Assembly (NCBI GenBank): GCA_022564295.1
Contig: JADFLR010000001.1
Location: 62,001-126,000 of the forward strand
Reading direction: 5' to 3'
Origin: Bacteroidota bacterium
Lineage (GTDB): Bacteria; Bacteroidota; Ignavibacteria; Ignavibacteriales; Ignavibacteriaceae
DNA: 64,000 nucleotides
Shown: one piece after another, positions 1 to 64,000 of the stretch
Numbering within the stretch: the stretch's first letter is position 1
Layout of the letters: every line of letters begins with the position of its first letter
Position numbers and translations under genes: made by a program
The notes under the pieces: model-generated
What the model saw: the letters and a program-made list of their open reading frames with translations, nothing else
Told to the model about the DNA's origin: nothing
Databases searched by the model: none

Positions 1-1007
1 GAATTAGTTGTGATGTTTTTCAAGGGTAAAAGGGCGATCAATACGGGCTTTGTTAAATCATCATTTGAAAACCAAAAATATCCGATTAGACTCATTGGTG
101 TAATAACAATAAAAGTGTAAAAACAAATAGCCAGTTTAAAATGTTTTCTGTGAAATTTTAATATAGGTTCTTTTTTACTTCTTCCTTCGTTGATTTCTTT
201 TAAAGTTTTCTGCAAATTTTCTAACAATTGATTCATCGACTGATAACACTTCTCAGGATTTTTATCAAGTATTTTACTAATAATATTTTCGATTTGTAAA
301 GGAATATCTGCACGTATTTTCGAAATAAAGTCTGGATATTCATTGATAATTGAATATATTATTGCCTGGTCGTAGTCTCCCTTAAAAGGCAATGTACCGG
401 AGAGCATTTCATAAAAAACAACTCCCAAAGACCAAATATCAGTTCTATTATCAACTTCTTCTCCTTTTGTTTGTTCGGGAGACATATATGCAACCGTACC
501 TGATGTAGTACCCAATTGTGTTAACTGGGTTTGCCCTACAACTTTAGCCAAGCCAAAATCAAGTATCTTCACTACACCGTCATTAGTGATAAAAATGTTT
601 GCTGGTTTAATATCACGATGTATTATATCACTTTCGTGTGCTTTTACTAATCCTTCAGCGATTTGAATTGTTATATCAATTGCATTATCTATTTTTAGTG
701 GACCTCTTTCAATTTTCTTCTTTAGTGTTTCGCCTTCATAGCTAGACATTACTATAAAAATTTGTCCATCATCAGTTTCATCAATCTCGTGAATATTGCA
801 AATGTTGGTATGTTCTAAAGCAGAAGCGGCTTTAGCTTCGTGAATAAATCGTTTTTTTGATTCTTCATCTCTGGTTAGTTCAGGCGGTAAAAATTTTAAT
901 GCAACGAATCGGTCGAGTTTGGAGTCTTCTGCTTTATAGACTACGCCCATTCCGCCTCCGCCTAACTTCTCTATAATTTTATAGTGAGATATTGATTTAC
1001 CGATCAT
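1..1007 (-). CDS. Serine/threonine protein kinase with a transmembrane segment, partial (3' end outside window)
   Basis: Read on the minus strand from the ATG at 1007, the frame stays open to the window edge (about 335 codons). The first 265 or so residues form an intact Hanks-type kinase: Gly loop GGGGMGVVYKA, VAIK-like lysine in FVALKFL, catalytic loop HRDIKPANI, DFG in ILDFGLAK and SPEQ in the activation loop. Around residues 284-307 a hydrophobic stretch predicts one membrane span. It is followed by IALLPLKNIT, which resembles the start of TolB/TPR-type sensor domains in bacterial kinases of the form kinase-TM-TPR. It lies downstream of a SpoIIE-type phosphatase on the same strand, so the pair may form a phosphorylation switch. 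The function of the outer domain cannot be judged because it lies outside the window. Confidence 0.9.
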   Translation of the reverse strand, partial: MIGKSISHYKIIEKLGGGGMGVVYKAEDSKLDRFVALKFLPPELTRDEESKKRFIHEAKAASALEHTNICNIHEIDETDDGQIFIVMSSYEGETLKKKIERGPLKIDNAIDITIQIAEGLVKAHESDIIHRDIKPANIFITNDGVVKILDFGLAKVVGQTQLTQLGTTSGTVAYMSPEQTKGEEVDNRTDIWSLGVVFYEMLSGTLPFKGDYDQAIIYSIINEYPDFISKIRADIPLQIENIISKILDKNPEKCYQSMNQLLENLQKTLKEINEGRSKKEPILKFHRKHFKLAICFYTFIVITPMSLIGYFWFSNDDLTKPVLIALLPLKNITTN

Positions 1008-1045
1008 AGTATATCTACAACTTTATTTGTACTTTGGCGAACAGG

Positions 1046-1100
1046 CCCGCCTCCGCCTAACTTTTCGATAATCTTATAATGTGATTTTTTTACCGATCAT
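1046..1100 (-). pseudogene. Degenerate 5' remnant of a second Ser/Thr kinase gene
   Basis: The minus strand from 1100 begins ATGATCGGTAAA, exactly like the intact kinase start at 1007. It continues with matching sequence for the Tyr-Lys-Ile-Ile-Glu-Lys-Leu-Gly-Gly-Gly segment, but a one-base frame change brings a stop at codon 9. Similarity ends after the glycine loop. Its ATG overlaps the TAA of the upstream phosphatase gene (TAATG). This looks like the start of a former tandem kinase gene, most of which was lost. A local duplication of the kinase start is the alternative. Confidence 0.7.
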
Positions 1101-2401
1101 TATTCTTCTCTTTTAATAATCAGCAATGTCATATCATCCCATTGCGGTGCTTTACCGACAAACATCTTGACATCAGAAAGGATGTTTTCAATTATTTTAT
1201 CCGGGGACTCATCTACATGATTCGAAATAAATTCTTTGAGTCTTTCTTCTCCATACTCTTCTTCATTTTCATTCATCGCTTCACTTATTCCATCGGAGAA
1301 GATTACAATAAGATCATTTCTGTTTATTGAAACCTTTTCCTCTTCATACTTTGAACCTGGTAAACAACCAAGTAAAAGTCCCCCGGTTTTTAATTCTTTA
1401 ACATTCCCATCAGCCGAGAAAAGAAAAGGATTATTATGTCCTGCGTTACAAAAAACTATTTCATTTGATTCCGGATTTAATATTCCATAAAAAAGAGTTG
1501 CAAACTTTGATGATTCAGTACTGTTGTAAAGCAGGTCGTTTGAATTAGCAATAATATCTTTACATAAATTTCCGGTTATTGTAAAGCTTCTCAGTGTTGC
1601 CTGAAGGTTGGCCATGAGCATAGCAGCAGGCATACCTTTACCTGATACATCTCCGAGGCAAAAAGCAAAGTGTTTGTCATCAATTTGAATAAGATCATAA
1701 GAATCACCACCGACTTCCCTTGCTGGAATTGTTCGGGCAGCGATTTGGTAACCGGAAATATCAGGGAATTCTTTTGGAAGAAGATTTATCTGTGTTTGCT
1801 TTGCCACACGCATTTCTTCCTGCATCATTCTTAGATTCCGTTCTTCTTCAAGCAGCCGGGCGTTTTCAATAATTTGGGACGATTGCGATGCAATAATTGA
1901 CAATAGTTTTTGATCGTTTGAGGTGAATTTTTCATTCGAAAGCTTATTAAAAACTGTTAAAATCCCTCGCATTTTATTTTTTATTCTTAGAGGAACGCTG
2001 AGGAAAGATTCTATAGGAGTTGTCTTATCAATTAGTTCTTTAAATCGTTCATCCTCTTTTAAATTGTTTACGAGCAGCGGCACCTGATTTTTCAGCATCC
2101 AGCCAGTTAACTGTGTATCAAATCTATAAGGCAGTAAATCTAAACTGCTTTGCTGCTCGCGTATCATTGTATGAAGGGGCTTTTCTTTATCGCTCTCGTC
2201 CAGCAGCATTATGGCACCTTGCTCTACATTTAAATGCTTCACACATTTTTTTACAATTATATCCACAATTTGCTCTACAGGCTGTGTTGAATTTATTGTT
2301 GTGGCAATATCGTTTAATATTGATAACTCACTAAGAGCAGTGCGTAGTCGTTTATTCTCTTCAAGCAAAGAATTATTTTGATTTGGATTTTCATTCATCA
2401 T
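1100..2401 (-). CDS. GAF-domain SpoIIE/RsbU-type PP2C serine phosphatase
   Basis: A cytoplasmic regulatory phosphatase of about 433 aa. A short N-terminal coiled segment is followed by a GAF domain (about residues 40-190, with SFLSVPLRIKNKMRGILTVFN typical of GAF) and a helical linker (LLEEERNLRMMQEEM). A SpoIIE/PP2C_SIG catalytic domain occupies about residues 215-430. Metal-binding motifs are visible: VGGDSYDL, GDVSGKGMPAAMLMA and FSDGISEAMN. Proteins of this class dephosphorylate anti-sigma-factor antagonists or other phosphoserine proteins in response to a GAF signal. A TTG 15 bases upstream is a possible start, but the tandem ATG-ATG at 2401/2398 is preferred. Its stop overlaps the ATG of the kinase remnant, which suggests that phosphatase and kinase were once translationally coupled. 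Confidence 0.88.
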   Translation of the reverse strand: MMNENPNQNNSLLEENKRLRTALSELSILNDIATTINSTQPVEQIVDIIVKKCVKHLNVEQGAIMLLDESDKEKPLHTMIREQQSSLDLLPYRFDTQLTGWMLKNQVPLLVNNLKEDERFKELIDKTTPIESFLSVPLRIKNKMRGILTVFNKLSNEKFTSNDQKLLSIIASQSSQIIENARLLEEERNLRMMQEEMRVAKQTQINLLPKEFPDISGYQIAARTIPAREVGGDSYDLIQIDDKHFAFCLGDVSGKGMPAAMLMANLQATLRSFTITGNLCKDIIANSNDLLYNSTESSKFATLFYGILNPESNEIVFCNAGHNNPFLFSADGNVKELKTGGLLLGCLPGSKYEEEKVSINRNDLIVIFSDGISEAMNENEEEYGEERLKEFISNHVDESPDKIIENILSDVKMFVGKAPQWDDMTLLIIKREE

Positions 2402-2555
2402 TGCTATAACATACAAATATTGTTTGATGTTTCTAAAAATAGTTAATTATCCGGAGGAAACTGTATAAATTTTCAGATAAGCAAACCCAGCAAACAGAAT
2501 ATACTTAAAAATTATATTTTAAGACAAGAATAAACTTAGAATAATTTCAGAGTGA

Positions 2556-4064
2556 TTAAAGTCGCAACCCTCTTGGTACAATCACTTTTTCGGAAAGATC
2601 AAACATCCACTGAACTATCAAAGCAAGTAAAGCCGCGGGAACTGCGCCTTCGAGAATCAGGGGAACGCTGTCCAGCCTTATTCCCGTAAGTATTGGCTGT
2701 CCGTATCCTCCTGCTCCTATCAATGCACCAAGCGTAGCAGTGCCCACATTTATAACGGCAGAGGTTTTTATTCCGGCAAGAATTGATCTGGATGCAAGTG
2801 GAAGTTCAATCTTTTTAAGAATCACAAATGATGATAAACCAAGAACAATTGCTGATTCTTTTATACTTGTCGGGATATCTTCCAAACCGGTAAATGTGTT
2901 TCGAACAATTGGAAGCAAGCTATAAAGAAACAACGCAACTATGGCAGGAGAGGAACCAATGCCTAAAAGCGGTATCATAAATACTAACAATGCAAGCGAA
3001 GGGATTGTTTGAATGATTCCTGTTATTCCAATAATGAGTTTCCCAAGTTTTTTATTTTTGTAAGAGGATATTCCAAGAGGGATGGAAACTAAAATTGCTG
3101 CCGATAAAGAGATTAACACAAGATACAAATGCTCTTTTGTATTATGCCATAAACGGCTTAAGAAGGTGCTTTCTACATAATTTGATTCGATCGAAAACTT
3201 GTTTTTAATAAATTGGGCAGCAACCTCCTCTTCGCTTTTACCGTTTATCTTTACCTCCGAATTCATTTTGATCATTAAGGATTCCGGGATGCCGTTCTTT
3301 AATTTATTAATTGCATCAATAACTTTTGGGAAAGTTTTTTCTAAGTCTTTCCGGTAAAGTAATACTGCCTGATAATCTGTAAAATAGCGCAGATCATCTT
3401 TTAACACTTTAAGATTATAGTAATTTATTTCTGCATCGGTTGAGTAGAGATCAATTACATCAATTGAGCTGCTGGCGAGACCGCGATAAGCAATGTCGTG
3501 ATCCATCCCGTTTACATTTGATTGAGGAAGATTGTAAAATTTTTGTAATCCCCGCCAGCCGTCTTTTCTATCCATAAACTCGTTTGTAAAACCAAATTTT
3601 AAATTGGGATGTTTACGCAGATCGGATATATTTTCTATCCCGTAATTTTCCGCTTCTTTGTTTTTCATTCCAATTGCATAAGTGTTATTAAAACCGAGAG
3701 GATAAACAATACCGATTCCGTGTTTTGAAAGTTTATCCTTTAAATTTTTATTTGTAACGTTTTCATCAGCAAGTATCTCCTCGATAATTGTTCCGGTATA
3801 ATCTGGATAAATATCTATTTCACCTTTCAGAAGTGCATTCCATAAAATTCTTGTTCCTCCCAATTCCCTAATATGAATTGAATTTACATTGTTTGAACGT
3901 GCTAGTTGGGTAACAATTTCACTAAGTATTACATTCTCTGTAAATTTTTTAGAGCCGGTCTTAATCGTTTTGTCAGATTGGGTGAATGCTATTGATGATA
4001 AATTAATAAAAACAATCAGCAGCAGAGTTGAAAACCACAACTTATTTTGTTTAATTAATTTCAA
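2556..4064 (-). CDS. Glycine betaine/choline-type ABC importer: substrate-binding protein fused to permease
   Basis: A 502-aa fusion. After a signal-like segment (residues 8-28), residues about 33-290 form an OpuAC/ProX-type binding domain (TGSKKFTENVILSEI, GGTRILWNALLKGEIDIYPDY). Residues about 305-500 form a BPD_transp_1 permease with several spans and an EAA-like loop (ESAIVLGLSS). Fused binding protein-permease subunits are known among OpuC/YehZ-like osmoprotectant importers. Substrate specificity is inferred from family only. The start is a TTG at 4064 overlapping the ATPase gene by 14 bases. No ATG is available, and TTG at 4040 is an alternative. The overlap implies one transcript and coupled translation with the ATPase. 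Confidence 0.88.
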   Translation of the reverse strand: MKLIKQNKLWFSTLLLIVFINLSSIAFTQSDKTIKTGSKKFTENVILSEIVTQLARSNNVNSIHIRELGGTRILWNALLKGEIDIYPDYTGTIIEEILADENVTNKNLKDKLSKHGIGIVYPLGFNNTYAIGMKNKEAENYGIENISDLRKHPNLKFGFTNEFMDRKDGWRGLQKFYNLPQSNVNGMDHDIAYRGLASSSIDVIDLYSTDAEINYYNLKVLKDDLRYFTDYQAVLLYRKDLEKTFPKVIDAINKLKNGIPESLMIKMNSEVKINGKSEEEVAAQFIKNKFSIESNYVESTFLSRLWHNTKEHLYLVLISLSAAILVSIPLGISSYKNKKLGKLIIGITGIIQTIPSLALLVFMIPLLGIGSSPAIVALFLYSLLPIVRNTFTGLEDIPTSIKESAIVLGLSSFVILKKIELPLASRSILAGIKTSAVINVGTATLGALIGAGGYGQPILTGIRLDSVPLILEGAVPAALLALIVQWMFDLSEKVIVPRGLRL

Positions 4065-4791
4065 TTGTGCTTCTCTGCGATTTTATAAATTTAGTTACGA
4101 ATGGTTCTGCAGGGTTGTTAATGAAATCAGTAATTGTTCCTTGCTGAATTAAACTCCCCTCTTTCATTAACAATATTTTATCTCCGAAAAAAACAGCTTC
4201 ATTTAAATCGTGAGTAACAAGAATAACAGTTTTATTGAGTGTTTTAAAAATTTCTTTTAAGTCATTTTGAAGATCAAACCTGATTAAAGGATCGAGTGCA
4301 CCAAGCGGTTCATCAAAAAGAAGAAATTCGGGATTGAGCATAAGTGCACGCATTAAACTTACACGCTGCTTCTGCCCTCCGGAAAGTTCTGCGGGATAAC
4401 GCCCCAACCCATCATTGGGAAAGTTTGTTAACCGGGTGAGTTCATTAATACGTTTAGAAATTTTATCACTATTCCATCCCGTGTAGATTGGCATAAGCGA
4501 TAGATTGTCTCTTGCAGTAAGATGAGGGAATAATCCGCCGTCCTGAATAACATAACCCATTCTTCTTCTTATTGAAGATAAGTTTGAATTGGAAAGCAGT
4601 TCATTATCAACCGTAATTGTTCCGCTGTCCTGCTTCATCAACCCAACTATTAATCTTAGCAGAGTGGATTTGCCGCAGCCGCTCGGACCGATTAAAACAG
4701 TAGTTTTTCCCTTAGTAAAATTAAATGAGAATTCTTTAAGCGCTAAAGAAGAGTTAAAAGATTTAGAGATATTTTTAAGTGAGATTGACAC
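4051..4791 (-). CDS. ABC transporter ATP-binding protein, osmoprotectant type
   Basis: Energises the adjacent fused permease. About 246 aa: Walker A GPSGCGKST, Q-loop VIQDGG, signature LSGGQKQR, Walker B LLFDEP, D-loop GALD and H-loop VTHD are all present. There is no C-terminal CBS domain, unlike many OpuCA proteins. The GTG at 4791 (VSISLKNISKSF) places the start where the family usually begins. An in-frame TTG at 4830 would add 13 unlikely residues and overlap the upstream amylase remnant. The start is 12 bases after that remnant's stop. Confidence 0.88.
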   Translation of the reverse strand: MSISLKNISKSFNSSLALKEFSFNFTKGKTTVLIGPSGCGKSTLLRLIVGLMKQDSGTITVDNELLSNSNLSSIRRRMGYVIQDGGLFPHLTARDNLSLMPIYTGWNSDKISKRINELTRLTNFPNDGLGRYPAELSGGQKQRVSLMRALMLNPEFLLFDEPLGALDPLIRFDLQNDLKEIFKTLNKTVILVTHDLNEAVFFGDKILLMKEGSLIQQGTITDFINNPAEPFVTKFIKSQRSTIEIN

Positions 4792-4802
4792 GATTAAGAT
4801 TA

Positions 4803-5141
4803 TTATATCACAAATACTTTGAATTTCCAAGGTTCAAGATTAACAGCTTTATAATCTTTAACAGAATAATAGCTGCGAAGCGTTCCCTTCCGGTTCTTTT
4901 CACCGATAGGATGAATGGGCATCAACCATAGAATGCCAACTCCCATTTCTTTTAAGCGTGGTGAGTGTTTCTCAAATGCTTTAAATGTTCCTTCACCTGT
5001 AAATTGCCTGGTGCTAACTTCGTAGATGGTTTTGCTGTAACTCCAATCCGTAGGCAAATTAAATGAAACTTGGTTTTGAGAATACAGAACTGCTGCAATT
5101 AAAAGGGCAAGTAAGGTTGTTGATTTTAATAATGAGCTCAT
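4803..5141 (-). pseudogene. Alpha-amylase (GH13) remnant with the catalytic core deleted in frame
   Basis: A 112-codon ORF starts with a signal peptide and the first part of a GH13 catalytic barrel (IYEVSTRQFT, MGVGILWLMPIHPIGE, YYSVKDYKAVN). It then passes directly into LEPWKFKVFVI, which looks like the extreme C-terminus of such enzymes (the L-x-P-W-x-x-x-V-x-x end of the C-terminal beta domain). All catalytic residues (Asp, Glu, Asp) lie in the missing several hundred residues. The reading frame survives across the junction near 4836-4840. It cannot be an active amylase. The start at 5141 is a normal ATG. Whether the short exported product is still made is unknown. Confidence 0.75.
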
Positions 5142-5286
5142 TTTAATAATCCAAAATTAAACCGTTTATAGTATTGTATTATTAAGATAGGATATTAAAC
5201 TGAAAATATCAGCTTAATATTGATAAATGTATTTATCGGATAGAAAAATTATTACGCACTCCCAAAAACTGCTTGAGCAAAAAACA

Positions 5287-8200
5287 CTATACTTTTAGAA
5301 ACTGGTCTCCCGGATTTCTTGTTTTACTAATTTTCACACCTTCACCCGAAGTATTTTCTTCTATTTTAGATGTGCTATCTTTTTGTATCATAGCCTGTTC
5401 AAACTTCATCTTTTCACCTATTTTCCGGTATTTTTCCAACTCTGTTTGATGTTTGGAAATTTTCTCTTGAAGTTTCTTTTTCATCGAAACAAATTTTGCA
5501 ATTCCGGCTCGATGTTCTTCGTGCTCAAGTTTAATATTGGTAAGCGAGGTTTGAAGCTCAACCAGTTCGTTCATCGATTCTTTAATGCTTGTATTCAGCT
5601 CAGTTAAGCGATTTTCGTATTCTTTTATTTCGCTGTTCAATTTAATTTCATTATCAGTTGATTTTTTCAACTTGTTGTTCATAGAGTAAAGAACCTCCTG
5701 CAAATTATTTTCAACAGCAATTTTCTTTTTCTGCAGAAGTTCTGTTTCCAATTGAAGATCGCCGATAAGATTTCTTTGCTCGGTTGCTTTTGTATCAAGA
5801 TTCAAAAGCTCGTTTTTCAAAAGATCATTCTGTTCGTTAATTGTTTTAAGTAAATTTTCAAAAGAGTTTATCTCTTCCTGTCTCATACTTAAAATTCTTT
5901 CACTTTCTTCTAACGCAGCAACTTTTTCAAAAAGGAGGTGGTCTTTTTCATCAATATCTTTTTCTTTCTTTAGTATGATATGTTCCAGCGAGCTGCGTTT
6001 CTTATTTATATCGTTCATCTCTTCATTCAAATTCTGCAGCATCTCTGCAAACCTGGTTTCCAGCGTAAGGTTGCTCTTTTTAATTTCAATTTTTCTTTGC
6101 TCAAGAAGAGGAAGCATTTCTTTTAATTTTCTGTTTTCCTCTTTTAACTTGTTGTACTCTTCTCTTTCAGCCATTAGCTGTCTGTGGGCTCCATCTCTTC
6201 TTATCTCGTAATTAGTTGCTTCTGCCTGAAATCGTTCTGCGTTTTCTTCTACAGAAGAGAGATCGACAGATATTTTGTTTAATTGGTTTGATTTAAGAAT
6301 TAGGTTACTATCAATTTCCTGTACTTTTACGCTTTTAGTTTCCAGTCTTTGAGTAAGATCGTTGTAATTTTCTTTTGTTTCACGAAGCTCTTTCGATTTG
6401 TTTTCCAATTCAGATTCTATTCCGGCAAGCATAATTTCTTTTTCAGAAAGGTCATCATTTATTTCTACAATCAGTTCTTTCTTTAAATCTTCAGTGGTTT
6501 TTAACTGATCGAGGTTTATTTTTATTTTCTTCGTTTTTTCTAACAAGAAAGCAAGCACTTTGTTTAAATCAACAGCACGTTGTTTCTTAAGTAAATTATT
6601 TTCAGATAGTTTCTGGTCTTCAACAACAAGCGAAAGAAGTTTGTTCTCTACGGCTTTTACATGTTCTGATTTTTGATTTGCCAATTTATTTTCTGTTTCA
6701 TTAAATTCCTCTATCTTATCGGCAATTTTTTTCTGCAGGGAATCTTCTTCCTCATTTAAAAATTCAATCTTAGCTTTCATTTCCAAGGTGATTTTTTTCT
6801 CCGTTTCACTCAGAATTTTTAATTTTTCTTCGGCGGCTTTTATTGCTTCAGATTTTTCATTTACTAATTGGTGTTCCGTTTCAGCATATTCCTTTATTTT
6901 CTGATCAATTTTTTCTTGCAGAACAGCTTCTTCTTCTTTAAGCTTTTCAATCCTGTTTTCCATTTCGCCAGCAATCTTGTTCTCAGTTTCTTGAAGGTTT
7001 CTTATTTTATCGCCAACCTTTTTTATAGTCACTGATTTTTCAGCAACCAATTTATTTTCAGCTTTCTCAAGTTCTTGTATCCTCTCCGCAATTTTTCCCA
7101 GAAGAACAGTTTCTTCTTCCTTCAGATTTTCAATTTTGTTTTCCATCTCGGAAACGACTTTGCGCTCTGTTGCCTGCAGAGTATTTAACTTCTCTTCAAT
7201 ATTCCTTATCGCGTCTGATTTTTCCTCAACCAACTGTTTGTTAGCTCTTTCAAGCTCTTGAATTTTTGCATTGATTTTATCCTGCAGTAAAGCTTCATCT
7301 TGTTTCAATTCCTCAATTTTTTGATTCATCTCAGAAGTAACTTTGCTCTCGTTTTCATGCAGGGTTTTAAGTTTTTCTTCTGTGGCAATTATTGATTCTG
7401 TTTTTCCTTCTAATAATTTATTGTTTTCTTGTTCAAGTTCTTTCATCCTCGAAGTGATTCTTTCCTGAAGCGATGTTTCTTCCTGTTTTAAGTTTTCAAT
7501 CTTGCTTTCCATTTCAGAAATAACTTTGCTTTCAGTTTCTTGCAGTTTAATAAGTTTTTCCTCAGCAGCTTTTATCGCTTCTGATTTTTCCTCACCTATC
7601 TGCTTGTCTGCCCTTTCAAGTTCCTGATTTTTCGCATTGATTTTTTCCTGCAGTAAAACTTCCTCTTGTTTCAATTCTTCAATTTTTTGATTCATCTCAG
7701 AAGTAACTTTGCTCTCGTTTTCATGCAGGGTTTTAAGTTTATCTTCTGCAGCAATTATTGCTTCTGTTTTTTCCATTAATAATTTATTGTTTTCTTCTTC
7801 AAGTTCTCTCATCCTCGAAGTGATTCTTTCCTGGAGGGATGCTTCTTCCTGTTTTAAGCTTTCAATCTTGATTCCCATTTCGGATATAAATTTGCTTTCA
7901 GTTTCTTGCAGGTTTTTAAGTTTTCCCTCAGCAGCTTTTATCGCTTCTGATTTTTCTTTTAGCAATTGGCTGTCAGCGATTTCAAACTCACGAATTTTGG
8001 ATGCCACTTTTTCTTTAAGCGACGCTTCTTCTTTTTTTAGTTCATCAATCTTGTTATCCATATTGGCGGTAATTTTGTTTTCCGTATCGTGCAGCAGTTC
8101 AATCTTCTCTTCATGTCTGCTAATTTCATTTTTTAATCGTTTCGTTTCCGTTTCTATTATTTGCTCAAATTCATTCTTCTTCGAATTGATTTTATCTGTT

Positions 8201-8697
8201 ATTTCTTTTTCCTGTTCGTGAAGAAGATAAAGACGGTTGCTAAAATTTGATATTTTGTCTTCGAGAGCTTTGTTACTGGCGGAAAATTCTGTGTATTTCT
8301 TTTCGGCGTTCGCTAACTCTTCGGCGAGTTTAGGGTTGGATGCTAATGGTATTTTGTTTAAATCTTTTAACTTCGATTCAAAAAGAATTATCTGGCTGCG
8401 AAGTTTTGATAGATTATTTTGTTCTTCAATTTTGTTACGCTTTAATTTATCAATCTCTTTCAGTATATCTTTACGCGAGTTATTATAACTGCCTATTTCT
8501 ATTTTAAGGTCATCTAATGTTGCAGAGAGTTGTAATTTCTCATCTTTTATACCCCCGATTTCAGAACGAATATTTTTTAACACTTCATCCAAACGTGCCT
8601 TAGTCCACTTCTTTTCGTATATCTCACGAATTTGAGACTTAAGTTCTTCGTTCTCTTCCTGCAGTGCTGTTAATTTCTTTGAGTTCAGAATTGCCAT
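5287..8697 (-). CDS. Giant coiled-coil protein built from 61-residue tandem repeats
   Basis: A 1136-aa protein that is almost entirely alpha-helical coiled coil, rich in Glu, Lys, Leu, Asn and Ser. It has no signal peptide, membrane span or ATPase motif, so it is not an SMC protein although it resembles SMC arms. Residues about 191-739 form nine consecutive units of 61 residues, recognisable by a recurring K-L-x-x-L-x-E-x-E-x-K and the following L-K-x-E-E. Residues 740-1090 are irregular coiled coil, and the final 45 residues are low in structure. Only two cysteine-free segments separate the repeats. No family was recognised; a filament, cytoskeletal or spacer role is inferred. It is transcribed in the same direction as the lipid-enzyme cluster upstream but 200 bases from it. 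Confidence 0.75.
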   Translation of the reverse strand: MAILNSKKLTALQEENEELKSQIREIYEKKWTKARLDEVLKNIRSEIGGIKDEKLQLSATLDDLKIEIGSYNNSRKDILKEIDKLKRNKIEEQNNLSKLRSQIILFESKLKDLNKIPLASNPKLAEELANAEKKYTEFSASNKALEDKISNFSNRLYLLHEQEKEITDKINSKKNEFEQIIETETKRLKNEISRHEEKIELLHDTENKITANMDNKIDELKKEEASLKEKVASKIREFEIADSQLLKEKSEAIKAAEGKLKNLQETESKFISEMGIKIESLKQEEASLQERITSRMRELEEENNKLLMEKTEAIIAAEDKLKTLHENESKVTSEMNQKIEELKQEEVLLQEKINAKNQELERADKQIGEEKSEAIKAAEEKLIKLQETESKVISEMESKIENLKQEETSLQERITSRMKELEQENNKLLEGKTESIIATEEKLKTLHENESKVTSEMNQKIEELKQDEALLQDKINAKIQELERANKQLVEEKSDAIRNIEEKLNTLQATERKVVSEMENKIENLKEEETVLLGKIAERIQELEKAENKLVAEKSVTIKKVGDKIRNLQETENKIAGEMENRIEKLKEEEAVLQEKIDQKIKEYAETEHQLVNEKSEAIKAAEEKLKILSETEKKITLEMKAKIEFLNEEEDSLQKKIADKIEEFNETENKLANQKSEHVKAVENKLLSLVVEDQKLSENNLLKKQRAVDLNKVLAFLLEKTKKIKINLDQLKTTEDLKKELIVEINDDLSEKEIMLAGIESELENKSKELRETKENYNDLTQRLETKSVKVQEIDSNLILKSNQLNKISVDLSSVEENAERFQAEATNYEIRRDGAHRQLMAEREEYNKLKEENRKLKEMLPLLEQRKIEIKKSNLTLETRFAEMLQNLNEEMNDINKKRSSLEHIILKKEKDIDEKDHLLFEKVAALEESERILSMRQEEINSFENLLKTINEQNDLLKNELLNLDTKATEQRNLIGDLQLETELLQKKKIAVENNLQEVLYSMNNKLKKSTDNEIKLNSEIKEYENRLTELNTSIKESMNELVELQTSLTNIKLEHEEHRAGIAKFVSMKKKLQEKISKHQTELEKYRKIGEKMKFEQAMIQKDSTSKIEENTSGEGVKISKTRNPGDQFLKV
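6481..8127 (-). repeat. Nine 183-bp in-gene tandem repeats with a 366-bp higher-order period
   Basis: The repeats encode the 61-residue units of the coiled-coil protein. Units beginning at residues 313 and 435 are far more alike than neighbouring units: the same stretch (ttgattcatctcagaag) occurs at 7321 and 7687, exactly 366 bases apart. A two-unit block was therefore duplicated recently, on top of older single-unit expansion. Confidence 0.85.
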
Positions 8698-8901
8698 AAT
8701 TTTATTTCCTAAGTTATTTCCCCAAAATAGTTTATAGCCTTCTTTGTTTGTAAGTGCATTGTAAAATAATAAGTTAGAATGACATTTTGAAGTTAAAAAT
8801 TAGTTAAATAATTTTCAATGATTTTTTATAAATATATTTCCTCTTTGAAATTACATTTTACAGAAGCAATTTGCAAAAGTTTAAGCATAATAATTATTTT
8901 T

Positions 8902-9237
8902 TTAAAGTTCTCCGTTTTTATACTTTTGTCTGAATCTCACTTTTTGAAGAGACCTTTCAATTATTAGATTGGCAAGTGCTGCGGGAATGTAATCCCGGTT
9001 TCGTTCTGCAAAAAGCCCGCTTAGTTTTTCTTCGGGCACATCGATTCTGTACAGAAATTTTATGAGAATATCATATTTGTTATCTAAAAGAAATGCCAAT
9101 CTATCGGTAAGGTAAATTTTAAACTCTTCCAGAGTTGTAGAATCACCAACAGGAATCAAAGAATCTGATTCGGAGATCTCAAAGTTTTTAGAAACAAATA
9201 TTGATAAGTCTGTTAAAAAATTGTTATCGTTATCCAT
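8902..9237 (-). CDS. Hypothetical protein, 111 aa
   Basis: A small acidic, probably helical cytoplasmic protein with no recognisable motif. It contains YLTDRLAFLLDNKYDILIKFLYRIDVPE, which looks amphipathic, and a basic C-terminus (RSLQKVRFRQKYKNGEL). The ATG at 9237 is chosen over a TTG four codons upstream. It lies 26 bases downstream of the PAP2_C gene, so it probably belongs to the same transcript as the esterase and the ligase. Function unknown. Confidence 0.6.
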   Translation of the reverse strand: MDNDNNFLTDLSIFVSKNFEISESDSLIPVGDSTTLEEFKIYLTDRLAFLLDNKYDILIKFLYRIDVPEEKLSGLFAERNRDYIPAALANLIIERSLQKVRFRQKYKNGEL

Positions 9238-9263
9238 AATTAAAACCAAAATAAAAATGATAA

Positions 9264-9896
9264 TTAATTTTTATCGCCTATATATTTATTAAATGTAATT
9301 CGTTCATTAATAATTGTAACTATTTTGTAAGATGAATAAGCGAAGAACGGAGCAGCCAGCACATCAATTGTGTAATGAACATGCTGAAGAAGAACTGCTA
9401 TCCCCACAAGAACAGTGCTCATAAGAAAAATGATTTTCAAACGTTTTTTATCTGAAACAAGAAATAGTAAAAACAGGGTTGCAGTGTGTCCCGAAAAGAA
9501 AAGATCCTTTGTAAGAACTTCCCCGCTCCCCAAAAACTGAACTAAGGGATCGTTAAGCAGAATCATTCTTTCCGGTGCATCCAAAGGTGCCGAGTACATA
9601 ACCATCATTCTGAAAATAACAAGCAACGAATAACTTTGTAAAGCAAGAAGTAAAATATCGGGTTTAGCTGCAAAACTAAAAATTGCAACTATCAATGATA
9701 TGTAAATCAATCCGAAAGTAAGCCAGGTAAGATCAATGGGCTTAAAAAGTTCAAGTATCGGGTCAGCTAAAACCACCCCCTGTCTTCCTTCCACAAAAGC
9801 AAGAAAATTTGGAAAGACGAAAAGTATAACCGCAAGAAACAGAACCGTAATAATTAGTTCTGTTTTTCTGATCGTAAAAAATTCTTTCCACTTCAT
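9264..9896 (-). CDS. PAP2_C / sphingomyelin-synthase-like membrane enzyme
   Basis: A 210-aa integral membrane protein with about six hydrophobic spans. It carries the two halves of a lipid phosphatase/phosphotransferase site in the form typical of the PAP2_C (sphingomyelin and phosphatidylcholine:ceramide transferase) group: SGHT at residues 135-138 and H-Y-T-I-D-V-L-A-A at 174-182. These enzymes transfer or remove a phospho-head group at the membrane surface. The substrate cannot be told from sequence. The start is an ATG at 9896. It sits 25 bases after an esterase gene and downstream of an acyl-activating enzyme, which suggests a lipid-related operon (inference). Confidence 0.75.
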   Translation of the reverse strand: MKWKEFFTIRKTELIITVLFLAVILFVFPNFLAFVEGRQGVVLADPILELFKPIDLTWLTFGLIYISLIVAIFSFAAKPDILLLALQSYSLLVIFRMMVMYSAPLDAPERMILLNDPLVQFLGSGEVLTKDLFFSGHTATLFLLFLVSDKKRLKIIFLMSTVLVGIAVLLQHVHYTIDVLAAPFFAYSSYKIVTIINERITFNKYIGDKN

Positions 9897-9921
9897 TTCG
9901 GAGAATAAGCAATGATGTTAT

Positions 9922-10653
9922 TTAAAAATTCATTTTGCCTAAAAAATAAGGAAGCATCTGCCTCCACGTAGGCCAGTCGTGTGGCATATCAAAACCCCAC
10001 AGATCAAGCCAGTGCTGTATGCCTTTTGAGTTAAGTATATCCGATAATCTCCTGGAAGCGTCTGGATTTTCGTAGGAGCCCTGCCCGCTTGCAATGATGA
10101 TACTTCTTTGTCTTAACGTATTTAATATCTTTTCATCATTCCATTGCGGAAGATAATCAACAGGTGAATTGAAGTAACAGTTATCATCGTAAAAACCGTT
10201 TGTGTAAGCTTTTAGATCATAGCCGCCGCTCATTGCGATAGTACCGGCAAAGAGGTCGGCTCTTCGGAAAAAAGAATTTGCAGCGTGCAAAGCTCCTAAA
10301 GAAGCACCGGTTGTTACTATCGGAACATGAGCAGAACAATGCTGCTTGATAAACGGAACAACTTCATCCGTTACATATTGGTTATACTGCTGATGACGGA
10401 TTGCTTTATGTGAAGGATGCATGTCCCTGTTCAGCCAGCTTTCATTATTAATACTGTTGATTGAAAATGCTTTTAACTTACCGTCGTTTATAAACGGAGC
10501 AATTGCGCCTATAAGATGAAATCTTTCGTATTCAAGATAATCGGCTGCTGCGGTTGGGAACATTAAAAGAGCATAGCCATAATGCCCGTAAATAACAATC
10601 TCCATATCCTTATTTAAATTAGGACTCCGCCATTTGTGGATTTCTCTTTGCAC
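9922..10653 (-). CDS. Esterase-D-like alpha/beta hydrolase
   Basis: A 243-aa putative esterase (PF00756-like) without a signal peptide. The nucleophile elbow GASLG gives Ser118, and a C-terminal P-H-D-W gives the likely catalytic His225. The acid is probably in the SGQGSYENPD region. The MFPTAAADYLEYERF segment near the N-terminus fits the oxyanion-hole region. The start is GTG, supported by a strong AGGAGG seven bases upstream. The same family includes mycolyl-transferase-like and siderophore esterases; the natural substrate here is unknown. It lies 80 bases after the large ligase and 25 bases before the PAP2_C gene. Confidence 0.75.
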   Translation of the reverse strand: MQREIHKWRSPNLNKDMEIVIYGHYGYALLMFPTAAADYLEYERFHLIGAIAPFINDGKLKAFSINSINNESWLNRDMHPSHKAIRHQQYNQYVTDEVVPFIKQHCSAHVPIVTTGASLGALHAANSFFRRADLFAGTIAMSGGYDLKAYTNGFYDDNCYFNSPVDYLPQWNDEKILNTLRQRSIIIASGQGSYENPDASRRLSDILNSKGIQHWLDLWGFDMPHDWPTWRQMLPYFLGKMNF

Positions 10654-10733
10654 TAAACCTCCTTACAGTTAAAGCTAATTTTATTTTGAATAACGAAACT
10701 AATCATTCAACCTATAATTGAAAAGAAATAACA

Positions 10734-13700
10734 TCACTTATTTTCTTCTGATTCTAATAGGTTTTTTACAAGCCCCGAATATTTCCGTTCTATCTTAAAA
10801 CCAAACTTATAAAAATATTCCGGTCTGAAAAACCCGGTGGTTACAAATTTAATATGATGGCTCCTCATCCGGTTAAATAACTCATTCATCAATCCTTCAC
10901 TCATTCCTTTGCGACGGTATCTGTTTGATACTACAATCTTATCCATGTAAACCACTTTGTCATCTATGCGTTTATAAAACAGACCGCCGATAATAAATCC
11001 TCTTTCGGAAAGTGCAACCAGGAACTGATGTTCAGGTCGGAAATGAACTGTAAGGTTTGACTCAAAAAATAACTGGTGAAGACGCGAAATCTCTTTTGGT
11101 GAAGTGGGCATACGGATGAGAAAAGGATTACCGTCATTATCAGGCAACTGCACAACAAGATTGGATGCAATTTCTTCGCTGCCAACTTTTAGAAGGGTTG
11201 CAGAATCAGTTGGTTTTAAATATGGATAGCTCAACCTCGTAAGGAAGAAACTTTCTTTTTTGCTTAACTTAAATTGCGATTGCAGATTTGAAATATGGTT
11301 TAATGTTTCATCTTTTGAAATTAAACCACGGTGCTGTTTCCATGCTATTTCTTTAAGCGTTTTTTTGAATGAAGTATCGGAATCGTTAAAAGCTGTTTCG
11401 AGAAAAAAAACTGTTCTGGTTGATTGATGAGTTTCTTCGAGATCGAACAAACTGTACGTTTCATATAACCCGTAAAGCATTTCCGCCTGAGCTTTATACG
11501 CAGCGCCTTCGTTAAGAATATACCACCGGTGGAATCTTTTGATTGCAAAGAAAAGAGATTTGGGAATAAATCCTTCCGATTCGACTTTATTAATGAATAA
11601 ATTCAACCGCCGTTGCGCTTCCTCCTTAATCGGAAAATCATTTGAAGTCTTTAGCTCGTCACCAAATTTTCCCAACAGTTTAAGTCCATGTATCTCTCCT
11701 TCAACTTCAACTATGCCGGAGAAGATATAATTCCAGATAGATTCCTTCTGCAGGAAAGGATATTTTTGAATACTTCGTTCTACAAAAAGATTATAAAAGT
11801 TTTTAAGGAAATCTAACACCGAAATTGATCTAACTCTTTTTGATACCGAGTAAAGCAAAGTACCTGATTGATAGTCATGTGTTGGAATTGAAATATTTTC
11901 CGGTAATGGATTGGCTAATTCTATTTGGTAATTAGTTAATTTCCAAAAATTCATATACGCTGCGGCAGCATTCCATACGAAGTAAGTCCATAGAAAATGC
12001 AGCCTTTTTAATGATGCCTCCTCATTTTTCTTAACAGTTTTTAAAATGAACCTATCAACACTTTCCCTGGACACAAACTCTTCCGTCCACAGTTCATATT
12101 CTTCCCAGTAACCACCGAACTTTGGAAGTAACCTTTCGCCGGTTACTGTTGTTGCTGGCAAAGTCAACCATTTAATTTCTTCTTTTATATGTGCCGGAGG
12201 TAAATTATGTGCCAGGTGCAAAGTAATATCAAACCCTCCTTGCAGGCGTGTTTGAACTGTAATTCTGTAGATTGATTTATATGGTTTGGTTTCAAGATGA
12301 CTTATCCACACACCGGCCGGAAGTAAATTATTAAGACGAAGTAATACGCCTTTAGAGAAAAGAAAAATAGCTTCGCGTAATACAGACGTTTTTATTAATG
12401 CATTTTTTAGTCTCAATCTGTCTTCAGGGTCAATGCCGTCCTCAAATGTTAATACTTCTTCCCAACCGTATTCTTCGCCGGTTTCCATATCTACAGCAAC
12501 GGTTTGGTTTTTACCAAGCCATTCTCTCAAACCCGACTTTAGATTGATAAGTGTGAGATCGGCTTTTTGTTTTAAATTATCTGAAGAACTGAACACCGCA
12601 TAGCGCATTATAAATCTTCGTATGCGTTTAAAAGTTGTTGGATGTTTAAAACTGTATGCTTCAAGCAAATCTAACAAAGAAGAAACGGGTGAATTTTCAA
12701 ACGATTCGCCAGCCTCTAATTTTTCAGCTTGCAACTGAAAAATATTTTTTGTGATGTAAAGAATATCTTCACCGCGCCGTAACCCGACTAAATATTCAAT
12801 TATATCTTCATCTATCAAATTATAATTGAAGTTGAGGAACAATAGAAAAATTTCTTCGAAACGTACACGGTTTAAATTTTGGACTGCTGCTTTAAATAAT
12901 TTTAGTCTTGTTTCAAGTGAGTCAGTTATATTTGGTCTGCTTGCAATTGCCAGGGCAAGATTATAATTATAGCTTGTTTCATCGGCTAATATTTTTTGCA
13001 AATAACCTGCTGCAGCCTGGTGTTCCTGTTCGTCATCAGATTGCAGAATTAATGCAGAGAGGTATAATCCCTGCAGTGAAAATTCTCCTTTACTTTTTAT
13101 GCGTTTAAAATCGTCCTTTATTTGTTCATCGATTTCAAAATTATGGATTGAAGAATGATACTTTACCCGTGACTGTGCGGACTGTCCTCTATTCCACTGA
13201 TAGATTGCTTCTCCCGAAAAGTTAAAAAGATCATTATTACCTATCCAATAAATCGGGTTGGTTAGTAATATCTGCATGTCAATGTACTGCGAATCGATTT
13301 GATAATTATAACTGCCAATTCGGAAAATGTTGGAACCGGTTTGCTGCCTTTCTATTATAAGCGATGCATTGATTTTCGGAATTTTAATTCCGTCGCTGCT
13401 TGCAGTTATATCGCGGCTTAAAAAACCCTTCTCTCTTAAAAACCAGTTAGGTATCCGTACTTCAACATCATTAACAATAACACTTATGTAATTTTTTGTG
13501 TACATGGATTCAATAACTTTATCGAAGTTTTGTTCGATCATTCTTCTTTTATAAGTTCCCTTCGGTGTAAGCTCACCTTTTTTTTCAGTGAAAGGTCTTT
13601 CAATTAGTCGAAAGTCCAGTATCCTTTCAAACGGGGCTAAAAATTTATTAACTGTAACTATAAGTGAAGAGAAATATTCCTGCTTTTCTTTGTCGTTCAT

Positions 13701-15575
13701 TTTCTTCAATGGTGAGTCAGCAGAATCAAAATCCGGATATATAAGAACTGTGTTGAATGCGCGATGATCGCCGACAAGAAAAACCTGTATCACAAATTCA
13801 AATTCTCTGAAGAAATTTTCAATTCTTTGCGGAGCAATAGTTTCACCTTTGATATTTTTATATATTTCTTTTTTTCTATCGATTATTTCAATAAAACCAT
13901 CTGCATCCATTTTCATCACATCACCGGTTGGCAGCCATCCGTCATCCACAAAAACTTCCTCGTAAGATTTTCCGTAATAACCCTCGAGCACATAAGGTCC
14001 TTTAATTAATATTTCACCGTCCGTACTCAATTTTATTTGAATTCCGGGTAAAGCTTTACCCAATGAATTTTCTTTGTATTGCTGCGGAGGAGTCATAGTT
14101 ATTCCGCCGGTAGCTTCTGTCATCCCGAAACCGCTCATCAATTCAATACCATAACTCTGAAAGAATTTAAACACATCTGCCGGCAAATAACCTGCTGCTG
14201 AAAGTCCCCACTTCAGCTTTCCGCCGGTTAATTCTTCAACTGCATTTTTTATAGATTCGTGTTCATCCATTTCGATATCAACTATAAAACTTACCTGTTC
14301 ATAAAGCTGCATCCATTTTTTAGGAATGCTTATAAAGATTGTTGGATGAACAAGCTTCATGTTTGCAATCATAGTTTCCACTGAGGGATTTTCCATAAAG
14401 CAATATTCTGCACCCCAAAAGATGCTTCCTATCATTTCAAGCCATCTGCCAAAAGTATGAAACAACGGAAGGAAGGCAAGGTACCTGTCCTTATCACTTA
14501 TTTCCGGAAGCGCCATTGCACGGCAAAAGCGTTTGTAAATTATATTCATCTGCGAAAACATTATCCCTTTCGGCTCACCGGTTGTTCCCGAAGTGTACAT
14601 TATTGTTGCAAGCGAGTGCATTTGGATTTTCTTTTTAAGTGTATTCAACTCACCACTGTTAACACTTTTCCCCGAATCAATAAATTCTTTAAACGAGATA
14701 ACCCAATCCTCTACACTTGTGCCATAAAGTAATACAACTTTCTTCAAATACTTCAACTCATTTTTTATAGATTTTACTTTTGCTAATTGCTTTTCATCAT
14801 GTAAGATTAAAAGAGGAGCTTCTGTTTGATTTAGTATGAATGAAATATGTGCAGTTACAGAGTTAGCCGGTATCATTATGTTTACCATACCGTTTGTCAG
14901 GCAGGCAAGATCGAGCAGCGGCATTTGCGGACTGTTCTCTAAAAGGAATGCAATCTTTACTGAATCAGCTTCTTCATCTTTAATTAAGCTGTAAAACGAA
15001 CGGGCATAATCATCAACATTTATTTTCGTCTCATCCCAGCTCACCTCTTTAAAGCTGTTGCCTTTGATTACTTTGAACAATGGTTTCCCGCCGTAATCTC
15101 TGACCCGCTGATTAAACAACACTTTTATATTATAATTACTTTTAAGTATTAAATTATGAATAAGCTCTTCCCACTTATTCTCATCATATATTTTTTTAAG
15201 AAGAGAAGAAGTGCGGAACAAATTAAGATATTCGTGGGAAAGAAAGATATTAATTTGATTTTCGGAATTTTCTTTCATCTCTGCAAGCAGAATCAATCCA
15301 AGGTCATAAAAAATTTCTTTATCCATAGCAGCCATTACCGGATCGGCAAAAAATCCTTCAGAAACTGCTATGAATATCTCAAGCCACGATTTCGTTAATT
15401 CTGCATCTTTACAAAGTGCTTTATTATTCACTGCATTTTTAAGTTCGTCCTCAAACTGTTTGTATAGATGATCGAGTTCTGCTTTTTCAAATGCTGCTTT
15501 GCCGGAGAAGAATTTTTCTTTGATTGTGCTAAGAGTTTCTTTATTTAGCAGTATTCGCTGCTCGTTCATTTCCAT
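10734..15575 (-). CDS. Giant AMP-forming acyl-CoA synthetase fused to a long unassigned region and a GNAT acetyltransferase
   Basis: A 1613-aa cytoplasmic protein. Residues 1-150 are a helical extension. Residues about 151-680 are an ANL-superfamily adenylating enzyme with the P-loop YTSGTTGEPKG (327-337), GFGMTEATGG, the adenylate-binding TGD motif and the hinge DRKKEIYKNIKGE. This part most resembles long-chain fatty-acid-CoA ligases, and its C-terminal lysine region reads KGELTPKGTYKRRMIE. Residues about 690-1470 match no domain I can name: a helical, armadillo-like part, then a mixed region around GGYWEEYELWTEEFV. The C-terminal 110 residues are a GNAT domain with the acetyl-CoA loop R-R-K-G-M-S-E-G-L near 1554-1562. 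The start is ATG at 15575. It heads a minus-strand cluster with esterase and PAP2_C genes. Activation of an acyl group and its transfer to an amine is a plausible overall reaction (inference). Confidence 0.85.
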   Translation of the reverse strand: MEMNEQRILLNKETLSTIKEKFFSGKAAFEKAELDHLYKQFEDELKNAVNNKALCKDAELTKSWLEIFIAVSEGFFADPVMAAMDKEIFYDLGLILLAEMKENSENQINIFLSHEYLNLFRTSSLLKKIYDENKWEELIHNLILKSNYNIKVLFNQRVRDYGGKPLFKVIKGNSFKEVSWDETKINVDDYARSFYSLIKDEEADSVKIAFLLENSPQMPLLDLACLTNGMVNIMIPANSVTAHISFILNQTEAPLLILHDEKQLAKVKSIKNELKYLKKVVLLYGTSVEDWVISFKEFIDSGKSVNSGELNTLKKKIQMHSLATIMYTSGTTGEPKGIMFSQMNIIYKRFCRAMALPEISDKDRYLAFLPLFHTFGRWLEMIGSIFWGAEYCFMENPSVETMIANMKLVHPTIFISIPKKWMQLYEQVSFIVDIEMDEHESIKNAVEELTGGKLKWGLSAAGYLPADVFKFFQSYGIELMSGFGMTEATGGITMTPPQQYKENSLGKALPGIQIKLSTDGEILIKGPYVLEGYYGKSYEEVFVDDGWLPTGDVMKMDADGFIEIIDRKKEIYKNIKGETIAPQRIENFFREFEFVIQVFLVGDHRAFNTVLIYPDFDSADSPLKKMNDKEKQEYFSSLIVTVNKFLAPFERILDFRLIERPFTEKKGELTPKGTYKRRMIEQNFDKVIESMYTKNYISVIVNDVEVRIPNWFLREKGFLSRDITASSDGIKIPKINASLIIERQQTGSNIFRIGSYNYQIDSQYIDMQILLTNPIYWIGNNDLFNFSGEAIYQWNRGQSAQSRVKYHSSIHNFEIDEQIKDDFKRIKSKGEFSLQGLYLSALILQSDDEQEHQAAAGYLQKILADETSYNYNLALAIASRPNITDSLETRLKLFKAAVQNLNRVRFEEIFLLFLNFNYNLIDEDIIEYLVGLRRGEDILYITKNIFQLQAEKLEAGESFENSPVSSLLDLLEAYSFKHPTTFKRIRRFIMRYAVFSSSDNLKQKADLTLINLKSGLREWLGKNQTVAVDMETGEEYGWEEVLTFEDGIDPEDRLRLKNALIKTSVLREAIFLFSKGVLLRLNNLLPAGVWISHLETKPYKSIYRITVQTRLQGGFDITLHLAHNLPPAHIKEEIKWLTLPATTVTGERLLPKFGGYWEEYELWTEEFVSRESVDRFILKTVKKNEEASLKRLHFLWTYFVWNAAAAYMNFWKLTNYQIELANPLPENISIPTHDYQSGTLLYSVSKRVRSISVLDFLKNFYNLFVERSIQKYPFLQKESIWNYIFSGIVEVEGEIHGLKLLGKFGDELKTSNDFPIKEEAQRRLNLFINKVESEGFIPKSLFFAIKRFHRWYILNEGAAYKAQAEMLYGLYETYSLFDLEETHQSTRTVFFLETAFNDSDTSFKKTLKEIAWKQHRGLISKDETLNHISNLQSQFKLSKKESFFLTRLSYPYLKPTDSATLLKVGSEEIASNLVVQLPDNDGNPFLIRMPTSPKEISRLHQLFFESNLTVHFRPEHQFLVALSERGFIIGGLFYKRIDDKVVYMDKIVVSNRYRRKGMSEGLMNELFNRMRSHHIKFVTTGFFRPEYFYKFGFKIERKYSGLVKNLLESEENK

Positions 15576-16073
15576 CCTAAAATCTTTTCAAATTGAGATT
15601 AAAAATAATGAATTGTAAAGAGTTTTAGGAGTGTTTGGAATAAATCAGTTGTTTCTACAAAATAATATGATTACGTTTTGTCAGTAATTTAATAGAAGGA
15701 TGGAGGAAAATTGTGTGGGGTTATTTTAAAATTTACACACACTAATTTCTAAAGGCGCTTTATTGTAGAAGTGTACTTAATAATTATATAAGTTACTTCT
15801 ATATTATTGGTACTAAAGAACTTTTCATTCCAATGTTGGGGAATACACCAGATTACAATTATTTATTTATTATCCCGCTCTCATCCATTGTAAACATTTC
15901 CCCAACTATTAATCACTCTTCCACAAAACAATTCTTTACAGGGTTTACATAGCAAATCCGGCAATTAATTCTTCTGTTGATTCAGGAACCTATTTAACAC
16001 ATATTAGTAAAATAAACATTTCCCAGAATCTCTAGTATGTTATAATTTTATAGATAAAAATAAGGTGGTTACA
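15576..16073. other. Intergenic region, no gene seen
   Basis: About 500 AT-rich bases between the divergent giant ligase gene and the small secreted-protein block. No convincing ORF or RNA was seen. A TATAAT at 16041-16046, 28 bases before the small ORF at 16074, could be a -10 element, but no good -35 partner is visible. Confidence 0.5.
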
Positions 16074-16160
16074 ATGAAACTAATAACGCACTTATGTTTA
16101 TTACTTCTATTTTCTTCAAATCTATTTTTTCAATGTAATATTGTTAGAGGTAAGTTATGA
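16074..16160 (+). CDS. 28-aa signal-peptide-like small ORF
   Basis: ATG at 16074 is preceded by aaggtgg seven bases upstream. The product is a Lys start, a Leu/Phe-rich core (LCLLLLFSSNLFF), then Q-C-N and a short tail. It ends in TGA overlapping the next gene's ATG (TTATGA). It looks like the preserved N-terminus of a secreted or lipoprotein gene whose body was lost, or a coupled leader for the next gene. A second signal-peptide stub occurs at 19692. Confidence 0.4.
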   Translation: MKLITHLCLLLLFSSNLFFQCNIVRGKL

Positions 16161-16885
16161 ATATCAAACATCTAATTTGTTTTATTTTTATTTTTTCAAC
16201 TACTGAAGCGCAAATAAACCCAGTTTACAAAGTAATGATAGAAAGGGGATGGATCCCACTTTCAAGTAATGAAAAGAGAGAGTTAACACACGAACAAATG
16301 GACAAAGAATATATATCCAGTATGGGCTATAATGACACAATAATTTCTAACCTCAAAAAGATAGGAGTTGATTTTACATTGTTACGTACGATGTATGGAC
16401 ATTTGAATGAAAAAATTTTTGCTGGACTTTCCGATTGCATTGTTATAGGAACTGTTAAGAGGAAAGAATATCCTATGGAGGAAGATGACTTTTTTCATAC
16501 CATAGCTTATATCAAAGTAGAAGAATTTGTTAGAAACGATTATAACCTTTCCAAAAGTGAAATTCCAGTGATGATACGTTCGGGACCGACTTCTTCAGGG
16601 GAAATATTGATACAAGAAGGGGAGGATACATTGAGAATTGGTGAAAATGTTTTACTTTTCTTGAGCGCTCATGGGTTGATTATGTATGCATATAATAATC
16701 AAATAGATAAGCTGTACGACGAATTGATAAATGATCCGATTATAAGATTTAAGATCAGAGCAAAATATGATTTGAAAGACGGGAAAGTAATTGGAAGAGA
16801 TGGTGTTAAAGATTTAGTAAAGGTTAAGAACGATATTAATACTGTATTGAAAGCAATAAACTATAGCAAATCTGCCGGTAAATAA
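16157..16885 (+). CDS. Secreted protein of unknown function, 242 aa
   Basis: Starts with a signal peptide (MNIKHLICFIFIFSTTEAQ, cleavage probably after A-Q). The mature part contains GLSDCIVIGTVKRKEY, then a VEEFVRNDY strand-rich segment, then G-E-N-V-L-L-F-L. This order (a D-x-V-V-x-G-T-V beta strand, later V-x-V and finally a G-E-x-V-L-L-F-L strand) is shared with secreted small beta-barrel proteins often found beside matrixin-type proteases. Here the next gene is such a protease. No catalytic motif was seen. Translation is probably coupled to the small ORF upstream by the four-base overlap. Confidence 0.7.
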   Translation: MNIKHLICFIFIFSTTEAQINPVYKVMIERGWIPLSSNEKRELTHEQMDKEYISSMGYNDTIISNLKKIGVDFTLLRTMYGHLNEKIFAGLSDCIVIGTVKRKEYPMEEDDFFHTIAYIKVEEFVRNDYNLSKSEIPVMIRSGPTSSGEILIQEGEDTLRIGENVLLFLSAHGLIMYAYNNQIDKLYDELINDPIIRFKIRAKYDLKDGKVIGRDGVKDLVKVKNDINTVLKAINYSKSAGK

Positions 16886-16912
16886 TAATAAATTTTTAGG
16901 AGCAATTATATT

Positions 16913-17994
16913 ATGAATAAAAAAGTATTAAAATATATTTGGATATTAATTCTTTTTATAGCTTTACATATATCAAAGATATTTGCCCAGCAATGTTATA
17001 TTTATGAGGGACAAAGGTGGCAAACAGGTCTCGTTACTTACCATATTAATGGTAATCTTGGGAATGCATTTGCAACCCAGGAGGAATATGAATTTGCTAT
17101 TTTTACGGCAGCCCAGACTTGGAATTATGCAGGTGCTAATTTTGAATTTATACGTGGCACTAACGTGTATTATGCAAGAGGTGAAGAACCAGCTGGTGTT
17201 TTTCAAGTAGGAAAGGACTATGAGTTTGGTGGACCGCTTGGATGGACCGACCTCGATTTTAATGGTAGTAATGAAATAATCAAGGCTTGTTCCTACTTCA
17301 ATGACTATCAGTTTTGGAGTATTGATCCTGATTTCACTGAGTATGATATTCAATCTTTTATTTTACATGAATTTGGTCATTGGCTTCGTTTATTAGATGA
17401 AACAGACTATGCGTGTCAGGAAAATGTTATGTATCTAGGTCTTTATCCGGGAGACACAAAACGAAATCTAACCCAGGATGATAAAAATGAAATTGGTTTT
17501 ATATACGGACAAAATCCAGTTGCCCCCTTACTAATAAATCCATTGAGTAGTTTTTTTAACAGAGACCATTCTTTCTTTGAACACGACCCTGACGTTTTGA
17601 TTTATTCCCGAATAATTTTGCTGCTGGCCGAACCCGTTATGCTGTAACCCAATTCGAAGGTGAGTATAAATACCAGGTTTATTCTTCATTGTCTTTAACT
17701 TTGACTGAACAAACAGAAATAGTATTTAATGACGCTTGGAATTTCGCATATTATTGGAGTGTTGATTTGCAATGGTACGATGGATTTTTTTCTTTTAAAG
17801 TTGTCGCCCTTCACGAATTGGGGCATGTGCTTGGTTTAGGGCATAGTATTTTTGAAAATTATCAAGCAGTGATGTCACTGAATCGGCCATATGAGGAAAA
17901 ATATTTTGGTTTCGGGAGGATATCCTGGTCTGCTTTCAGAACTAAAATTACTTCTTTAATTAATGTTAACCAATTAAAGGGAGAGATAAAATGA
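16913..17994 (+). pseudogene. Secreted double-matrixin zinc metalloprotease, frameshifted
   Basis: A signal peptide (residues 1-25, ending IFAQ) leads into a first matrixin domain with H-E-F-G-H-W-L-R-L-L-D and a later VMY Met-turn. The Gly of HExxHxxGxxH/D is Arg, and the third ligand would be Asp. The frame runs into a stop at 17645. From about 17600 the next frame is open and encodes a complete second site, HELGHVLGLGH with VMS, ending in TGA at 17994. Joining them needs one extra base between about 17595 and 17640, giving about 360 codons. Either the gene is broken or the sequence has an indel. If the shift is real, only the degenerate first domain is made. An SD (aggagc) precedes the ATG. 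Confidence 0.75.
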
Positions 17995-18215
17995 AAACTG
18001 ATGTTATTAAAATCAGAAAGAATAGACTTACTAAAAGAGAAATAGAAGTTTTTCTATTGATTGCATAAGGAACTAAAAATAGTAAGATTGCAAAAAAACT
18101 TTTTATTTCGCCGCATACTGTCGAAATACATAAAACCAACATCTTGAAAAAATTAAATTTGAAAAGCTCAGCGGAACTATTTTTTTATGTAGCAATTAAC
18201 ACAGTAAACATTTAA
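17991..18215 (+). pseudogene. LuxR/GerE-type HTH gene with an in-frame stop
   Basis: A 75-codon frame encodes a full LuxR-type helix-turn-helix: LTKREIEVFLLIA, stop, GTKNSKIAKKLFIS, PHTVEIHKTNILKKL. The TAA at 18066 replaces the codon for the Glu normally found in I-A-E-G, a single GAA-to-TAA change. There is no receiver domain, so it was either a stand-alone DNA-binding protein or the 3' end of a larger regulator. Its ATG overlaps the stop of the protease gene (ATGA). The 3' end is duplicated at 19524. Confidence 0.8.
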
Positions 18216-18417
18216 CTGCCTAAAAAATAGAGGAAACCTCTATTTACTTTAAATATTATTCTTCTATATTAGAAAATAATTGGCTGGGGAAAATTCTTTG
18301 AAATTATTAATTATTATAAGGAGGGTACTTTTATGAAGCTTAAAATTGTTTTAACACTAATACTTCCTATATGCATGGTGTTAAGCACCTCAATAGCACA
18401 AAATCAAATCTCAAAAA
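18158..18417 (+). repeat. Direct imperfect duplication, copy A
   Basis: About 260 bases covering the last 19 codons of the LuxR-HTH gene, a hairpin, the SD (aaggagg) and the first 28 codons of the following gene. They match 19524-19779, about 1366 bases downstream, with few differences and small indels. Confidence 0.9.
18226..18244 (+). terminator. Hairpin AATAGAGG-aaa-CCTCTATT downstream of the HTH gene
   Basis: An eight-base stem with a three-base loop follows the HTH stop. The T-run after it is weak, so it may be a poor terminator or an RNA-processing hairpin. The duplicated copy at 19594-19608 keeps a six-base stem. Confidence 0.5.
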
Positions 18418-19457
18418 AAATACTGTTTCAATTGACAGAATCTGAATTGCAATATAAAAGCATTATCCAAATTAGTCCAAAGCGAGAAATGATCATAAAA
18501 GAAATACAGGGAGACAAGAATAACTTTTTTTTATCATCCATTGATAAACCATCAGAAAAAATATTACTGTTTACAGCATACAATGATCAAAAACCAAGAG
18601 TAAATTTTAGCCAGGAAGGAGAATTTATTTACTATACATTAATTGAAAACGACAGGTATATTCTTGGTATATATGAGATAGCCACGGGCAAGAGATTTTT
18701 CATCAGAGATGAAACAAATAATGTAGCATCTTCATGGTCAGCGGTTTCACCTGCTAGTGGGAAGATCATTTACCAGGTGCGTGAAGAGGGAGCTTTACCG
18801 AAAGTTTTCATGGCACAACCTGATGGTTCAGAGCCAAGATTCATTACAGAAGGTATGGGAGAAAGATGGGCGCCGAACGGGAAATGGTTCACTGTATTAC
18901 GGCCAGAAAATATTGATGACTTCAAAACAGTTTATAAAACTAATAAAAAGGGGGGAACTTCGAAGGTTCTGAGGGCAGAGAATGCAAAATGGTTTTATTG
19001 GATATACTCATCTACCGGGGATCCGCTGGTTTCACTTAATGAGTTTGATCAACCTAATTTTTTTCTTTGGTCCCCAAGTTCAGACCACTTTATAATTCGT
19101 AGTAGGACTGATCATGGTTTTTGGGTGTCAAGTGTAAAAGAAATTAACGGAAATCTACAATCACAGAAGCTTACCCACTTTGAATTGGACGAGGATAGAA
19201 GGATTGGACCACGAAAACCCTTCTGGTCGCCGGACGGAAAAATGATTGTTTATGTAAAATCATTCATGAACGAATCATGGCAATCATACATAAAAAATGA
19301 AATATGGATTTCTACCATTGATGGGAAAAAACAATTAAAAATACATGAAATGGGGGGGCTCCCTGTTTGGTCTCTTGATAACAAAATACTCATTAAAGAA
19401 AACAAGAATTATTCAAAAGGTGTATCGATTTTGGAAATCTCTATTAGTGATCTTTAG
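18333..19457 (+). CDS. Secreted WD40-like (PD40/TolB-type) beta-propeller protein
   Basis: A 374-aa exported protein with a signal peptide ending T-S-I-A-Q (residue 23). Repeated blades with the PD40 signature follow: W-S-A-V-S-P-A-S-G-K-I, LWSPSSDHFIIRS and FWSPDGKMIVYV, together with beta-strand pairs such as KVFMAQPDGSEPRFI. TolB-like propellers act as protein-interaction or sensing domains; no enzyme motif was seen. A strong SD (aaggagg) lies about ten bases upstream. The 5' end is duplicated as a truncated stub at 19692. Confidence 0.78.
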   Translation: MKLKIVLTLILPICMVLSTSIAQNQISKKILFQLTESELQYKSIIQISPKREMIIKEIQGDKNNFFLSSIDKPSEKILLFTAYNDQKPRVNFSQEGEFIYYTLIENDRYILGIYEIATGKRFFIRDETNNVASSWSAVSPASGKIIYQVREEGALPKVFMAQPDGSEPRFITEGMGERWAPNGKWFTVLRPENIDDFKTVYKTNKKGGTSKVLRAENAKWFYWIYSSTGDPLVSLNEFDQPNFFLWSPSSDHFIIRSRTDHGFWVSSVKEINGNLQSQKLTHFELDEDRRIGPRKPFWSPDGKMIVYVKSFMNESWQSYIKNEIWISTIDGKKQLKIHEMGGLPVWSLDNKILIKENKNYSKGVSILEISISDL

Positions 19458-19523
19458 TTATGGAAGTTAATCGTTTTTTAATAAAAACTATGAGGAATTA
19501 TTATGAAATTAAGTAAAATTATA

Positions 19524-19779
19524 TTTGAAAAGCTCATCGGAACTATTTTTTTATGCAGCAATTAACAAGGGAAACAGTAAACTGCCTAAAAATTAGAGGA
19601 AACCTCTATATACTAAACATTATTCTTTTATATTAGGAAATAATTGGCTGGGGAATATTCTTTGAAATTAGTAATTATAAAGGAGGGTACTATGATGAAG
19701 CTTAAAATTGTTTTAACACTAATACTTCTTATATGCATAGTGTTAAGCACCTCAATAGCACAAAATCAAATTTCAAAAA
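19524..19779 (+). repeat. Direct imperfect duplication, copy B
   Basis: Second copy of 18158-18417. It contains the tail of the HTH gene, a shortened hairpin, the SD and the start of the propeller gene. The junctions fall inside both genes, so this copy encodes only fragments. Confidence 0.9.
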
Positions 19780-19793
19780 TATTTTTTTATTAA
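19692..19793 (+). pseudogene. Truncated copy of the propeller gene: signal peptide only (33 aa)
   Basis: ATG-ATG with an intact aaaggagg SD is followed by the same Leu/Ile-rich signal peptide as the gene at 18333 (LSTSIAQNQIS), then five codons and TAA. The next gene starts 21 bases later. It is translatable in principle and may simply be duplication debris. Confidence 0.75.
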
Positions 19794-19814
19794 CATTAAT
19801 TTAGGAGACATAAA

Positions 19815-20600
19815 ATGAAAACCTTAAAAATTCTTTTACTGCTTTTGGCTTTAGTACCGTTTAATAATCTTTTTTCTCAAATATTTGTTGACCAGGATAA
19901 GATTGATGAATTTAAAGCCAATAAAATAAAATATTACACTTTTCCGTATAAGCAAAAGGCGGAATATAAAATCCCTTATCTTAAAAAAATATCGTTTATG
20001 AAAGGTTATTATTCCGATGTAAAAGTAGGTTTTGACAAAGAAGAATATAAAAGTAGTGATATGATAATAGTGACATTAAAAAGAGGGTATGAAAATGAAA
20101 TTGAAAGTGAAGAAGTTTGGCTACCAAGTGGTTGTGATACAATATTTTCTGATGAGATAGAAGTACAAAAGCACCAGCCCGGCACCTATTATTTATATCT
20201 TAAAAAAGGACAAGAGATAAAGATAAATTTAAGTTGTAGAGGCAGAAAGGGTGTTAGATTAAGTTTCCATTTTGGCCCCCCGATTATTGGCATTGGTTTT
20301 CAAATGGAGGCGAGAGAATATATTATTCGTTTTTCAGACGGTTTAGAGGAAGAATTACAAAGAGATTCAGTTTCAAATAATAAACTTATAATCAATAATT
20401 TTATGATTGGTCCTTCCGAAAGTAAAACAGTGCCCCCTGATACAGGAGAAAAAGTCCAATCACCTTCATCATATTATTACTCTTCAAATGTTGATAATAT
20501 TGATATTACAATATTTGATAATTATAGTTATAATAATCAGAAAAAAGAAGATAATATTTATATTGTTAATAACACAAGTACATTGAGTTTTTCTGATTAA
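19815..20600 (+). CDS. Secreted protein of unknown function, 261 aa
   Basis: Signal peptide MKTLKILLLLLALVPFNNLFSQ, then a beta-rich mature part with many Lys, Tyr and Ser residues. It includes a FHFGPPIIGIGFQME segment and a low-complexity Tyr/Asn/Asp tail (SYYYSSNVDNIDIT, NNQKKEDNIYIVNN). An SD (aggag) lies nine bases before the ATG. No family was recognised. The A+T-rich, Asn/Tyr-rich tail differs from neighbouring core genes and fits the decayed accessory character of this block. Confidence 0.6.
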   Translation: MKTLKILLLLLALVPFNNLFSQIFVDQDKIDEFKANKIKYYTFPYKQKAEYKIPYLKKISFMKGYYSDVKVGFDKEEYKSSDMIIVTLKRGYENEIESEEVWLPSGCDTIFSDEIEVQKHQPGTYYLYLKKGQEIKINLSCRGRKGVRLSFHFGPPIIGIGFQMEAREYIIRFSDGLEEELQRDSVSNNKLIINNFMIGPSESKTVPPDTGEKVQSPSSYYYSSNVDNIDITIFDNYSYNNQKKEDNIYIVNNTSTLSFSD

Positions 20601-20709
20601 AATTAAAAAATTGCTTCCTCGCTGAATCGGGGCAAGCTGTAGTATCCCCATCGCAATGACAATTCCATATCCATTACTTTTGAGGCAGCTTTTCAAAAAA
20701 GCTAGTGGA

Positions 20710-22251
20710 TTATTCCTCTTCCACTTTAATCTTCCCGGCTTTTTTCTTTTTCTTCGGTGGTCGTTCGTAAAGAACAGTTAGCCCTTTATAATGCGGTGCA
20801 ATATTTTCATTTATCTGTTTCCATGTAAACCGCCAGGCCCAGTTTCCACCCAACCTGCTGGGAAAGTTCATTCTTGCTTCTCCTCCAAGATTAAGAATAT
20901 CCTGCATAGGAATAATAACAATATTTGCAACGGATGCATACGCCATTCTTATTAACTCGTTTACAAGATCATCGCCAAAATGATTTAAATATACCTGTGC
21001 ATGTTTGTAAATATGATATTCTTCCTTTTTTACTTTTTCAAAATATGATCGCGTAGTATCATTATCGTGCGAACCCGTTAACACTACACAGTTTGGAATA
21101 TAATTATGCGGAAGAAATTTAGTTTCCATATCGGTGCCAAAAGCAAATTGCAATATTTTCATTCCGGGGAAATTAAATTTATCACGCAGCGCTTCAACTG
21201 CAGGAGTTATCACACCAAGGTCTTCTGCAAGAATAGGGACATCACCAAGATGTTTGATTAATGATTTGAATAATTTTTCTCCGGATGCTTTTACCCATCT
21301 TCCCCTTTCGGCAGTTTTTGCATCACCTGGAATTTCCCAATAAGCATCAAAACCCCTAAAGTGATCAATACGAATAATATCGATCAATTCGTATAAACTT
21401 GCAAAGCGTTTTCTCATCCAGAGAAAATCATCTTTTTCCATCACCTTCCATCGATATAAAGGATTTCCCCAAAGCTGTCCCGTAGGGCTGAAGTAATCAG
21501 GCGGCACACCTGCAACAATTTCAAGTTTGCCATCTTCGTCAACGGAGAAAATTTCTTTATTTGCCCAGAGGTCTGCACTATCATAAGCTATGAAGATTGG
21601 CATATCGCCAATTATTTTAATGCCGTTATTATTTGCATAATCACGTACGGCTTTCCATTGCTTGAAAAAATTGAACTGAACAAATTTATGATATTGAATA
21701 TCATCGCTTAATTTTTCTTTCCATTCATTCAACGCATTTCCCCTGCGATGAATTAAACCCTTATCCCATTTACTCCATACGTCACCGTTATGAAAATCTT
21801 TGGCAGCCATAAATAATGCAAAATCTTCCAGCCAATCTTTATGTTTATCGCAAAACTCATCAAAATCTTTTCCCAATCCGTTAGAATCATTTCTAAAATT
21901 GTTAAAAGCCTTTCGGAGTAAAGATTTTTTGTAATTAATTATTTCGCTATAATCAATTTGTGATGGATTATACTTTTGCTTATCAGAGAGATCATTGCTT
22001 GATAAAAAACCATCCTCCTCTAATTTATCAGGGCTGACCAAAAGAGGATTTCCTGCGAATGCGGAAAGACATTGATAAGGCGAATCACCGTAACCTGTAG
22101 GACCAAGGGGGGAGACCTGCCATAATGTTTGTCCGGCTTCTTTAAGAAAATCTACAAATTTAAAAGCATCTTCACCAAGATCACCAATTCCATAATTGCC
22201 CGGTAAAGATGTTGGATGCAGTAGAACACCCGCGCTCCTTTCGAACTTCAT
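20710..22251 (-). CDS. malQ: 4-alpha-glucanotransferase (amylomaltase)
   Basis: A cytoplasmic GH77 enzyme of 513 aa that transfers alpha-1,4-glucan segments in maltodextrin and glycogen metabolism. Family landmarks: RSAGVLLHPTSLPG, WQVSPLGPTGYGDSPYQ, the nucleophile region IIRIDHFRGFDAYWEIP, the acid/base ILAEDLG and the transition-state Asp in VLTGSHDNDTT. The length is normal for bacterial MalQ. An unusual lysine-rich tail (PPKKKKKAGKIKVEEE) is added at the C-terminus. The start is ATG at 22251. Confidence 0.95.
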   Translation of the reverse strand: MKFERSAGVLLHPTSLPGNYGIGDLGEDAFKFVDFLKEAGQTLWQVSPLGPTGYGDSPYQCLSAFAGNPLLVSPDKLEEDGFLSSNDLSDKQKYNPSQIDYSEIINYKKSLLRKAFNNFRNDSNGLGKDFDEFCDKHKDWLEDFALFMAAKDFHNGDVWSKWDKGLIHRRGNALNEWKEKLSDDIQYHKFVQFNFFKQWKAVRDYANNNGIKIIGDMPIFIAYDSADLWANKEIFSVDEDGKLEIVAGVPPDYFSPTGQLWGNPLYRWKVMEKDDFLWMRKRFASLYELIDIIRIDHFRGFDAYWEIPGDAKTAERGRWVKASGEKLFKSLIKHLGDVPILAEDLGVITPAVEALRDKFNFPGMKILQFAFGTDMETKFLPHNYIPNCVVLTGSHDNDTTRSYFEKVKKEEYHIYKHAQVYLNHFGDDLVNELIRMAYASVANIVIIPMQDILNLGGEARMNFPSRLGGNWAWRFTWKQINENIAPHYKGLTVLYERPPKKKKKAGKIKVEEE

Positions 22252-22317
22252 AATAATTCCTTTAAAAATAAAATCAAAAATGGATTGGCAAAGTTAAATA
22301 AATTTATGAGATGATTG

Positions 22318-22875
22318 CTAAAGCTCAAACAGTATTCCACCATTTATAGAAATGTAATTTGAATTTGAATTAAGGGTTGAAATAGTATTGAAGGTGGTAT
22401 TAATATCCAAACTAAACTTTGGGGCTAAGGGAATTAGTACACCCGCACCTATTCCAAAACCAAAATAATTATTTGAAAAAGAAACAACGTTTCCGCCTAT
22501 AATTTTGCCGTCAATCTCAGCAGTTGGCAATTCTGCCTCGCTTGTTGTTATGTGAAGACCAAGATAACCGGGCAGATAAAATTTTAATCCAAATGCGGGA
22601 AAGTAAAACCTGAACCCAGCCATTAATGGTATAGATGTGAATGATCGTCCTTCTTTATTCCACTTATTATAACCGATAGAGAATGTAAGGTCGGTTGAGG
22701 CTGCTGCCGAGTAAAGAAATGTTGCAGTGCTGTTGTAGCCGTTACCGTAAGTATCTGCAAAATCGCTTATACTAAAATTAACTCCACCGGCAACGCTTAA
22801 ACCAAATTTACTTTGTGCAAAGGAAGAAGATGATAATACGAACATTACCGTAAAAAGAAAGATAAATTTATTCAT
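22318..22875 (-). CDS. Outer-membrane beta-barrel protein
   Basis: 185 aa from the ATG at 22875, which has an AGAGGA six to eight bases upstream; an earlier in-frame ATG would add 19 residues before the signal peptide. The signal peptide ends SSSFAQ. The rest alternates hydrophobic/polar strands with Gly and aromatic residues and ends in a beta signal (NGGILFEL, C-terminal aliphatic), as in small porin/OmpW/OMP_b-brl proteins. The specific role is unknown. Confidence 0.7.
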   Translation of the reverse strand: MNKFIFLFTVMFVLSSSSFAQSKFGLSVAGGVNFSISDFADTYGNGYNSTATFLYSAAASTDLTFSIGYNKWNKEGRSFTSIPLMAGFRFYFPAFGLKFYLPGYLGLHITTSEAELPTAEIDGKIIGGNVVSFSNNYFGFGIGAGVLIPLAPKFSLDINTTFNTISTLNSNSNYISINGGILFEL

Positions 22876-23026
22876 GTATCCTCTTAAAATAAATGAATGA
22901 GGTTGCTTTCGTTTAAAGATAACGCAAAACATTTTTTATCGGATAAATATTAATCGATTTATCTTACTTTTATAATGCATTAATTTTTCTGTAAGTTTGC
23001 CACTAAAAATTTAAAGATCAAATTAA

Positions 23027-23641
23027 ATGAAATTTATACGCAAATTATACGACTGGGTTCTTCATTGGGCTAACACTCCGTACGGTCCGGCGGCTTTATT
23101 CATCTTAGCATTTGCAGAAGCATCTTTCTTCCCTATTCCGCCCGATGCCCTTTTAATTGCACTTATCTTGGGTTCTACAAAGAAGGCATTTAAGTTTGCA
23201 GCAATATGTTTAGCCGGTTCTGTTACAGGTGCTGTTGTCGGTTATCTTATCGGGCATTTTTTATGGTGGACTGCTGCAAATGAGTTTACAGCGATTGCAC
23301 AATTCTTTTTTAATAATATTCCCGGCTTTACTACCGAACAGTTTTATGATATTCAAGAGCTTTACAACAAATATGATTTCTGGATAATATTTACTGCCGG
23401 TTTTACTCCTCTTCCTTATAAAGTAATTACCATTTCATCGGGTGCCTTTCATATAAATATGGCAATGTTTTTATTCGCATCAATTATCAGCAGGGGAGCG
23501 CGGTTCTTTTTAGTTGCGGGTTTAATCTGGAAATTCGGTCCTCAAATTAAATCCTTTATAGATAAATATTTTAACTGGCTTGCAATTGTTTTTACTATAT
23601 TACTAATTGGTGGATTTGTAATCCTCAATTATCTTTTTTAA
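23027..23641 (+). CDS. DedA/YqaA-type membrane protein
   Basis: 204 aa with about five hydrophobic segments. The FAEASFFPIPPDALLIAL motif and the later FTAGFTPLPYKVITISSGAFHINMAMF are the two conserved re-entrant elements of the YqaA branch of the DedA (SNARE-associated/VTT) family. DedA proteins are implicated in lipid flipping and membrane homeostasis. It is monocistronic; the start is ATG at 23027. Confidence 0.88.
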   Translation: MKFIRKLYDWVLHWANTPYGPAALFILAFAEASFFPIPPDALLIALILGSTKKAFKFAAICLAGSVTGAVVGYLIGHFLWWTAANEFTAIAQFFFNNIPGFTTEQFYDIQELYNKYDFWIIFTAGFTPLPYKVITISSGAFHINMAMFLFASIISRGARFFLVAGLIWKFGPQIKSFIDKYFNWLAIVFTILLIGGFVILNYLF

Positions 23642-23995
23642 AAAGACCTTTGTTTTGCCCAACTCGTTCATCAGCAATTTTTTTCAATTATTCTTTAATT
23701 TTTAAATCTAAATTAATATGAGCATATTTCACAATGGATGTATTTAATATTAAAATATTAGAATACCTTAATATCTCCTATTTACTCTTCGAATTTAGGA
23801 CAGGAATGACGATCCTCAATTATTGTTAATTGCCAAATGAAAAGTTCATTAACCCTTTGAATTTATGCAAATAACTTATTACATTGATATTAGTTTTACA
23901 GCTTAAACCAATTCTCTTTTTCTCCGGCTTAAGATGTATGGTTCATAAAAAACAATAAGAAATTAATTTGTTCAACCATACTGGAAAGGGAAGCC
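23642..23995. other. Intergenic region, no gene seen
   Basis: About 350 AT-rich bases between the DedA-like gene and the GYD gene. No ORF, RNA or strong hairpin could be supported. The GYD gene has an SD (ggaaaggg) immediately before its ATG. Confidence 0.5.
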
Positions 23996-24294
23996 ATGAA
24001 AACATTTATATTACTTACAAAACTTTCACCCGAAACATCAAAACAAATGAAAGACCGCGAACAGCTTGGGAGAAACTGGCTTGAACAGGTGAAAACCAAA
24101 TGTCCGGAAGTAAAATTTTTTCTCATTATGCTTTGTTAGGTCGTTATGATTTTCTTGATATATATGAAGCACCCGATGAAGAAACTGCTGCAAAGGTTTC
24201 GATGATAAGCCTCTCGGAGGGAGCATTCCAATCGGAGAGTTTATTTGCAATACCTTATAAAAGATTTTTAGAATTAACTGAAGAGATTTTTTAA
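23996..24294 (+). pseudogene. GYD-domain protein, frameshifted in a T-run
   Basis: ATG at 23996 opens MKTFILLTKLSPETSKQM, then GRNWLEQVKTKCPEVKF, and hits TAG at 24137. The neighbouring frame continues SHYALLGRYDFLDIYEAPDE to a stop at 24294. Together they make a typical GYD-domain protein of about 99 aa, including the G-R-Y-D core. One base is missing in the run of six T at 24116-24121; a seventh T would restore the frame. A sequencing or assembly error is as likely as a true mutation. Confidence 0.85.
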
Positions 24295-24359
24295 TCTCAG
24301 TTGGAACGCGATTGTTTTTTCTAAAAGTAAAAAATTTATAAACTAAAACGGAGGACGAT

Positions 24360-24833
24360 ATGCCTTTAACAAAAATTAAAGAGTTCTTAAACCAACATAA
24401 TATTAAATACATTATTATTAAACATTCGTCAGCATTCACAGCACAGGAAATTGCTGCAAGCGCTCATATATCGGGCAAAGAGCTGGCAAAAACCGTTATG
24501 ATAAAGATTGACGGGAAAATGGCAATGGCAGTTTTGCCGGCGTCTTATAAGATAAGCTTTGATGATCTTAAAGAAGTGTTGGGGGTGGAAAAGGTACGGC
24601 TTGCTTATGAGCAGGAGTTTATGGATAAGTTCCCCGATTGCGAAGTTGGTGCAATGCCGCCCTTCGGCAATTTATATGGCATGGAAGTTTATGTTGCTGA
24701 AAGCTTAGCAGATGATGAAGAGATTGCATTTAATGCATGTTCGCATACAGAACTAATAAGAATGAACTACATAGATTTTGAAGAACTTGTGAAACCAAAA
24801 CGGATAAAGTTTTCGGAGTTATCAAAAGCGTAA
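24360..24833 (+). CDS. YbaK/ProX-type aminoacyl-tRNA deacylase
   Basis: 157 aa, a single YbaK-like editing domain. The segments FTAQEIAASAHISGKELAKTV, KMAMAVLPASYKI and VGAMPPFGNLYGMEVYV correspond to the fold's conserved lysine and G-x-x-x-P-F-G motif. Enzymes of this type hydrolyse mischarged tRNAs in trans. A good SD (ggagg) is eight bases from the ATG. It follows the GYD gene by 65 bases. Confidence 0.88.
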   Translation: MPLTKIKEFLNQHNIKYIIIKHSSAFTAQEIAASAHISGKELAKTVMIKIDGKMAMAVLPASYKISFDDLKEVLGVEKVRLAYEQEFMDKFPDCEVGAMPPFGNLYGMEVYVAESLADDEEIAFNACSHTELIRMNYIDFEELVKPKRIKFSELSKA

Positions 24834-24999
24834 TGTTCTTATATCATTAAACCAATTGGTTATTGTGCGAAAAATTAAAGGAATGCATTGGCTGGGATTT
24901 TAATAATTTACGGACCTCCGTCATTCAGAAAGAAACTTGTTGTAAATTTTGATTATGAATAACAAAACGCTTACTGTAACAACATAACTAAATATATCA

Positions 25000-25404
25000 A
25001 TGAATGTAAAAGGTTTCTCCGAAATAGTTCTGATCGTAAATGATATTCCAAAATCTAAAAAGTTTTATGAAGATGTAGTTGACTTAACTGTTGAAAGTTC
25101 TGATAAGGACTGGGTTTGGTTTTATGTGGGTGACAAAAATGAAAATCAAAGACTTGTAATACACAAAGGCGAATTACTCTTTGAAGAAAAATCTCCCTTA
25201 CCGGAAGGGAAAAGATGGGGACAAATTCACTTTGCATTTGAAGTTGATAGAAATAATCTTGAGCAGGCAATTGAAAAAGTTAAAAGAACAGGAGTAGAAA
25301 TTTACGGTCCGGTTGATTTTAAATGGATGAAAGCCAAAGCATATTATTTTTACGATCCGGATGGAAATTTAGTTGAATATTGGTCGCCTGTTGTTAGTTC
25401 ATAA
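25000..25404 (+). CDS. VOC-superfamily (glyoxalase/bleomycin-resistance-like) protein
   Basis: 134 aa with the paired beta-alpha-beta-beta-beta modules of the vicinal-oxygen-chelate fold: IVLIVNDIPKSKKFYEDVV, then IHFAFEV and FYDPDGNLVEYW. Metal-ligand candidates are His in QIHFAF and Glu in LVEYW. The substrate cannot be deduced. Confidence 0.85.
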   Translation: MNVKGFSEIVLIVNDIPKSKKFYEDVVDLTVESSDKDWVWFYVGDKNENQRLVIHKGELLFEEKSPLPEGKRWGQIHFAFEVDRNNLEQAIEKVKRTGVEIYGPVDFKWMKAKAYYFYDPDGNLVEYWSPVVSS

Positions 25405-25433
25405 ACCATTTATAAAGTACAACTCAGATTCAA

Positions 25434-25961
25434 TTAAATTAATTTTTGTATAAGATATTCAACAATCTCTCCAACAGTATTAAAAGATTTAACAATATCA
25501 TCATCTCTACCTTCAAGTTTCATCTGCTTGTTCATTACAGAATTTATTTCTCTCCACATTGATGAGTGGCAGGCAATAGGTTTGTTATCCATCAATCTTT
25601 TGTTTGAAAGCTCCCAAACGGTAGCAAGTTCAAGCAAAGTTCCAGTTCCTCCCTGTAATATCACAAAACCTTCACCCGCTTCAATCAGTTTGTTTATTCT
25701 CTCAAATAACGAACTGCATTTAATTTCTTTGGTAAGATATTTATTTGCATCAAGTCCCCAGTTATTAACTGTAACTCCTATTGCTTCTCCGCCATTTTCA
25801 ACTGCACCTTTTGATACAGCTTCCATTATCCCGAAGAAACCACCGGTGCAAACATCAAATCCGTTTTTTGCTAACAGTACACCGAGTTCATAAGCGAGTT
25901 TATATTGTTCATCCGTTTCAACCGCTTTGGAGCTTCCGAAAACCGTAATTGTTTTTATCAT
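25434..25961 (-). CDS. LOG-family / TIGR00725-like Rossmann protein
   Basis: 175 aa with GSSKAVE at the N-terminus, TGGFFGIMEAVSKGA, and the nucleotide-binding signature L-Q-G-G-T-G-T-L-L-E-L. These are hallmarks of the LOG (cytokinin riboside phosphoribohydrolase-like) superfamily, once annotated as lysine decarboxylase. Activity on nucleoside monophosphates is a family expectation only. It is convergent with the VOC gene, 29 bases apart. Confidence 0.82.
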   Translation of the reverse strand: MIKTITVFGSSKAVETDEQYKLAYELGVLLAKNGFDVCTGGFFGIMEAVSKGAVENGGEAIGVTVNNWGLDANKYLTKEIKCSSLFERINKLIEAGEGFVILQGGTGTLLELATVWELSNKRLMDNKPIACHSSMWREINSVMNKQMKLEGRDDDIVKSFNTVGEIVEYLIQKLI

Positions 25962-25990
25962 TATAGCTGTTAGAAATTGGTTAGTATAAA

Positions 25991-27340
25991 TTATATTTTA
26001 ATTGAGAACGCAAAAACTATCTTATAACCCCTGTAAGAAATTTCTGAAAATGTTTCATCATTAACTGATGAAGTGTTTGAGGGGTCAATTATATTATCTA
26101 AAGATTCTATTTTATTATTTCCGGTGGCATAACCAAGACCAAGTATTAAATCCAGGATATCATATTTTAATGCAACTCCACCAAGAAAATGTAGAATGTT
26201 ATAACCCGACATCGAATATTTTGATAATTGGTCGGGATCCTTTGCAGAATTATTTGTAAAGATCGAAGCGTACAATGACAAGTCTTTGCCTAACTTATGA
26301 TCAACACCCAATCCAAAATTAATAACTGATCGGCGGGATAAAAAATTGGTGTTTGGAATAACCTCACCGGTAGGCACAACTATAACCGGCTGTGTATTCA
26401 GCACTTCGTATGAACTGATTTTTGCAAACCACTCGGCAGAAAAATATAATGAAGTTTTTTCGAAGTGATATGCTGCACCGAAAGCTATTGAGAATGGTGT
26501 CTTAAATTCGGAAGTAAGTCCGTCTTCATCGTTTACAGCAATAAACTGTTCCTCGCCGGCAGAATTTATTTGTGAGATGTTGATGCTTGATTCACCGGTA
26601 TAGTTAAATAGATTTAAGCTTGGTGTTGTTACAGTAAAGCCGAAGGACAATGGTCTGTGATCAAAAATGATTCCTGCTTTCCAGAGAATTTTAAAATTGT
26701 TAAAGTAAGTATCGCTGTATATTATTCTGGTTGCTGAAGTTTGAGGGTCTTCCAGCACCTGGTTGATAATTTGCAATCTCTGGCGATTAGATCTTAAAGT
26801 AACATATTGAGAGATACCAATCCCGACCTTTTCTTTAATTTTACGCCCCCAGGAAAACCCAACCCACGTTTCAACATTATCTGCAAATATAATTCCATCA
26901 TTTGCCCTGATGCCGGATGTACCTGTTTTATTTATGTCTCTGCCGTAGAAATCCGCTTTCACCACATCCCTTACAAGAAACGAAAATGCAATTTGATTTT
27001 TACCAAGCTCATCTAATTGTAATCTGAAGGCTACAATGCTTGGGGCAGCACCGCTTGTATTAGATTCAAGGTCTGGGACGGCTGGTGATTTGCTTGTGAT
27101 ATTAACCTGTGTTATTTGATATGCATCAGTCGAAATTGTAAGAACCTGGTCGGTTGTTAATGCAAGAGTTCCGGGATTGTAAAACGTTGAACTCAAATCG
27201 TGTTTGCTGCCGACAACCAAACCGCCTAAAAGACTTGCCTCCGTTCCGTATTGATTCGTCCAGTAATGTGAATCCTGTGCGTTAATAAACGAACCGGTAA
27301 AGCAAATTATTATTAGTAAAGATTTATAACCACTTTTCAA
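25991..27340 (-). CDS. Outer-membrane protein, FadL/OMPP1-like
   Basis: 449 aa. A signal peptide ending FINAQ is followed by a long barrel-like sequence with Gly/aromatic alternation and an N-terminal S-S-T-F-Y-N-P-G-T-L-A-L segment. That segment resembles the FYNPAGLA motif of FadL-type hydrophobic-compound transporters. It ends in a strand, KIVFAFSIKI. The start is TTG at 27340, supported by GAGG six bases upstream. Substrate unknown. Confidence 0.7.
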   Translation of the reverse strand: MKSGYKSLLIIICFTGSFINAQDSHYWTNQYGTEASLLGGLVVGSKHDLSSTFYNPGTLALTTDQVLTISTDAYQITQVNITSKSPAVPDLESNTSGAAPSIVAFRLQLDELGKNQIAFSFLVRDVVKADFYGRDINKTGTSGIRANDGIIFADNVETWVGFSWGRKIKEKVGIGISQYVTLRSNRQRLQIINQVLEDPQTSATRIIYSDTYFNNFKILWKAGIIFDHRPLSFGFTVTTPSLNLFNYTGESSINISQINSAGEEQFIAVNDEDGLTSEFKTPFSIAFGAAYHFEKTSLYFSAEWFAKISSYEVLNTQPVIVVPTGEVIPNTNFLSRRSVINFGLGVDHKLGKDLSLYASIFTNNSAKDPDQLSKYSMSGYNILHFLGGVALKYDILDLILGLGYATGNNKIESLDNIIDPSNTSSVNDETFSEISYRGYKIVFAFSIKI

Positions 27341-27811
27341 TGAAACCTCGTAATTATCATAAAATTATTTGTTTATTAAAAATAAAAAAACAAAGGCAAA
27401 ATAGCACCTAAGTATGCAAGTTTACCACTATAGTTCAGATGAATAATTACCAATATTCTAAATCTTAAGCACTTATAATAAGCATTGAAGAAATGCGAAA
27501 CCCTGTCGTGTAATTCCACAAATTAAACTGCGAGAGTAATTGAGCAGTTTTAATAAAAAGCAAAATCATTGTTGCTTACCTCTTCTTAATGATTTAATTT
27601 AAACTGAATTTTAATATATTTATTGTTTAGGACTGCTTGAACAATTGCTGTATGGAAGGTTAGTTTATAAGCTCGGTAATTACCTGATTTTTTAATTAGT
27701 TATTATTTCTAATCAAAATGTGAAAGATTATTAAATGGAGGGCGAAATTAAGCTACGAACAGACATTAAAAGTAGAATTACGTAATAAACGAACAAACAA
27801 TTAACTTATAG
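27341..27811. other. Intergenic region before the cassette-like block
   Basis: About 470 bases with no supported ORF. It precedes the first attC-like palindrome. No integron integrase or attI could be identified here. Confidence 0.5.
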
Positions 27812-27851
27812 TTCAGCTATACACAATGCGTATATTGGGACGTTAGCTGAA
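27812..27851 (+). repeat. attC-like imperfect palindrome 1 (short)
   Basis: Outer arms TTCAGCTA (27812-27819) and TAGCTGAA (27844-27851) pair over eight bases, and inner CAAT/ATTG pair around GCGTAT. The right arm contains GTTAGCT, related to the integron core GTTRRRY, 60 bases before a cassette-type gene. This is the weakest of the three sites. Confidence 0.4.
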
Positions 27852-27914
27852 ATAATGCAAATTCTTTTCGCCCCTTTGGGGTAATTCAGGGGTAACAAAT
27901 TTATTTTTACAAGT

Positions 27915-28499
27915 ATGGATACACTCACATTTTTAACAAGTTTTCTCGGCGGCGGTATTCTCGGGGCCCTTATAAACTGGGCCAGAGCAGAACGCTCAGA
28001 AAAAAAAGAACGCGAAATTAATTCCCTAGAAAAACAAATAAGGGAACTTTATGGGCCCCTTTACTACTTTATCTCACAAGCTGAAAAACTTTTTGAGCTT
28101 AATAAAAAATTCCATAATGCATATCAAAAAGAATACATCGACACAGAATACAGCCAAGATGAAGGTACGCGCAAAATATTGGACGAAGAAACGAGCCAAA
28201 CACTTGGAATTGCCAACAAGTACATATCATACGTTCAAAGCAACAATAGCAAAATCAAAGAAGTTTTGGATAAAAGCTACCCATTCATTGATCCAGAAGA
28301 CATAGAAATTTTTCTTATGTTCTTTGAACATCATATCCGGCTTAATACAGAGCGAGATGAAGAAGGAATACTCAATACACCACTGAGGATTTACAAACAT
28401 ATTGGAGACATCTCGTTTCTTCGCCCAGAAGTGATCAAAAGGATTAAGGAAAAGTTTCTCAGCAAAAAAGAACGCCTCGAGAAACTATTAAAAAAATAA
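27915..28499 (+). CDS. Cassette-borne membrane-anchored coiled-coil protein of unknown function
   Basis: 194 aa. An N-terminal membrane segment (FLTSFLGGGILGALINW) is followed by charged helices (RAERSEKKEREINSLEKQI, RELYGPLYYFISQAEKLFEL) and a basic C-terminus. Proteins of this layout are frequent in integron cassettes and islands; no function is known to me. It lies between attC-like sites 1 and 2, in the same direction as the SIR2 gene. The upstream leader contains CCCC-ttt-GGGG, a small hairpin. Confidence 0.65.
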   Translation: MDTLTFLTSFLGGGILGALINWARAERSEKKEREINSLEKQIRELYGPLYYFISQAEKLFELNKKFHNAYQKEYIDTEYSQDEGTRKILDEETSQTLGIANKYISYVQSNNSKIKEVLDKSYPFIDPEDIEIFLMFFEHHIRLNTERDEEGILNTPLRIYKHIGDISFLRPEVIKRIKEKFLSKKERLEKLLKK

Positions 28500-28527
28500 A
28501 TTTGGAACAAAGAATTTACATTACATC

Positions 28528-28647
28528 GGCTAACACAGTATATACGGTTCGGCCTTTACTTTGGAAAAGCCTCTCCAAACTTGTGCGAGGGTACGCCATC
28601 GGCGTATTATACCCCCGCGCAAGTTCGTATATGCTGGAACGTTAGGC
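28528..28647 (+). repeat. attC-like site 2 (best example)
   Basis: The left end GGCTAAC (28528) pairs imperfectly with GTTAGGC (28641-28647), a perfect match to the integron core GTTRRRY. Inside, AGTATATACG (28537) pairs with CGTATATGCT (28626), as L boxes would. The centre is a long variable palindrome (about CTTGTGCGAGGGTA with TACCCCCGCGCAAG). The 120-base length and nested symmetry match attC. The next gene starts nine bases after the core. Confidence 0.7.
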
Positions 28648-28655
28648 ACAATACA

Positions 28656-29810
28656 ATGAAAACGACTTTACTAATTGGATCAGGCGTTTCTTTTTACTCA
28701 GATATACCAGATATATCTTATATAACAAATAACATCTTAACGTCTGATAAAATTGGGAGAGGAACAGATACCAATTATTACTTAGAAGGTTATCTTGGAT
28801 ATAGTATTCAATCATATCTAAATGGATATGTATCAAAGTGCCAAAAGTTAATAAACCATGTCAAACTCAGTATTGACCAATTTTACACTCATATCCAACT
28901 TGAACATCAAACTAACTATGAAGACATTTACTATGTGCTTAGACAAATAGAAGACAGTTATCAACTAGAATATGAAAATCCGTCTACTTTAAAGCTCATA
29001 GAATATTTGCTGGTTGAAATGAATCTTAATAGAGATCATCTTAAGGAATTAATAACTGAATCGACAAGATTTATCGAATGTATAGTATGGCAATCTATTG
29101 ACAAACCATTCTCCAAATTTGACCAGTTTAACATGATTATCGATCTGCGTCAATCCTTACAATTAGAAACCATTTTAAGTTTAAATCACGATCTTGTATT
29201 AGAAAAATGGTTAACAGAAAATTCTATCGCGTTTGACGATGGTTTTCATTTGGATGGTAAAAAATTGCCTGAATGGAAAGGTTTTACGAATGAATCAAAA
29301 AATATAAAACTATGCAAGGTCCATGGTAGTATCGACTGGTTTGAATTCAGAATTACTAAACTTAAAACTTATGATAATTTAGTAAAGGTGCCTGGAAATA
29401 CTTATGTTGAAAGGATTCATGAAATTGATAATTCGTTCACGGCACCCAATTCGAGCCGACCTTCACTACTAATCGGCACCTTCAATAAAATGTGGGGTTA
29501 TTTAAGTGGTATCCATGAGATTATGTATGAAGAATTAAAAAAATCAATAATCAATTCTGACATTATTATCATTTCCGGGTATGGTTTTGGAGATAAAGGT
29601 ATCAATACAAGACTAACTAATTGGTTAGCACGAGAGAATTCGAAAAAAATGATAATTATTAATCCCAATAAGGATTCCTTGATATCAAATTCAAGGGGCA
29701 GTTATAAAATTAACATAATGACAAACCAAACAAAGCATCCTAAAGTCGAATTGATTGAGAAGAAATTTGAAGAAGTAACTTTTGAAGAGATAAAAAGGTA
29801 CTGTGCCTAA
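28656..29810 (+). CDS. Stand-alone SIR2-like domain protein (probable NADase, anti-phage type)
   Basis: 384 aa from the ATG at 28656; an upstream in-frame start would run through attC-like site 2 and is rejected. SIR2_2-type motifs in order: GSGVS (8-12) for NAD binding, S-L-N-H-D (175-179, equivalent to T-x-N-x-D), K-V-H-G-S-I-D-W (221-228, catalytic His), and I-S-G-Y-G-F-G-D-K-G-I-N near 320. No Zn-binding cysteine pairs are visible, which separates it from protein deacetylases. SIR2-like proteins of this class deplete NAD during phage infection in several defence systems; a defence role here is inference. The stop codon TAA lies inside the left core of the next attC-like site (GCCTAAC), as is common in gene cassettes. 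Confidence 0.82.
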   Translation: MKTTLLIGSGVSFYSDIPDISYITNNILTSDKIGRGTDTNYYLEGYLGYSIQSYLNGYVSKCQKLINHVKLSIDQFYTHIQLEHQTNYEDIYYVLRQIEDSYQLEYENPSTLKLIEYLLVEMNLNRDHLKELITESTRFIECIVWQSIDKPFSKFDQFNMIIDLRQSLQLETILSLNHDLVLEKWLTENSIAFDDGFHLDGKKLPEWKGFTNESKNIKLCKVHGSIDWFEFRITKLKTYDNLVKVPGNTYVERIHEIDNSFTAPNSSRPSLLIGTFNKMWGYLSGIHEIMYEELKKSIINSDIIIISGYGFGDKGINTRLTNWLARENSKKMIIINPNKDSLISNSRGSYKINIMTNQTKHPKVELIEKKFEEVTFEEIKRYCA

Positions 29811-29940
29811 CAACGCATCAAACGCTATGGAGGGTTTGTGGTACCTTGACATTTCTATGTTATTAACTAACTTTATTTTGGTCTGCTGACAGTTCGCAGG
29901 TGGAAAGTCCGCCACAGACGTTTATGCAGGGCTGTTGAAA
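29805..29940 (+). repeat. attC-like site 3
   Basis: The left core GCCTAAC (29805-29811) is classical. The stretch 29814-29832 (GCATcAAACG...TGGAGG) pairs with 29909-29927 (CCGCCACAGACGTTTATGC). The right core GTTGAAA (29934-29940) fits GTT-purine-rich. Total length is 136 bases. The SIR2 stop codon is embedded in the left core. Confidence 0.6.
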
Positions 29941-30429
29941 TAATAATGAGAAAAAACGCTTCTAACTCACAACTCAAATCCGACCGCAGTCTCGATACAG
30001 TTTTATTGGTGTTTTTGAGAATTGCAAAATATTGTTTTAGAGGTGATGAGTAATTAACCAACTTTTAAATAAATCAAAGGTGTTGTTCCTTGTAAATCAT
30101 CGCTGTCAGGGGCGGCGATTTAGTTGCAACACTGTTATAATAATTTCAAACAAAAACAAATTAAATCTTTTATGAAATTCTAAAGACTTGATTTTAGTTA
30201 GAAAACGAAGAAAAAATTGTAAAAAAAGTTTTTGCCTTGTTGGATTTTTTTACCCTGAAATATTCGTCAAATATTAGAAAGGAATTAAAGTCGTTTTAAG
30301 CTATCAAATGACTTCGATTCTGCAAAAGGACTATAAAAAACAGGCATCGGGAAGCGATCGGGTTCCTGATTATATTATCTATTTATTTTCAATTTTCTGT
30401 ACGGCATAATAGTTGACATTCATTGTCCT
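29941..30429. other. Region after the cassette-like block, no secure gene
   Basis: A 35-codon ORF (29946-30053, plus strand) starts five bases after the third core-like site, as a cassette gene might, but has no recognisable domain. The rest is AT-rich with one large hairpin (30080-30132). Confidence 0.35.
30080..30132. repeat. Large imperfect hairpin, possibly a degraded attC-like site
   Basis: Nested arms GTGTTG (30080-30085)/CAACAC (30127-30132) and AAATCATCGC (30094-30103)/GCGGCGATTT (30112-30121). Symmetry resembles the cassette-site palindromes, but no clear GTTRRRY core is present. Confidence 0.4.
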
Positions 30430-30867
30430 ATGCAGAATATGAGTATCAAGAAAATATTATCCGGAATATGGTATACATTCCTTACTATCTGTGTACTTCT
30501 TTTTGTTATTTTCTTTATAAAGGGTATGCTTCAGCCAAAACTCAAAGTAAACGTAACTACACTAAAAAACGGGGACTCTTCTGTCTTTTGGGTTGAAAAT
30601 GAGGAAAAAGTTATAATAGAATTAACGAATGTCGAAGTAAACGGTGACTATACATTAAAGAAATTTCCTTCTGATAAAGATTATAGAAAACTCAACATAC
30701 ATGGTCAGGGCAAGCAATTTATCAAACCGGGTGAAAAAGTCATGTTCTTCACAAAACACTTACACAATTCAGATGGTAAAAAGTTTAATTCCTATAGTCT
30801 GGCATTTACTAAAATAACAGTATGGGCTGAAGTTGATGGCGACCTTCGTTGGTTTACCGGAGAGTGA
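30430..30867 (+). CDS. Single-pass membrane protein of unknown function
   Basis: 145 aa with one N-terminal span (IWYTFLTICVLLFVIFFIKGM) and an extracytoplasmic beta-rich domain (VFWVENEEKVIIELTNVEV, ITVWAEVDGDLRWF). No family was recognised. The start is ATG at 30430; the ATG nine bases later is equally possible. Confidence 0.55.
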   Translation: MQNMSIKKILSGIWYTFLTICVLLFVIFFIKGMLQPKLKVNVTTLKNGDSSVFWVENEEKVIIELTNVEVNGDYTLKKFPSDKDYRKLNIHGQGKQFIKPGEKVMFFTKHLHNSDGKKFNSYSLAFTKITVWAEVDGDLRWFTGE

Positions 30868-30926
30868 TAAATAAAATAAACTAAAATTGAAATATTTTTA
30901 ATTAATAATTAGTTGAGTTGCAATTT

Positions 30927-31379
30927 ATGAAAACTGCGTACCGTGTGAACTTTCCTGAATTAGAAATTGGCGACCCAATTACTTCGAGCGAACATTTCTA
31001 TTCACATTTGAATGAAGAAAGAGAAGAAGTTGAAGAGGTATTTGAGGAGAGAAGACCAAGCTCAAAACCTTCAAGAATCAATGCAATATTTGCTTTTGAG
31101 GACGAGTCTACGGCAAAATCTTGGATGGCAATCAAACATGGACATCATTTATACAGGATTTCTGTAGATGAAGATGATATACTTCATATTGGTGATTGGA
31201 AATGGCTAGAGATTGCTCGAAATGGAAATGTTAAAGATTGCGCCGATAAATATTGGGCGTCAGAAAATTCTGATAATCCTCTTATTGAATGGATAATTAG
31301 GGAAGGGATAAATGAGGCAGAGATTGAAATTTCTGGTTTAGACCGTCGGAGATTGCTTGAAGAAAGATGGAATTGGTAA
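30927..31379 (+). CDS. Small cytoplasmic protein of unknown function (DUF2441-like layout)
   Basis: 150 aa, acidic. It contains a repeated-Glu segment (NEEREEVEEVFEERRPSSKPSR) followed by a compact domain with AIFAFEDESTAKSWMAIKHGHHLYRI. This resembles small proteins that read or alter a ligand in ADP-ribosyl-like folds, but the identity is uncertain. ATG at 30927 is preferred to TTG at 30918. A bidirectional terminator follows. Confidence 0.5.
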   Translation: MKTAYRVNFPELEIGDPITSSEHFYSHLNEEREEVEEVFEERRPSSKPSRINAIFAFEDESTAKSWMAIKHGHHLYRISVDEDDILHIGDWKWLEIARNGNVKDCADKYWASENSDNPLIEWIIREGINEAEIEISGLDRRRLLEERWNW

Positions 31380-31395
31380 CTGTTTAAAATAAAAA

Positions 31396-31430
31396 AAGCA
31401 GACAACTAATGAAAAACAAATTGTCTGCTT
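31396..31430. terminator. Bidirectional intrinsic terminator
   Basis: A perfect ten-base stem AAGCAGACAA/TTGTCTGCTT with a 15-base loop lies between convergent genes, with an A-rich flank on the left and T/A-rich sequence on the right, so it can serve both strands. Confidence 0.8.
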
Positions 31431-31451
31431 CCTTAATAAAAAACAATTCTT

Positions 31452-32087
31452 TTACTTTGTGTTATAACCGATTACAGTAATAGTAATATCGATGTTATCA
31501 GAAACTTTCTCACCCAACACCATATTCTCCACTTCATAATCGGAAAGTACAATGCTGAACTTAGCTATCACACCTAAAAGATCACCGGGTGCTTTCTTTT
31601 TTGTTTGCTCACTTTCATCAAGGTACGTCATCGTAACATCTGCAATAACTTCTTTGGTTACTCCGTGTGCAGTGAAATCTCCTATCACTTTTACTTCCAG
31701 TTTATTATCCTCTAAAGATTTAACATTGCTTACATTTTTTATCACGAATGTGATCTCCGGGTAACTTTCAGCATCAAGCCAGTTCTCACTTTGCAGATGA
31801 CCGTCTCTTAATTCAATGCCTGTTTTGAGTGATGCGGCTGAAATTGATATTGAACCTTTCAAAGTGGAAACGTCGCTTACATCAAAAGTAACTGTTCCTT
31901 TTACATCGTTTGATAATCCGGTAACGTCTTCAAGCGGTGTTGAGCTGAAAAACATTGCCTGATTTCTTCCTACTTCATCTTCAAAAGAAAAAGTTTGTTC
32001 CCCAGTAGCTTTCACTTTAAAACCCTGTGCGAAACCATAGCTAACTACAAACAGTGTTAGTATTATAAGTTTAAGTGCTCTCTTCAT
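31452..32087 (-). CDS. YceI-family periplasmic lipid-binding protein
   Basis: 211 aa. Signal peptide ending YGFAQ, then a YceI lipocalin-like barrel: GTVTFDVSDVSTLKGSISI, DGHLQSENWLDAESYPEITF, VIGDFTAHGVTKEV and the closing DNIDITITVIGYN. The family binds polyisoprenoid or other amphiphiles in the periplasm. GGAG lies eight bases before the ATG. Confidence 0.88.
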   Translation of the reverse strand: MKRALKLIILTLFVVSYGFAQGFKVKATGEQTFSFEDEVGRNQAMFFSSTPLEDVTGLSNDVKGTVTFDVSDVSTLKGSISISAASLKTGIELRDGHLQSENWLDAESYPEITFVIKNVSNVKSLEDNKLEVKVIGDFTAHGVTKEVIADVTMTYLDESEQTKKKAPGDLLGVIAKFSIVLSDYEVENMVLGEKVSDNIDITITVIGYNTK

Positions 32088-32167
32088 GGTAAGATCTCCA
32101 TATTTAATTTAGATTATTGTATTTATTATTATTTGCTTATAGTTAGAACCAACAATGTTAGCATTAA

Positions 32168-32428
32168 TTATCCTTTTTTTGTCCTGAATAGAAAGAACAG
32201 CACACCACTAATTACAGCAACCATTGCCGAAAAGCTGCCTGCGTAATCAAGTCCGATAACTATTTTATCTTTCCATTCTTTATAGGTTGTGCCAAAAAGT
32301 TCATCCTGTTTTTCTATAAGCACCTGGGTTTTTGTAAAAATATCTCCGCCATGGGCAAGCCATAGAATTAAAGCAGAAAATATCAGTACTGCTCCAACCA
32401 CAATAACTATTTTCTGTTTTTTATTCAT
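32168..32428 (-). CDS. Small two-span membrane protein
   Basis: 86 aa with hydrophobic spans at residues about 7-26 and 60-81, joined by a charged loop (FTKTQVLIEKQDELFGTTYKEWKDK) and a basic tail. No family was recognised. It lies upstream of the YceI gene on the same strand with an 80-base gap. Confidence 0.55.
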   Translation of the reverse strand: MNKKQKIVIVVGAVLIFSALILWLAHGGDIFTKTQVLIEKQDELFGTTYKEWKDKIVIGLDYAGSFSAMVAVISGVLFFLFRTKKG

Positions 32429-32620
32429 ATTTAATTTTAGATATTTGTTTTAATAAAATTTGTCAAAAGAATGACAAATTCATTTTTAGCTTACCAATTC
32501 CTTTGATTGTTTAGCTGTAATATATAAGAGAGGAATATCAGAATTATAACTTCTACGTTACAACAAATAATTATCTTTTTCAAGATAACCTTGAATCTGT
32601 TTAAAAGCAATAATTAGATT

Positions 32621-33838
32621 ATGCTCAGTTCGGGATTATATGATTTTGTTATTATCGGCGGCGGAATAATTGGTGCTGCTACAGCAATGGCTCTGCAAAA
32701 AGATTCCGGCTACAAAATTTTAATTATCGAAGCAGAGGACAAACTTGCTGCTCATCAAACCGGAAATAACAGCGGAGTTATACACTCGGGACTGTATTAC
32801 AAACCAGGTTCTCTTAAAGCAAAAAATTGCACCGAAGGAAGAGAACTAATGTATCGGTTTTGCGAAGAGAATAATATTCCGTATGATAAATGCGGAAAGA
32901 TTGTTGTGGCTGTGGATGAAAGTGAACTCGATCCTTTAAAAATGCTTTATGAAAGAGGAATTGCAAATGGATTAGAGGGGTTAAAAAAACTAAATGCCGG
33001 AGAGTTAAAGGAATATGAACCAAACGTATCTGGAATTGCCGGATTGTTCGTTCCGCAAACGGGAATTGTTGATTATAAAAAAGTAACGAAAGTTTATGCG
33101 GCAAAAGTAAAAGATAAAAATGGTGAGTTAAAGTTAAACTGTAAGTTCCTTTCTGTAAAAAAATCAAGGGATGAATTAATTATCTCAACAAATCTTGGCG
33201 AACTTAAAACGAAATTTCTTATTAACTGCGGTGGTCTTTATTCAGACAGGATTGCAAAAATTTGCGGAGTTGATCCCGGATTGATAATCATTCCATTTCG
33301 CGGAGAATATTATAAGCTGAAGATGGATAAAAAACATCTCGTAAAAAATCTAATATATCCAGTGCCCGATGTGAGCTTCCCGTTTTTAGGAGTGCACTTC
33401 ACAAGATTGATAGACGGCGGAGTTGAAGCCGGACCAAACGCCGTGCTTGCTTTTAAACGCGAAGGTTATTCGCATAAAGATATTTCACTAAGAGATGTTT
33501 CGGAAATGATAACATATGTTGGTTTCTGGAGAATGATATCGAAACATTACAAAATGGGCTTTAGAGAGTTTCATCGCTCATTAAGCAAAACAGCTTTTGT
33601 AAAAGCTCTAAGAAAACTTGTTCCTGATATAGATGCCGATAGTATTGAAAAAGGGGGCACCGGTGTACGAGCTCAGGCGCTTGAGCCGTCGGGTAAATTA
33701 GTTGATGATTTCAGAATTGTTGAAACGGAAAAAATGATTCACGTACTTAACGCTCCATCACCAGCCGCTACAGCATCAATAAGTATTGGTAATAAAATTG
33801 CACAGATGGCAAAGAAAAATTTTGAACGATATGTATAG
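32621..33838 (+). CDS. lhgO: L-2-hydroxyglutarate oxidase
   Basis: A 405-aa FAD-dependent oxidoreductase of the DAO family. It carries the dinucleotide motif V-I-I-G-G-G-I-I-G-A, then HQTGNNSGVIHSGLYYKPGSLKA, the hallmark of LhgO, and FRGEYYKL further on. The C-terminal GGTGVRAQALEPSGKLVDDF and NAPSPAATASISIG are also family features. It oxidises L-2-hydroxyglutarate to 2-oxoglutarate and passes electrons to the quinone pool. Length is as expected. It is monocistronic. Confidence 0.93.
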   Translation: MLSSGLYDFVIIGGGIIGAATAMALQKDSGYKILIIEAEDKLAAHQTGNNSGVIHSGLYYKPGSLKAKNCTEGRELMYRFCEENNIPYDKCGKIVVAVDESELDPLKMLYERGIANGLEGLKKLNAGELKEYEPNVSGIAGLFVPQTGIVDYKKVTKVYAAKVKDKNGELKLNCKFLSVKKSRDELIISTNLGELKTKFLINCGGLYSDRIAKICGVDPGLIIIPFRGEYYKLKMDKKHLVKNLIYPVPDVSFPFLGVHFTRLIDGGVEAGPNAVLAFKREGYSHKDISLRDVSEMITYVGFWRMISKHYKMGFREFHRSLSKTAFVKALRKLVPDIDADSIEKGGTGVRAQALEPSGKLVDDFRIVETEKMIHVLNAPSPAATASISIGNKIAQMAKKNFERYV

Positions 33839-34314
33839 GTTAGTTTATTTATCCTGGGAAGCTACTTTCTTTGAAAGCGGATATGATTTGTTGGCTATGC
33901 CTGTATTGGTTGAGATGAATTAAATGATGAATATCGATTAACGAATAATGATTTTAAGATGTAACATATTAATTTGTAAACTTATATCTGGAAAAGACAA
34001 ACACTTCAAAATTCAAAAATCGTTAATCGGTGTTCGATATTCAAAAAGAATCTTGTTGCACAATATGATTCTTAATTATCCTTAATAAAAATTCCTTTCT
34101 TTTCCTTAACCATTTATTTTTTAGCACCTCTCATATCTTAATCCAATTGGTTTCTCTCATATCTGTCATCTGGTTTCCATTGCCACATGAGTAATTGTCT
34201 GCTCTGCGACATTCTAACGCATCAAGACTAAATAGATTAGCGACTAAAATTAACAAACAAGCCCTTAACGTTCGAGGGCGAAACTTTTTTATAAACAACC
34301 GAAAGGATTGAGAG
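33839..34314. other. Intergenic region with an inverted repeat
   Basis: Holds an imperfect inverted repeat of about 27 bases, 33929-33955 (gaatatcgattaacg) with 34015-34042 (cgttaatcggtgttcgatattc), and a smaller hairpin GCCCT/AGGGC at 34261-34279, some 35 bases before the next start. No gene could be supported. Confidence 0.5.
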
Positions 34315-35331
34315 ATGAACACACATCAAAACAGAGGCAAAGAATTTTCGTTGGCTCGAAAATTTATAATGCCTGTCTTATTACTTTTTGCAGTTTTCGT
34401 TTCTTCTGCTAACATTATTGCACAGGACATGGATAAAGATATGATGATGGATAAAGAACAAATGATGAAGATGATGAAAATGCTGAAGGATATGGCACCT
34501 GCGAAGGGTTATATTAAAGCACATAAAGATGTTCAGGAACCGTTGGGATTGTTGGGCGGACCAATTACTGTCAATATTGAGCAGGACGGAGGCGGAGTTT
34601 TTGTTGCATTACCGGATAAAAGGAGATTAGATCCGCAGGTATTCGGCACACCAAAAATGCCTATGAAGTTTGCCGGCACTCCGGGCGTAACAGGTGTTCC
34701 ATTAATGGCAAGAGATACCGAAGGTGATATGTACACGGTAATGAATATGATGACACCTTTTGGTGATAAGAAAATGGTAATGATGAACGGTAATCTTCAG
34801 TTAGAAGCTTTGGACGCAACAGCAACTGATGCAGCTATGACTAAAGATAAAGTTAAAATGGTAGCTTCATGGGAAGATAAAGACGGAAATAAATACGAAG
34901 TCCGCTGCTGTGAAATGTTAGCTGCACACGGTATGGAATTTCCAACATTCGGCGGAGTTGTTACAAATCATATTCTTCATGGTTTTACAGGAATCGGTAC
35001 ACCTTTAATGCCGAGTGAATTTACTTACTTTGCATTTTGGGGTATGGGTGCTGTGTTAAAGAACGGAGAGGTTCTTGATAAACCTCGTTTGGTTCACGGT
35101 ATGTTAACCGAATACGTACGTACCGAAGGTTATAAGCTGGCTTTTGATGATCAGGTTACACCAACTTCACGGCATTTCCATTTAATGGTTGCGCCATTTA
35201 AACCTGTAATGGATCAGGGAACATTTGAGAAAGCACCTGTAAAAACCGGCTTAACACTTCCTAACGGAATGGAATTACCATTCTGGCATGTGATGTTTGA
35301 ATCATTAAATATAGATTCGGAAAGAGAATAA
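34315..35331 (+). CDS. Exported methionine-rich protein, possibly copper-related
   Basis: 338 aa with a signal peptide (residues about 15-37, ending NIIAQ). A striking Met/Lys/Asp run (D-M-D-K-D-M-M-M-D-K-E-Q-M-M-K-M-M-K-M) follows directly, as in proteins that bind Cu(I) through thioether ligands. The rest is beta-rich with several His residues (AAHGMEFPTF, TNHILHGF, RHFHLMVAPF). No enzyme family was recognised. It precedes a cupredoxin and a Cu-Zn SOD on the same strand, which supports a link to copper or oxidative stress (inference). The upstream hairpin may be regulatory. Confidence 0.6.
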   Translation: MNTHQNRGKEFSLARKFIMPVLLLFAVFVSSANIIAQDMDKDMMMDKEQMMKMMKMLKDMAPAKGYIKAHKDVQEPLGLLGGPITVNIEQDGGGVFVALPDKRRLDPQVFGTPKMPMKFAGTPGVTGVPLMARDTEGDMYTVMNMMTPFGDKKMVMMNGNLQLEALDATATDAAMTKDKVKMVASWEDKDGNKYEVRCCEMLAAHGMEFPTFGGVVTNHILHGFTGIGTPLMPSEFTYFAFWGMGAVLKNGEVLDKPRLVHGMLTEYVRTEGYKLAFDDQVTPTSRHFHLMVAPFKPVMDQGTFEKAPVKTGLTLPNGMELPFWHVMFESLNIDSERE

Positions 35332-35456
35332 TTTAAAACGGAGTTTAAAATTCCTAAAAAATTGTTAACTTTATAGCAGAAAAGAGTTTTAAAATCAATC
35401 TTTTATCAAAACTTTTTTCTGCTTTTATTATAAACATTAGTACAGAAAGAGTAATA

Positions 35457-35864
35457 ATGAAAACATTAATTAATGGTAAGAAGATAACCCTCTTCATTCT
35501 TCTTGCGACAATCATATCAACAGGATTGTTCTTCGGTTTTAGTAACAGTAATATCAGCGCATTAGATGTTAAAATATTACAGGATGGAGATAAACCTGCT
35601 GAAAATGAAATATGGCTTGATAAACTTACATTCATACCAAAGATGAAAGTAATTAAGGTTGGAACAAAGATTACCTGGATAAACAAAGAAACCGCAATGC
35701 ATACAGTAATTAGCGGTGCGCCAGATGCTAAGTCAGGTTTGTTCGAAAGCAAAACAATGGGTGAGGGTGGAAAATTCGCATTCACTTTTACCGAACCCGG
35801 AATCATTAAATATTATTGCGGTACGCACGAAGATATGATGACTGCAATAATAATAGTTAAATAA
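35457..35864 (+). CDS. Plastocyanin-like cupredoxin
   Basis: 135 aa, exported by an N-terminal hydrophobic segment. The domain has the type-1 copper ligands in the right order: His in A-M-H-T-V, then Cys, His and Met in Y-Y-C-G-T-H-E-D-M-M. It also has strands such as KVGTKITWINKET and GKFAFTFTEPGI. It probably carries single electrons in the periplasm. It lies 125 bases after the Met-rich gene. Confidence 0.88.
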   Translation: MKTLINGKKITLFILLATIISTGLFFGFSNSNISALDVKILQDGDKPAENEIWLDKLTFIPKMKVIKVGTKITWINKETAMHTVISGAPDAKSGLFESKTMGEGGKFAFTFTEPGIIKYYCGTHEDMMTAIIIVK

Positions 35865-35971
35865 AATTGTCTTTTCAGTGTGAAAATCAACACGAAAATT
35901 TGGTTTTTACTTTACTTATAATAATTTCATCAGTATATTTATGAACAAATGAATTAGTATCGGAGGCAGAA

Positions 35972-36538
35972 TTGTTTAACAGAGTTTTATCCATAGGGGT
36001 GTTAGTTCTTATACTATTATCGCTTTCTTTTATTTCTTGTACACAACAGGAAGAAAAAGAAGAAACGAAAATTGAAGAGACGAGCGCTATGACAAAAGCT
36101 GTCTGCGTTCTTAATCCAACCGAAGGAAATGAAGTTAGTGGTATTGTAACTTTTACAAAAACCGATGGCGGTATAAAAATAGTTGCAAATTTTGAAGGGT
36201 TAACTCCCGGAAATCATGGTTTTCATATTCACGAATTTGGAGATTGCAGCAGTTTAGATGGTAAATCAGCCGGCGGACATTTTAATCCTGATGGCAAGAA
36301 GCACGGTGCTCCAAATTCTGAGGAGAGACATGTTGGGGATCTCGGAAATCTTTTGGCTAATGAGGATGGCAAAGCATATTACGAGATGATAGATACGCAC
36401 ATTTCCTTTAGCGGCCCGCATTCAATAATTGGTCGGGCTATTATTGTACACGCAGGTGAAGATGATCTTACATCGCAGCCAACCGGGGCAGCAGGTGCAA
36501 GAGTTGCATGCGGTGTTATTGGTCTAGCAAAACAGTAA
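35972..36538 (+). CDS. sodC: Periplasmic copper-zinc superoxide dismutase (lipoprotein)
   Basis: 188 aa. The signal ends in a lipobox (L-S-F-I-S-C), so it is probably anchored. Copper ligands are G-F-H-I-H-E-F-G-D-C and the later R-A-I-I-V-H. Zinc ligands lie in A-G-G-H-F-N-P, K-K-H-G-A-P and R-H-V-G-D-L. The second half-cystine is in A-R-V-A-C-G-V-I-G. It converts superoxide to peroxide and oxygen. The start is TTG with a clear GGAGG seven bases upstream. Confidence 0.93.
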   Translation: MFNRVLSIGVLVLILLSLSFISCTQQEEKEETKIEETSAMTKAVCVLNPTEGNEVSGIVTFTKTDGGIKIVANFEGLTPGNHGFHIHEFGDCSSLDGKSAGGHFNPDGKKHGAPNSEERHVGDLGNLLANEDGKAYYEMIDTHISFSGPHSIIGRAIIVHAGEDDLTSQPTGAAGARVACGVIGLAKQ

Positions 36539-36716
36539 TTTTATTTTTCTCCGGCAGGTATTGGTTCACTGGGCGAGAACGGATGCCTGCTAATTTCACC
36601 AATATTTACGCACTTACCTTTTTAAAAAATAATTCTGCAAACTATTTAAGAGTTTCGCCGAATTACTTATAATCCTATTATTAAATAATTATTTTTTGCA
36701 GCATTCGTATTTTAGT

Positions 36717-37769
36717 ATGAAGATAACCGATATTAATATTTTAAAAGATCTCCTTAAAGAAACAAATCTAAAAGAAATAAAAAGTTCATTGCATTTATTA
36801 AGAGATAATTTATCTTCTAATAATAAGGAAAATGTTTCGGTAGAAATAAACGGCAACGAAACGATAGTCAGCAAAAATTATTTTATCGGAGAGATTGAAC
36901 AGATATTAAAAACACGAACACTTCAGCGCACACATTATTACCTGAACCGTCTTGTTAAAAGTTTTACGGAAAACAAAACTTCGAAGATTAATGATCTGAA
37001 TTTAAACAGGTGGAAAGAATATGACGATTTAATCACCGACAGCTTATGGATAATGGAAAAGCGTGATAAATCAGGCGCACATTCCGCTGGTTATTGGGGC
37101 AACTTTATTCCACAGATACCAAACCAGTTTTTAAGAAGATACACAAAGAAGAGTGATTGGGTGCTCGATCCGTTTTTAGGCAGCGGTACAACTTTAATTG
37201 AATGTAAACGGCTCGGAAGAAACGGCATTGGAATAGAATTGAATGATGAAGTTATAAAACTTGCAAAGGATAATCTGGTAAAAGAGAAAAACAGAAGTAA
37301 GGTTAAGACCAAAGTTATAAAAGGAGACAGCAGAAAAGTTGATTTGAAATCTGAATTGAACAAGCTGAAAATAGATTCTGTTCAGTTTGTTTTACTGCAT
37401 CCTCCTTATTGGGATATAATTAAATTCAGTAAAAAAAGAAGTGATCTTTCAAACGCGAAATCGGTAGAAGATTTTTTAGAGATGTTTGGAAAGGTGATTG
37501 AAAACACTTGTGGTGTGCTTGATAAAGGAAGATATCTTGCAGTGGTTATTGGCGATAAATATTCGGACGGTGAATGGATTCCACTTGGTTTTTATACAAT
37601 GCAGGAAGTAATGAAACGCGGGTACAAATTAAAATCCACAATTGTTAAAAATTTTGATGCAACCCGTGGGAAAATGAATCAAAAAGAATTGTGGCGATAC
37701 AGAGCATTAGCCGGAGGATTTTATATTTTCAAGCATGAGTATATATTTTTATTTCATAAATCATTTTAG
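36717..37769 (+). CDS. DNA methyltransferase (N4-cytosine/N6-adenine type)
   Basis: 350 aa from the ATG at 36717; a TTG seven codons upstream is less likely. The SAM-binding motif D-P-F-L-G-S-G-T-T is at residues 151-159, followed by G-I-G-I-E-L-N. The catalytic-type motif H-P-P-Y-W-D is at 228-233, where His replaces the usual S/D/N. The family match is to N6_N4_Mtase proteins; the target base cannot be assigned, though P-P-Y-W is more common in N4-cytosine enzymes. The first 100 residues are an extra helical region that may recognise DNA. The next gene starts two bases after its stop, and together they look like a restriction-modification unit. Confidence 0.8.
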   Translation: MKITDINILKDLLKETNLKEIKSSLHLLRDNLSSNNKENVSVEINGNETIVSKNYFIGEIEQILKTRTLQRTHYYLNRLVKSFTENKTSKINDLNLNRWKEYDDLITDSLWIMEKRDKSGAHSAGYWGNFIPQIPNQFLRRYTKKSDWVLDPFLGSGTTLIECKRLGRNGIGIELNDEVIKLAKDNLVKEKNRSKVKTKVIKGDSRKVDLKSELNKLKIDSVQFVLLHPPYWDIIKFSKKRSDLSNAKSVEDFLEMFGKVIENTCGVLDKGRYLAVVIGDKYSDGEWIPLGFYTMQEVMKRGYKLKSTIVKNFDATRGKMNQKELWRYRALAGGFYIFKHEYIFLFHKSF

Positions 37770-37771
37770 AT

Positions 37772-38431
37772 ATGCCATATCTATTCTCTATGAATAATAA
37801 TCTTAGAAGAATAGAAACCGAACTTAAAAAACGTTTAACATACCCATATAAATGGGGAAGAAAACAGAACGACCAGTTCGATAAACTCACTAACTTCATT
37901 TACCGGACTTTTTTATTTGATGATATTATTACAGAAATAAACGGAAGATTTAAAAACGACCAGGACATGAAGAACATTTCCAACTATGCTCTTAACAGGT
38001 GGTACAACTTCTGGTCTGCGCAGGCAGTGGAGAGAATATTCTGCTCACTCCCAAATGTAAAACCCGCACTTGATAGCAAGGACAGACTTGTTGATTTTAC
38101 AATTGACGGTGTAACATTCGATCACAAAACATCTGTCTTTCCCAAAAATTTTCCTTATCAAATTAAAGAAGCCGTTAAAAAAACTGATGAGTTAATAAAA
38201 TGGCTTTACAAAAATCAGTCACAGCAGCAAAGGAAACATTTACAGAACAGATTATTTATTGTGCTTTATTCTCCAAATGGAGAGCATTGGAAACTGAAAG
38301 CAGAAATATCCTGGTTGAAGGAAAGAATTGAAAAATATTTGGAAGGATTCAATCCGAATTATCTTCTAAAATTCCAGTTTGAAAAAGATCATTACACACT
38401 TTCAGATGTTATTTGGGCCGTAAAAGCTTAA
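37772..38431 (+). CDS. Putative type II restriction endonuclease (DHK motif)
   Basis: 219 aa, no close family recognised. The segment D-F-T-I-D-G-V-T-F-D-H-K-T places Asp108 and the Asp117-x-Lys119 pair as a PD-(D/E)xK-like site. The surrounding strand pattern and the small size fit a type II nuclease. It sits two bases after the methyltransferase stop, as restriction partners often do. The alternative is a structural or regulatory partner of the methylase. The start is ATG at 37772; ATG at 37790 is possible. Confidence 0.6.
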   Translation: MPYLFSMNNNLRRIETELKKRLTYPYKWGRKQNDQFDKLTNFIYRTFLFDDIITEINGRFKNDQDMKNISNYALNRWYNFWSAQAVERIFCSLPNVKPALDSKDRLVDFTIDGVTFDHKTSVFPKNFPYQIKEAVKKTDELIKWLYKNQSQQQRKHLQNRLFIVLYSPNGEHWKLKAEISWLKERIEKYLEGFNPNYLLKFQFEKDHYTLSDVIWAVKA

Positions 38432-38495
38432 TGTGCCAAGTGCCGATTACTTTTGGGGATACTGAAGCAGAGGTAACTATCACTTTCAAATAAAT

Positions 38496-39527
38496 TTAAA
38501 AATACAATCCATACCAGATACCACTGGGAGTAATACGCACGGTTGGAAGGGGTAAACGAATAAAATTCAATTCGCTTTTTATAAAACGGAAGAAATCAGA
38601 GTCATCGCCGATTGGAATTTTTCTTATATCAATATCCAGACCGATAAATAATTCTCTTTCGCCTTTAAGGGAATCGAATATTGTATTGTTCACACCAAAT
38701 CCAAATGCTATCCCGAGCGGTGCAAGCCATTTAGGGTAAGTTTCCTTCCAGCTATCCGGGAAATAATGATGCGGGTTTACGGTTAACCAAAATGTCATTC
38801 CACTATAATCCTGTATTAGATTTGCCCCCGGAGTTTTGCTGCCGTATTTCTTCCATTCTTCAGATTGATGGTAGCTGTACTTTGGATGAATACCGCCAAA
38901 AAGATCATAGTTAAACTGCTGCAGCACAAAAAATCCCGCACCTAAAGTATTTGCAATAATATCTCCCCAGCTCCATCCCCAGGTTGGACTGCGTGCATCA
39001 TGAAATTCAATCTGCAACGTCCACAACCAACCGGTAAGTGCGCCAAACCAAACAGAACTTGAACCTGAAATACCGGACCACCGGTAAAGTTTTGAAGAAA
39101 GATCGCTGACAAAATAAGCATCAGTAAAATGACCAAGCTTATCCATTTGTTTGTATCTATCGAGGTCCAGGAAAAAATCGACGGTGTGAAATTTTGTTGT
39201 TTCTCTGGTGTACCAAATTTCAATTTGCTTTTTTTGTACAATTGCATCAATAAGAACCATAGAACCCAAGACGGTTGCAAGTCTCGGAACCATAATATCG
39301 GAATATGTTCTCCAATAAGTTCCATCGATCATGCGCTTTTCACTGTTAACAAAAATTGAAGCTCTCGCTGATCCCGGAACATTCTTATTTTTAACAAGAT
39401 TAAAATGATTTGTTATATAAAACCGGAGAGGATAATTTAAATTTGTTATTAAAGAATCCTGGGCAACCATAAAGATGCTTGACGCATAAAGAATAATTAG
39501 AATATAAAAAACTATACTTTTCAACAT
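38496..39527 (-). CDS. DUF2279/YfiM-type membrane-associated protein
   Basis: 343 aa with an N-terminal hydrophobic segment. The Q-M-D-K-L-G-H-F motif, a later I-E-F-H-D-A-R-S-P-T-W-G-W-S-W-G-D-I-I-A-N, and a C-terminal barrel-like part (IRLPLPTVRITPSGIWYGLYF) are typical of the YfiM/DUF2279 group in Bacteroidota. Function unknown; outer-membrane location inferred. Confidence 0.72.
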   Translation of the reverse strand: MLKSIVFYILIILYASSIFMVAQDSLITNLNYPLRFYITNHFNLVKNKNVPGSARASIFVNSEKRMIDGTYWRTYSDIMVPRLATVLGSMVLIDAIVQKKQIEIWYTRETTKFHTVDFFLDLDRYKQMDKLGHFTDAYFVSDLSSKLYRWSGISGSSSVWFGALTGWLWTLQIEFHDARSPTWGWSWGDIIANTLGAGFFVLQQFNYDLFGGIHPKYSYHQSEEWKKYGSKTPGANLIQDYSGMTFWLTVNPHHYFPDSWKETYPKWLAPLGIAFGFGVNNTIFDSLKGERELFIGLDIDIRKIPIGDDSDFFRFIKSELNFIRLPLPTVRITPSGIWYGLYF

Positions 39528-39992
39528 CTCTCAATCATAATATAAAATGTTTGTAAAGATAAAGTTTCAAGGTTACTAGATTGTTAGTCGTTGAGAATTT
39601 TCATCTCTGCAACAACGGAATCAAATTCATTTAAATCTATTCTATAATTAGTTAATTTGGTGTCAAATGTCAAAAAATTAATTATAGGATAATTAACACT
39701 TTACAATTGTGTAATTCTATTTCTATATATGGATTATATTATGGAGGCACTACTTGCAGAGGATTATAATCGCACTTGTTTTTATTGACCCGCATAGCTG
39801 ACTCTTATATAATGTGATTTGCGGGTTGAAAGTTTGAAAATATAGTCGAAAAGTAAAGTGGTAGTAATTCCATCATTATCGATTTGTTACTCCATTCGCT
39901 ATCTCCTCGGTGCGAAGAAATAATTTATTCATTTTTATTTCATAGTGAACATAATCGCAGGACAATTGTCCTGCGCCACGATTTTGAATATT
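39528..39992. other. Intergenic region with a perfect palindrome
   Basis: No ORF could be supported. A perfect 20-base palindrome, CGCAGGACAATTGTCCTGCG, lies at 39956-39975, 18 bases after the rseP stop codon in the direction of transcription. It could end that transcript or bind a dimeric protein, although no T-run follows it. Confidence 0.6.
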
Positions 39993-41348
39993 TTATAATG
40001 AAAGAATATCGCTATAAATTATAAATGCCATAAGCAGCAGAAGAAGTATCAACCCCGTATTTTGAATTGCAATTTTTATTTTAACAGGGATCTCTCTTTT
40101 TGTAATTCCTTCAATTAAAATTATAATAAGATGACCGCCGTCTAAAACAGGGAAAGGCATTATATTTATAATTGCCAAACTTAAACTGAGCAGGGCAAGA
40201 AAATATAAAAAGCTGGATATACCGATGTCAGCAGATTTGGCTGCATACTGTGCAATCTTAACCGGTCCTCCAAACGCTTTTCCAAATTCTATTTTACCTG
40301 TAAATACTTTACCAAGCATATTAAAAGTCAGGTCTGTCATCTTTACAATATCCAGCCAGCCAATATAGAATGACTCAAAAAACCCTGAAGTTTTATAATA
40401 AGATTCCCCTATAAAACCGGATGCGATTCCAATTCCAATCATTCCGTCTTCGCCCGGTGTAACGGTTAATGACAGAGTATCACCACCTCGTAATACAACA
40501 ATCGGTATTTCAGTTCCGGGGTTTCCTTTAATTATCTTAGTAGCTTGTTTGGGAGAATAAACCCGAATTGTATTAATTTCAAGGAAAACATCATTTGCCT
40601 CTAATCCGGCATTAAGTGCGGGAGAATTTTTCATCACAACTGTCACAACCGTTCTTGTTCCCTGCGGAAGAAGAAAATTAAATTGAGTCTCATCATCAGG
40701 TATAGCCGAACGCGGGATAAAAATGGTTTTTTTAACGCCATCACGTTGAACTGTAACATTAATATCTTCGCCAAGTGTATTTAGAAAAAGTTCGACGCGT
40801 ACATCTTCCCAATAGTTAACATCCACATTATTAATAGAAATGATTCTATCGTGATGTTTTAAACCAAGCGAATCGGCAGAACTGCCTTGCTCAATATATC
40901 CGATGGTTGTAGTTTTGGTTACCGGTTTACCCTGGAAGAAATTTCCGCCCCAAAAGATAATCCACGCAAGCAGCAGATTCATTAGTACACCTGCCGTAAT
41001 AACAAATATTTTTTGCCAAATTGGTTTTGCACGGAATTCGTACGCCTGGGGTTCCTTATCTGCAAAACTTGCATCAAAACTTTCATCTATCATACCGGCA
41101 ATTTTAACGTAACCGCCTAATGGAAGCATCGATAATCTATAATCGGTGTTGCCTTCGCCATCGAAATCCTTTGGCAATTTACCAAAGCTAAACCCGGTTT
41201 TCTTATTCCATCCGAATAATCTTTTTCCAAGACCGACTGCAAAGACATCCACTCTCATTCCGCTTATCTTAGCAGCGGCAAAGTGTCCGAATTCGTGAAT
41301 AAAAACCAGTATTCCAATTGTTAATGCAAAATAAAATATATAATCCAT
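39993..41348 (-). CDS. rseP: Site-2 zinc metalloprotease RseP
   Basis: 451 aa, the usual length. The active site H-E-F-G-H is at residues 18-22, the second metal motif P-F-P-V-L-D-G-G-H-L near the C-terminus, and two PDZ-like regions lie between (about 135-210 and 225-300, including GLEANDVFLEINTI). It cleaves membrane-spanning anti-sigma factors and remnant signal peptides. It is 17 bases after dxr and probably in the same transcript. Confidence 0.94.
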   Translation of the reverse strand: MDYIFYFALTIGILVFIHEFGHFAAAKISGMRVDVFAVGLGKRLFGWNKKTGFSFGKLPKDFDGEGNTDYRLSMLPLGGYVKIAGMIDESFDASFADKEPQAYEFRAKPIWQKIFVITAGVLMNLLLAWIIFWGGNFFQGKPVTKTTTIGYIEQGSSADSLGLKHHDRIISINNVDVNYWEDVRVELFLNTLGEDINVTVQRDGVKKTIFIPRSAIPDDETQFNFLLPQGTRTVVTVVMKNSPALNAGLEANDVFLEINTIRVYSPKQATKIIKGNPGTEIPIVVLRGGDTLSLTVTPGEDGMIGIGIASGFIGESYYKTSGFFESFYIGWLDIVKMTDLTFNMLGKVFTGKIEFGKAFGGPVKIAQYAAKSADIGISSFLYFLALLSLSLAIINIMPFPVLDGGHLIIILIEGITKREIPVKIKIAIQNTGLILLLLLMAFIIYSDILSL

Positions 41349-41365
41349 TTATAAAGAGTATCCTT

Positions 41366-42508
41366 CTAATTTATATTTCTAACAAAATTTCGTGTTTCCG
41401 TATCACATTCAAAAATCGTGTCAAGATTTAGCAATTGATGATTTCCTATTTTTTCAAGCGCTTTCTCAATTAATACAGGTATACGGGAGAATCTAATTTC
41501 ATTATTTAAGAATTTTTCAACTGCAATTTCATTTGCGGCATTAAGTACGCAAGGTGCTGTTCCTCCTACTTCCAACACATCGAATGCTAGTTTGAGGCAT
41601 TCAAATTTTTCGAAATTAGGTTCATAAAAGTTTAATGTTTCTATTGCCGGTATATTTGTTCTCTCAAAATCGTTTTGCAATCTCTCCGGATAAGTAAGAG
41701 CATATTGAATCGGCAATTTCATATCGGGCAAACCCATCTGTGCTTTTATCGATCCGTCTCTAAATTGTACCATCGAATGTATAATTGATTGTGGATGAAT
41801 CACCACATCAATTTTTTCTGTTGAAAGACCAAATAACCAATGAGCTTCGATAACTTCAAGTCCTTTATTCATCATCGTCGCAGAATCGATAGTAACTTTA
41901 TTTCCCATCTTCCAGTTGGGATGATTAAGGGCTTCATCAATAGTTGCGTCCTCAAAAAACGATTTGTCTTTATTTAAAAACGGTCCACCCGATGCAGTAA
42001 TTATCAGTTTTTCAACCTCATCAATATTTTCGCCAACAAGGCATTGATATATTGCACTGTGTTCCGAATCGATAGGAATTATTTCCGCACCGTATTCTTT
42101 GCAATAATTGTTCACTACTTCACCGGCAACCACAAGAGTCTCTTTGTTCGCAAGAGCAATTCTCTTTCCTCTTTTAATTGCCTCAATTGTAGGAGCGAGT
42201 CCTGCATAACCAACCATTGCACCAACAAAAATATCATACTCCAGCCCGGCCGCAGCATTATTCAATCCATCAACTCCTACTAATAATTTGCAGTTAGCGG
42301 GCATTTGATGCTTAACTTTTTCTGCAGCATCTTTGTCCTTCACCACAACCAGGTCCGGCTTAAACTCATTTATTTGTTCAAGAAGAAGTTGGGTGTTTGT
42401 ATTTACTGTTAAAGCGGAAACATGGAAACGATCGGGGAAATTTCTGATAACATTAAGCGTGTTTACACCAATCGAGCCGGTTGATCCTAATATATATACA
42501 TTCTTCAT
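41366..42508 (-). CDS. dxr: 1-deoxy-D-xylulose-5-phosphate reductoisomerase
   Basis: 380 aa from the ATG at 42508 (a TTG four codons upstream is less likely). It carries the NADPH motif G-S-T-G-S-I-G, then ALANKETLVVAGE, IPIDSEHSAIYQCL (metal Asp/Glu), ITASGGPF and NHPNWKMGNKVTIDSATMMNKGLEVIEAH. It is the second step of the MEP isoprenoid pathway, which also uses ispG in this window. Order dxr-rseP is common in bacteria. Confidence 0.96.
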   Translation of the reverse strand: MKNVYILGSTGSIGVNTLNVIRNFPDRFHVSALTVNTNTQLLLEQINEFKPDLVVVKDKDAAEKVKHQMPANCKLLVGVDGLNNAAAGLEYDIFVGAMVGYAGLAPTIEAIKRGKRIALANKETLVVAGEVVNNYCKEYGAEIIPIDSEHSAIYQCLVGENIDEVEKLIITASGGPFLNKDKSFFEDATIDEALNHPNWKMGNKVTIDSATMMNKGLEVIEAHWLFGLSTEKIDVVIHPQSIIHSMVQFRDGSIKAQMGLPDMKLPIQYALTYPERLQNDFERTNIPAIETLNFYEPNFEKFECLKLAFDVLEVGGTAPCVLNAANEIAVEKFLNNEIRFSRIPVLIEKALEKIGNHQLLNLDTIFECDTETRNFVRNIN

Positions 42509-42754
42509 ATTAAATTTCAAATTAAAGCTTCTAAAGGTAAAAAAGTAAGATTTCTAATACAATGGGATAGAAATTAAGTAAAATTGTTTTTTGAAGTAAT
42601 TTTGATTCCAAACATCTTAAATCAGCAATTATACTAAGGTGTGAAGTTTATACTTGTTTGTTCTTTAACTCTTTTAACAACAACAAAAATTTTAATAAAG
42701 TTTATCTCAAATTATTTCCCTTGAAACCTTCAATTTAATCCTTATTTTAGAAAT

Positions 42755-44596
42755 ATGATATTAAGAATATTCATCACTATAGTTTTTTCCACAGCATTTT
42801 TATTTGCACAGAATAACGGCTTGCTAAACAAATATGCACTGGCGCAAAGCTATGAGCATTCCGGTGATTTGGAAAAAGCATCTAAAATTTATGAAGAACT
42901 CTATCAACGCGAACCGCAAAATAATTTATACTTTGAATCGCTTAACCGTACTTATGTACACTTAAAAAATTATGCTGCTTCTGTAAACTTGATTGAGCAG
43001 GAAATTACGAGAAAGGCAAAAGATATTAATCTATTCGGATTGCTCGGTTCAACTTACTACCTGATGGGAAACGAAGAGAAAGCGTACCAGGTTTGGGATG
43101 AGCCGTTTTCCTTTCTTGAGCCGAACCCCGTATTTTACAGGGTAATTGCTGCTTATGCTGTTGAAAGGCGTGCTTTCGATAAAGCGATTGATCTGTTTAG
43201 AAGAGGGAAAGAGATATCGCCGGATAAAATTGTTTTTTCATACGATCTTGCAAGACTTTATTCTTTAACAATGCAGTATGAAAATGCCGCGGAAGAGTAT
43301 TGCGTAATCTTATCAAACGATCCTTTACAATTGCAAAATGTTCAGACTAAAATTTTAGCAAATGCGAATAAACCCGGCGCATTAAAAGTTACAATTCCCG
43401 TTGTTGAGCAATATATAGATGGAGACAATCTTAGTTTCTCATTTTTGCTGGCGAGATTATATATTGAAAACAAAGATTTTGATAAAGCTTTTGAAATGTA
43501 TGTTAATATTGATGAGAAGCAATCTCAAAAGGGTGTAGAGCTTTACAGGTATGCAGATTTTCTTTTCAGAGAAGGTGAGTATGAAATTTCAAAAAATGTT
43601 TATCAATCTATCATTAAACTTTATCCAGGTTCACCATTAATTCCTTCAGCAAAGCTTGGGTATGCAAAATCTTTAGAAGCGATTTTGATGGAAGATTATT
43701 CTAACCAGATACCTCTTTGGAAACCTTACTTCGCTTTCGAACATTATGAATCTGACCAGGTGACAGAAGTTATTGATGCTTTTAATGAGGTTGCCGGGCT
43801 TTATAAAAATTCTGAAGCTTCATATGAAGCATTACTTCGAATTGGGATGATAAAATTTTATTTGCAAAACAAACGAGATGAAGCAAAACAATATTTTAAT
43901 AAGATAATAAATAAAGCTGTTATGTCGGAAAGTACAGCGGATGCATATAGCGAGCTTGGTGAGATCGCTTTGTTTAATGGAAATCTGGCAGAAGCGGAAA
44001 AGAATTATTCACGAATTACTGTGTCGGCAAAAATTAACCAGCATAAAATAAACGATGCAAAATATAAATTAGCAAGGGTTAAATTTTATAACGGAGATGT
44101 TCAAACAGCGCAAAAACTTCTTGCTGAAATTTTAAAGAACCTGAAAGATGATAGTGCAAATGATGCTCTTTCATTATCGTTACTGCTAAACACATCAAAA
44201 AACGATTCTGCTAACATAATGCTTTTTGCCGAAGGGGAATTTTTAGCAGATCAAAAAAAGTTTAGCAAGGCTGCAAATAAATATGAGTTGATTGCTGAAA
44301 ATCCGCAGGCATTTATTCTTCACTCCATAGCAAGCATTCGTCTTGCCGAAATGGAACTCGCGCTGAATAATTATCCTCGTTCAATTGGGCTGTTTGAAAG
44401 AGTTGTGGAAGAGGGTGAAAAAAACATTTATGCCGATAAAGCGTTATATTTACTGGCACAGATTTTTCAATATGGTATTGGCGATAATGCTAAAGCAATT
44501 GAAATGTACGAAATGCTTCTTGCTAAATTCCCAGCATCTATTTACATTGATAGAGCAAGAAACGAAATCATAAAACTAAGAGAAAAAATAAGTTAG
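42755..44596 (+). CDS. Exported tetratricopeptide-repeat protein
   Basis: 613 aa with a signal peptide ending TAFLFAQ. More than ten TPR-like helical pairs follow, for example [17 protein letters not shown] and [12 protein letters not shown]. It is probably a periplasmic scaffold of the envelope. ClpX starts ten bases after its stop. Within the window it is the only gene in the same transcript as clpX, without an obvious functional tie. Confidence 0.82.
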
Positions 44597-44606
44597 GAAA
44601 TTAAGG

Positions 44607-45857
44607 ATGGTTAAAAAGCATAGTCAGAAAATTGTTAAATGTTCATTTTGCGGAAGAGACGGCAGCGAAGTAGGCAGTATGATTGCCGGACCTGATGTTT
44701 ACATTTGTGATATTTGCATTACAAGCAGTGTAGATATCTTAAAAAATAATCTTGCCGCTTATAAAAACACCAAAGCTGTTGATAAACCAAAACGTACCCC
44801 GCAGGTAATTAAAAAGGCATTGGATGAATATGTAATAGGGCAGGAAAGAGCAAAGAAAGTACTTTCCGTTGCAGTTTACAATCATTATAAAAGAATAAGC
44901 TCCCGCTCATCTTTCTTTGAGCTTGATGATGTTGAAATTGAAAAGAGTAATATTCTTTTAATTGGTCCGACTGGTGTAGGCAAAACTCTTCTTGCACAAA
45001 CCCTCTCCAAAATACTTGATGTTCCTTTTGCCATAGCAGATGCAACAACACTTACTGAAGCTGGTTATGTTGGCGATGATGTTGAAACAGTTTTAGTGCA
45101 TTTATTACAGGCAGCTGATTACAATCTTGAAAGAGCGCAAAAAGGAATAGTGTATATTGATGAAATTGATAAAATTGCCCGTAAAAGCGAAAGCACATCA
45201 ATTACACGTGATGTTTCGGGTGAAGGTGTACAGCAGGCACTGTTAAAAATTCTTGAAGGAACTGTTGCCGGCATTCCACCGAAAGGCGGAAGAAAACACC
45301 CCGAGCAAAGTCTTATAAATCTTGATACGAAAAACATACTTTTTGTTCTTGGTGGAGCATTCTCCGGGATAGATCAGATTATTGCTACGAGGATAAATAA
45401 AAATAAAATGGGCTTTGCTTCCGATTTAAAAGATAGAGAAACCGATGATGATCTTTTAAAATATATTCAGCCGGAAGACTTACTTAAGTATGGATTAATT
45501 CCCGAACTGATTGGAAGGATACCAATTTTTGCACCGCTTCAAACATTATCCGAAGAAGCAATGAAAAGCATTCTTTCCGAACCGAAGAACGCTATACTTA
45601 AGCAATATAAAAAATTATTTATGATGGATAATGTTGAGCTTGAGTTTGATCCGTTTGTGGTGGATGCTATTGTTGAAAGAGCTATGGAACGAAAAACCGG
45701 GGCGCGTGCTCTTCGTTCGATTGTTGAAGATTTTATGCTCGATATTATGTACGATTTACCTGCTAAGAGAAATGTTGAAAAGTGTATTATTACAAAAGAT
45801 GTTATAGAGCACGGTAAAGATCCTCTATTTCTCAAAACAGATAAAAAATCTGCTTAA
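44607..45857 (+). CDS. clpX: ATP-dependent Clp protease unfoldase ClpX
   Basis: 416 aa. N-terminal C4 zinc finger (C-S-F-C...C-D-I-C), Walker A G-P-T-G-V-G-K-T, pore loop G-Y-V-G-D-D-V-E, Walker [11 protein letters not shown], sensor regions, and the I-G-R-I-P motif near the ClpP-binding loop side. It unfolds tagged proteins for ClpP. ClpP itself is not in the window. A terminator follows at 45909. Confidence 0.97.
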
Positions 45858-45908
45858 AAATTTATCAATTTCTTAAAGGAATCTTTTTCAAAAAGTCTGA
45901 TTCTGTGT

Positions 45909-45957
45909 GATTCCCACTGCCTGTCCCGATTTATCAGGAAAAATGGGAATCTTTTTT
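45909..45957 (+). terminator. Intrinsic terminator of the TPR-clpX transcript
   Basis: An eight-base stem GATTCCCA/TGGGAATC with an inner CCTG/CAGG pair is followed by six T. The next gene's ATG is just after it at 45961, which argues against an in-frame upstream start at 45907. Confidence 0.85.
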
Positions 45958-45960
45958 ATT

Positions 45961-47229
45961 ATGACATCAAGAATATTTCTAAATATCACCCTATTATTTT
46001 TATTCTCCTCGCTTTCGATTTATTCACAATCGAAACTGCTTATCTATATGGATATGAACCAGACCAACCACTTAAAAGCTTACGGTATTACTTTTAATGC
46101 ACTTAATAAAGGCATTAAAGCAGACTGGCTTTTAAATTATCGCGGCGGTTCTTTCCTTCTCGATTACAATGATAGAATTGCAGCCGGGTGCCGTCTTGAA
46201 GGAGTTACCTTTAACCAGGTTTCTTTTGCGGAAGCAACCGATATTTATTCTTTCGTACAAAGTGATGATAACAATATGGATGTTATAAGATTAGAAAAAG
46301 CACCCAAGATAGCAGTTTATGTTCCGCCGGGATTTCAACCATGGGATGATGCTGTCACTCTTGTGCTGGAATATGCAAATGTTCCTTATGATAAAATATG
46401 GAATGATGAAATTCTTAAAGGTGATTTGGAAAAATACGATTGGCTTCATCTTCATCACGAAGATTTTACAGGGCAGTACGGGAAGTTCTATGCAAGCTTC
46501 AGCAATGCACAGTGGTATATCGATCAGCAAATACAATACGAACAAAATGCAAAAAAGAACGGATTTAAAAAAGTTGCAGATATGATGAAGACAGTATCCG
46601 TCATTATCAAAAATTTTGTCGGGCAGGGTGGGTTTTTGTTTGCAATGTGTTCTGCAACAGATAGCTATGACATTTCTCTATCTGCGCAGGATGTTGATAT
46701 TGCTGCACAAATGTATGATGGAGATGCTGCGGACCCGGGGGCACAAAGTAAGTTGGATTTTGATAACACTTTTGCCTTTACTGAATTTAACCTCGAAATG
46801 AATCCCTATATTTACGAGTACAGTGATATTGATATTCAACCGATAGAAGTTGGAAATTTTGATAATGATTACTTCACTTTGTTCGAGTTTTCGGCAAAGT
46901 ACGATCCAGTTCCAACTATGCTAACACAAGATCATGTAAGTGTTGTTCGCGGGTTTATGGGGCAGACAACAATGTTCAGAAGAAGCAGAATAAAAAAGTC
47001 TGTTATAATTCTTGCTGAAAGAGAAGGAACTGATCAGGTAAAATATATACATGGTAATTACGGAAGAGGAACATTTACATTTTACGGCGGACACGATCCA
47101 GAAGATTACCAGCATGCTGTAGGTGATCCACCTACAGATTTGGCGTTGTATAAAAATTCTCCGGGTTACAGATTAATACTTAACAACATTCTCTTCCCCG
47201 CAGCCACAAAGAAGAAACAAAAAACGTAA
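45961..47229 (+). CDS. Secreted protein, conserved in Bacteroidota, possible glutamine-amidotransferase-like fold
   Basis: 422 aa from the ATG at 45961. The signal peptide ends S-I-Y-S-Q. The mature part has Q-P-W-D-D-A-V-T-L, D-W-L-H-L-H-H-E-D-F, F-L-F-A-M-C-S-A-T-D-S (a Cys in a nucleophile-elbow-like spot) and F-Y-G-G-H-D-P-E-D-Y-Q-H. It is related to proteins annotated in Bacteroidota as asparagine synthetase B, a name I would not trust because the asparagine synthetase motifs are absent. Function unknown. Confidence 0.65.
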   Translation: MTSRIFLNITLLFLFSSLSIYSQSKLLIYMDMNQTNHLKAYGITFNALNKGIKADWLLNYRGGSFLLDYNDRIAAGCRLEGVTFNQVSFAEATDIYSFVQSDDNNMDVIRLEKAPKIAVYVPPGFQPWDDAVTLVLEYANVPYDKIWNDEILKGDLEKYDWLHLHHEDFTGQYGKFYASFSNAQWYIDQQIQYEQNAKKNGFKKVADMMKTVSVIIKNFVGQGGFLFAMCSATDSYDISLSAQDVDIAAQMYDGDAADPGAQSKLDFDNTFAFTEFNLEMNPYIYEYSDIDIQPIEVGNFDNDYFTLFEFSAKYDPVPTMLTQDHVSVVRGFMGQTTMFRRSRIKKSVIILAEREGTDQVKYIHGNYGRGTFTFYGGHDPEDYQHAVGDPPTDLALYKNSPGYRLILNNILFPAATKKKQKT

Positions 47230-47302
47230 ATCATTATTCCTTCATAGTGAGAATAGATCCTCAGATTATACAAATATTATCCTAGAATATTTAAATAATT
47301 CG

Positions 47303-47959
47303 ATGAAGACACTAAAAATCAAAAACAGTACAGAAGAAATTAGCATTGGTAAAATTGTTTGTGTAGGAAGAAATTATGCCGAACACGCAAAGGAACTAGG
47401 AAATGAAGTGCCTGAAAAACCTGTTGTGTTTTTAAAACCAACATCCGCAATAATTTTTTCCGGTGATGGGATAAAGTATCCTCCATTCTCCGAAGAAATG
47501 CACCACGAAGTTGAATTGGTGCTGCTCATCGGAAATAAAATTAAAGATGCATCTTTAGAAGATTCAGAAAAAGCAATTACCGGTTACGGTGTTGGTTTAG
47601 ATATGACTTTGCGGGATGTTCAATCAAAACTAAAAAGCAAAGGGCATCCCTGGACAATCGCAAAGTGTTTTGATACATCTGCAGTTATATCGGAATTTGT
47701 TTTTAAAGATGATTACACTCTTACTTTAGATGAAGAGATATTTTTAACCGTTAATGATGAAGAAAGACAACGTGATAAACTTAATAAGATGATCTTTAAA
47801 CCGGCTGAGTTAGTTCAGTATCTATCTTCGTTGATGACATTGGATGAGGGAGATTTAATTTTTACCGGAACACCAAAAGGAGTTGGTAAAGTTAATAAAG
47901 GGGATGTTATTAAAGCAGGGATTGAAGGATTAGTTGAGTTAACAACAAAGGTGATTTGA
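47303..47959 (+). CDS. Fumarylacetoacetate hydrolase family protein
   Basis: 218 aa with the FAH core: K-I-V-C-V-G-R-N-Y-A-E-H-A-K-E-L, K-P-V-V-F-L-K-P-T, H-H-E-V-E-L-V-L and F-T-G-T-P-K-G-V-G. Members include 2-keto-3-deoxy-sugar, acylpyruvate and oxaloacetate enzymes; the length and HHEVEL motif fit acylpyruvase/FAHD1 types. Metal-binding Glu residues are present. Confidence 0.9.
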   Translation: MKTLKIKNSTEEISIGKIVCVGRNYAEHAKELGNEVPEKPVVFLKPTSAIIFSGDGIKYPPFSEEMHHEVELVLLIGNKIKDASLEDSEKAITGYGVGLDMTLRDVQSKLKSKGHPWTIAKCFDTSAVISEFVFKDDYTLTLDEEIFLTVNDEERQRDKLNKMIFKPAELVQYLSSLMTLDEGDLIFTGTPKGVGKVNKGDVIKAGIEGLVELTTKVI

Positions 47960-48009
47960 AAATTGTTAATTGAAATTTGTTTGGATTTTGTTGTTTGTCT
48001 ATTGGAATT

Positions 48010-48591
48010 TTATTTATTCAACTCACTTAGTGAGTTTTTGATTAATTCTTCCAAAGTACAGGCAGGTGAAGAAGATAGAATTTGCCGAACGACCTTTTCG
48101 GCAGTTGCATAATTATAACCTAAAGTAGTTAACGCCGATACAGCTTCTTGTTTAACTCCATGCGGCACAGTGCGCTCGCCCTCAACCCTTAATTCACCAA
48201 CTTTACTTCTTAACTCTAAAATTAATCTATCAGCTGTTTTTTTGCCGATGCCAGGAATGGCAACCATCCGGGATACATCACCGTTTAGTATTGCCTCCTT
48301 TAAGTCTTCCGTTTGAATTCCGGATAGGACACCAAGCGCTAATTTCGGTCCTATTCCACTTATCGAAATAAGCAGTTCAAAAATTTCCTTTTCCGATTCA
48401 TTGTGAAAGCCGTAAAGTGTAATTGAATCTTCTTTAACATGTGTGTGAATATAAAGCGAGATTATTTCTTTGTTAGAAATTTCTTCGAAAGTATTAATTG
48501 AAATGAAAACCACATAACCAACTCCATTCACATCCAACAAAATTTTAGTTGGTTTTGATGAGATAATTTTACCGCTTAAAAATCCAATCAT
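48010..48591 (-). CDS. ruvA: Holliday junction branch-migration protein RuvA
   Basis: 193 aa. OB-fold N-terminus (IGFLSGKIISSKPTKILLDVNGVGYVV), the acidic-pin region, two helix-hairpin-helix motifs (I-S-G-I-G-P-K-L-A-L and I-P-G-I-G-K-K-T-A) and a C-terminal RuvB-binding domain (ALTTLGYNYATAEKVV). It lies ten bases after ruvC. RuvB is not in the window. Confidence 0.96.
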   Translation of the reverse strand: MIGFLSGKIISSKPTKILLDVNGVGYVVFISINTFEEISNKEIISLYIHTHVKEDSITLYGFHNESEKEIFELLISISGIGPKLALGVLSGIQTEDLKEAILNGDVSRMVAIPGIGKKTADRLILELRSKVGELRVEGERTVPHGVKQEAVSALTTLGYNYATAEKVVRQILSSSPACTLEELIKNSLSELNK

Positions 48592-48601
48592 CTTTCTGCA
48601 C

Positions 48602-49141
48602 TCATTCGTTTATTACTCTTTCAGGAAATGCTTCTGTAAATTGTTTCCAGCTCATGCGCCCTTTTGTTGGTGATTTCATTTTGAATGCATGGCAAATAGC
48701 AATTGCGAGAGCATCCGTTTCATCGAATTTCATATTCTTTTGATCAATAACTAATATTGATTTTATCATAAACCCAACCTGCTCTTTTGTTGCAGAACCT
48801 CTGCCGACAACAGATTTTTTTATCTCGCGCGGAGAATACTCGCTTGCAGGAATGTTGTTAAGAACCGCTGCCAGAATTGCCACACCTCTTGCGTAACCTA
48901 TCTTCATTGCTGATTGAACATTCTTTCCGTAAAATGCTGTTTCAATTGCAAACTCATCAGGCTTATATAATCTGATTATTTTATTTATTTCTTCGTGGAT
49001 TATTTTTAAACGTATTGGGATCGGTTTTGTGGAAGGCAGATTGATTACCCCGCTGGCAATTTTTGTAAATGTATTACTTTCATATTTAATGATGCCGTAA
49101 CCTGTTACAGTTGTTCCGGGATCAATTCCAAGTATTATCAT
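48602..49141 (-). CDS. ruvC: Crossover junction endodeoxyribonuclease RuvC
   Basis: 179 aa. Metal-binding acidic residues are in I-D-P-G-T-T-V-T-G-Y-G, F-A-I-E-T-A-F-Y-G-K and F-D-E-T-D-A-L-A-I-A. It resolves Holliday junctions with RuvAB. The gene order yebC-ruvC-ruvA is conserved in many bacteria. The start is ATG at 49141. Confidence 0.96.
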   Translation of the reverse strand: MIILGIDPGTTVTGYGIIKYESNTFTKIASGVINLPSTKPIPIRLKIIHEEINKIIRLYKPDEFAIETAFYGKNVQSAMKIGYARGVAILAAVLNNIPASEYSPREIKKSVVGRGSATKEQVGFMIKSILVIDQKNMKFDETDALAIAICHAFKMKSPTKGRMSWKQFTEAFPERVINE

Positions 49142-49225
49142 TTTAATTTGGAACTGCCTAAAAGTATTAACGTAGTCTTTAGAATAACAGTCGTTATGCT
49201 TTTAAGTTAATACCTTAAATTATTA

Positions 49226-49960
49226 TTAAATCAATTCTTCGTCAAAATCTGCATTGGAATAGACGTTTTGCACATCGTCATTATCTTCCATTGCTTCAAT
49301 TAATTTCATTACTTTTTCTGCATCTTCTGTGCTTACACTAACGGTGTTTTTGGCAATCCATTGCAAAGATGCATTCTCAATCTGCAAGTCTGCTGCAACT
49401 AAAGCTTTTCTAACAGCTTCAAAAGATTCAAGATCAGTTTGTACTTCAAAAAAATCCTCTTCAGTTTGAAGGTCTTCTGCACCGGCTTCCAGCACAATAT
49501 CCATTATTTCATCTTCTGTTTTATTCTGAATAGGAAGTGCAATAATACCCTTACGGTCGAACATCCAGGCGACAGAACCGTTTTCACCCATGCTTCCGTT
49601 GTATTTACTGAAGAGATGTCTTACATCGGCAACGCTTCGGTTTTTATTATCGGTAGCAACTTCAATGAGCATTGCTACTCCACCCGATCCGTATCCTTCA
49701 TACATTAATTCTTGATATGTAATGCCTTCAAGTTCGCCGGTTGCTTTTTTAATTGCGCGCTCAATATTATCAGCAGGCATATTTGCAGCTTTTGCATTAT
49801 CGATTGCAAGTCGTAACCTTGGATTAGAACCGGGATCTCCGCCGCCTTCTCTTGCAGCAATTGTAATCTCTTTGATAAGCTTTGTAAAAATTTTACCGCG
49901 TTTTGCGTCGGCTGCGCCTTTCTTTCTTTTGATAGTCGACCATTTTGAATGCCCGGACAT
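49226..49960 (-). CDS. yebC: YebC/PmpR-family protein
   Basis: 244 aa. The start M-S-G-H-S-K-W-S-T-I-K-R-K-K-G-A-A-D-A-K-R-G-K is invariant in the family. The later YEGYGSGGVAMLIEVATDNKNR also fits. The family has been linked to transcriptional control and to relief of ribosome stalling. AGGAG is nine bases upstream. The ATG overlaps the recJ stop (TAATG). Confidence 0.96.
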   Translation of the reverse strand: MSGHSKWSTIKRKKGAADAKRGKIFTKLIKEITIAAREGGGDPGSNPRLRLAIDNAKAANMPADNIERAIKKATGELEGITYQELMYEGYGSGGVAMLIEVATDNKNRSVADVRHLFSKYNGSMGENGSVAWMFDRKGIIALPIQNKTEDEIMDIVLEAGAEDLQTEEDFFEVQTDLESFEAVRKALVAADLQIENASLQWIAKNTVSVSTEDAEKVMKLIEAMEDNDDVQNVYSNADFDEELI

Positions 49961-51696
49961 TATACTTTCTCCTTTAACAGCTCTTTTATTTTTATATCTT
50001 TCAATCTGAATTGAGGAAACGATTTGTCGTCCCTTATAGACTTATCTATCGTATAAACAATGTTTAAATCACCATTCGAATTTATTAAGATATCATAATA
50101 ATCGCTCATATTAAAACCGATGCAATCAAATATTTTATCACACCCTTCTTGTTTAAAGCTACAAAGTACGTGGGTTTGATTATTACCAACTTTCCTTGGT
50201 GTGTTGTAAAGCTTTACATTTTCTGAAAGGAATACCGGGCGCATATTTCCAGGTCCGAAAGGGGAAAACTGATCCAGAATTCTTAATAACTTTGGCGTGA
50301 TCTCTGAAAAACTGAGTAGTGAATCAATAACTATTTCGGGCAACAGTTCATCATCGTTTATCGACGAGCGAACTATTTCGTTGAACTTAACTTTAAAGGC
50401 GCTCAACTTTTCCAGTTCAATAGTTAACCCTGCTGCAGCACGATGCCCGCCGAATTGAATAAGATAATCTTCACATTGCAGAAGCGCTTCATAAATATCA
50501 AAATTAGATATACTTCTTGCCGAACCTTTTGCCACACCATCAACGGTGGTAAGCATAATTGTTGGGCGGTAATATTTTTCAACAAGCCGTGATGCAACAA
50601 TCCCGATAACTCCCGGATGCCATTCTTCCTGATGTAAAATAATTGCTCTGTCATTTTCAAAATCGAGTGTGTCTTCCACAAGTTCCACAGCAGCATCAAA
50701 AGTATCCACATCAATTTTACGCCGGGCATAGTTTTCCGATTCGAGAATACTCGCTAATTCTTTCGCTTCTTTTATATCGCTTGAAATAAGGAGTTCAACT
50801 GCACGCTCTGCGTCTCCCAATCTTCCAACTGCATTAATTCTTGGTGCAATTGTAAAAACAATTTGTCCGGATGATAAATTTCCCGGGTGAAGATGGCTGG
50901 CTTCAATAAGAGCTTTAAGTGCAGGGCGGGGCGATTCATTTATTTGTTTTATTCCTTCGCTAACTATAACTCTGTTTTCATCAGTAAGTGAAACAATATC
51001 AGCCGCACTTGCGAGTGCAACAAGATCAAGATATTCCAACGGCATATCCCGCTTGCCGATTCTTTCGGCTAATCCTTGTGCGAGTTTAAATGCTACGCCG
51101 GCGCCGCATAAATATTTAAAAGGGTAATTGCAATTTGGTTTTATAGGATCAAGCACAGCAAGCGCATTTGGAATTTCTTCCTTCGGTTTGTGATGATCGC
51201 AAACTATTACATCCATGCCGAGTTGATTAGCGTAATCGATTTCTTCTATTGCGGTTATTCCGCAATCTACACTTATAAGAAGAGATGTGCCTCTTTCTTT
51301 TACCTGGTCAATTCCTTGTTTCGAAATTCCGTATCCTTCTGTTAATCTTTTAGGAATGTAAAATCCCACATTTGCATCAAGTGCTTTTAAAAACAGATAG
51401 AGTACAGAAGTTGCACAGGTTCCGTCAACATCGTAATCGCCATAAATAGTTATTAACTCATTTTCGGTGAGTGCTTTAATAAGACGGTATGTAGCAGTTT
51501 CCATACCGTCCATAAGGAAGGGGTCGTGAAGATATTCGAGCGATGGTCTGAAATAAAGTTTTGCTTCATTAAAAGATTTTATATTCCTTTGAACCAGTAA
51601 ACGGGCTAATGTTTCTGAAATGTTCAGTGATTCAGCAAGAGTTTCAACAGCTAAATCATCTTTAATTTCCTTTATATTCCAACGTTTTTGCAACAT
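49960..51696 (-). CDS. recJ: Single-stranded-DNA exonuclease RecJ
   Basis: 578 aa with DHH-family metal motifs Y-G-D-Y-D-V-D-G and V-C-D-H-H-K-P, the DHHA1 region (GGHRAAAGLTI) and an OB-like C-terminus. It degrades 5'-to-3' in recombination and repair. It heads a run with yebC, ruvC and ruvA, all on the minus strand, giving a DNA-repair cluster. RNase P RNA lies 33 bases upstream. Confidence 0.95.
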   Translation of the reverse strand: MLQKRWNIKEIKDDLAVETLAESLNISETLARLLVQRNIKSFNEAKLYFRPSLEYLHDPFLMDGMETATYRLIKALTENELITIYGDYDVDGTCATSVLYLFLKALDANVGFYIPKRLTEGYGISKQGIDQVKERGTSLLISVDCGITAIEEIDYANQLGMDVIVCDHHKPKEEIPNALAVLDPIKPNCNYPFKYLCGAGVAFKLAQGLAERIGKRDMPLEYLDLVALASAADIVSLTDENRVIVSEGIKQINESPRPALKALIEASHLHPGNLSSGQIVFTIAPRINAVGRLGDAERAVELLISSDIKEAKELASILESENYARRKIDVDTFDAAVELVEDTLDFENDRAIILHQEEWHPGVIGIVASRLVEKYYRPTIMLTTVDGVAKGSARSISNFDIYEALLQCEDYLIQFGGHRAAAGLTIELEKLSAFKVKFNEIVRSSINDDELLPEIVIDSLLSFSEITPKLLRILDQFSPFGPGNMRPVFLSENVKLYNTPRKVGNNQTHVLCSFKQEGCDKIFDCIGFNMSDYYDILINSNGDLNIVYTIDKSIRDDKSFPQFRLKDIKIKELLKEKV

Positions 51697-51728
51697 AAAT
51701 AATAAATTAAAAATGCAAAGAACAATTA

Positions 51729-52129
51729 GAACAATTCAATCCTGTAAGCCGAATTCTGTATTCCGGCAACTGCCGGAGGACAATTATTTATCTAGCCCAA
51801 ATGTTACCATTTGGGTCAAGCGGTCTACCCGGAGACTATCGGAGCGAACAACCCCGCTTCCCAATAATATTAGGAAACAATCTCCCTATTTGACTTTGCT
51901 TCGGGTGTGGTTTACCGTGCCTCCGATGTTACCATCAGAGCGGTGGGCTCTTACCCCGCCTTTTCACCTTTACCCCGAAAAATCGGGGAAGTATATTTTC
52001 TGTGGCACTGGCAGTCATTGTAAGATTTCTCTTACAATTCCCGGGAGTTACCCGGCACCCTGTTCTGTGAAGTTCGGACTTTCCTCTACACCGAAAAACA
52101 GTGCAGCAATTGCCCGGACTGACTTATTC
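51729..52129 (-). ncRNA. rnpB: RNase P RNA (bacterial type A)
   Basis: About 401 nt on the minus strand. The universal core is visible as the 5' segment AGAGGAAAGTCCGAACTTC and the 3' segment ACAGAATTCGGCTTAC. The ends pair to form P1, with GAATAAGTCAGTCC (from 52129) and GGATTGAATTGTTC (to 51729) matching 13 of 14 positions including G-U pairs. It is the catalytic RNA for tRNA 5' maturation. The coordinates follow P1. Confidence 0.95.
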
Positions 52130-52362
52130 TATTATTCTTCTAAAATAAAAATTGCTCCCTAATTATAAAAGCGAACAATTTTGCTAATTACGAATTAATT
52201 ATAACCATAGATAATGAACACTCAATGTGCTCTGCAAGTCGGGCAAATATACTAAATTAACTTGCCTAAATCAGTAGAAAAGCAAAGTTGTAATAACTAT
52301 TACTAAACTCAACTATTTGATAATCTAGATTAATCCAACAACAGGATTTTCATTGTTCTCTT

Positions 52363-53088
52363 TTATTCTTTTGCGGATTCAGCAATTTCATTTGAGACTA
52401 ATATTCTTCCGCAATATTCGCAAAGATATAACTTGTTATTCTGCCGAATTTCCAATTGTCTTTGAGAAGGGACAACATTGTGGCATCCCGAACAAGCAGA
52501 TCTTTTGATTGTAGCTACTGCTTTACCTTTCTTTGCTTTTCTTATTCTCATATAAGCAGAAATATCGGGCTTCTTCACTTCACTTTCTATTTTCTTTCTA
52601 TTACTTCGTAGCTTGGCTTCTTCTTTTTCGTTTGCTTTTACAATCTCTTTTAAATCTGCCTTGTTTTCTTTAAGCTCCTGCTTTAATTCATCCAGACTTG
52701 GTTTAATATCTTCAATTTGTACAGTGAGACTTTTACTAAGATCGGCAAGCGAATCATTTTCGGCAGTCAGCTTTTTTATTTGATCTTCAGTGTGATCAAT
52801 CTCTTTTGTAAGTGCATCATATTCCTTGTTGTTTCGTACCTGGTAAAGTTGAGATTTAAATTTCTTCTGGTTTTCAGTAAGTTTATCAATTTCCAATTCG
52901 TTTCTGTTACGTTTTTTAAGAGATTCCTTCTGCTCCTTTTCCATATTAGCAATATCTTCTTTCAAACTATTAATTTTTCCTTCCAATACTTTAACGGTTT
53001 TCGGAAGGTCTCCTCTCAACTCTTCAAGTTCATCAAGTTGATCATCAATTAGTTGAAGCTGACATATTATTTTTAACCTGTAATACAA
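52363..53088 (-). CDS. C4-type zinc-ribbon coiled-coil protein
   Basis: 241 aa. Long antiparallel coiled coil (residues about 10-170) and a C-terminal zinc ribbon C-S-G-C...C-E-Y-C with the family's VPSQ segment (PF02591-like). These proteins are found beside Nif3, as here (14-base gap), and often near rnpB, also as here; the coiled coil is thought to bind nucleic acid. The start is TTG at 53088, since no nearby ATG exists. Confidence 0.85.
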   Translation of the reverse strand: MYYRLKIICQLQLIDDQLDELEELRGDLPKTVKVLEGKINSLKEDIANMEKEQKESLKKRNRNELEIDKLTENQKKFKSQLYQVRNNKEYDALTKEIDHTEDQIKKLTAENDSLADLSKSLTVQIEDIKPSLDELKQELKENKADLKEIVKANEKEEAKLRSNRKKIESEVKKPDISAYMRIRKAKKGKAVATIKRSACSGCHNVVPSQRQLEIRQNNKLYLCEYCGRILVSNEIAESAKE

Positions 53089-53102
53089 TTTAAATATGCT
53101 CC

Positions 53103-54215
53103 TCAGTTGTTATAAAAAAATATTGGGTTTGTTGAACCGCTATACTTATAAACTTTAATTCTCTTTTCTTTGTTAAGAAAGAGTTCCAATCTTTTTTGTA
53201 TTTCATCAATAGAATGAATTTCCGTTTCATAATGCCCCGCATCAATAAAAAGGATTTTTCCCTCAGCATCTTGAAATGAATGATATTTCACATCAGCCGT
53301 GATAAATGCATCTGCATTTAACTCAGACGCTTCATTTAGCAAATCTGAGCAAGAGCCGCCACACACAGCCACTCGTTTTATATTTCCTCTTTTCCCGTTT
53401 GAGTATCTTAAATTTTTTGCGTTCAGCTTTTTTGAAACGAGATCAAGAAATTCGTTTTTGATCATAGGTTTTTTCAATTCACCAATTGTTCCCATTCCAT
53501 ACTGACCATTTTCATTTTTAAGCGGATATAAATCGTACGCAACTTCTTCGTAGGGATGAGCTGATTTCATCGCAATTATCACTTCAGGCAGTTTCCAGTT
53601 ATCAACAATCACTTCTAATCTAATTTCATCCACAGATTCAAGTTTGCCTTTAGTACCTATTGCTGGACTTGTTTTATCCGTACCTTTAAACGTTCCGGTG
53701 CCTTTAATTCGGAAACTGCAATTTGAATAGTTGCCAATTATTCCTCCTCCTGAGAGATGAATTGCATTTGAAACCTTTTCAACATAATCTTCCTGAACAA
53801 ACACTACTAATTTTGTTTGATTTTCATTTAAGTGATGCAGGAATTTTATGTTTTGCAGATTTAATCTTTTTGCAAGCTGAAAGCTTACCCCATCTTTTGT
53901 GAAATCGAGGTTTGTATGAGCGGAGTAAAGAGTCACATCATTTTTTATAAGTTTCTCAACAAGTTTTGATTTTGAATCTGATTCCGTATCAATTTTAGTT
54001 AAAGGGTTGAAGAGTAAGGGATGATGAGTAATAATAAAATTACATTTCTTTTTAAGCGCCTGTTCTATCACATTTTCATTTAAATCCAGACTAAGCATAA
54101 CATTTTTTATTTTTCTTTTGGGCGTTCCAACCTGAAGCCCTACATTATCTCTATCCCATGCTATTGCTTTAGGTGCCCACTCTTCTATATGTTTTATAAC
54201 TTCTTTACACTGCAT
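53103..54215 (-). CDS. Nif3-like dinuclear metal-centre protein (DUF34)
   Basis: 370 aa, the long form with an inserted middle domain. Metal ligands: I-I-T-H-H-P-L-L-F, H-T-N-L-D-F and, near the end, D-A-G-H-Y-E-T-E. Possibly a GTP cyclohydrolase-like or metal-handling hexamer; the role is unsettled in the family. It lies in a transcript with the zinc-ribbon gene. Confidence 0.9.
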   Translation of the reverse strand: MQCKEVIKHIEEWAPKAIAWDRDNVGLQVGTPKRKIKNVMLSLDLNENVIEQALKKKCNFIITHHPLLFNPLTKIDTESDSKSKLVEKLIKNDVTLYSAHTNLDFTKDGVSFQLAKRLNLQNIKFLHHLNENQTKLVVFVQEDYVEKVSNAIHLSGGGIIGNYSNCSFRIKGTGTFKGTDKTSPAIGTKGKLESVDEIRLEVIVDNWKLPEVIIAMKSAHPYEEVAYDLYPLKNENGQYGMGTIGELKKPMIKNEFLDLVSKKLNAKNLRYSNGKRGNIKRVAVCGGSCSDLLNEASELNADAFITADVKYHSFQDAEGKILFIDAGHYETEIHSIDEIQKRLELFLNKEKRIKVYKYSGSTNPIFFYNN

Positions 54216-54218
54216 AAT

Positions 54219-54250
54219 AAAAAAAAAGCACCTCGTTTGAATCGAGGTGC
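54219..54250 (-). terminator. Intrinsic terminator downstream of ispG and the 22-aa ORF
   Basis: A perfect eight-base stem GCACCTCG/CGAGGTGC with a seven-base loop is followed on the minus strand by nine T. It lies between the small ORF at 54261 and the nif3 start at 54215. Confidence 0.88.
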
Positions 54251-54260
54251 AGTTCTAATT

Positions 54261-54329
54261 TTATCTTATTTTGGGGTAAATATTTTCCCCCATGTTAACT
54301 TTTCCAAGAAATTTCTTTCTGTTTTTCAT
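54261..54329 (-). CDS. Possible 22-aa basic peptide
   Basis: ATG at 54329 with AAGGA six to eight bases upstream encodes MKNRKKFLGKVNMGENIYPK and two more residues before TAA, ten bases from a strong terminator. It sits about 74 bases after ispG. Basic N-terminus, no hydrophobic segment. The RBS plus terminator framing is what makes it worth listing; conservation would decide. The core GGGGAAAATATTTACCCC inside it is also near-palindromic, so an RNA role is possible. Confidence 0.4.
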   Translation of the reverse strand: MKNRKKFLGKVNMGENIYPKIR

Positions 54330-54402
54330 AATTCCTTTGATTTTAAGAAATGAAATATAACGGAAATTAATTACATTATCAATTGTGAGCAGTAATCTGC
54401 CT

Positions 54403-56403
54403 CTAAATTTTCTTTCTTTCGAGCCAATTCCCATCGGCTTTAATTAGTTCTATCAGTTTATCAACTGCCTCGGAAGCAGGAATGTTTCGCTTAACAATTT
54501 CTTTTTCTTTGTAAAGGGTTATTTTATCCACGCCCGAACCGACATAGCCATAATCGGCATCAGCCATTTCACCCGGTCCGTTTACAATGCATCCCATCAC
54601 AGCTATTTTTAATCCCTTTAGATGTTCTGTTCTTTTACGAATCATTTCCGTTGTTTCCTGTAAATCAAAGAGTGTTCTGCCGCAGGAAGGACATGCAATA
54701 TATTCTGTTTTAGATATTCTAACCCTTGCAGCTTGCAGTATTCCGAAGAGTGTTCTGTTAATTATTTTTTGAATTGATTCTGTGGTGTTGCCAAAACTTT
54801 TAACGTAGTTATTATTGGTTGTGTTATTATCAGAAAAATGATTGTTTCCAACCCATACTCCGTCACCAAAACCATCTATTAATAATGCGCCAAAATCAGT
54901 GGAAGAATAAATTCTGAATTGGTCTTTTGAAATATTTTCGTATTCCTTTTTTACGATCACAGGATTTGCAATATCCTTATGAATCAGTTCGAAGAATAAT
55001 CTTCGCTGCTCTGCCATTCCGTGTTTGTTTTTTGTTTCGGCTACAAGAACAATATTACCATCTGATTTTAATTTCTTAATTAAATCCTCTGTTAAAGAAT
55101 TTAAGTCTATTAATAAAAAATTAAGTTTGGATGACAACTCTTTTTCGTTTAAGTATTGTTCTTTTGTTAAAAGAGGGAAACTTTCTTTCTTCTCATTAAG
55201 TTCTAACCAAAAATCATAATCGTAAATAATTTTTAAACTGGAAGGGGAATCGAAAGTTAAAGTATTTTTGCCAAGGAAAATAATATCAGCAGCAGCATCC
55301 TCCATATTCCACTTATCTGTAATCTCATCATAAATGTATCCGATGTCTTTAAGATCTTTATAAGATTTAACCTTTCGAAGACTAAAGTCTGCGATTACAG
55401 TTGGAAAATTGCTTCCACCAATTCCGGAGACTGCAACTGAGGTTCTTCTTTTATAGCTCAACGGATCGATTGGAATTTCATCAAGCGGTTTAATTGAATC
55501 ATGATCGTTTCTGTTTTTGTATCTGTTAGCTAAAGAGATTGCAACAGGCACTTCAAATTCAGGGTCTTCCGTAAGTGAAACTCTTATTGTATCACCGATT
55601 CCATCTTCCAGCAAAGTTCCGATTCCAACCGCAGATTTTATTCTACCATCTTCACCCCCGCCAGCTTCGGTTACTCCAATATGAAGTGGATAGTTCATTC
55701 CTTCTTCTTCCATTTTTTGTATAAGAAGACGATATGCCTGAACCATAACTTGCGGGTTGCTTGATTTCATCGAAAGTACAATTTCGTGATAATTTAACTC
55801 TTCACAAATACGTACGAACTCTAAAGCAGATTCAACCATGCCAAACGGAGTGTCTCCGTAACGGCTCATTATCCTATCGGATAACGAACCATGATTTGCA
55901 CCGATGCGCATCGCAGTCCTGTATTCCTTGCAGATTTTAACAAGAGGAGTAAACTTATTTCTAATTCTCTCAAGTTCTATCTCGTAACTTTCATCGGAAT
56001 AGTCAATCGATTCAAATTTTTTCTTATCTGCATAATTACCCGGATTTACTCTAACCTTTTCCACTATTCGTGCGGCAACTTCCGCTGCATTCGGTGTGAA
56101 ATGGATATCGGCAATCAGCGGAACAGTGTAACCTCTTTTTCTAAGTTCGTTTTTAATGTTTTCCAGATTTTTTGCCTCGTTAATGCTCGGGGCAGTAATT
56201 CTAACATACTCACATCCCGCATCAACCATTCTTATCGTCTGTTCAACCGTTGCCCTTGTATCCATCGTATTGGTTATCGTCATCGATTGTATTCGGATAG
56301 GATTGTTTCCGCCAAGAGGAACCTCTCCAATATAAACTTCTCTCGTTTTGTAACGCGAATATTCTGTTAAACTGTTGCAATACTTATTTTCTGTTGTAAT
56401 CAT
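54403..56403 (-). CDS. ispG: 4-hydroxy-3-methylbut-2-enyl diphosphate synthase, long form
   Basis: 666 aa. It has the TIM-barrel part (GGNNPIRIQSMTITNTMDTRAT, RITAPSINEAKNL, VRVNPGNYADK, AMRIGANHGSLS), then the extra central domain absent from the short E. coli type, then the 4Fe-4S domain with C-P-S-C-G-R-T and C-I-V-N-G-P-G-E-M. It is the seventh MEP-pathway step and needs an iron-sulphur cluster and ferredoxin or flavodoxin. The long form points to Bacteroidota/Chlorobi-type ancestry. Confidence 0.96.
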   Translation of the reverse strand: MITTENKYCNSLTEYSRYKTREVYIGEVPLGGNNPIRIQSMTITNTMDTRATVEQTIRMVDAGCEYVRITAPSINEAKNLENIKNELRKRGYTVPLIADIHFTPNAAEVAARIVEKVRVNPGNYADKKKFESIDYSDESYEIELERIRNKFTPLVKICKEYRTAMRIGANHGSLSDRIMSRYGDTPFGMVESALEFVRICEELNYHEIVLSMKSSNPQVMVQAYRLLIQKMEEEGMNYPLHIGVTEAGGGEDGRIKSAVGIGTLLEDGIGDTIRVSLTEDPEFEVPVAISLANRYKNRNDHDSIKPLDEIPIDPLSYKRRTSVAVSGIGGSNFPTVIADFSLRKVKSYKDLKDIGYIYDEITDKWNMEDAAADIIFLGKNTLTFDSPSSLKIIYDYDFWLELNEKKESFPLLTKEQYLNEKELSSKLNFLLIDLNSLTEDLIKKLKSDGNIVLVAETKNKHGMAEQRRLFFELIHKDIANPVIVKKEYENISKDQFRIYSSTDFGALLIDGFGDGVWVGNNHFSDNNTTNNNYVKSFGNTTESIQKIINRTLFGILQAARVRISKTEYIACPSCGRTLFDLQETTEMIRKRTEHLKGLKIAVMGCIVNGPGEMADADYGYVGSGVDKITLYKEKEIVKRNIPASEAVDKLIELIKADGNWLERKKI

Positions 56404-56541
56404 TTTTATTCGTATGAAATTATATTAAAACGTTAGAAAAATCATAAAAATCAAGGTGCAATTATAAAATAATTAATAACAAAGAAAATCCAAAAATCCA
56501 CACATATTTGAATTTTGAGATTTGGTTTTTTTTAAGGTACT

Positions 56542-57072
56542 TTAATGATTTTTTATCATATTCAAAACTGTTTCGGCAAATTGTTCTGCAGAGCGGGGTC
56601 CGTTGGAAGTTAGCACCCCTTTTTCAGCAATTACTGATCTATCATTATAGTTAATTCCTAACTTAATCAGTTCATTTTTATCTTCAGACCAGCAGGTGGC
56701 TGGAATCTTCGAAAGCAATCCTGCCCTTGCAAGAATTATTGGAGCCTCGCAAATAGCAGCAACTATTTTTCCGGCATTTTTAAAATTCTTTACAATATTG
56801 TGTAGTTGTTCATTATCCCAATAATCTTTACTTCCTTTTCCTCCAATCAAAACAATAGCAGAAAAGTTTTTATCGTTCACATTGTAAAAATCAGTATCCG
56901 CTTTTACTTTCATTCCATTATCCCCGTTGCAAACAGTTTGTGAGTCCGATGTGATAAAAATTCTTTTACTTGCTTTAATAAATACTTTTCTAATAATTAA
57001 GTATTCTTCTTCGCTAAAACTATTTGCGGAGAGGAAAATTAAAATACTATTTTGTGTAATATGATTTTGCAA
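56542..57072 (-). CDS. DJ-1/PfpI-family protein
   Basis: 176 aa with the family's nucleophile elbow A-A-I-C-E-A-P and N-G-P-R-S-A near the C-terminus. Proposed roles are deglycase, chaperone or protease-like; none can be chosen. The start appears to be TTG at 57072, as no ATG is available before the conserved core. It is divergent from dnaG with a 143-base shared promoter region. Confidence 0.8.
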   Translation of the reverse strand: MQNHITQNSILIFLSANSFSEEEYLIIRKVFIKASKRIFITSDSQTVCNGDNGMKVKADTDFYNVNDKNFSAIVLIGGKGSKDYWDNEQLHNIVKNFKNAGKIVAAICEAPIILARAGLLSKIPATCWSEDKNELIKLGINYNDRSVIAEKGVLTSNGPRSAEQFAETVLNMIKNH

Positions 57073-57215
57073 ATTTTATGATTATTTATTATTGTAATAC
57101 GCAAATATAAGATAATGCAGGGATAGAGAAAAAGAATTAAATTTGTCTGAGATCTTAGTTGGTTTTAATATAATCTTTTGGATTGCAATGACTATAAAAC
57201 TTGTTATTAATATAA

Positions 57216-59105
57216 ATGAGAATTCCCGAATCTAAAATAGAAGAAATAAGAATTACAGCTAATGCTGTTGATATAATATCCGAATACGTTCAATTACGTA
57301 AGCGAGGGAAAAACTACGTTGGTTTATGTCCCTTCCATAACGAGAAAACCCCATCATTTACCGTGAGTGATGAAAAGCAGATCTTCCATTGTTTTGGCTG
57401 CCATACAGGTGGAAATGTTTTTAAGTTTTTAATGGAATATAAAAAAATCTCTTTTGTAGAAGCCGTACAGGAAATTGCTGAACAATTAGGCATCCCTTTA
57501 GAATACCAGGAATCGGCAGGATATGAAGAGCAGCAAACAGAACAGGAAACACTTTATGATATTAACACCGAATCGGCAAAGTATTTTTTAAATAATTTAC
57601 TTAATGATGAAGAAGCGGATGGTGCAAGAAAATATTTGCAAGCAAGAAATATAAAACCACAGACAATTCGTGCGTTCGGTTTGGGTTACACTTTAAGAGG
57701 ATGGGAAAACTTCATCAACTTTGCTAAAGGAAAAAAGATTGATTTAGATAGAGCTGTTAAGTTAGGATTGATAGGCAAAAGTGATGATGGAAGGTATTAC
57801 GATAAACTCTCAGGCAGACTGATCTTTCCTATCTTCTCACCTAACGGCAGAGTTGTTGCATTTGCCGGGAGAATACTCGACCCGGAAGAAAAAGGCGCAA
57901 AATATATTAACTCACCCGAATCTCTCATCTACTCTAAAAGTAAAATCCTTTATGGATTATCATTTGCAAAAGATGAAATAAGAAGACTGAATAAAGCGAT
58001 ACTCGTTGAAGGTTATATGGATTTGATTTCGCTTTACCAAAGCGGTGTGAAAAATGTTGTTGCTGTTTCAGGTACGGCGTTAACTTATGATCAGGTTCAA
58101 CTCTTATCACGCTATACAAAGGATGTTGTGTTGCTATTTGATTCTGATACAGCAGGAATAAATGCATCGATGCGCAGTATTGAAGTATTGTTAAAACAGG
58201 ATATGGAAGTGAAAATTGTTTCGCTGCCCGAAGGAGAAGATCCGGATTCTTATGTTAATAAATTCGGGAAGGATAAGTTTGATGACTTAATGAAGATAGC
58301 GGAAAATTTTATCGAGTATCAAACACGCTATTACGATTCTTTAGGGAAATTAAGCGATCCTGCTTCCGCGGCTGAGGCAATTCGAGATCTTGTAAAATCG
58401 TTAGTGCTTATAAGAGATGAGCTGAAAAGAAATCTGTTGATTAAAAACATTGCAAAGAAATTTAATCTTAGGGAAAAACTGCTTGAAGCTGAATTGAATA
58501 AAATTATCAGTAAAGAGTCAATTAGAAGACCGAATGTTGTTCGATCTTCTGAAAAAGAGAAAGCTGAGAAAGAGGGTCTGCAGCGAATAATAGATGAGGG
58601 AAAATTAGACCCGCTTCTGTACAATTTGGAAAAAGAATTAATTAAATTATTATTTGACGGACAAAAGCCGATAATAAAATTTATTTCAAAAAATATTGAT
58701 GCAGAAGAATTTAATATTGAAGTGCACCCAAAGTTAGTGGGCATCGTGTATGAAGAATTAAATAGCTCAGAATCTCTAAGTGCTAGTAAATTGATAGCAG
58801 AAATAAAAGACGAAGAACTTGAATCGTATGTAAGGGAAATAACTTTCGAACCGCATTCAATCAGCACCAATTGGGAGGAGAGAAATCCCGGTATGACACC
58901 CGAAATGATATTGCAAAAATACACAAAGGATATTGTGCTGAAATTTAAACTGTTCAAAATTGATCGGCAGATAAAAGATAATCATAATAGAATAGAATCA
59001 GCGGATAAAGAGGAAGATGTCTTGCAATTGATGGTTTCCAACAAAGAATTGGAAGAAGAGAAGAAAGCACTTAAAGAAAATTTTGAAGAGATAGAGATTG
59101 ATTAA
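57216..59105 (+). CDS. dnaG: DNA primase
   Basis: 629 aa. The zinc-binding domain C-P-F-H...C-F-G-C-H and the RNA-polymerase core with TOPRIM motifs (LVEGYMDLISLY, L-L-F-D-S-D-T-A-G) are clear. A C-terminal helicase-binding region is less conserved. It synthesises primers for replication with DnaB. The start is ATG at 57216. The usual rpoD partner is not next to it here. Confidence 0.97.
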   Translation: MRIPESKIEEIRITANAVDIISEYVQLRKRGKNYVGLCPFHNEKTPSFTVSDEKQIFHCFGCHTGGNVFKFLMEYKKISFVEAVQEIAEQLGIPLEYQESAGYEEQQTEQETLYDINTESAKYFLNNLLNDEEADGARKYLQARNIKPQTIRAFGLGYTLRGWENFINFAKGKKIDLDRAVKLGLIGKSDDGRYYDKLSGRLIFPIFSPNGRVVAFAGRILDPEEKGAKYINSPESLIYSKSKILYGLSFAKDEIRRLNKAILVEGYMDLISLYQSGVKNVVAVSGTALTYDQVQLLSRYTKDVVLLFDSDTAGINASMRSIEVLLKQDMEVKIVSLPEGEDPDSYVNKFGKDKFDDLMKIAENFIEYQTRYYDSLGKLSDPASAAEAIRDLVKSLVLIRDELKRNLLIKNIAKKFNLREKLLEAELNKIISKESIRRPNVVRSSEKEKAEKEGLQRIIDEGKLDPLLYNLEKELIKLLFDGQKPIIKFISKNIDAEEFNIEVHPKLVGIVYEELNSSESLSASKLIAEIKDEELESYVREITFEPHSISTNWEERNPGMTPEMILQKYTKDIVLKFKLFKIDRQIKDNHNRIESADKEEDVLQLMVSNKELEEEKKALKENFEEIEID

Positions 59106-59182
59106 AACCAATTTTAAGATAAATGCTAAAAGGTATTAAAAATTAAATCAATTTAAAGACTATCGTACATAACCCCACTCCC

Positions 59183-61363
59183 TCACTCCTCCTCCGCACT
59201 TTTAATTTCCTCAAAATACGAAGAAGCATTTACGAGTAATGTTGTTCCCACATCATCTAACAACTTATTAATGTTTTTAATATAATCATGGGCATTATTT
59301 TCATCAATAGGAGGAATGCCGAAAACTGAAAGATCTGCAGTTGGTGATTCTTCCTTGAAAATTTCTGCGCTGGTTTTATTTCCTGATGTGTTATCGATAA
59401 TTTTTATTGTTGCATCTATTCTGAATGTTCGCATTAAACGGGTCGCTTCATTTTCTAAAATACGAGAGCTGGAAAAATCATTTTTTATGGTTAATAATCT
59501 AATCTCCGCATCCCGCCAATCCTCGTTTGTTGTAATAAATCTTACGAGAGTTAAAGCCAGAGAAAAATTGTTTCCCGCACCTCGCCACCATATATCAATT
59601 CGCTTCCTATCCCTAAATCCTTCCTCTTCATTGTAGTGAAAAAAAAGTGAATTATAATCGAGTTCGTTAAAAGTTTTTATTAGATGAGCAAATTTTAACG
59701 GTTCTTTTGTGTTGCTTGCCCAGCCCATCAAAATTGTGTTTGGCTCAATGCTTGAAAATCCGTAAATGCTTGCAATAACTTCCATCCCCTCATAAATATC
59801 ACGGCATTCATGTCTTCTTATAAAAACACCTTCTTCGTCTTCCTGTTCTTCACCTTCCTGATTAACAGTGTGCTCAGCTTTTGTAAAAAGTAAGTTAGAA
59901 GAATTGTTTTCAATGAGATCAAAATTCGATACTAACCCTAACTTACCAACGAGTGCTTTTGCCAATTCCGTTAGGTAGGGTCTTGCATAACTTCCTCCGC
60001 TGAAAAGAATAACATTAGGTCTCCAGTTTCTCCATTTGCTGGGTCTGTTTTTAAGTTTGATTAATCCGTAACGAACAACTGCCTCCCAAAATCCTCCCCA
60101 CGTATCACCGCTTTTTAATGCGAGTTCTTTTCTTTGAAGGTAAATGAAAACCAAACCCAAAATAAAAGTTGCCCCGATCATCGCAACAAAATCCAGTTGG
60201 ATCATTACAATAAAACAAGCTGCGCTGCCAAGAAGACTTACCCAAATAGGAATTTTAAACTCAGGATAAAAATCAGAACTTGCCCAGTTTTCGATTGCTG
60301 CGCTGAGATTAAGTATACCATAGGTAGTAATAAAAAATATAGCAACTATCCGCGCAATAATGTCAAGATCGCCAATCAATATCCCTGCTTCGGCAATAAA
60401 GAAGGAAAGAAAGAGAGCATTTCGCGGTTCGTTTAATTCACCAACACCTTTAGCGAATATTTTGGGTGTTATTCTGTCTTTGGCAGTTGCTTGTAAAATT
60501 CTTGGCGCACCTAATATACTTCCGAATGCAGAAGAAAGTGTTGCGCCCCAAATACCGGCAATTACAAGTTCGGGTATGAAGGAAATTTTTAATAGCACAT
60601 TCGGGTCGTTAACCAATATATCCGGACTAACTGTGTATGAAAAATAAAAGATAAGAAAAATGTAAACTGCTAATCCTAATACAATTGCTGTTATAGTGCC
60701 TCTTGGAATCGATCTTTTAGGGTTTTCTAAATCACCCGACATAGAAATACCAGCTTCGAAACCGGTAACTGCAGGAAAAAATATTCCGAACAAAAGTATA
60801 AAAGGTGCCGATGTTGTGAGTGGAAATAATAATGGTTCTGTTGGAACGAAATCGTGTTTGCCAAAAACTATTGAAAGAAGTGAAAGAGCAATTGCCCCCA
60901 TAATGTAATACTGGGTCTTTATGGCAAGCTTTGTACCGATTAATGTAACGCCCGTTACCACCAATAAAATCAACGTGCCGGTAATTCTTATAGCTGTAAG
61001 TGATACATCAAAGCCCCAATAACCGAGGAAGCTTACTGCAAAACCGATAAGGTATAAACTAACGCTGAATGATAATCCGACAAACAATGCAAGTCCCAAA
61101 GTCCCGCCAATAGGCAGCCCAAGACTTCGTGAGATTATATAATATGTTCCTCCCGTTTTTACTTTTTTATCTGTCGCAATTGAAGAAACACTCAAACCAG
61201 TTGTTATGGAAATAAAGTGTGCAACAAGAATTATTGCAAGAGTTGTAAACAATCCTGCCTGCCCTACAATCCATGGCAGTCGTAAATACATGATTACGCC
61301 AAGTATTGTGAGGATTGAAGGAGTAAATACGCCGCCGAATGTTCCGAACTTACTGGATTTCAT
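59183..61363 (-). CDS. SLC12-like cation-chloride cotransporter / APC permease
   Basis: 726 aa from the ATG at 61363 (a TTG one codon upstream is ignored). An N-terminal permease of about 12 spans (residues 1-415) opens with FGTFGGVFTPSILTILGVIMYLRLPW, a signature of the Na-K-Cl/K-Cl cotransporter family. A soluble C-terminal domain of 300 residues (NVILFSGGSYARPYL, WRDAEIRLLTIKNDFSSS) follows, as in other SLC12 members. Ion or amino-acid specificity is unknown. Confidence 0.85.
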   Translation of the reverse strand: MKSSKFGTFGGVFTPSILTILGVIMYLRLPWIVGQAGLFTTLAIILVAHFISITTGLSVSSIATDKKVKTGGTYYIISRSLGLPIGGTLGLALFVGLSFSVSLYLIGFAVSFLGYWGFDVSLTAIRITGTLILLVVTGVTLIGTKLAIKTQYYIMGAIALSLLSIVFGKHDFVPTEPLLFPLTTSAPFILLFGIFFPAVTGFEAGISMSGDLENPKRSIPRGTITAIVLGLAVYIFLIFYFSYTVSPDILVNDPNVLLKISFIPELVIAGIWGATLSSAFGSILGAPRILQATAKDRITPKIFAKGVGELNEPRNALFLSFFIAEAGILIGDLDIIARIVAIFFITTYGILNLSAAIENWASSDFYPEFKIPIWVSLLGSAACFIVMIQLDFVAMIGATFILGLVFIYLQRKELALKSGDTWGGFWEAVVRYGLIKLKNRPSKWRNWRPNVILFSGGSYARPYLTELAKALVGKLGLVSNFDLIENNSSNLLFTKAEHTVNQEGEEQEDEEGVFIRRHECRDIYEGMEVIASIYGFSSIEPNTILMGWASNTKEPLKFAHLIKTFNELDYNSLFFHYNEEEGFRDRKRIDIWWRGAGNNFSLALTLVRFITTNEDWRDAEIRLLTIKNDFSSSRILENEATRLMRTFRIDATIKIIDNTSGNKTSAEIFKEESPTADLSVFGIPPIDENNAHDYIKNINKLLDDVGTTLLVNASSYFEEIKSAEEE

Positions 61364-61483
61364 CAATAAAAATTTGTATTAATTTTAATTAAAATATAGT
61401 AAAGAATTAATAAATATTTTTTGATAACAATTAGTTAACTTATTCCAATAATTTTTTAAATTTTTCTTATATATATTAAATTG

Positions 61484-61708
61484 ATGGAATACCGGCAAGC
61501 GAAAAACAGTAAGTTGATGATTGAAATCCTACCTGATAAATGTGACTTTTGCGGATGCTGTGTAGGAGTTTGTCCGGAAGATGCGATTGAACTAAAAGAA
61601 GCTGAGATATTCATAATTGATGAACGTTGTACAAACTGTTCTAAATGTATTTGGAGTTGCCCGATTGAGGTGATTGTTTTTAATAAAGAAGGAGTAGTAG
61701 CTAAGTGA
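61484..61708 (+). CDS. Two-[4Fe-4S] ferredoxin
   Basis: 74 aa from ATG at 61484; ATG at 61517 (M-I-E-I-L-P-D-K-C) is also plausible and would suit the family. Two C-x2-C-x2-C-x3-C-P clusters are present: C-D-F-C-G-C-C-V-G-V-C-P and C-T-N-C-S-K-C-I-W-S-C-P. The first has an extra Cys. It probably supplies electrons to the geranylgeranyl-reductase-like flavoprotein downstream, a pairing known elsewhere. The two are now separated by a four-helix-bundle insertion. Confidence 0.9.
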   Translation: MEYRQAKNSKLMIEILPDKCDFCGCCVGVCPEDAIELKEAEIFIIDERCTNCSKCIWSCPIEVIVFNKEGVVAK

Positions 61709-61731
61709 TTTTCATTTCCAGTTAGTTAAGA

Positions 61732-61759
61732 AGTAGGCAGTCAGCAGTCCACAGTTGGC
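61732..61759 (+). repeat. Left heptad repeats of the four-helix element
   Basis: Four tandem 7-base units, agtaggc-agtcagc-agtccac-agttggc, sharing AGT and a final C. They lie 24 bases after the ferredoxin gene and 28 before the four-helix ORF. Confidence 0.75.
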
Positions 61760-61786
61760 AATCTGAGAGTTGGAGAGAATAAATTA

Positions 61787-62171
61787 ATGGGAAGCTTCAG
61801 AGATTTAAAAGTCTATCAAAAAGCCTTTAAACTTGCTATGGATATCTTTAAAATGACTATGGACTTTCCTGAAGAAGAGAAATATGCACTTACAACACAG
61901 ATCAGAAAATCATCAAGATCAGTTTGTTCTTCTATTGGGGAAGGATATCTTAAAAGAAAATACCCGGCACATTTTGTTTCTAAAATGACCGATTCCGATA
62001 TAGGAAAATAGTGAAACACAAGTTTGGCTGGATTTTTCACTTAGATACAAATACATCAGCAGAGATGTGTATAAGGAATATTTTGAGAAATCAGAAGAAA
62101 TCGGCAGAATGTTAAACCATATGATTGAATATCTGGAAAAGTTTTTGAGACAAAGTGATAAAAACCAGTAA
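61787..62171 (+). pseudogene. Four-helix-bundle (S23/IVS-type) protein, frameshifted
   Basis: ATG at 61787 opens MGSFRDLKVYQKAFKLAMDI, then I-R-K-S-S-R-S-V-C-S-S-I-G-E-G-Y, which is the family signature, and stops at 62011 after D-S-D-I-G-K. The next frame, from 62004, continues E-N-S-E-T-Q-V-W-L-D-F-S-L-R-Y-K-Y, then GRMLNHMIEYLEKFL, to TAA at 62171. One extra base near 62000-62004 breaks what would be a normal 128-aa protein. Its stop overlaps the right heptads. Such genes occur in rRNA intervening sequences and as scattered elements. Confidence 0.85.
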
Positions 62172-62250
62172 GCAGTAAGTAACGGACAGTAGGCAAGAAT
62201 AAAAGTGTGACTATAAAAATTTGCTTACTGCCTACTGTATATTGCCTACT
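62167..62250. repeat. Right heptad repeats in opposed orientation (hairpin)
   Basis: Heptads agtaagc-agtaagt-aacggac-agtaggc (62167-62194) are followed by the reverse set gcttact-gcctact-gtatatt-gcctact (62223-62250). The two sets can fold on each other around a 28-base loop. Together with the left set they frame the four-helix gene. Confidence 0.75.
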
Positions 62251-62304
62251 TTTTGAAAACCGGAATAACAAGAATTTTACGAATAAAGATTACTTAAGTA
62301 GTTA

Positions 62305-63483
62305 ATGAATATGAAAGAGGAATACGACATAATAGTAGTTGGTGCAGGACCCGCAGGTTCAATGGCTGCACGTTTTGCTTCTGAAAAAGGTGTTTCAGTT
62401 TTAATGCTTGAGAAAGACAGAGATGTTGGTTATCCGGTTAGATGCGGTGAAGCTATAAGTAAAGCCGGTGTGGAAGAGTTTATTGAACCCGATGAGCGAT
62501 GGATAACAGCACACATTACTAAGTTTTCATTTATTGCTCCGGATAATACGGAAGTAACATTGCAATTTGATACAGAACAGGAAGGTTACGTATTAGAAAG
62601 AAGAATATTCGATTACGAACTTGCTAAAACTGCCGTTAAAGAAGGCGCACAAATTTTAACCCGCGCCTATGTAAATGGATTGTTGTTTGACGATGATAAA
62701 GTAGCAGGAGTAAAATACGAACATAACGGCGAACAGAAAGAACTTAAAGCCAAAATTGTAATTGCTGCTGATGGAGTAGAATCACGAGTGGGAAGATGGG
62801 CAGGGTTAACCACTCACATCGATTTTAGAGATATGGAATGCTGCACACAAATTACAGCAGCAGAAATTCCAGTTGCCCAGGATACACTTTACTTTTACTT
62901 TGGCAAGGATATAGCACCCGAAGGATATTTTTGGGTTTTCCCGAAAGGTGACAATATTGCAAATATTGGTTTGGGTGTAAGCGGTATGATCGGAAAAAAA
63001 AGTTCTGCAATATCATTTTTGAACAATTTTATGGAGAAACATTATCCCGGTGCATCCGTTTTAACAACTATTGCAGGAGGAGTACCAAGTGCAATTACAC
63101 TTGATAAAATTTCTGCTCCCGGAATTGCCCTAGTGGGAGATGCTGCAAGACAGGTTAATCCGCTTAGCGGAGGCGGTATTGCAAGTGGAATGATTGGTGC
63201 AAGCATTGCCGGCACGATTGCCGGTGATGCAATAAAAATGAACAAGCTCGATCATCTGTTGACGTATGATAATGCTTGGCGCGCTAGATTAGGTAAAAGA
63301 CACGAAATATTTAACCGGATTAAAGAAGGCATTTTCAATTTTTCGGACGAGAAATTTAATAATATTGCGCACTCCATTAATAAAATTCCTTTTGAAAAGA
63401 GAACTCTCGGAAGAGTTTTTAGAACTGCACTGCTAAACCAGCCATCTTTATTGATAGACGTTGCAAAGGTGTTTATTGTTTAA
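62305..63483 (+). CDS. Geranylgeranyl-reductase-family flavoprotein
   Basis: 392 aa. FAD motif V-V-G-A-G-P-A-G-S-M-A-A, then D-R-D-V-G-Y-P-V-R-C-G-E-A-I-S and the second FAD site G-I-A-L-V-G-D-A-A-R-Q-V-N-P-L-S-G-G-G-I. The length and motifs fit archaeal-type digeranylgeranylglycerophospholipid reductases and menaquinone-side-chain reductases (MenJ-like). Reduction of an isoprenoid chain with the nearby ferredoxin as donor is inferred; the MEP genes dxr and ispG are in the same window. The start is ATG at 62305 or 62311. Confidence 0.85.
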   Translation: MNMKEEYDIIVVGAGPAGSMAARFASEKGVSVLMLEKDRDVGYPVRCGEAISKAGVEEFIEPDERWITAHITKFSFIAPDNTEVTLQFDTEQEGYVLERRIFDYELAKTAVKEGAQILTRAYVNGLLFDDDKVAGVKYEHNGEQKELKAKIVIAADGVESRVGRWAGLTTHIDFRDMECCTQITAAEIPVAQDTLYFYFGKDIAPEGYFWVFPKGDNIANIGLGVSGMIGKKSSAISFLNNFMEKHYPGASVLTTIAGGVPSAITLDKISAPGIALVGDAARQVNPLSGGGIASGMIGASIAGTIAGDAIKMNKLDHLLTYDNAWRARLGKRHEIFNRIKEGIFNFSDEKFNNIAHSINKIPFEKRTLGRVFRTALLNQPSLLIDVAKVFIV

Positions 63484-63623
63484 CATATCAAATGTATCAT
63501 CTTAACCGACCTATTAAACATTTCAATAAATTATGTGCATAAATATTTAATTTCCATATTTTAGAATCTATAATTAATTTAAAAAATTAAATCTAACGGA
63601 TAAAATCTTATAATTATTATTTG

Positions 63624-64000
63624 ATGGGAATAACTGAAAAAAATATCATCGAGAAATTTGTTGATCTTTTTAAAGATGAATATTTCTGGTATGAACATAG
63701 AAAAAATGAAAAAACAGAGATATTCTATACAGACAACGTTGTAAAAGTAACAGGTTATACCAAGGAAGAACTTCTTGCAATGCCGGGTAGAGGGAAGGAT
63801 CTCATTTACAGCGAGGATTTACAGGGACTAAAACATCAAGTAAACGAATTTGAAAATGATCCCGATAGATATTGCTTAGAACTTGAATTCAGAATTACGA
63901 TAAAGGATAAAAAAATTGTTTGGGTTAAAGAGTCTATAATTGCTAATAGAAATGACGATGGTGAAATAATAGAATCCTTTGGAAAAGTTTATAATATAAC
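63624..64000 (+). CDS. PAS-domain sensor protein, partial (5' end)
   Basis: About 125 codons up to the window end. A PAS/PAC pair is visible: V-V-K-V-T-G-Y-T-K-E-E-L-L, then E-L-E-F-R-I-T-I-K-D-K-K-I-V-W-V-K-E and a closing S-F-G-K-V-Y-N-I-T. The output module (kinase, GGDEF or other) is beyond the window. The ATG at 63624 is the most likely start. Confidence 0.8.
   Translation, partial: MGITEKNIIEKFVDLFKDEYFWYEHRKNEKTEIFYTDNVVKVTGYTKEELLAMPGRGKDLIYSEDLQGLKHQVNEFENDPDRYCLELEFRITIKDKKIVWVKESIIANRNDDGEIIESFGKVYNI

Follow-up and report, generated by a model that had tools for sequence, protein, structure and literature searches.

Two genes on the plus strand of an Ignavibacteria genome lie between imperfect palindromes, which raises the question of whether they are integron cassettes and, if so, where they came from. 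The window, that is, the whole stretch of 64,000 nucleotides that was analysed, belongs to a 273 kb contig, and the central palindrome lies 90 kb into that contig. An earlier note had described two plus-strand genes among three integron-type palindromes and proposed an attC cluster lacking an integrase. We identified both genes as described, the second with a SIR2_2 domain, and we consider it highly probable that 27828-29940 holds two tandem same-strand cassettes of integron type, which are of a Patescibacteria type, are likely strays inserted in trans, and are partly decayed. The features of the locus are as follows.

25991-27340, minus strand: flanking gene of outer-membrane type, on the other side of the two genes from the small gene at 30430
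27828..27848, plus strand: site 1, L' and R' (the right half) of a family site; the R' box, GTTAGCT, occupies 27842-27848
27843..28641, plus strand: cassette 1, from TTAGCTG... through the G of R' in site 2
27915..28499, plus strand: cassette 1 gene, 194 aa, hydrophobic N terminus, family unassigned by domain search
28528..28647, plus strand: site 2, complete and attC-like, a member of the Patescibacteria family, between the two genes
28642..29934, plus strand: cassette 2, from TTAGGCACAATAC... to the G of the degenerate site 3 R'
28656..29810, plus strand: cassette 2 gene, 384 aa, SIR2-like domain (PF13289, SIR2_2)
29805..29940, plus strand: site 3, divergent or decayed, beginning inside the end of the SIR2 gene
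30430: flanking small gene, far boundary of the two-gene region

The cassette 1 gene had no relatives among 294 genomes of the window's class, and the nearest PADLOC models to the cassette 2 gene were Aga_SIR2 (Argonaute-associated SIR2). The only Rfam match in the window was a full-length bacterial RNase P class A RNA (51729-52125, minus strand, 283 bits).

The three palindromes turned out to be of unequal quality. Site 2 carries R'' GGCTAAC, L'' at 28536-28546, L' at 28626-28636 and R' GTTAGGC (28641-28647); compared with the RYYYAAC/GTTRRRY cores, R' is exact and R'' has one mismatch, while L'' and L' pair as an inner stem of 11 bp, so the GTTAGGC core and paired inner boxes noticed before were indeed present. 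Folding of the bottom strand, which had been suggested as a check, agreed with site 2, as its DNA folded better than shuffled sequences (z -3.5, 1/200 as good), but not with site 3, which folded no better than its shuffles (z -0.27). The left core of site 3, GCCTAAC (29805-29811), is sound and contains the SIR2 stop codon, as had been pointed out, and its L'' GCATCAAACG pairs with CGTTTATGC; its right core, however, is degenerate (R' GTTGAAA, 29934-29940). The SIR2 start codon lies 8 bases past the site 2 core, not nine as the earlier note had counted. At site 1, CGTATAT..TGGGACGTTAG aligned with CGTATATGCTGGAACGTTAG of site 2, and no left half was recognisable; the surrounding region 27760-27900 folded better than shuffles (z -2.4), with a fold that is not clearly that of the site itself. 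Within the inner hairpin of site 2, TATTATACC at 28604-28613 (bottom strand GGTATAATA) resembles an extended -10 promoter element, and this extended -10-like sequence was found at the same place in several other family sites.

We then related site 2 to sites elsewhere. A pattern of 22 fixed bases taken from site 2 was run over 84,980 genomes, for which we estimated about one match by chance, and it matched five foreign MAG contigs, all with the same architecture. These contigs were labelled Pacearchaeota, archaeon, Patescibacteria, Falkowbacteria and Flavobacteriales, and two of them (L105 and L108) carry an identical site and apparently come from the same assembly. When nine foreign sites were aligned, both stems covaried, with double-sided changes in 17 cells against 6.5 expected (0/500 shuffles). 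A covariance model, R1, was built from these nine foreign sites only, leaving site 2 out, and it detected site 2 at 72.3 bits (E 1.8e-15) as its sole match in the 64 kb, indicating by sequence and predicted fold that site 2 belongs to the same family. Next, cmsearch of 21 loci yielded 112 sites, whose common fold was accompanied by 730 cells altered on both sides against 241 expected (0/500 shuffles). The broader covariance model made from these 112 sites, R2, gave site 2 68.6 bits and matched site 1 weakly (12.0 bits, E 0.16), with the match ending in exact register. Site 3 was missed by both models and site 1 is a half-site, so the window holds only one full site. Several other searches added no sites: the right-half pattern of site 2 matched 22 of the 294 class genomes, close to the reversed-pattern control, and these matches were rejected as chance since on inspection they lay mostly in coding DNA; searches of plasmids and viral contigs gave nothing useful; and no such sites were found around SIR2 relatives at 24-35% identity.

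The family is centred on Patescibacteria, where 46 of 287 genomes carried sites (E <= 1e-4), often in arrays, with 12 sites in one genome. In the arrays, 80 of 84 site-to-site intervals held an ORF of at least 50 aa, and 69 of these ORFs were on the array strand. Their cargo is mixed, including NUDIX, methyltransferases, MFS, Fic, macro domain, RIO kinase and others, and no close copies of the two window cassette genes were found in any array. Relatives of the recombinase of the first array, L122 (47-66% identity), were identified in nine further loci, and in all ten fetched loci the recombinase stood at the array head and pointed outward, away from the cassettes. In 8 of the 10 loci an attI-like sequence followed by a cassette start was present shortly before the start of the recombinase gene, several of them reading AACGAG|TT.

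To place the cassette boundaries, we assumed a unit that opens with the TT of R' and extends to the following R'' and its site, which predicts that R' is complementary to the R'' of the next site. Over 84 adjacent pairs, R' and the next R'' matched at 3.12 of 4 variable positions, and 46 of the 84 were perfect, compared with 1.75 (sd 0.10) for shuffled pairs and 1.77 for the two boxes of a site with each other. By these statistics over 84 cassettes, the predicted crossover is at G|TT. In L122, 3 of 4 site-to-site intervals broke the boundary rule. Complementarity of the ends extended past the R box, with a near-fixed mismatch at positions 10 and 11; among 65 core-matched pairs, at least 7 matches at positions 12-20 were found in 31%, versus 1.5% after shuffling.

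The same rule was found in the window. The ends of cassette 1 (27842-27867, GTTAGCTGAAATAATGCAAATTCTTT, and 28509-28534, GTTAGCCGATGTAATGTAAATTCTTT) are complementary at 22/26 and obey the end rule exactly, including the fixed family mismatch, which falls at positions 10-11 just as in the foreign cassettes. The ends of cassette 2 (28641-28654, GTTAGGCACAATAC, and 29798-29811, GTTAGGCACAGTAC) are complementary at 13/14, with the mismatch at position 11, which matches a variant in L164; because its left end complements the start of the SIR2 cassette in this way, we take site 3 to be genuine at that end. Comparable complementarity was seen in three other end pairs in the 64 kb window, and long palindromes beside genes are common, as would be expected if the locus were a transposon-like element with hairpin ends (of the IS200/IS605 or MITE kind) or a set of terminators or chance palindromes. 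However, the window pairs count, though not rare alone, because they are located exactly where site 2 predicts, and the regular spacing with one site for every gene, the IntI-like recombinase that heads the array divergently, and the rule joining R' to the next R'' are features of integrons and not of transposons. We therefore regard a transposon or chance origin as very improbable.

The ten array-head recombinases are 268-284 aa long and keep the catalytic residues and an IntI-like C terminus with the common motif (I/V)(R/K)SPL. On alignment, the IntI-specific stretches (about 31 + 11 residues) were absent from all ten and present in the IntIs of the window's class. By profile, the closest solved structure was IntI4 (2A3V), followed by archaeal XerA. 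In a maximum-likelihood tree with few outgroups, the Patescibacteria group and IntI were joined against XerC, XerD and other integrases of the window's genome (99/96); the two formed separate groups, the unity of the Patescibacteria group being moderate (86/89) with these few outgroups. In ordinary attC sites the L stem carries extrahelical bases, which IntI is understood to read through its extra domain. Such a base was absent from both the family consensus and site 2, where the L stem is unbulged (median score 11 in the family, 12 in site 2), and in family sites the spacer on the R' side usually exceeds the one on the R'' side by 3 nt.

We next asked what the host itself offers. The earlier note had seen no intI in the window, and we found no integron integrase over the TIGR02249 cut-off there or in the whole genome. 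The host protein nearest to the Patescibacteria-type recombinase was XerD (162.7 bits), and XerC, XerD and the phage-like integrases of the host were rejected as integron integrases. Because the genome has no integron integrase, the earlier description as a cassette cluster without one was right in outline, but the sites belong to the Patescibacteria-centred family and are not ordinary attC. True IntI over the curated cut-off was present in 53 of 294 class genomes, and the left arm of site 3 is rather like the ordinary attC of the class (GCCTAACAACGCATCAAACG). The locus might thus be a decayed cluster of the ordinary IntI integrons common in the class, with only a coincidental likeness to the Patescibacteria family. 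We consider this improbable, since site 2 and the cassette ends fit that family in detail, ordinary sites beside IntI in the class differ from it, and this genome has no IntI.

A second possibility leaves the origin of the cassettes as proposed and changes only the agent: cassettes of Patescibacteria type may have been inserted by an ordinary IntI formerly present in the lineage, with the host as the active party. This is compatible with the first half of our preferred explanation. About 10 of the 23 family members sampled carry IntI, and the class 1 integrase recombines diverse foreign attC sites (PMC9668308). However, no arrays of R1 sites were found in class genomes. Moreover, the family consensus carries no L-stem bulge of the kind that ordinary IntI is understood to contact. 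Altogether, insertion by a former host IntI seems unlikely, though less so than an ordinary class integron. In one relative of the same family (L069, 6078-7085), intI carried an internal stop and had no adjacent cassette array. In two family members a repeated palindrome, AAACTGCACTT...AAGTGCAGTTTG, occurred near intI (L072, 9397-9449; L073, 1523-1579); it was rejected as an attC because it is a different repeat.

The preferred reading, that the two cassettes are strays of Patescibacteria type, also bears on where else such sites occur. R1-type sites were identified in only 13 of 288 genomes of the window's class; in an archaeal phylum, 30 of 211 genomes had them. Most of these genomes held one or two, and the length of some of the contigs concerned (at least 180-370 kb) speaks against mis-binning. 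Elsewhere in the window's own genome, a solitary cassette of the same type with a Yip1-domain gene was observed (L214, C22:93000-100000, about 3666-4400), whose start GTTATCTGAAATTTTGATGG complements its R'' end at 16/20 and whose R' is degenerate; a decayed family site (33 bits with R2) also lies directly 3' of an AAA_15 ATPase (OLD-like) gene (L213, C2:36000-43000, 4255-4340). On a Flavobacteriales MAG contig (L126, 84-915), two full family sites flank one gene and the cassette ends match (GTTATAT / ATATAAC), an example outside Patescibacteria.

Based on these comparisons, we propose the following model. Each cassette would consist of a gene with a single recombination site capable of folding in single-stranded form. 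In the source, an IntI-like recombinase without the IntI-specific segment would lie beside an attI-like point, divergent at the head of the array. This tyrosine recombinase would fold out one strand of the site and join it at the R' G|TT to the attI-like point or to another site, and cassettes would be collected and released, presumably as circles. Other cells may then take up released cassettes, which would insert at a sporadic GTT target or an existing site and later decay. The window would be the landing place of two such strays, inserted in trans and now fixed, with sites 1 and 3 having decayed. The window cassettes were probably exported from this variant type of integron, and cassettes of this type seem to reach other bacteria and archaea on their own, the likely direction of transfer being from Patescibacteria.

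How does this arrangement compare with known systems? As in the CALIN of IntegronFinder, the window has same-strand genes with foldable RYYYAAC / GTTRRRY sites between them in a genome without an integrase, but it has one full site only, whose sequence and inner structure are those of another family. A CALIN is defined by at least two attC sites less than 4 kb apart on the same strand; in the window, site 2 is sound, site 3 is sound at the left end only and site 1 is a half. The Patescibacteria arrays share with canonical IntI integrons (TIGR02249; 2A3V) a divergent tyrosine recombinase heading the array, an attI-like point and a G|TT crossover, but their recombinases have no IntI-specific segment. 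Unlike canonical attC, their sites combine an unbulged L stem with the 3-nt asymmetry beside R', and have two inner hairpins with a conserved CCCA(T/A)ATT; unlike in canonical integrons, pairing of the cassette ends reaches well past the R box. The integrons of archaea surveyed by Ghaly et al. 2022 (PMC9668308) likewise have attC cassettes common to Archaea and Bacteria, mostly in integrase-less clusters, but that survey describes their IntIs as having the IntI-specific domain; the R1 sites in the archaeal phylum sampled here were mostly single, and the Ghaly survey omitted singletons. XerA and archaeal Xer (NF040815) are of similar length and also have no IntI insert, and the L107/L122 recombinase scored 219 bits with NF040815 against a cut-off of 220; the Patescibacteria recombinases, however, head cassette arrays and group with IntI against the host XerC/XerD. 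The IntegronFinder 2.0 survey does not mention Patescibacteria (PMC9024848). In the open literature on integrons in Patescibacteria, CPR and Parcubacteria, a scope outside which preprints and most subscription journals fall, we found no description of such a type, and we provisionally regard it as undescribed.

Taken together, the comparisons favour, by a modest degree over even chances, the broader view that Patescibacteria hold a deep-branching, undescribed class of integrons. Its recombinase would be sister to IntI and would never have gained the IntI-specific domain, its sites would be without the extrahelical bases that this domain reads, and it would represent an intermediate between Xer and IntI; its cassettes would disperse as single units to archaea and larger bacteria, with the window as one of the places reached. 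Because tools that require the IntI domain would miss complete integrons of this kind, integrons are possibly undercounted in Patescibacteria. A branch sister to IntI that has arrays, an attI-like point and foldable sites, with neither the IntI domain nor bulged L stems, would make the origin of integrons from Xer testable. Finally, the scatter of single cassettes suggests that genes may pass by this route out of very small bacteria, which are probably host-dependent, to archaea and free-living bacteria.
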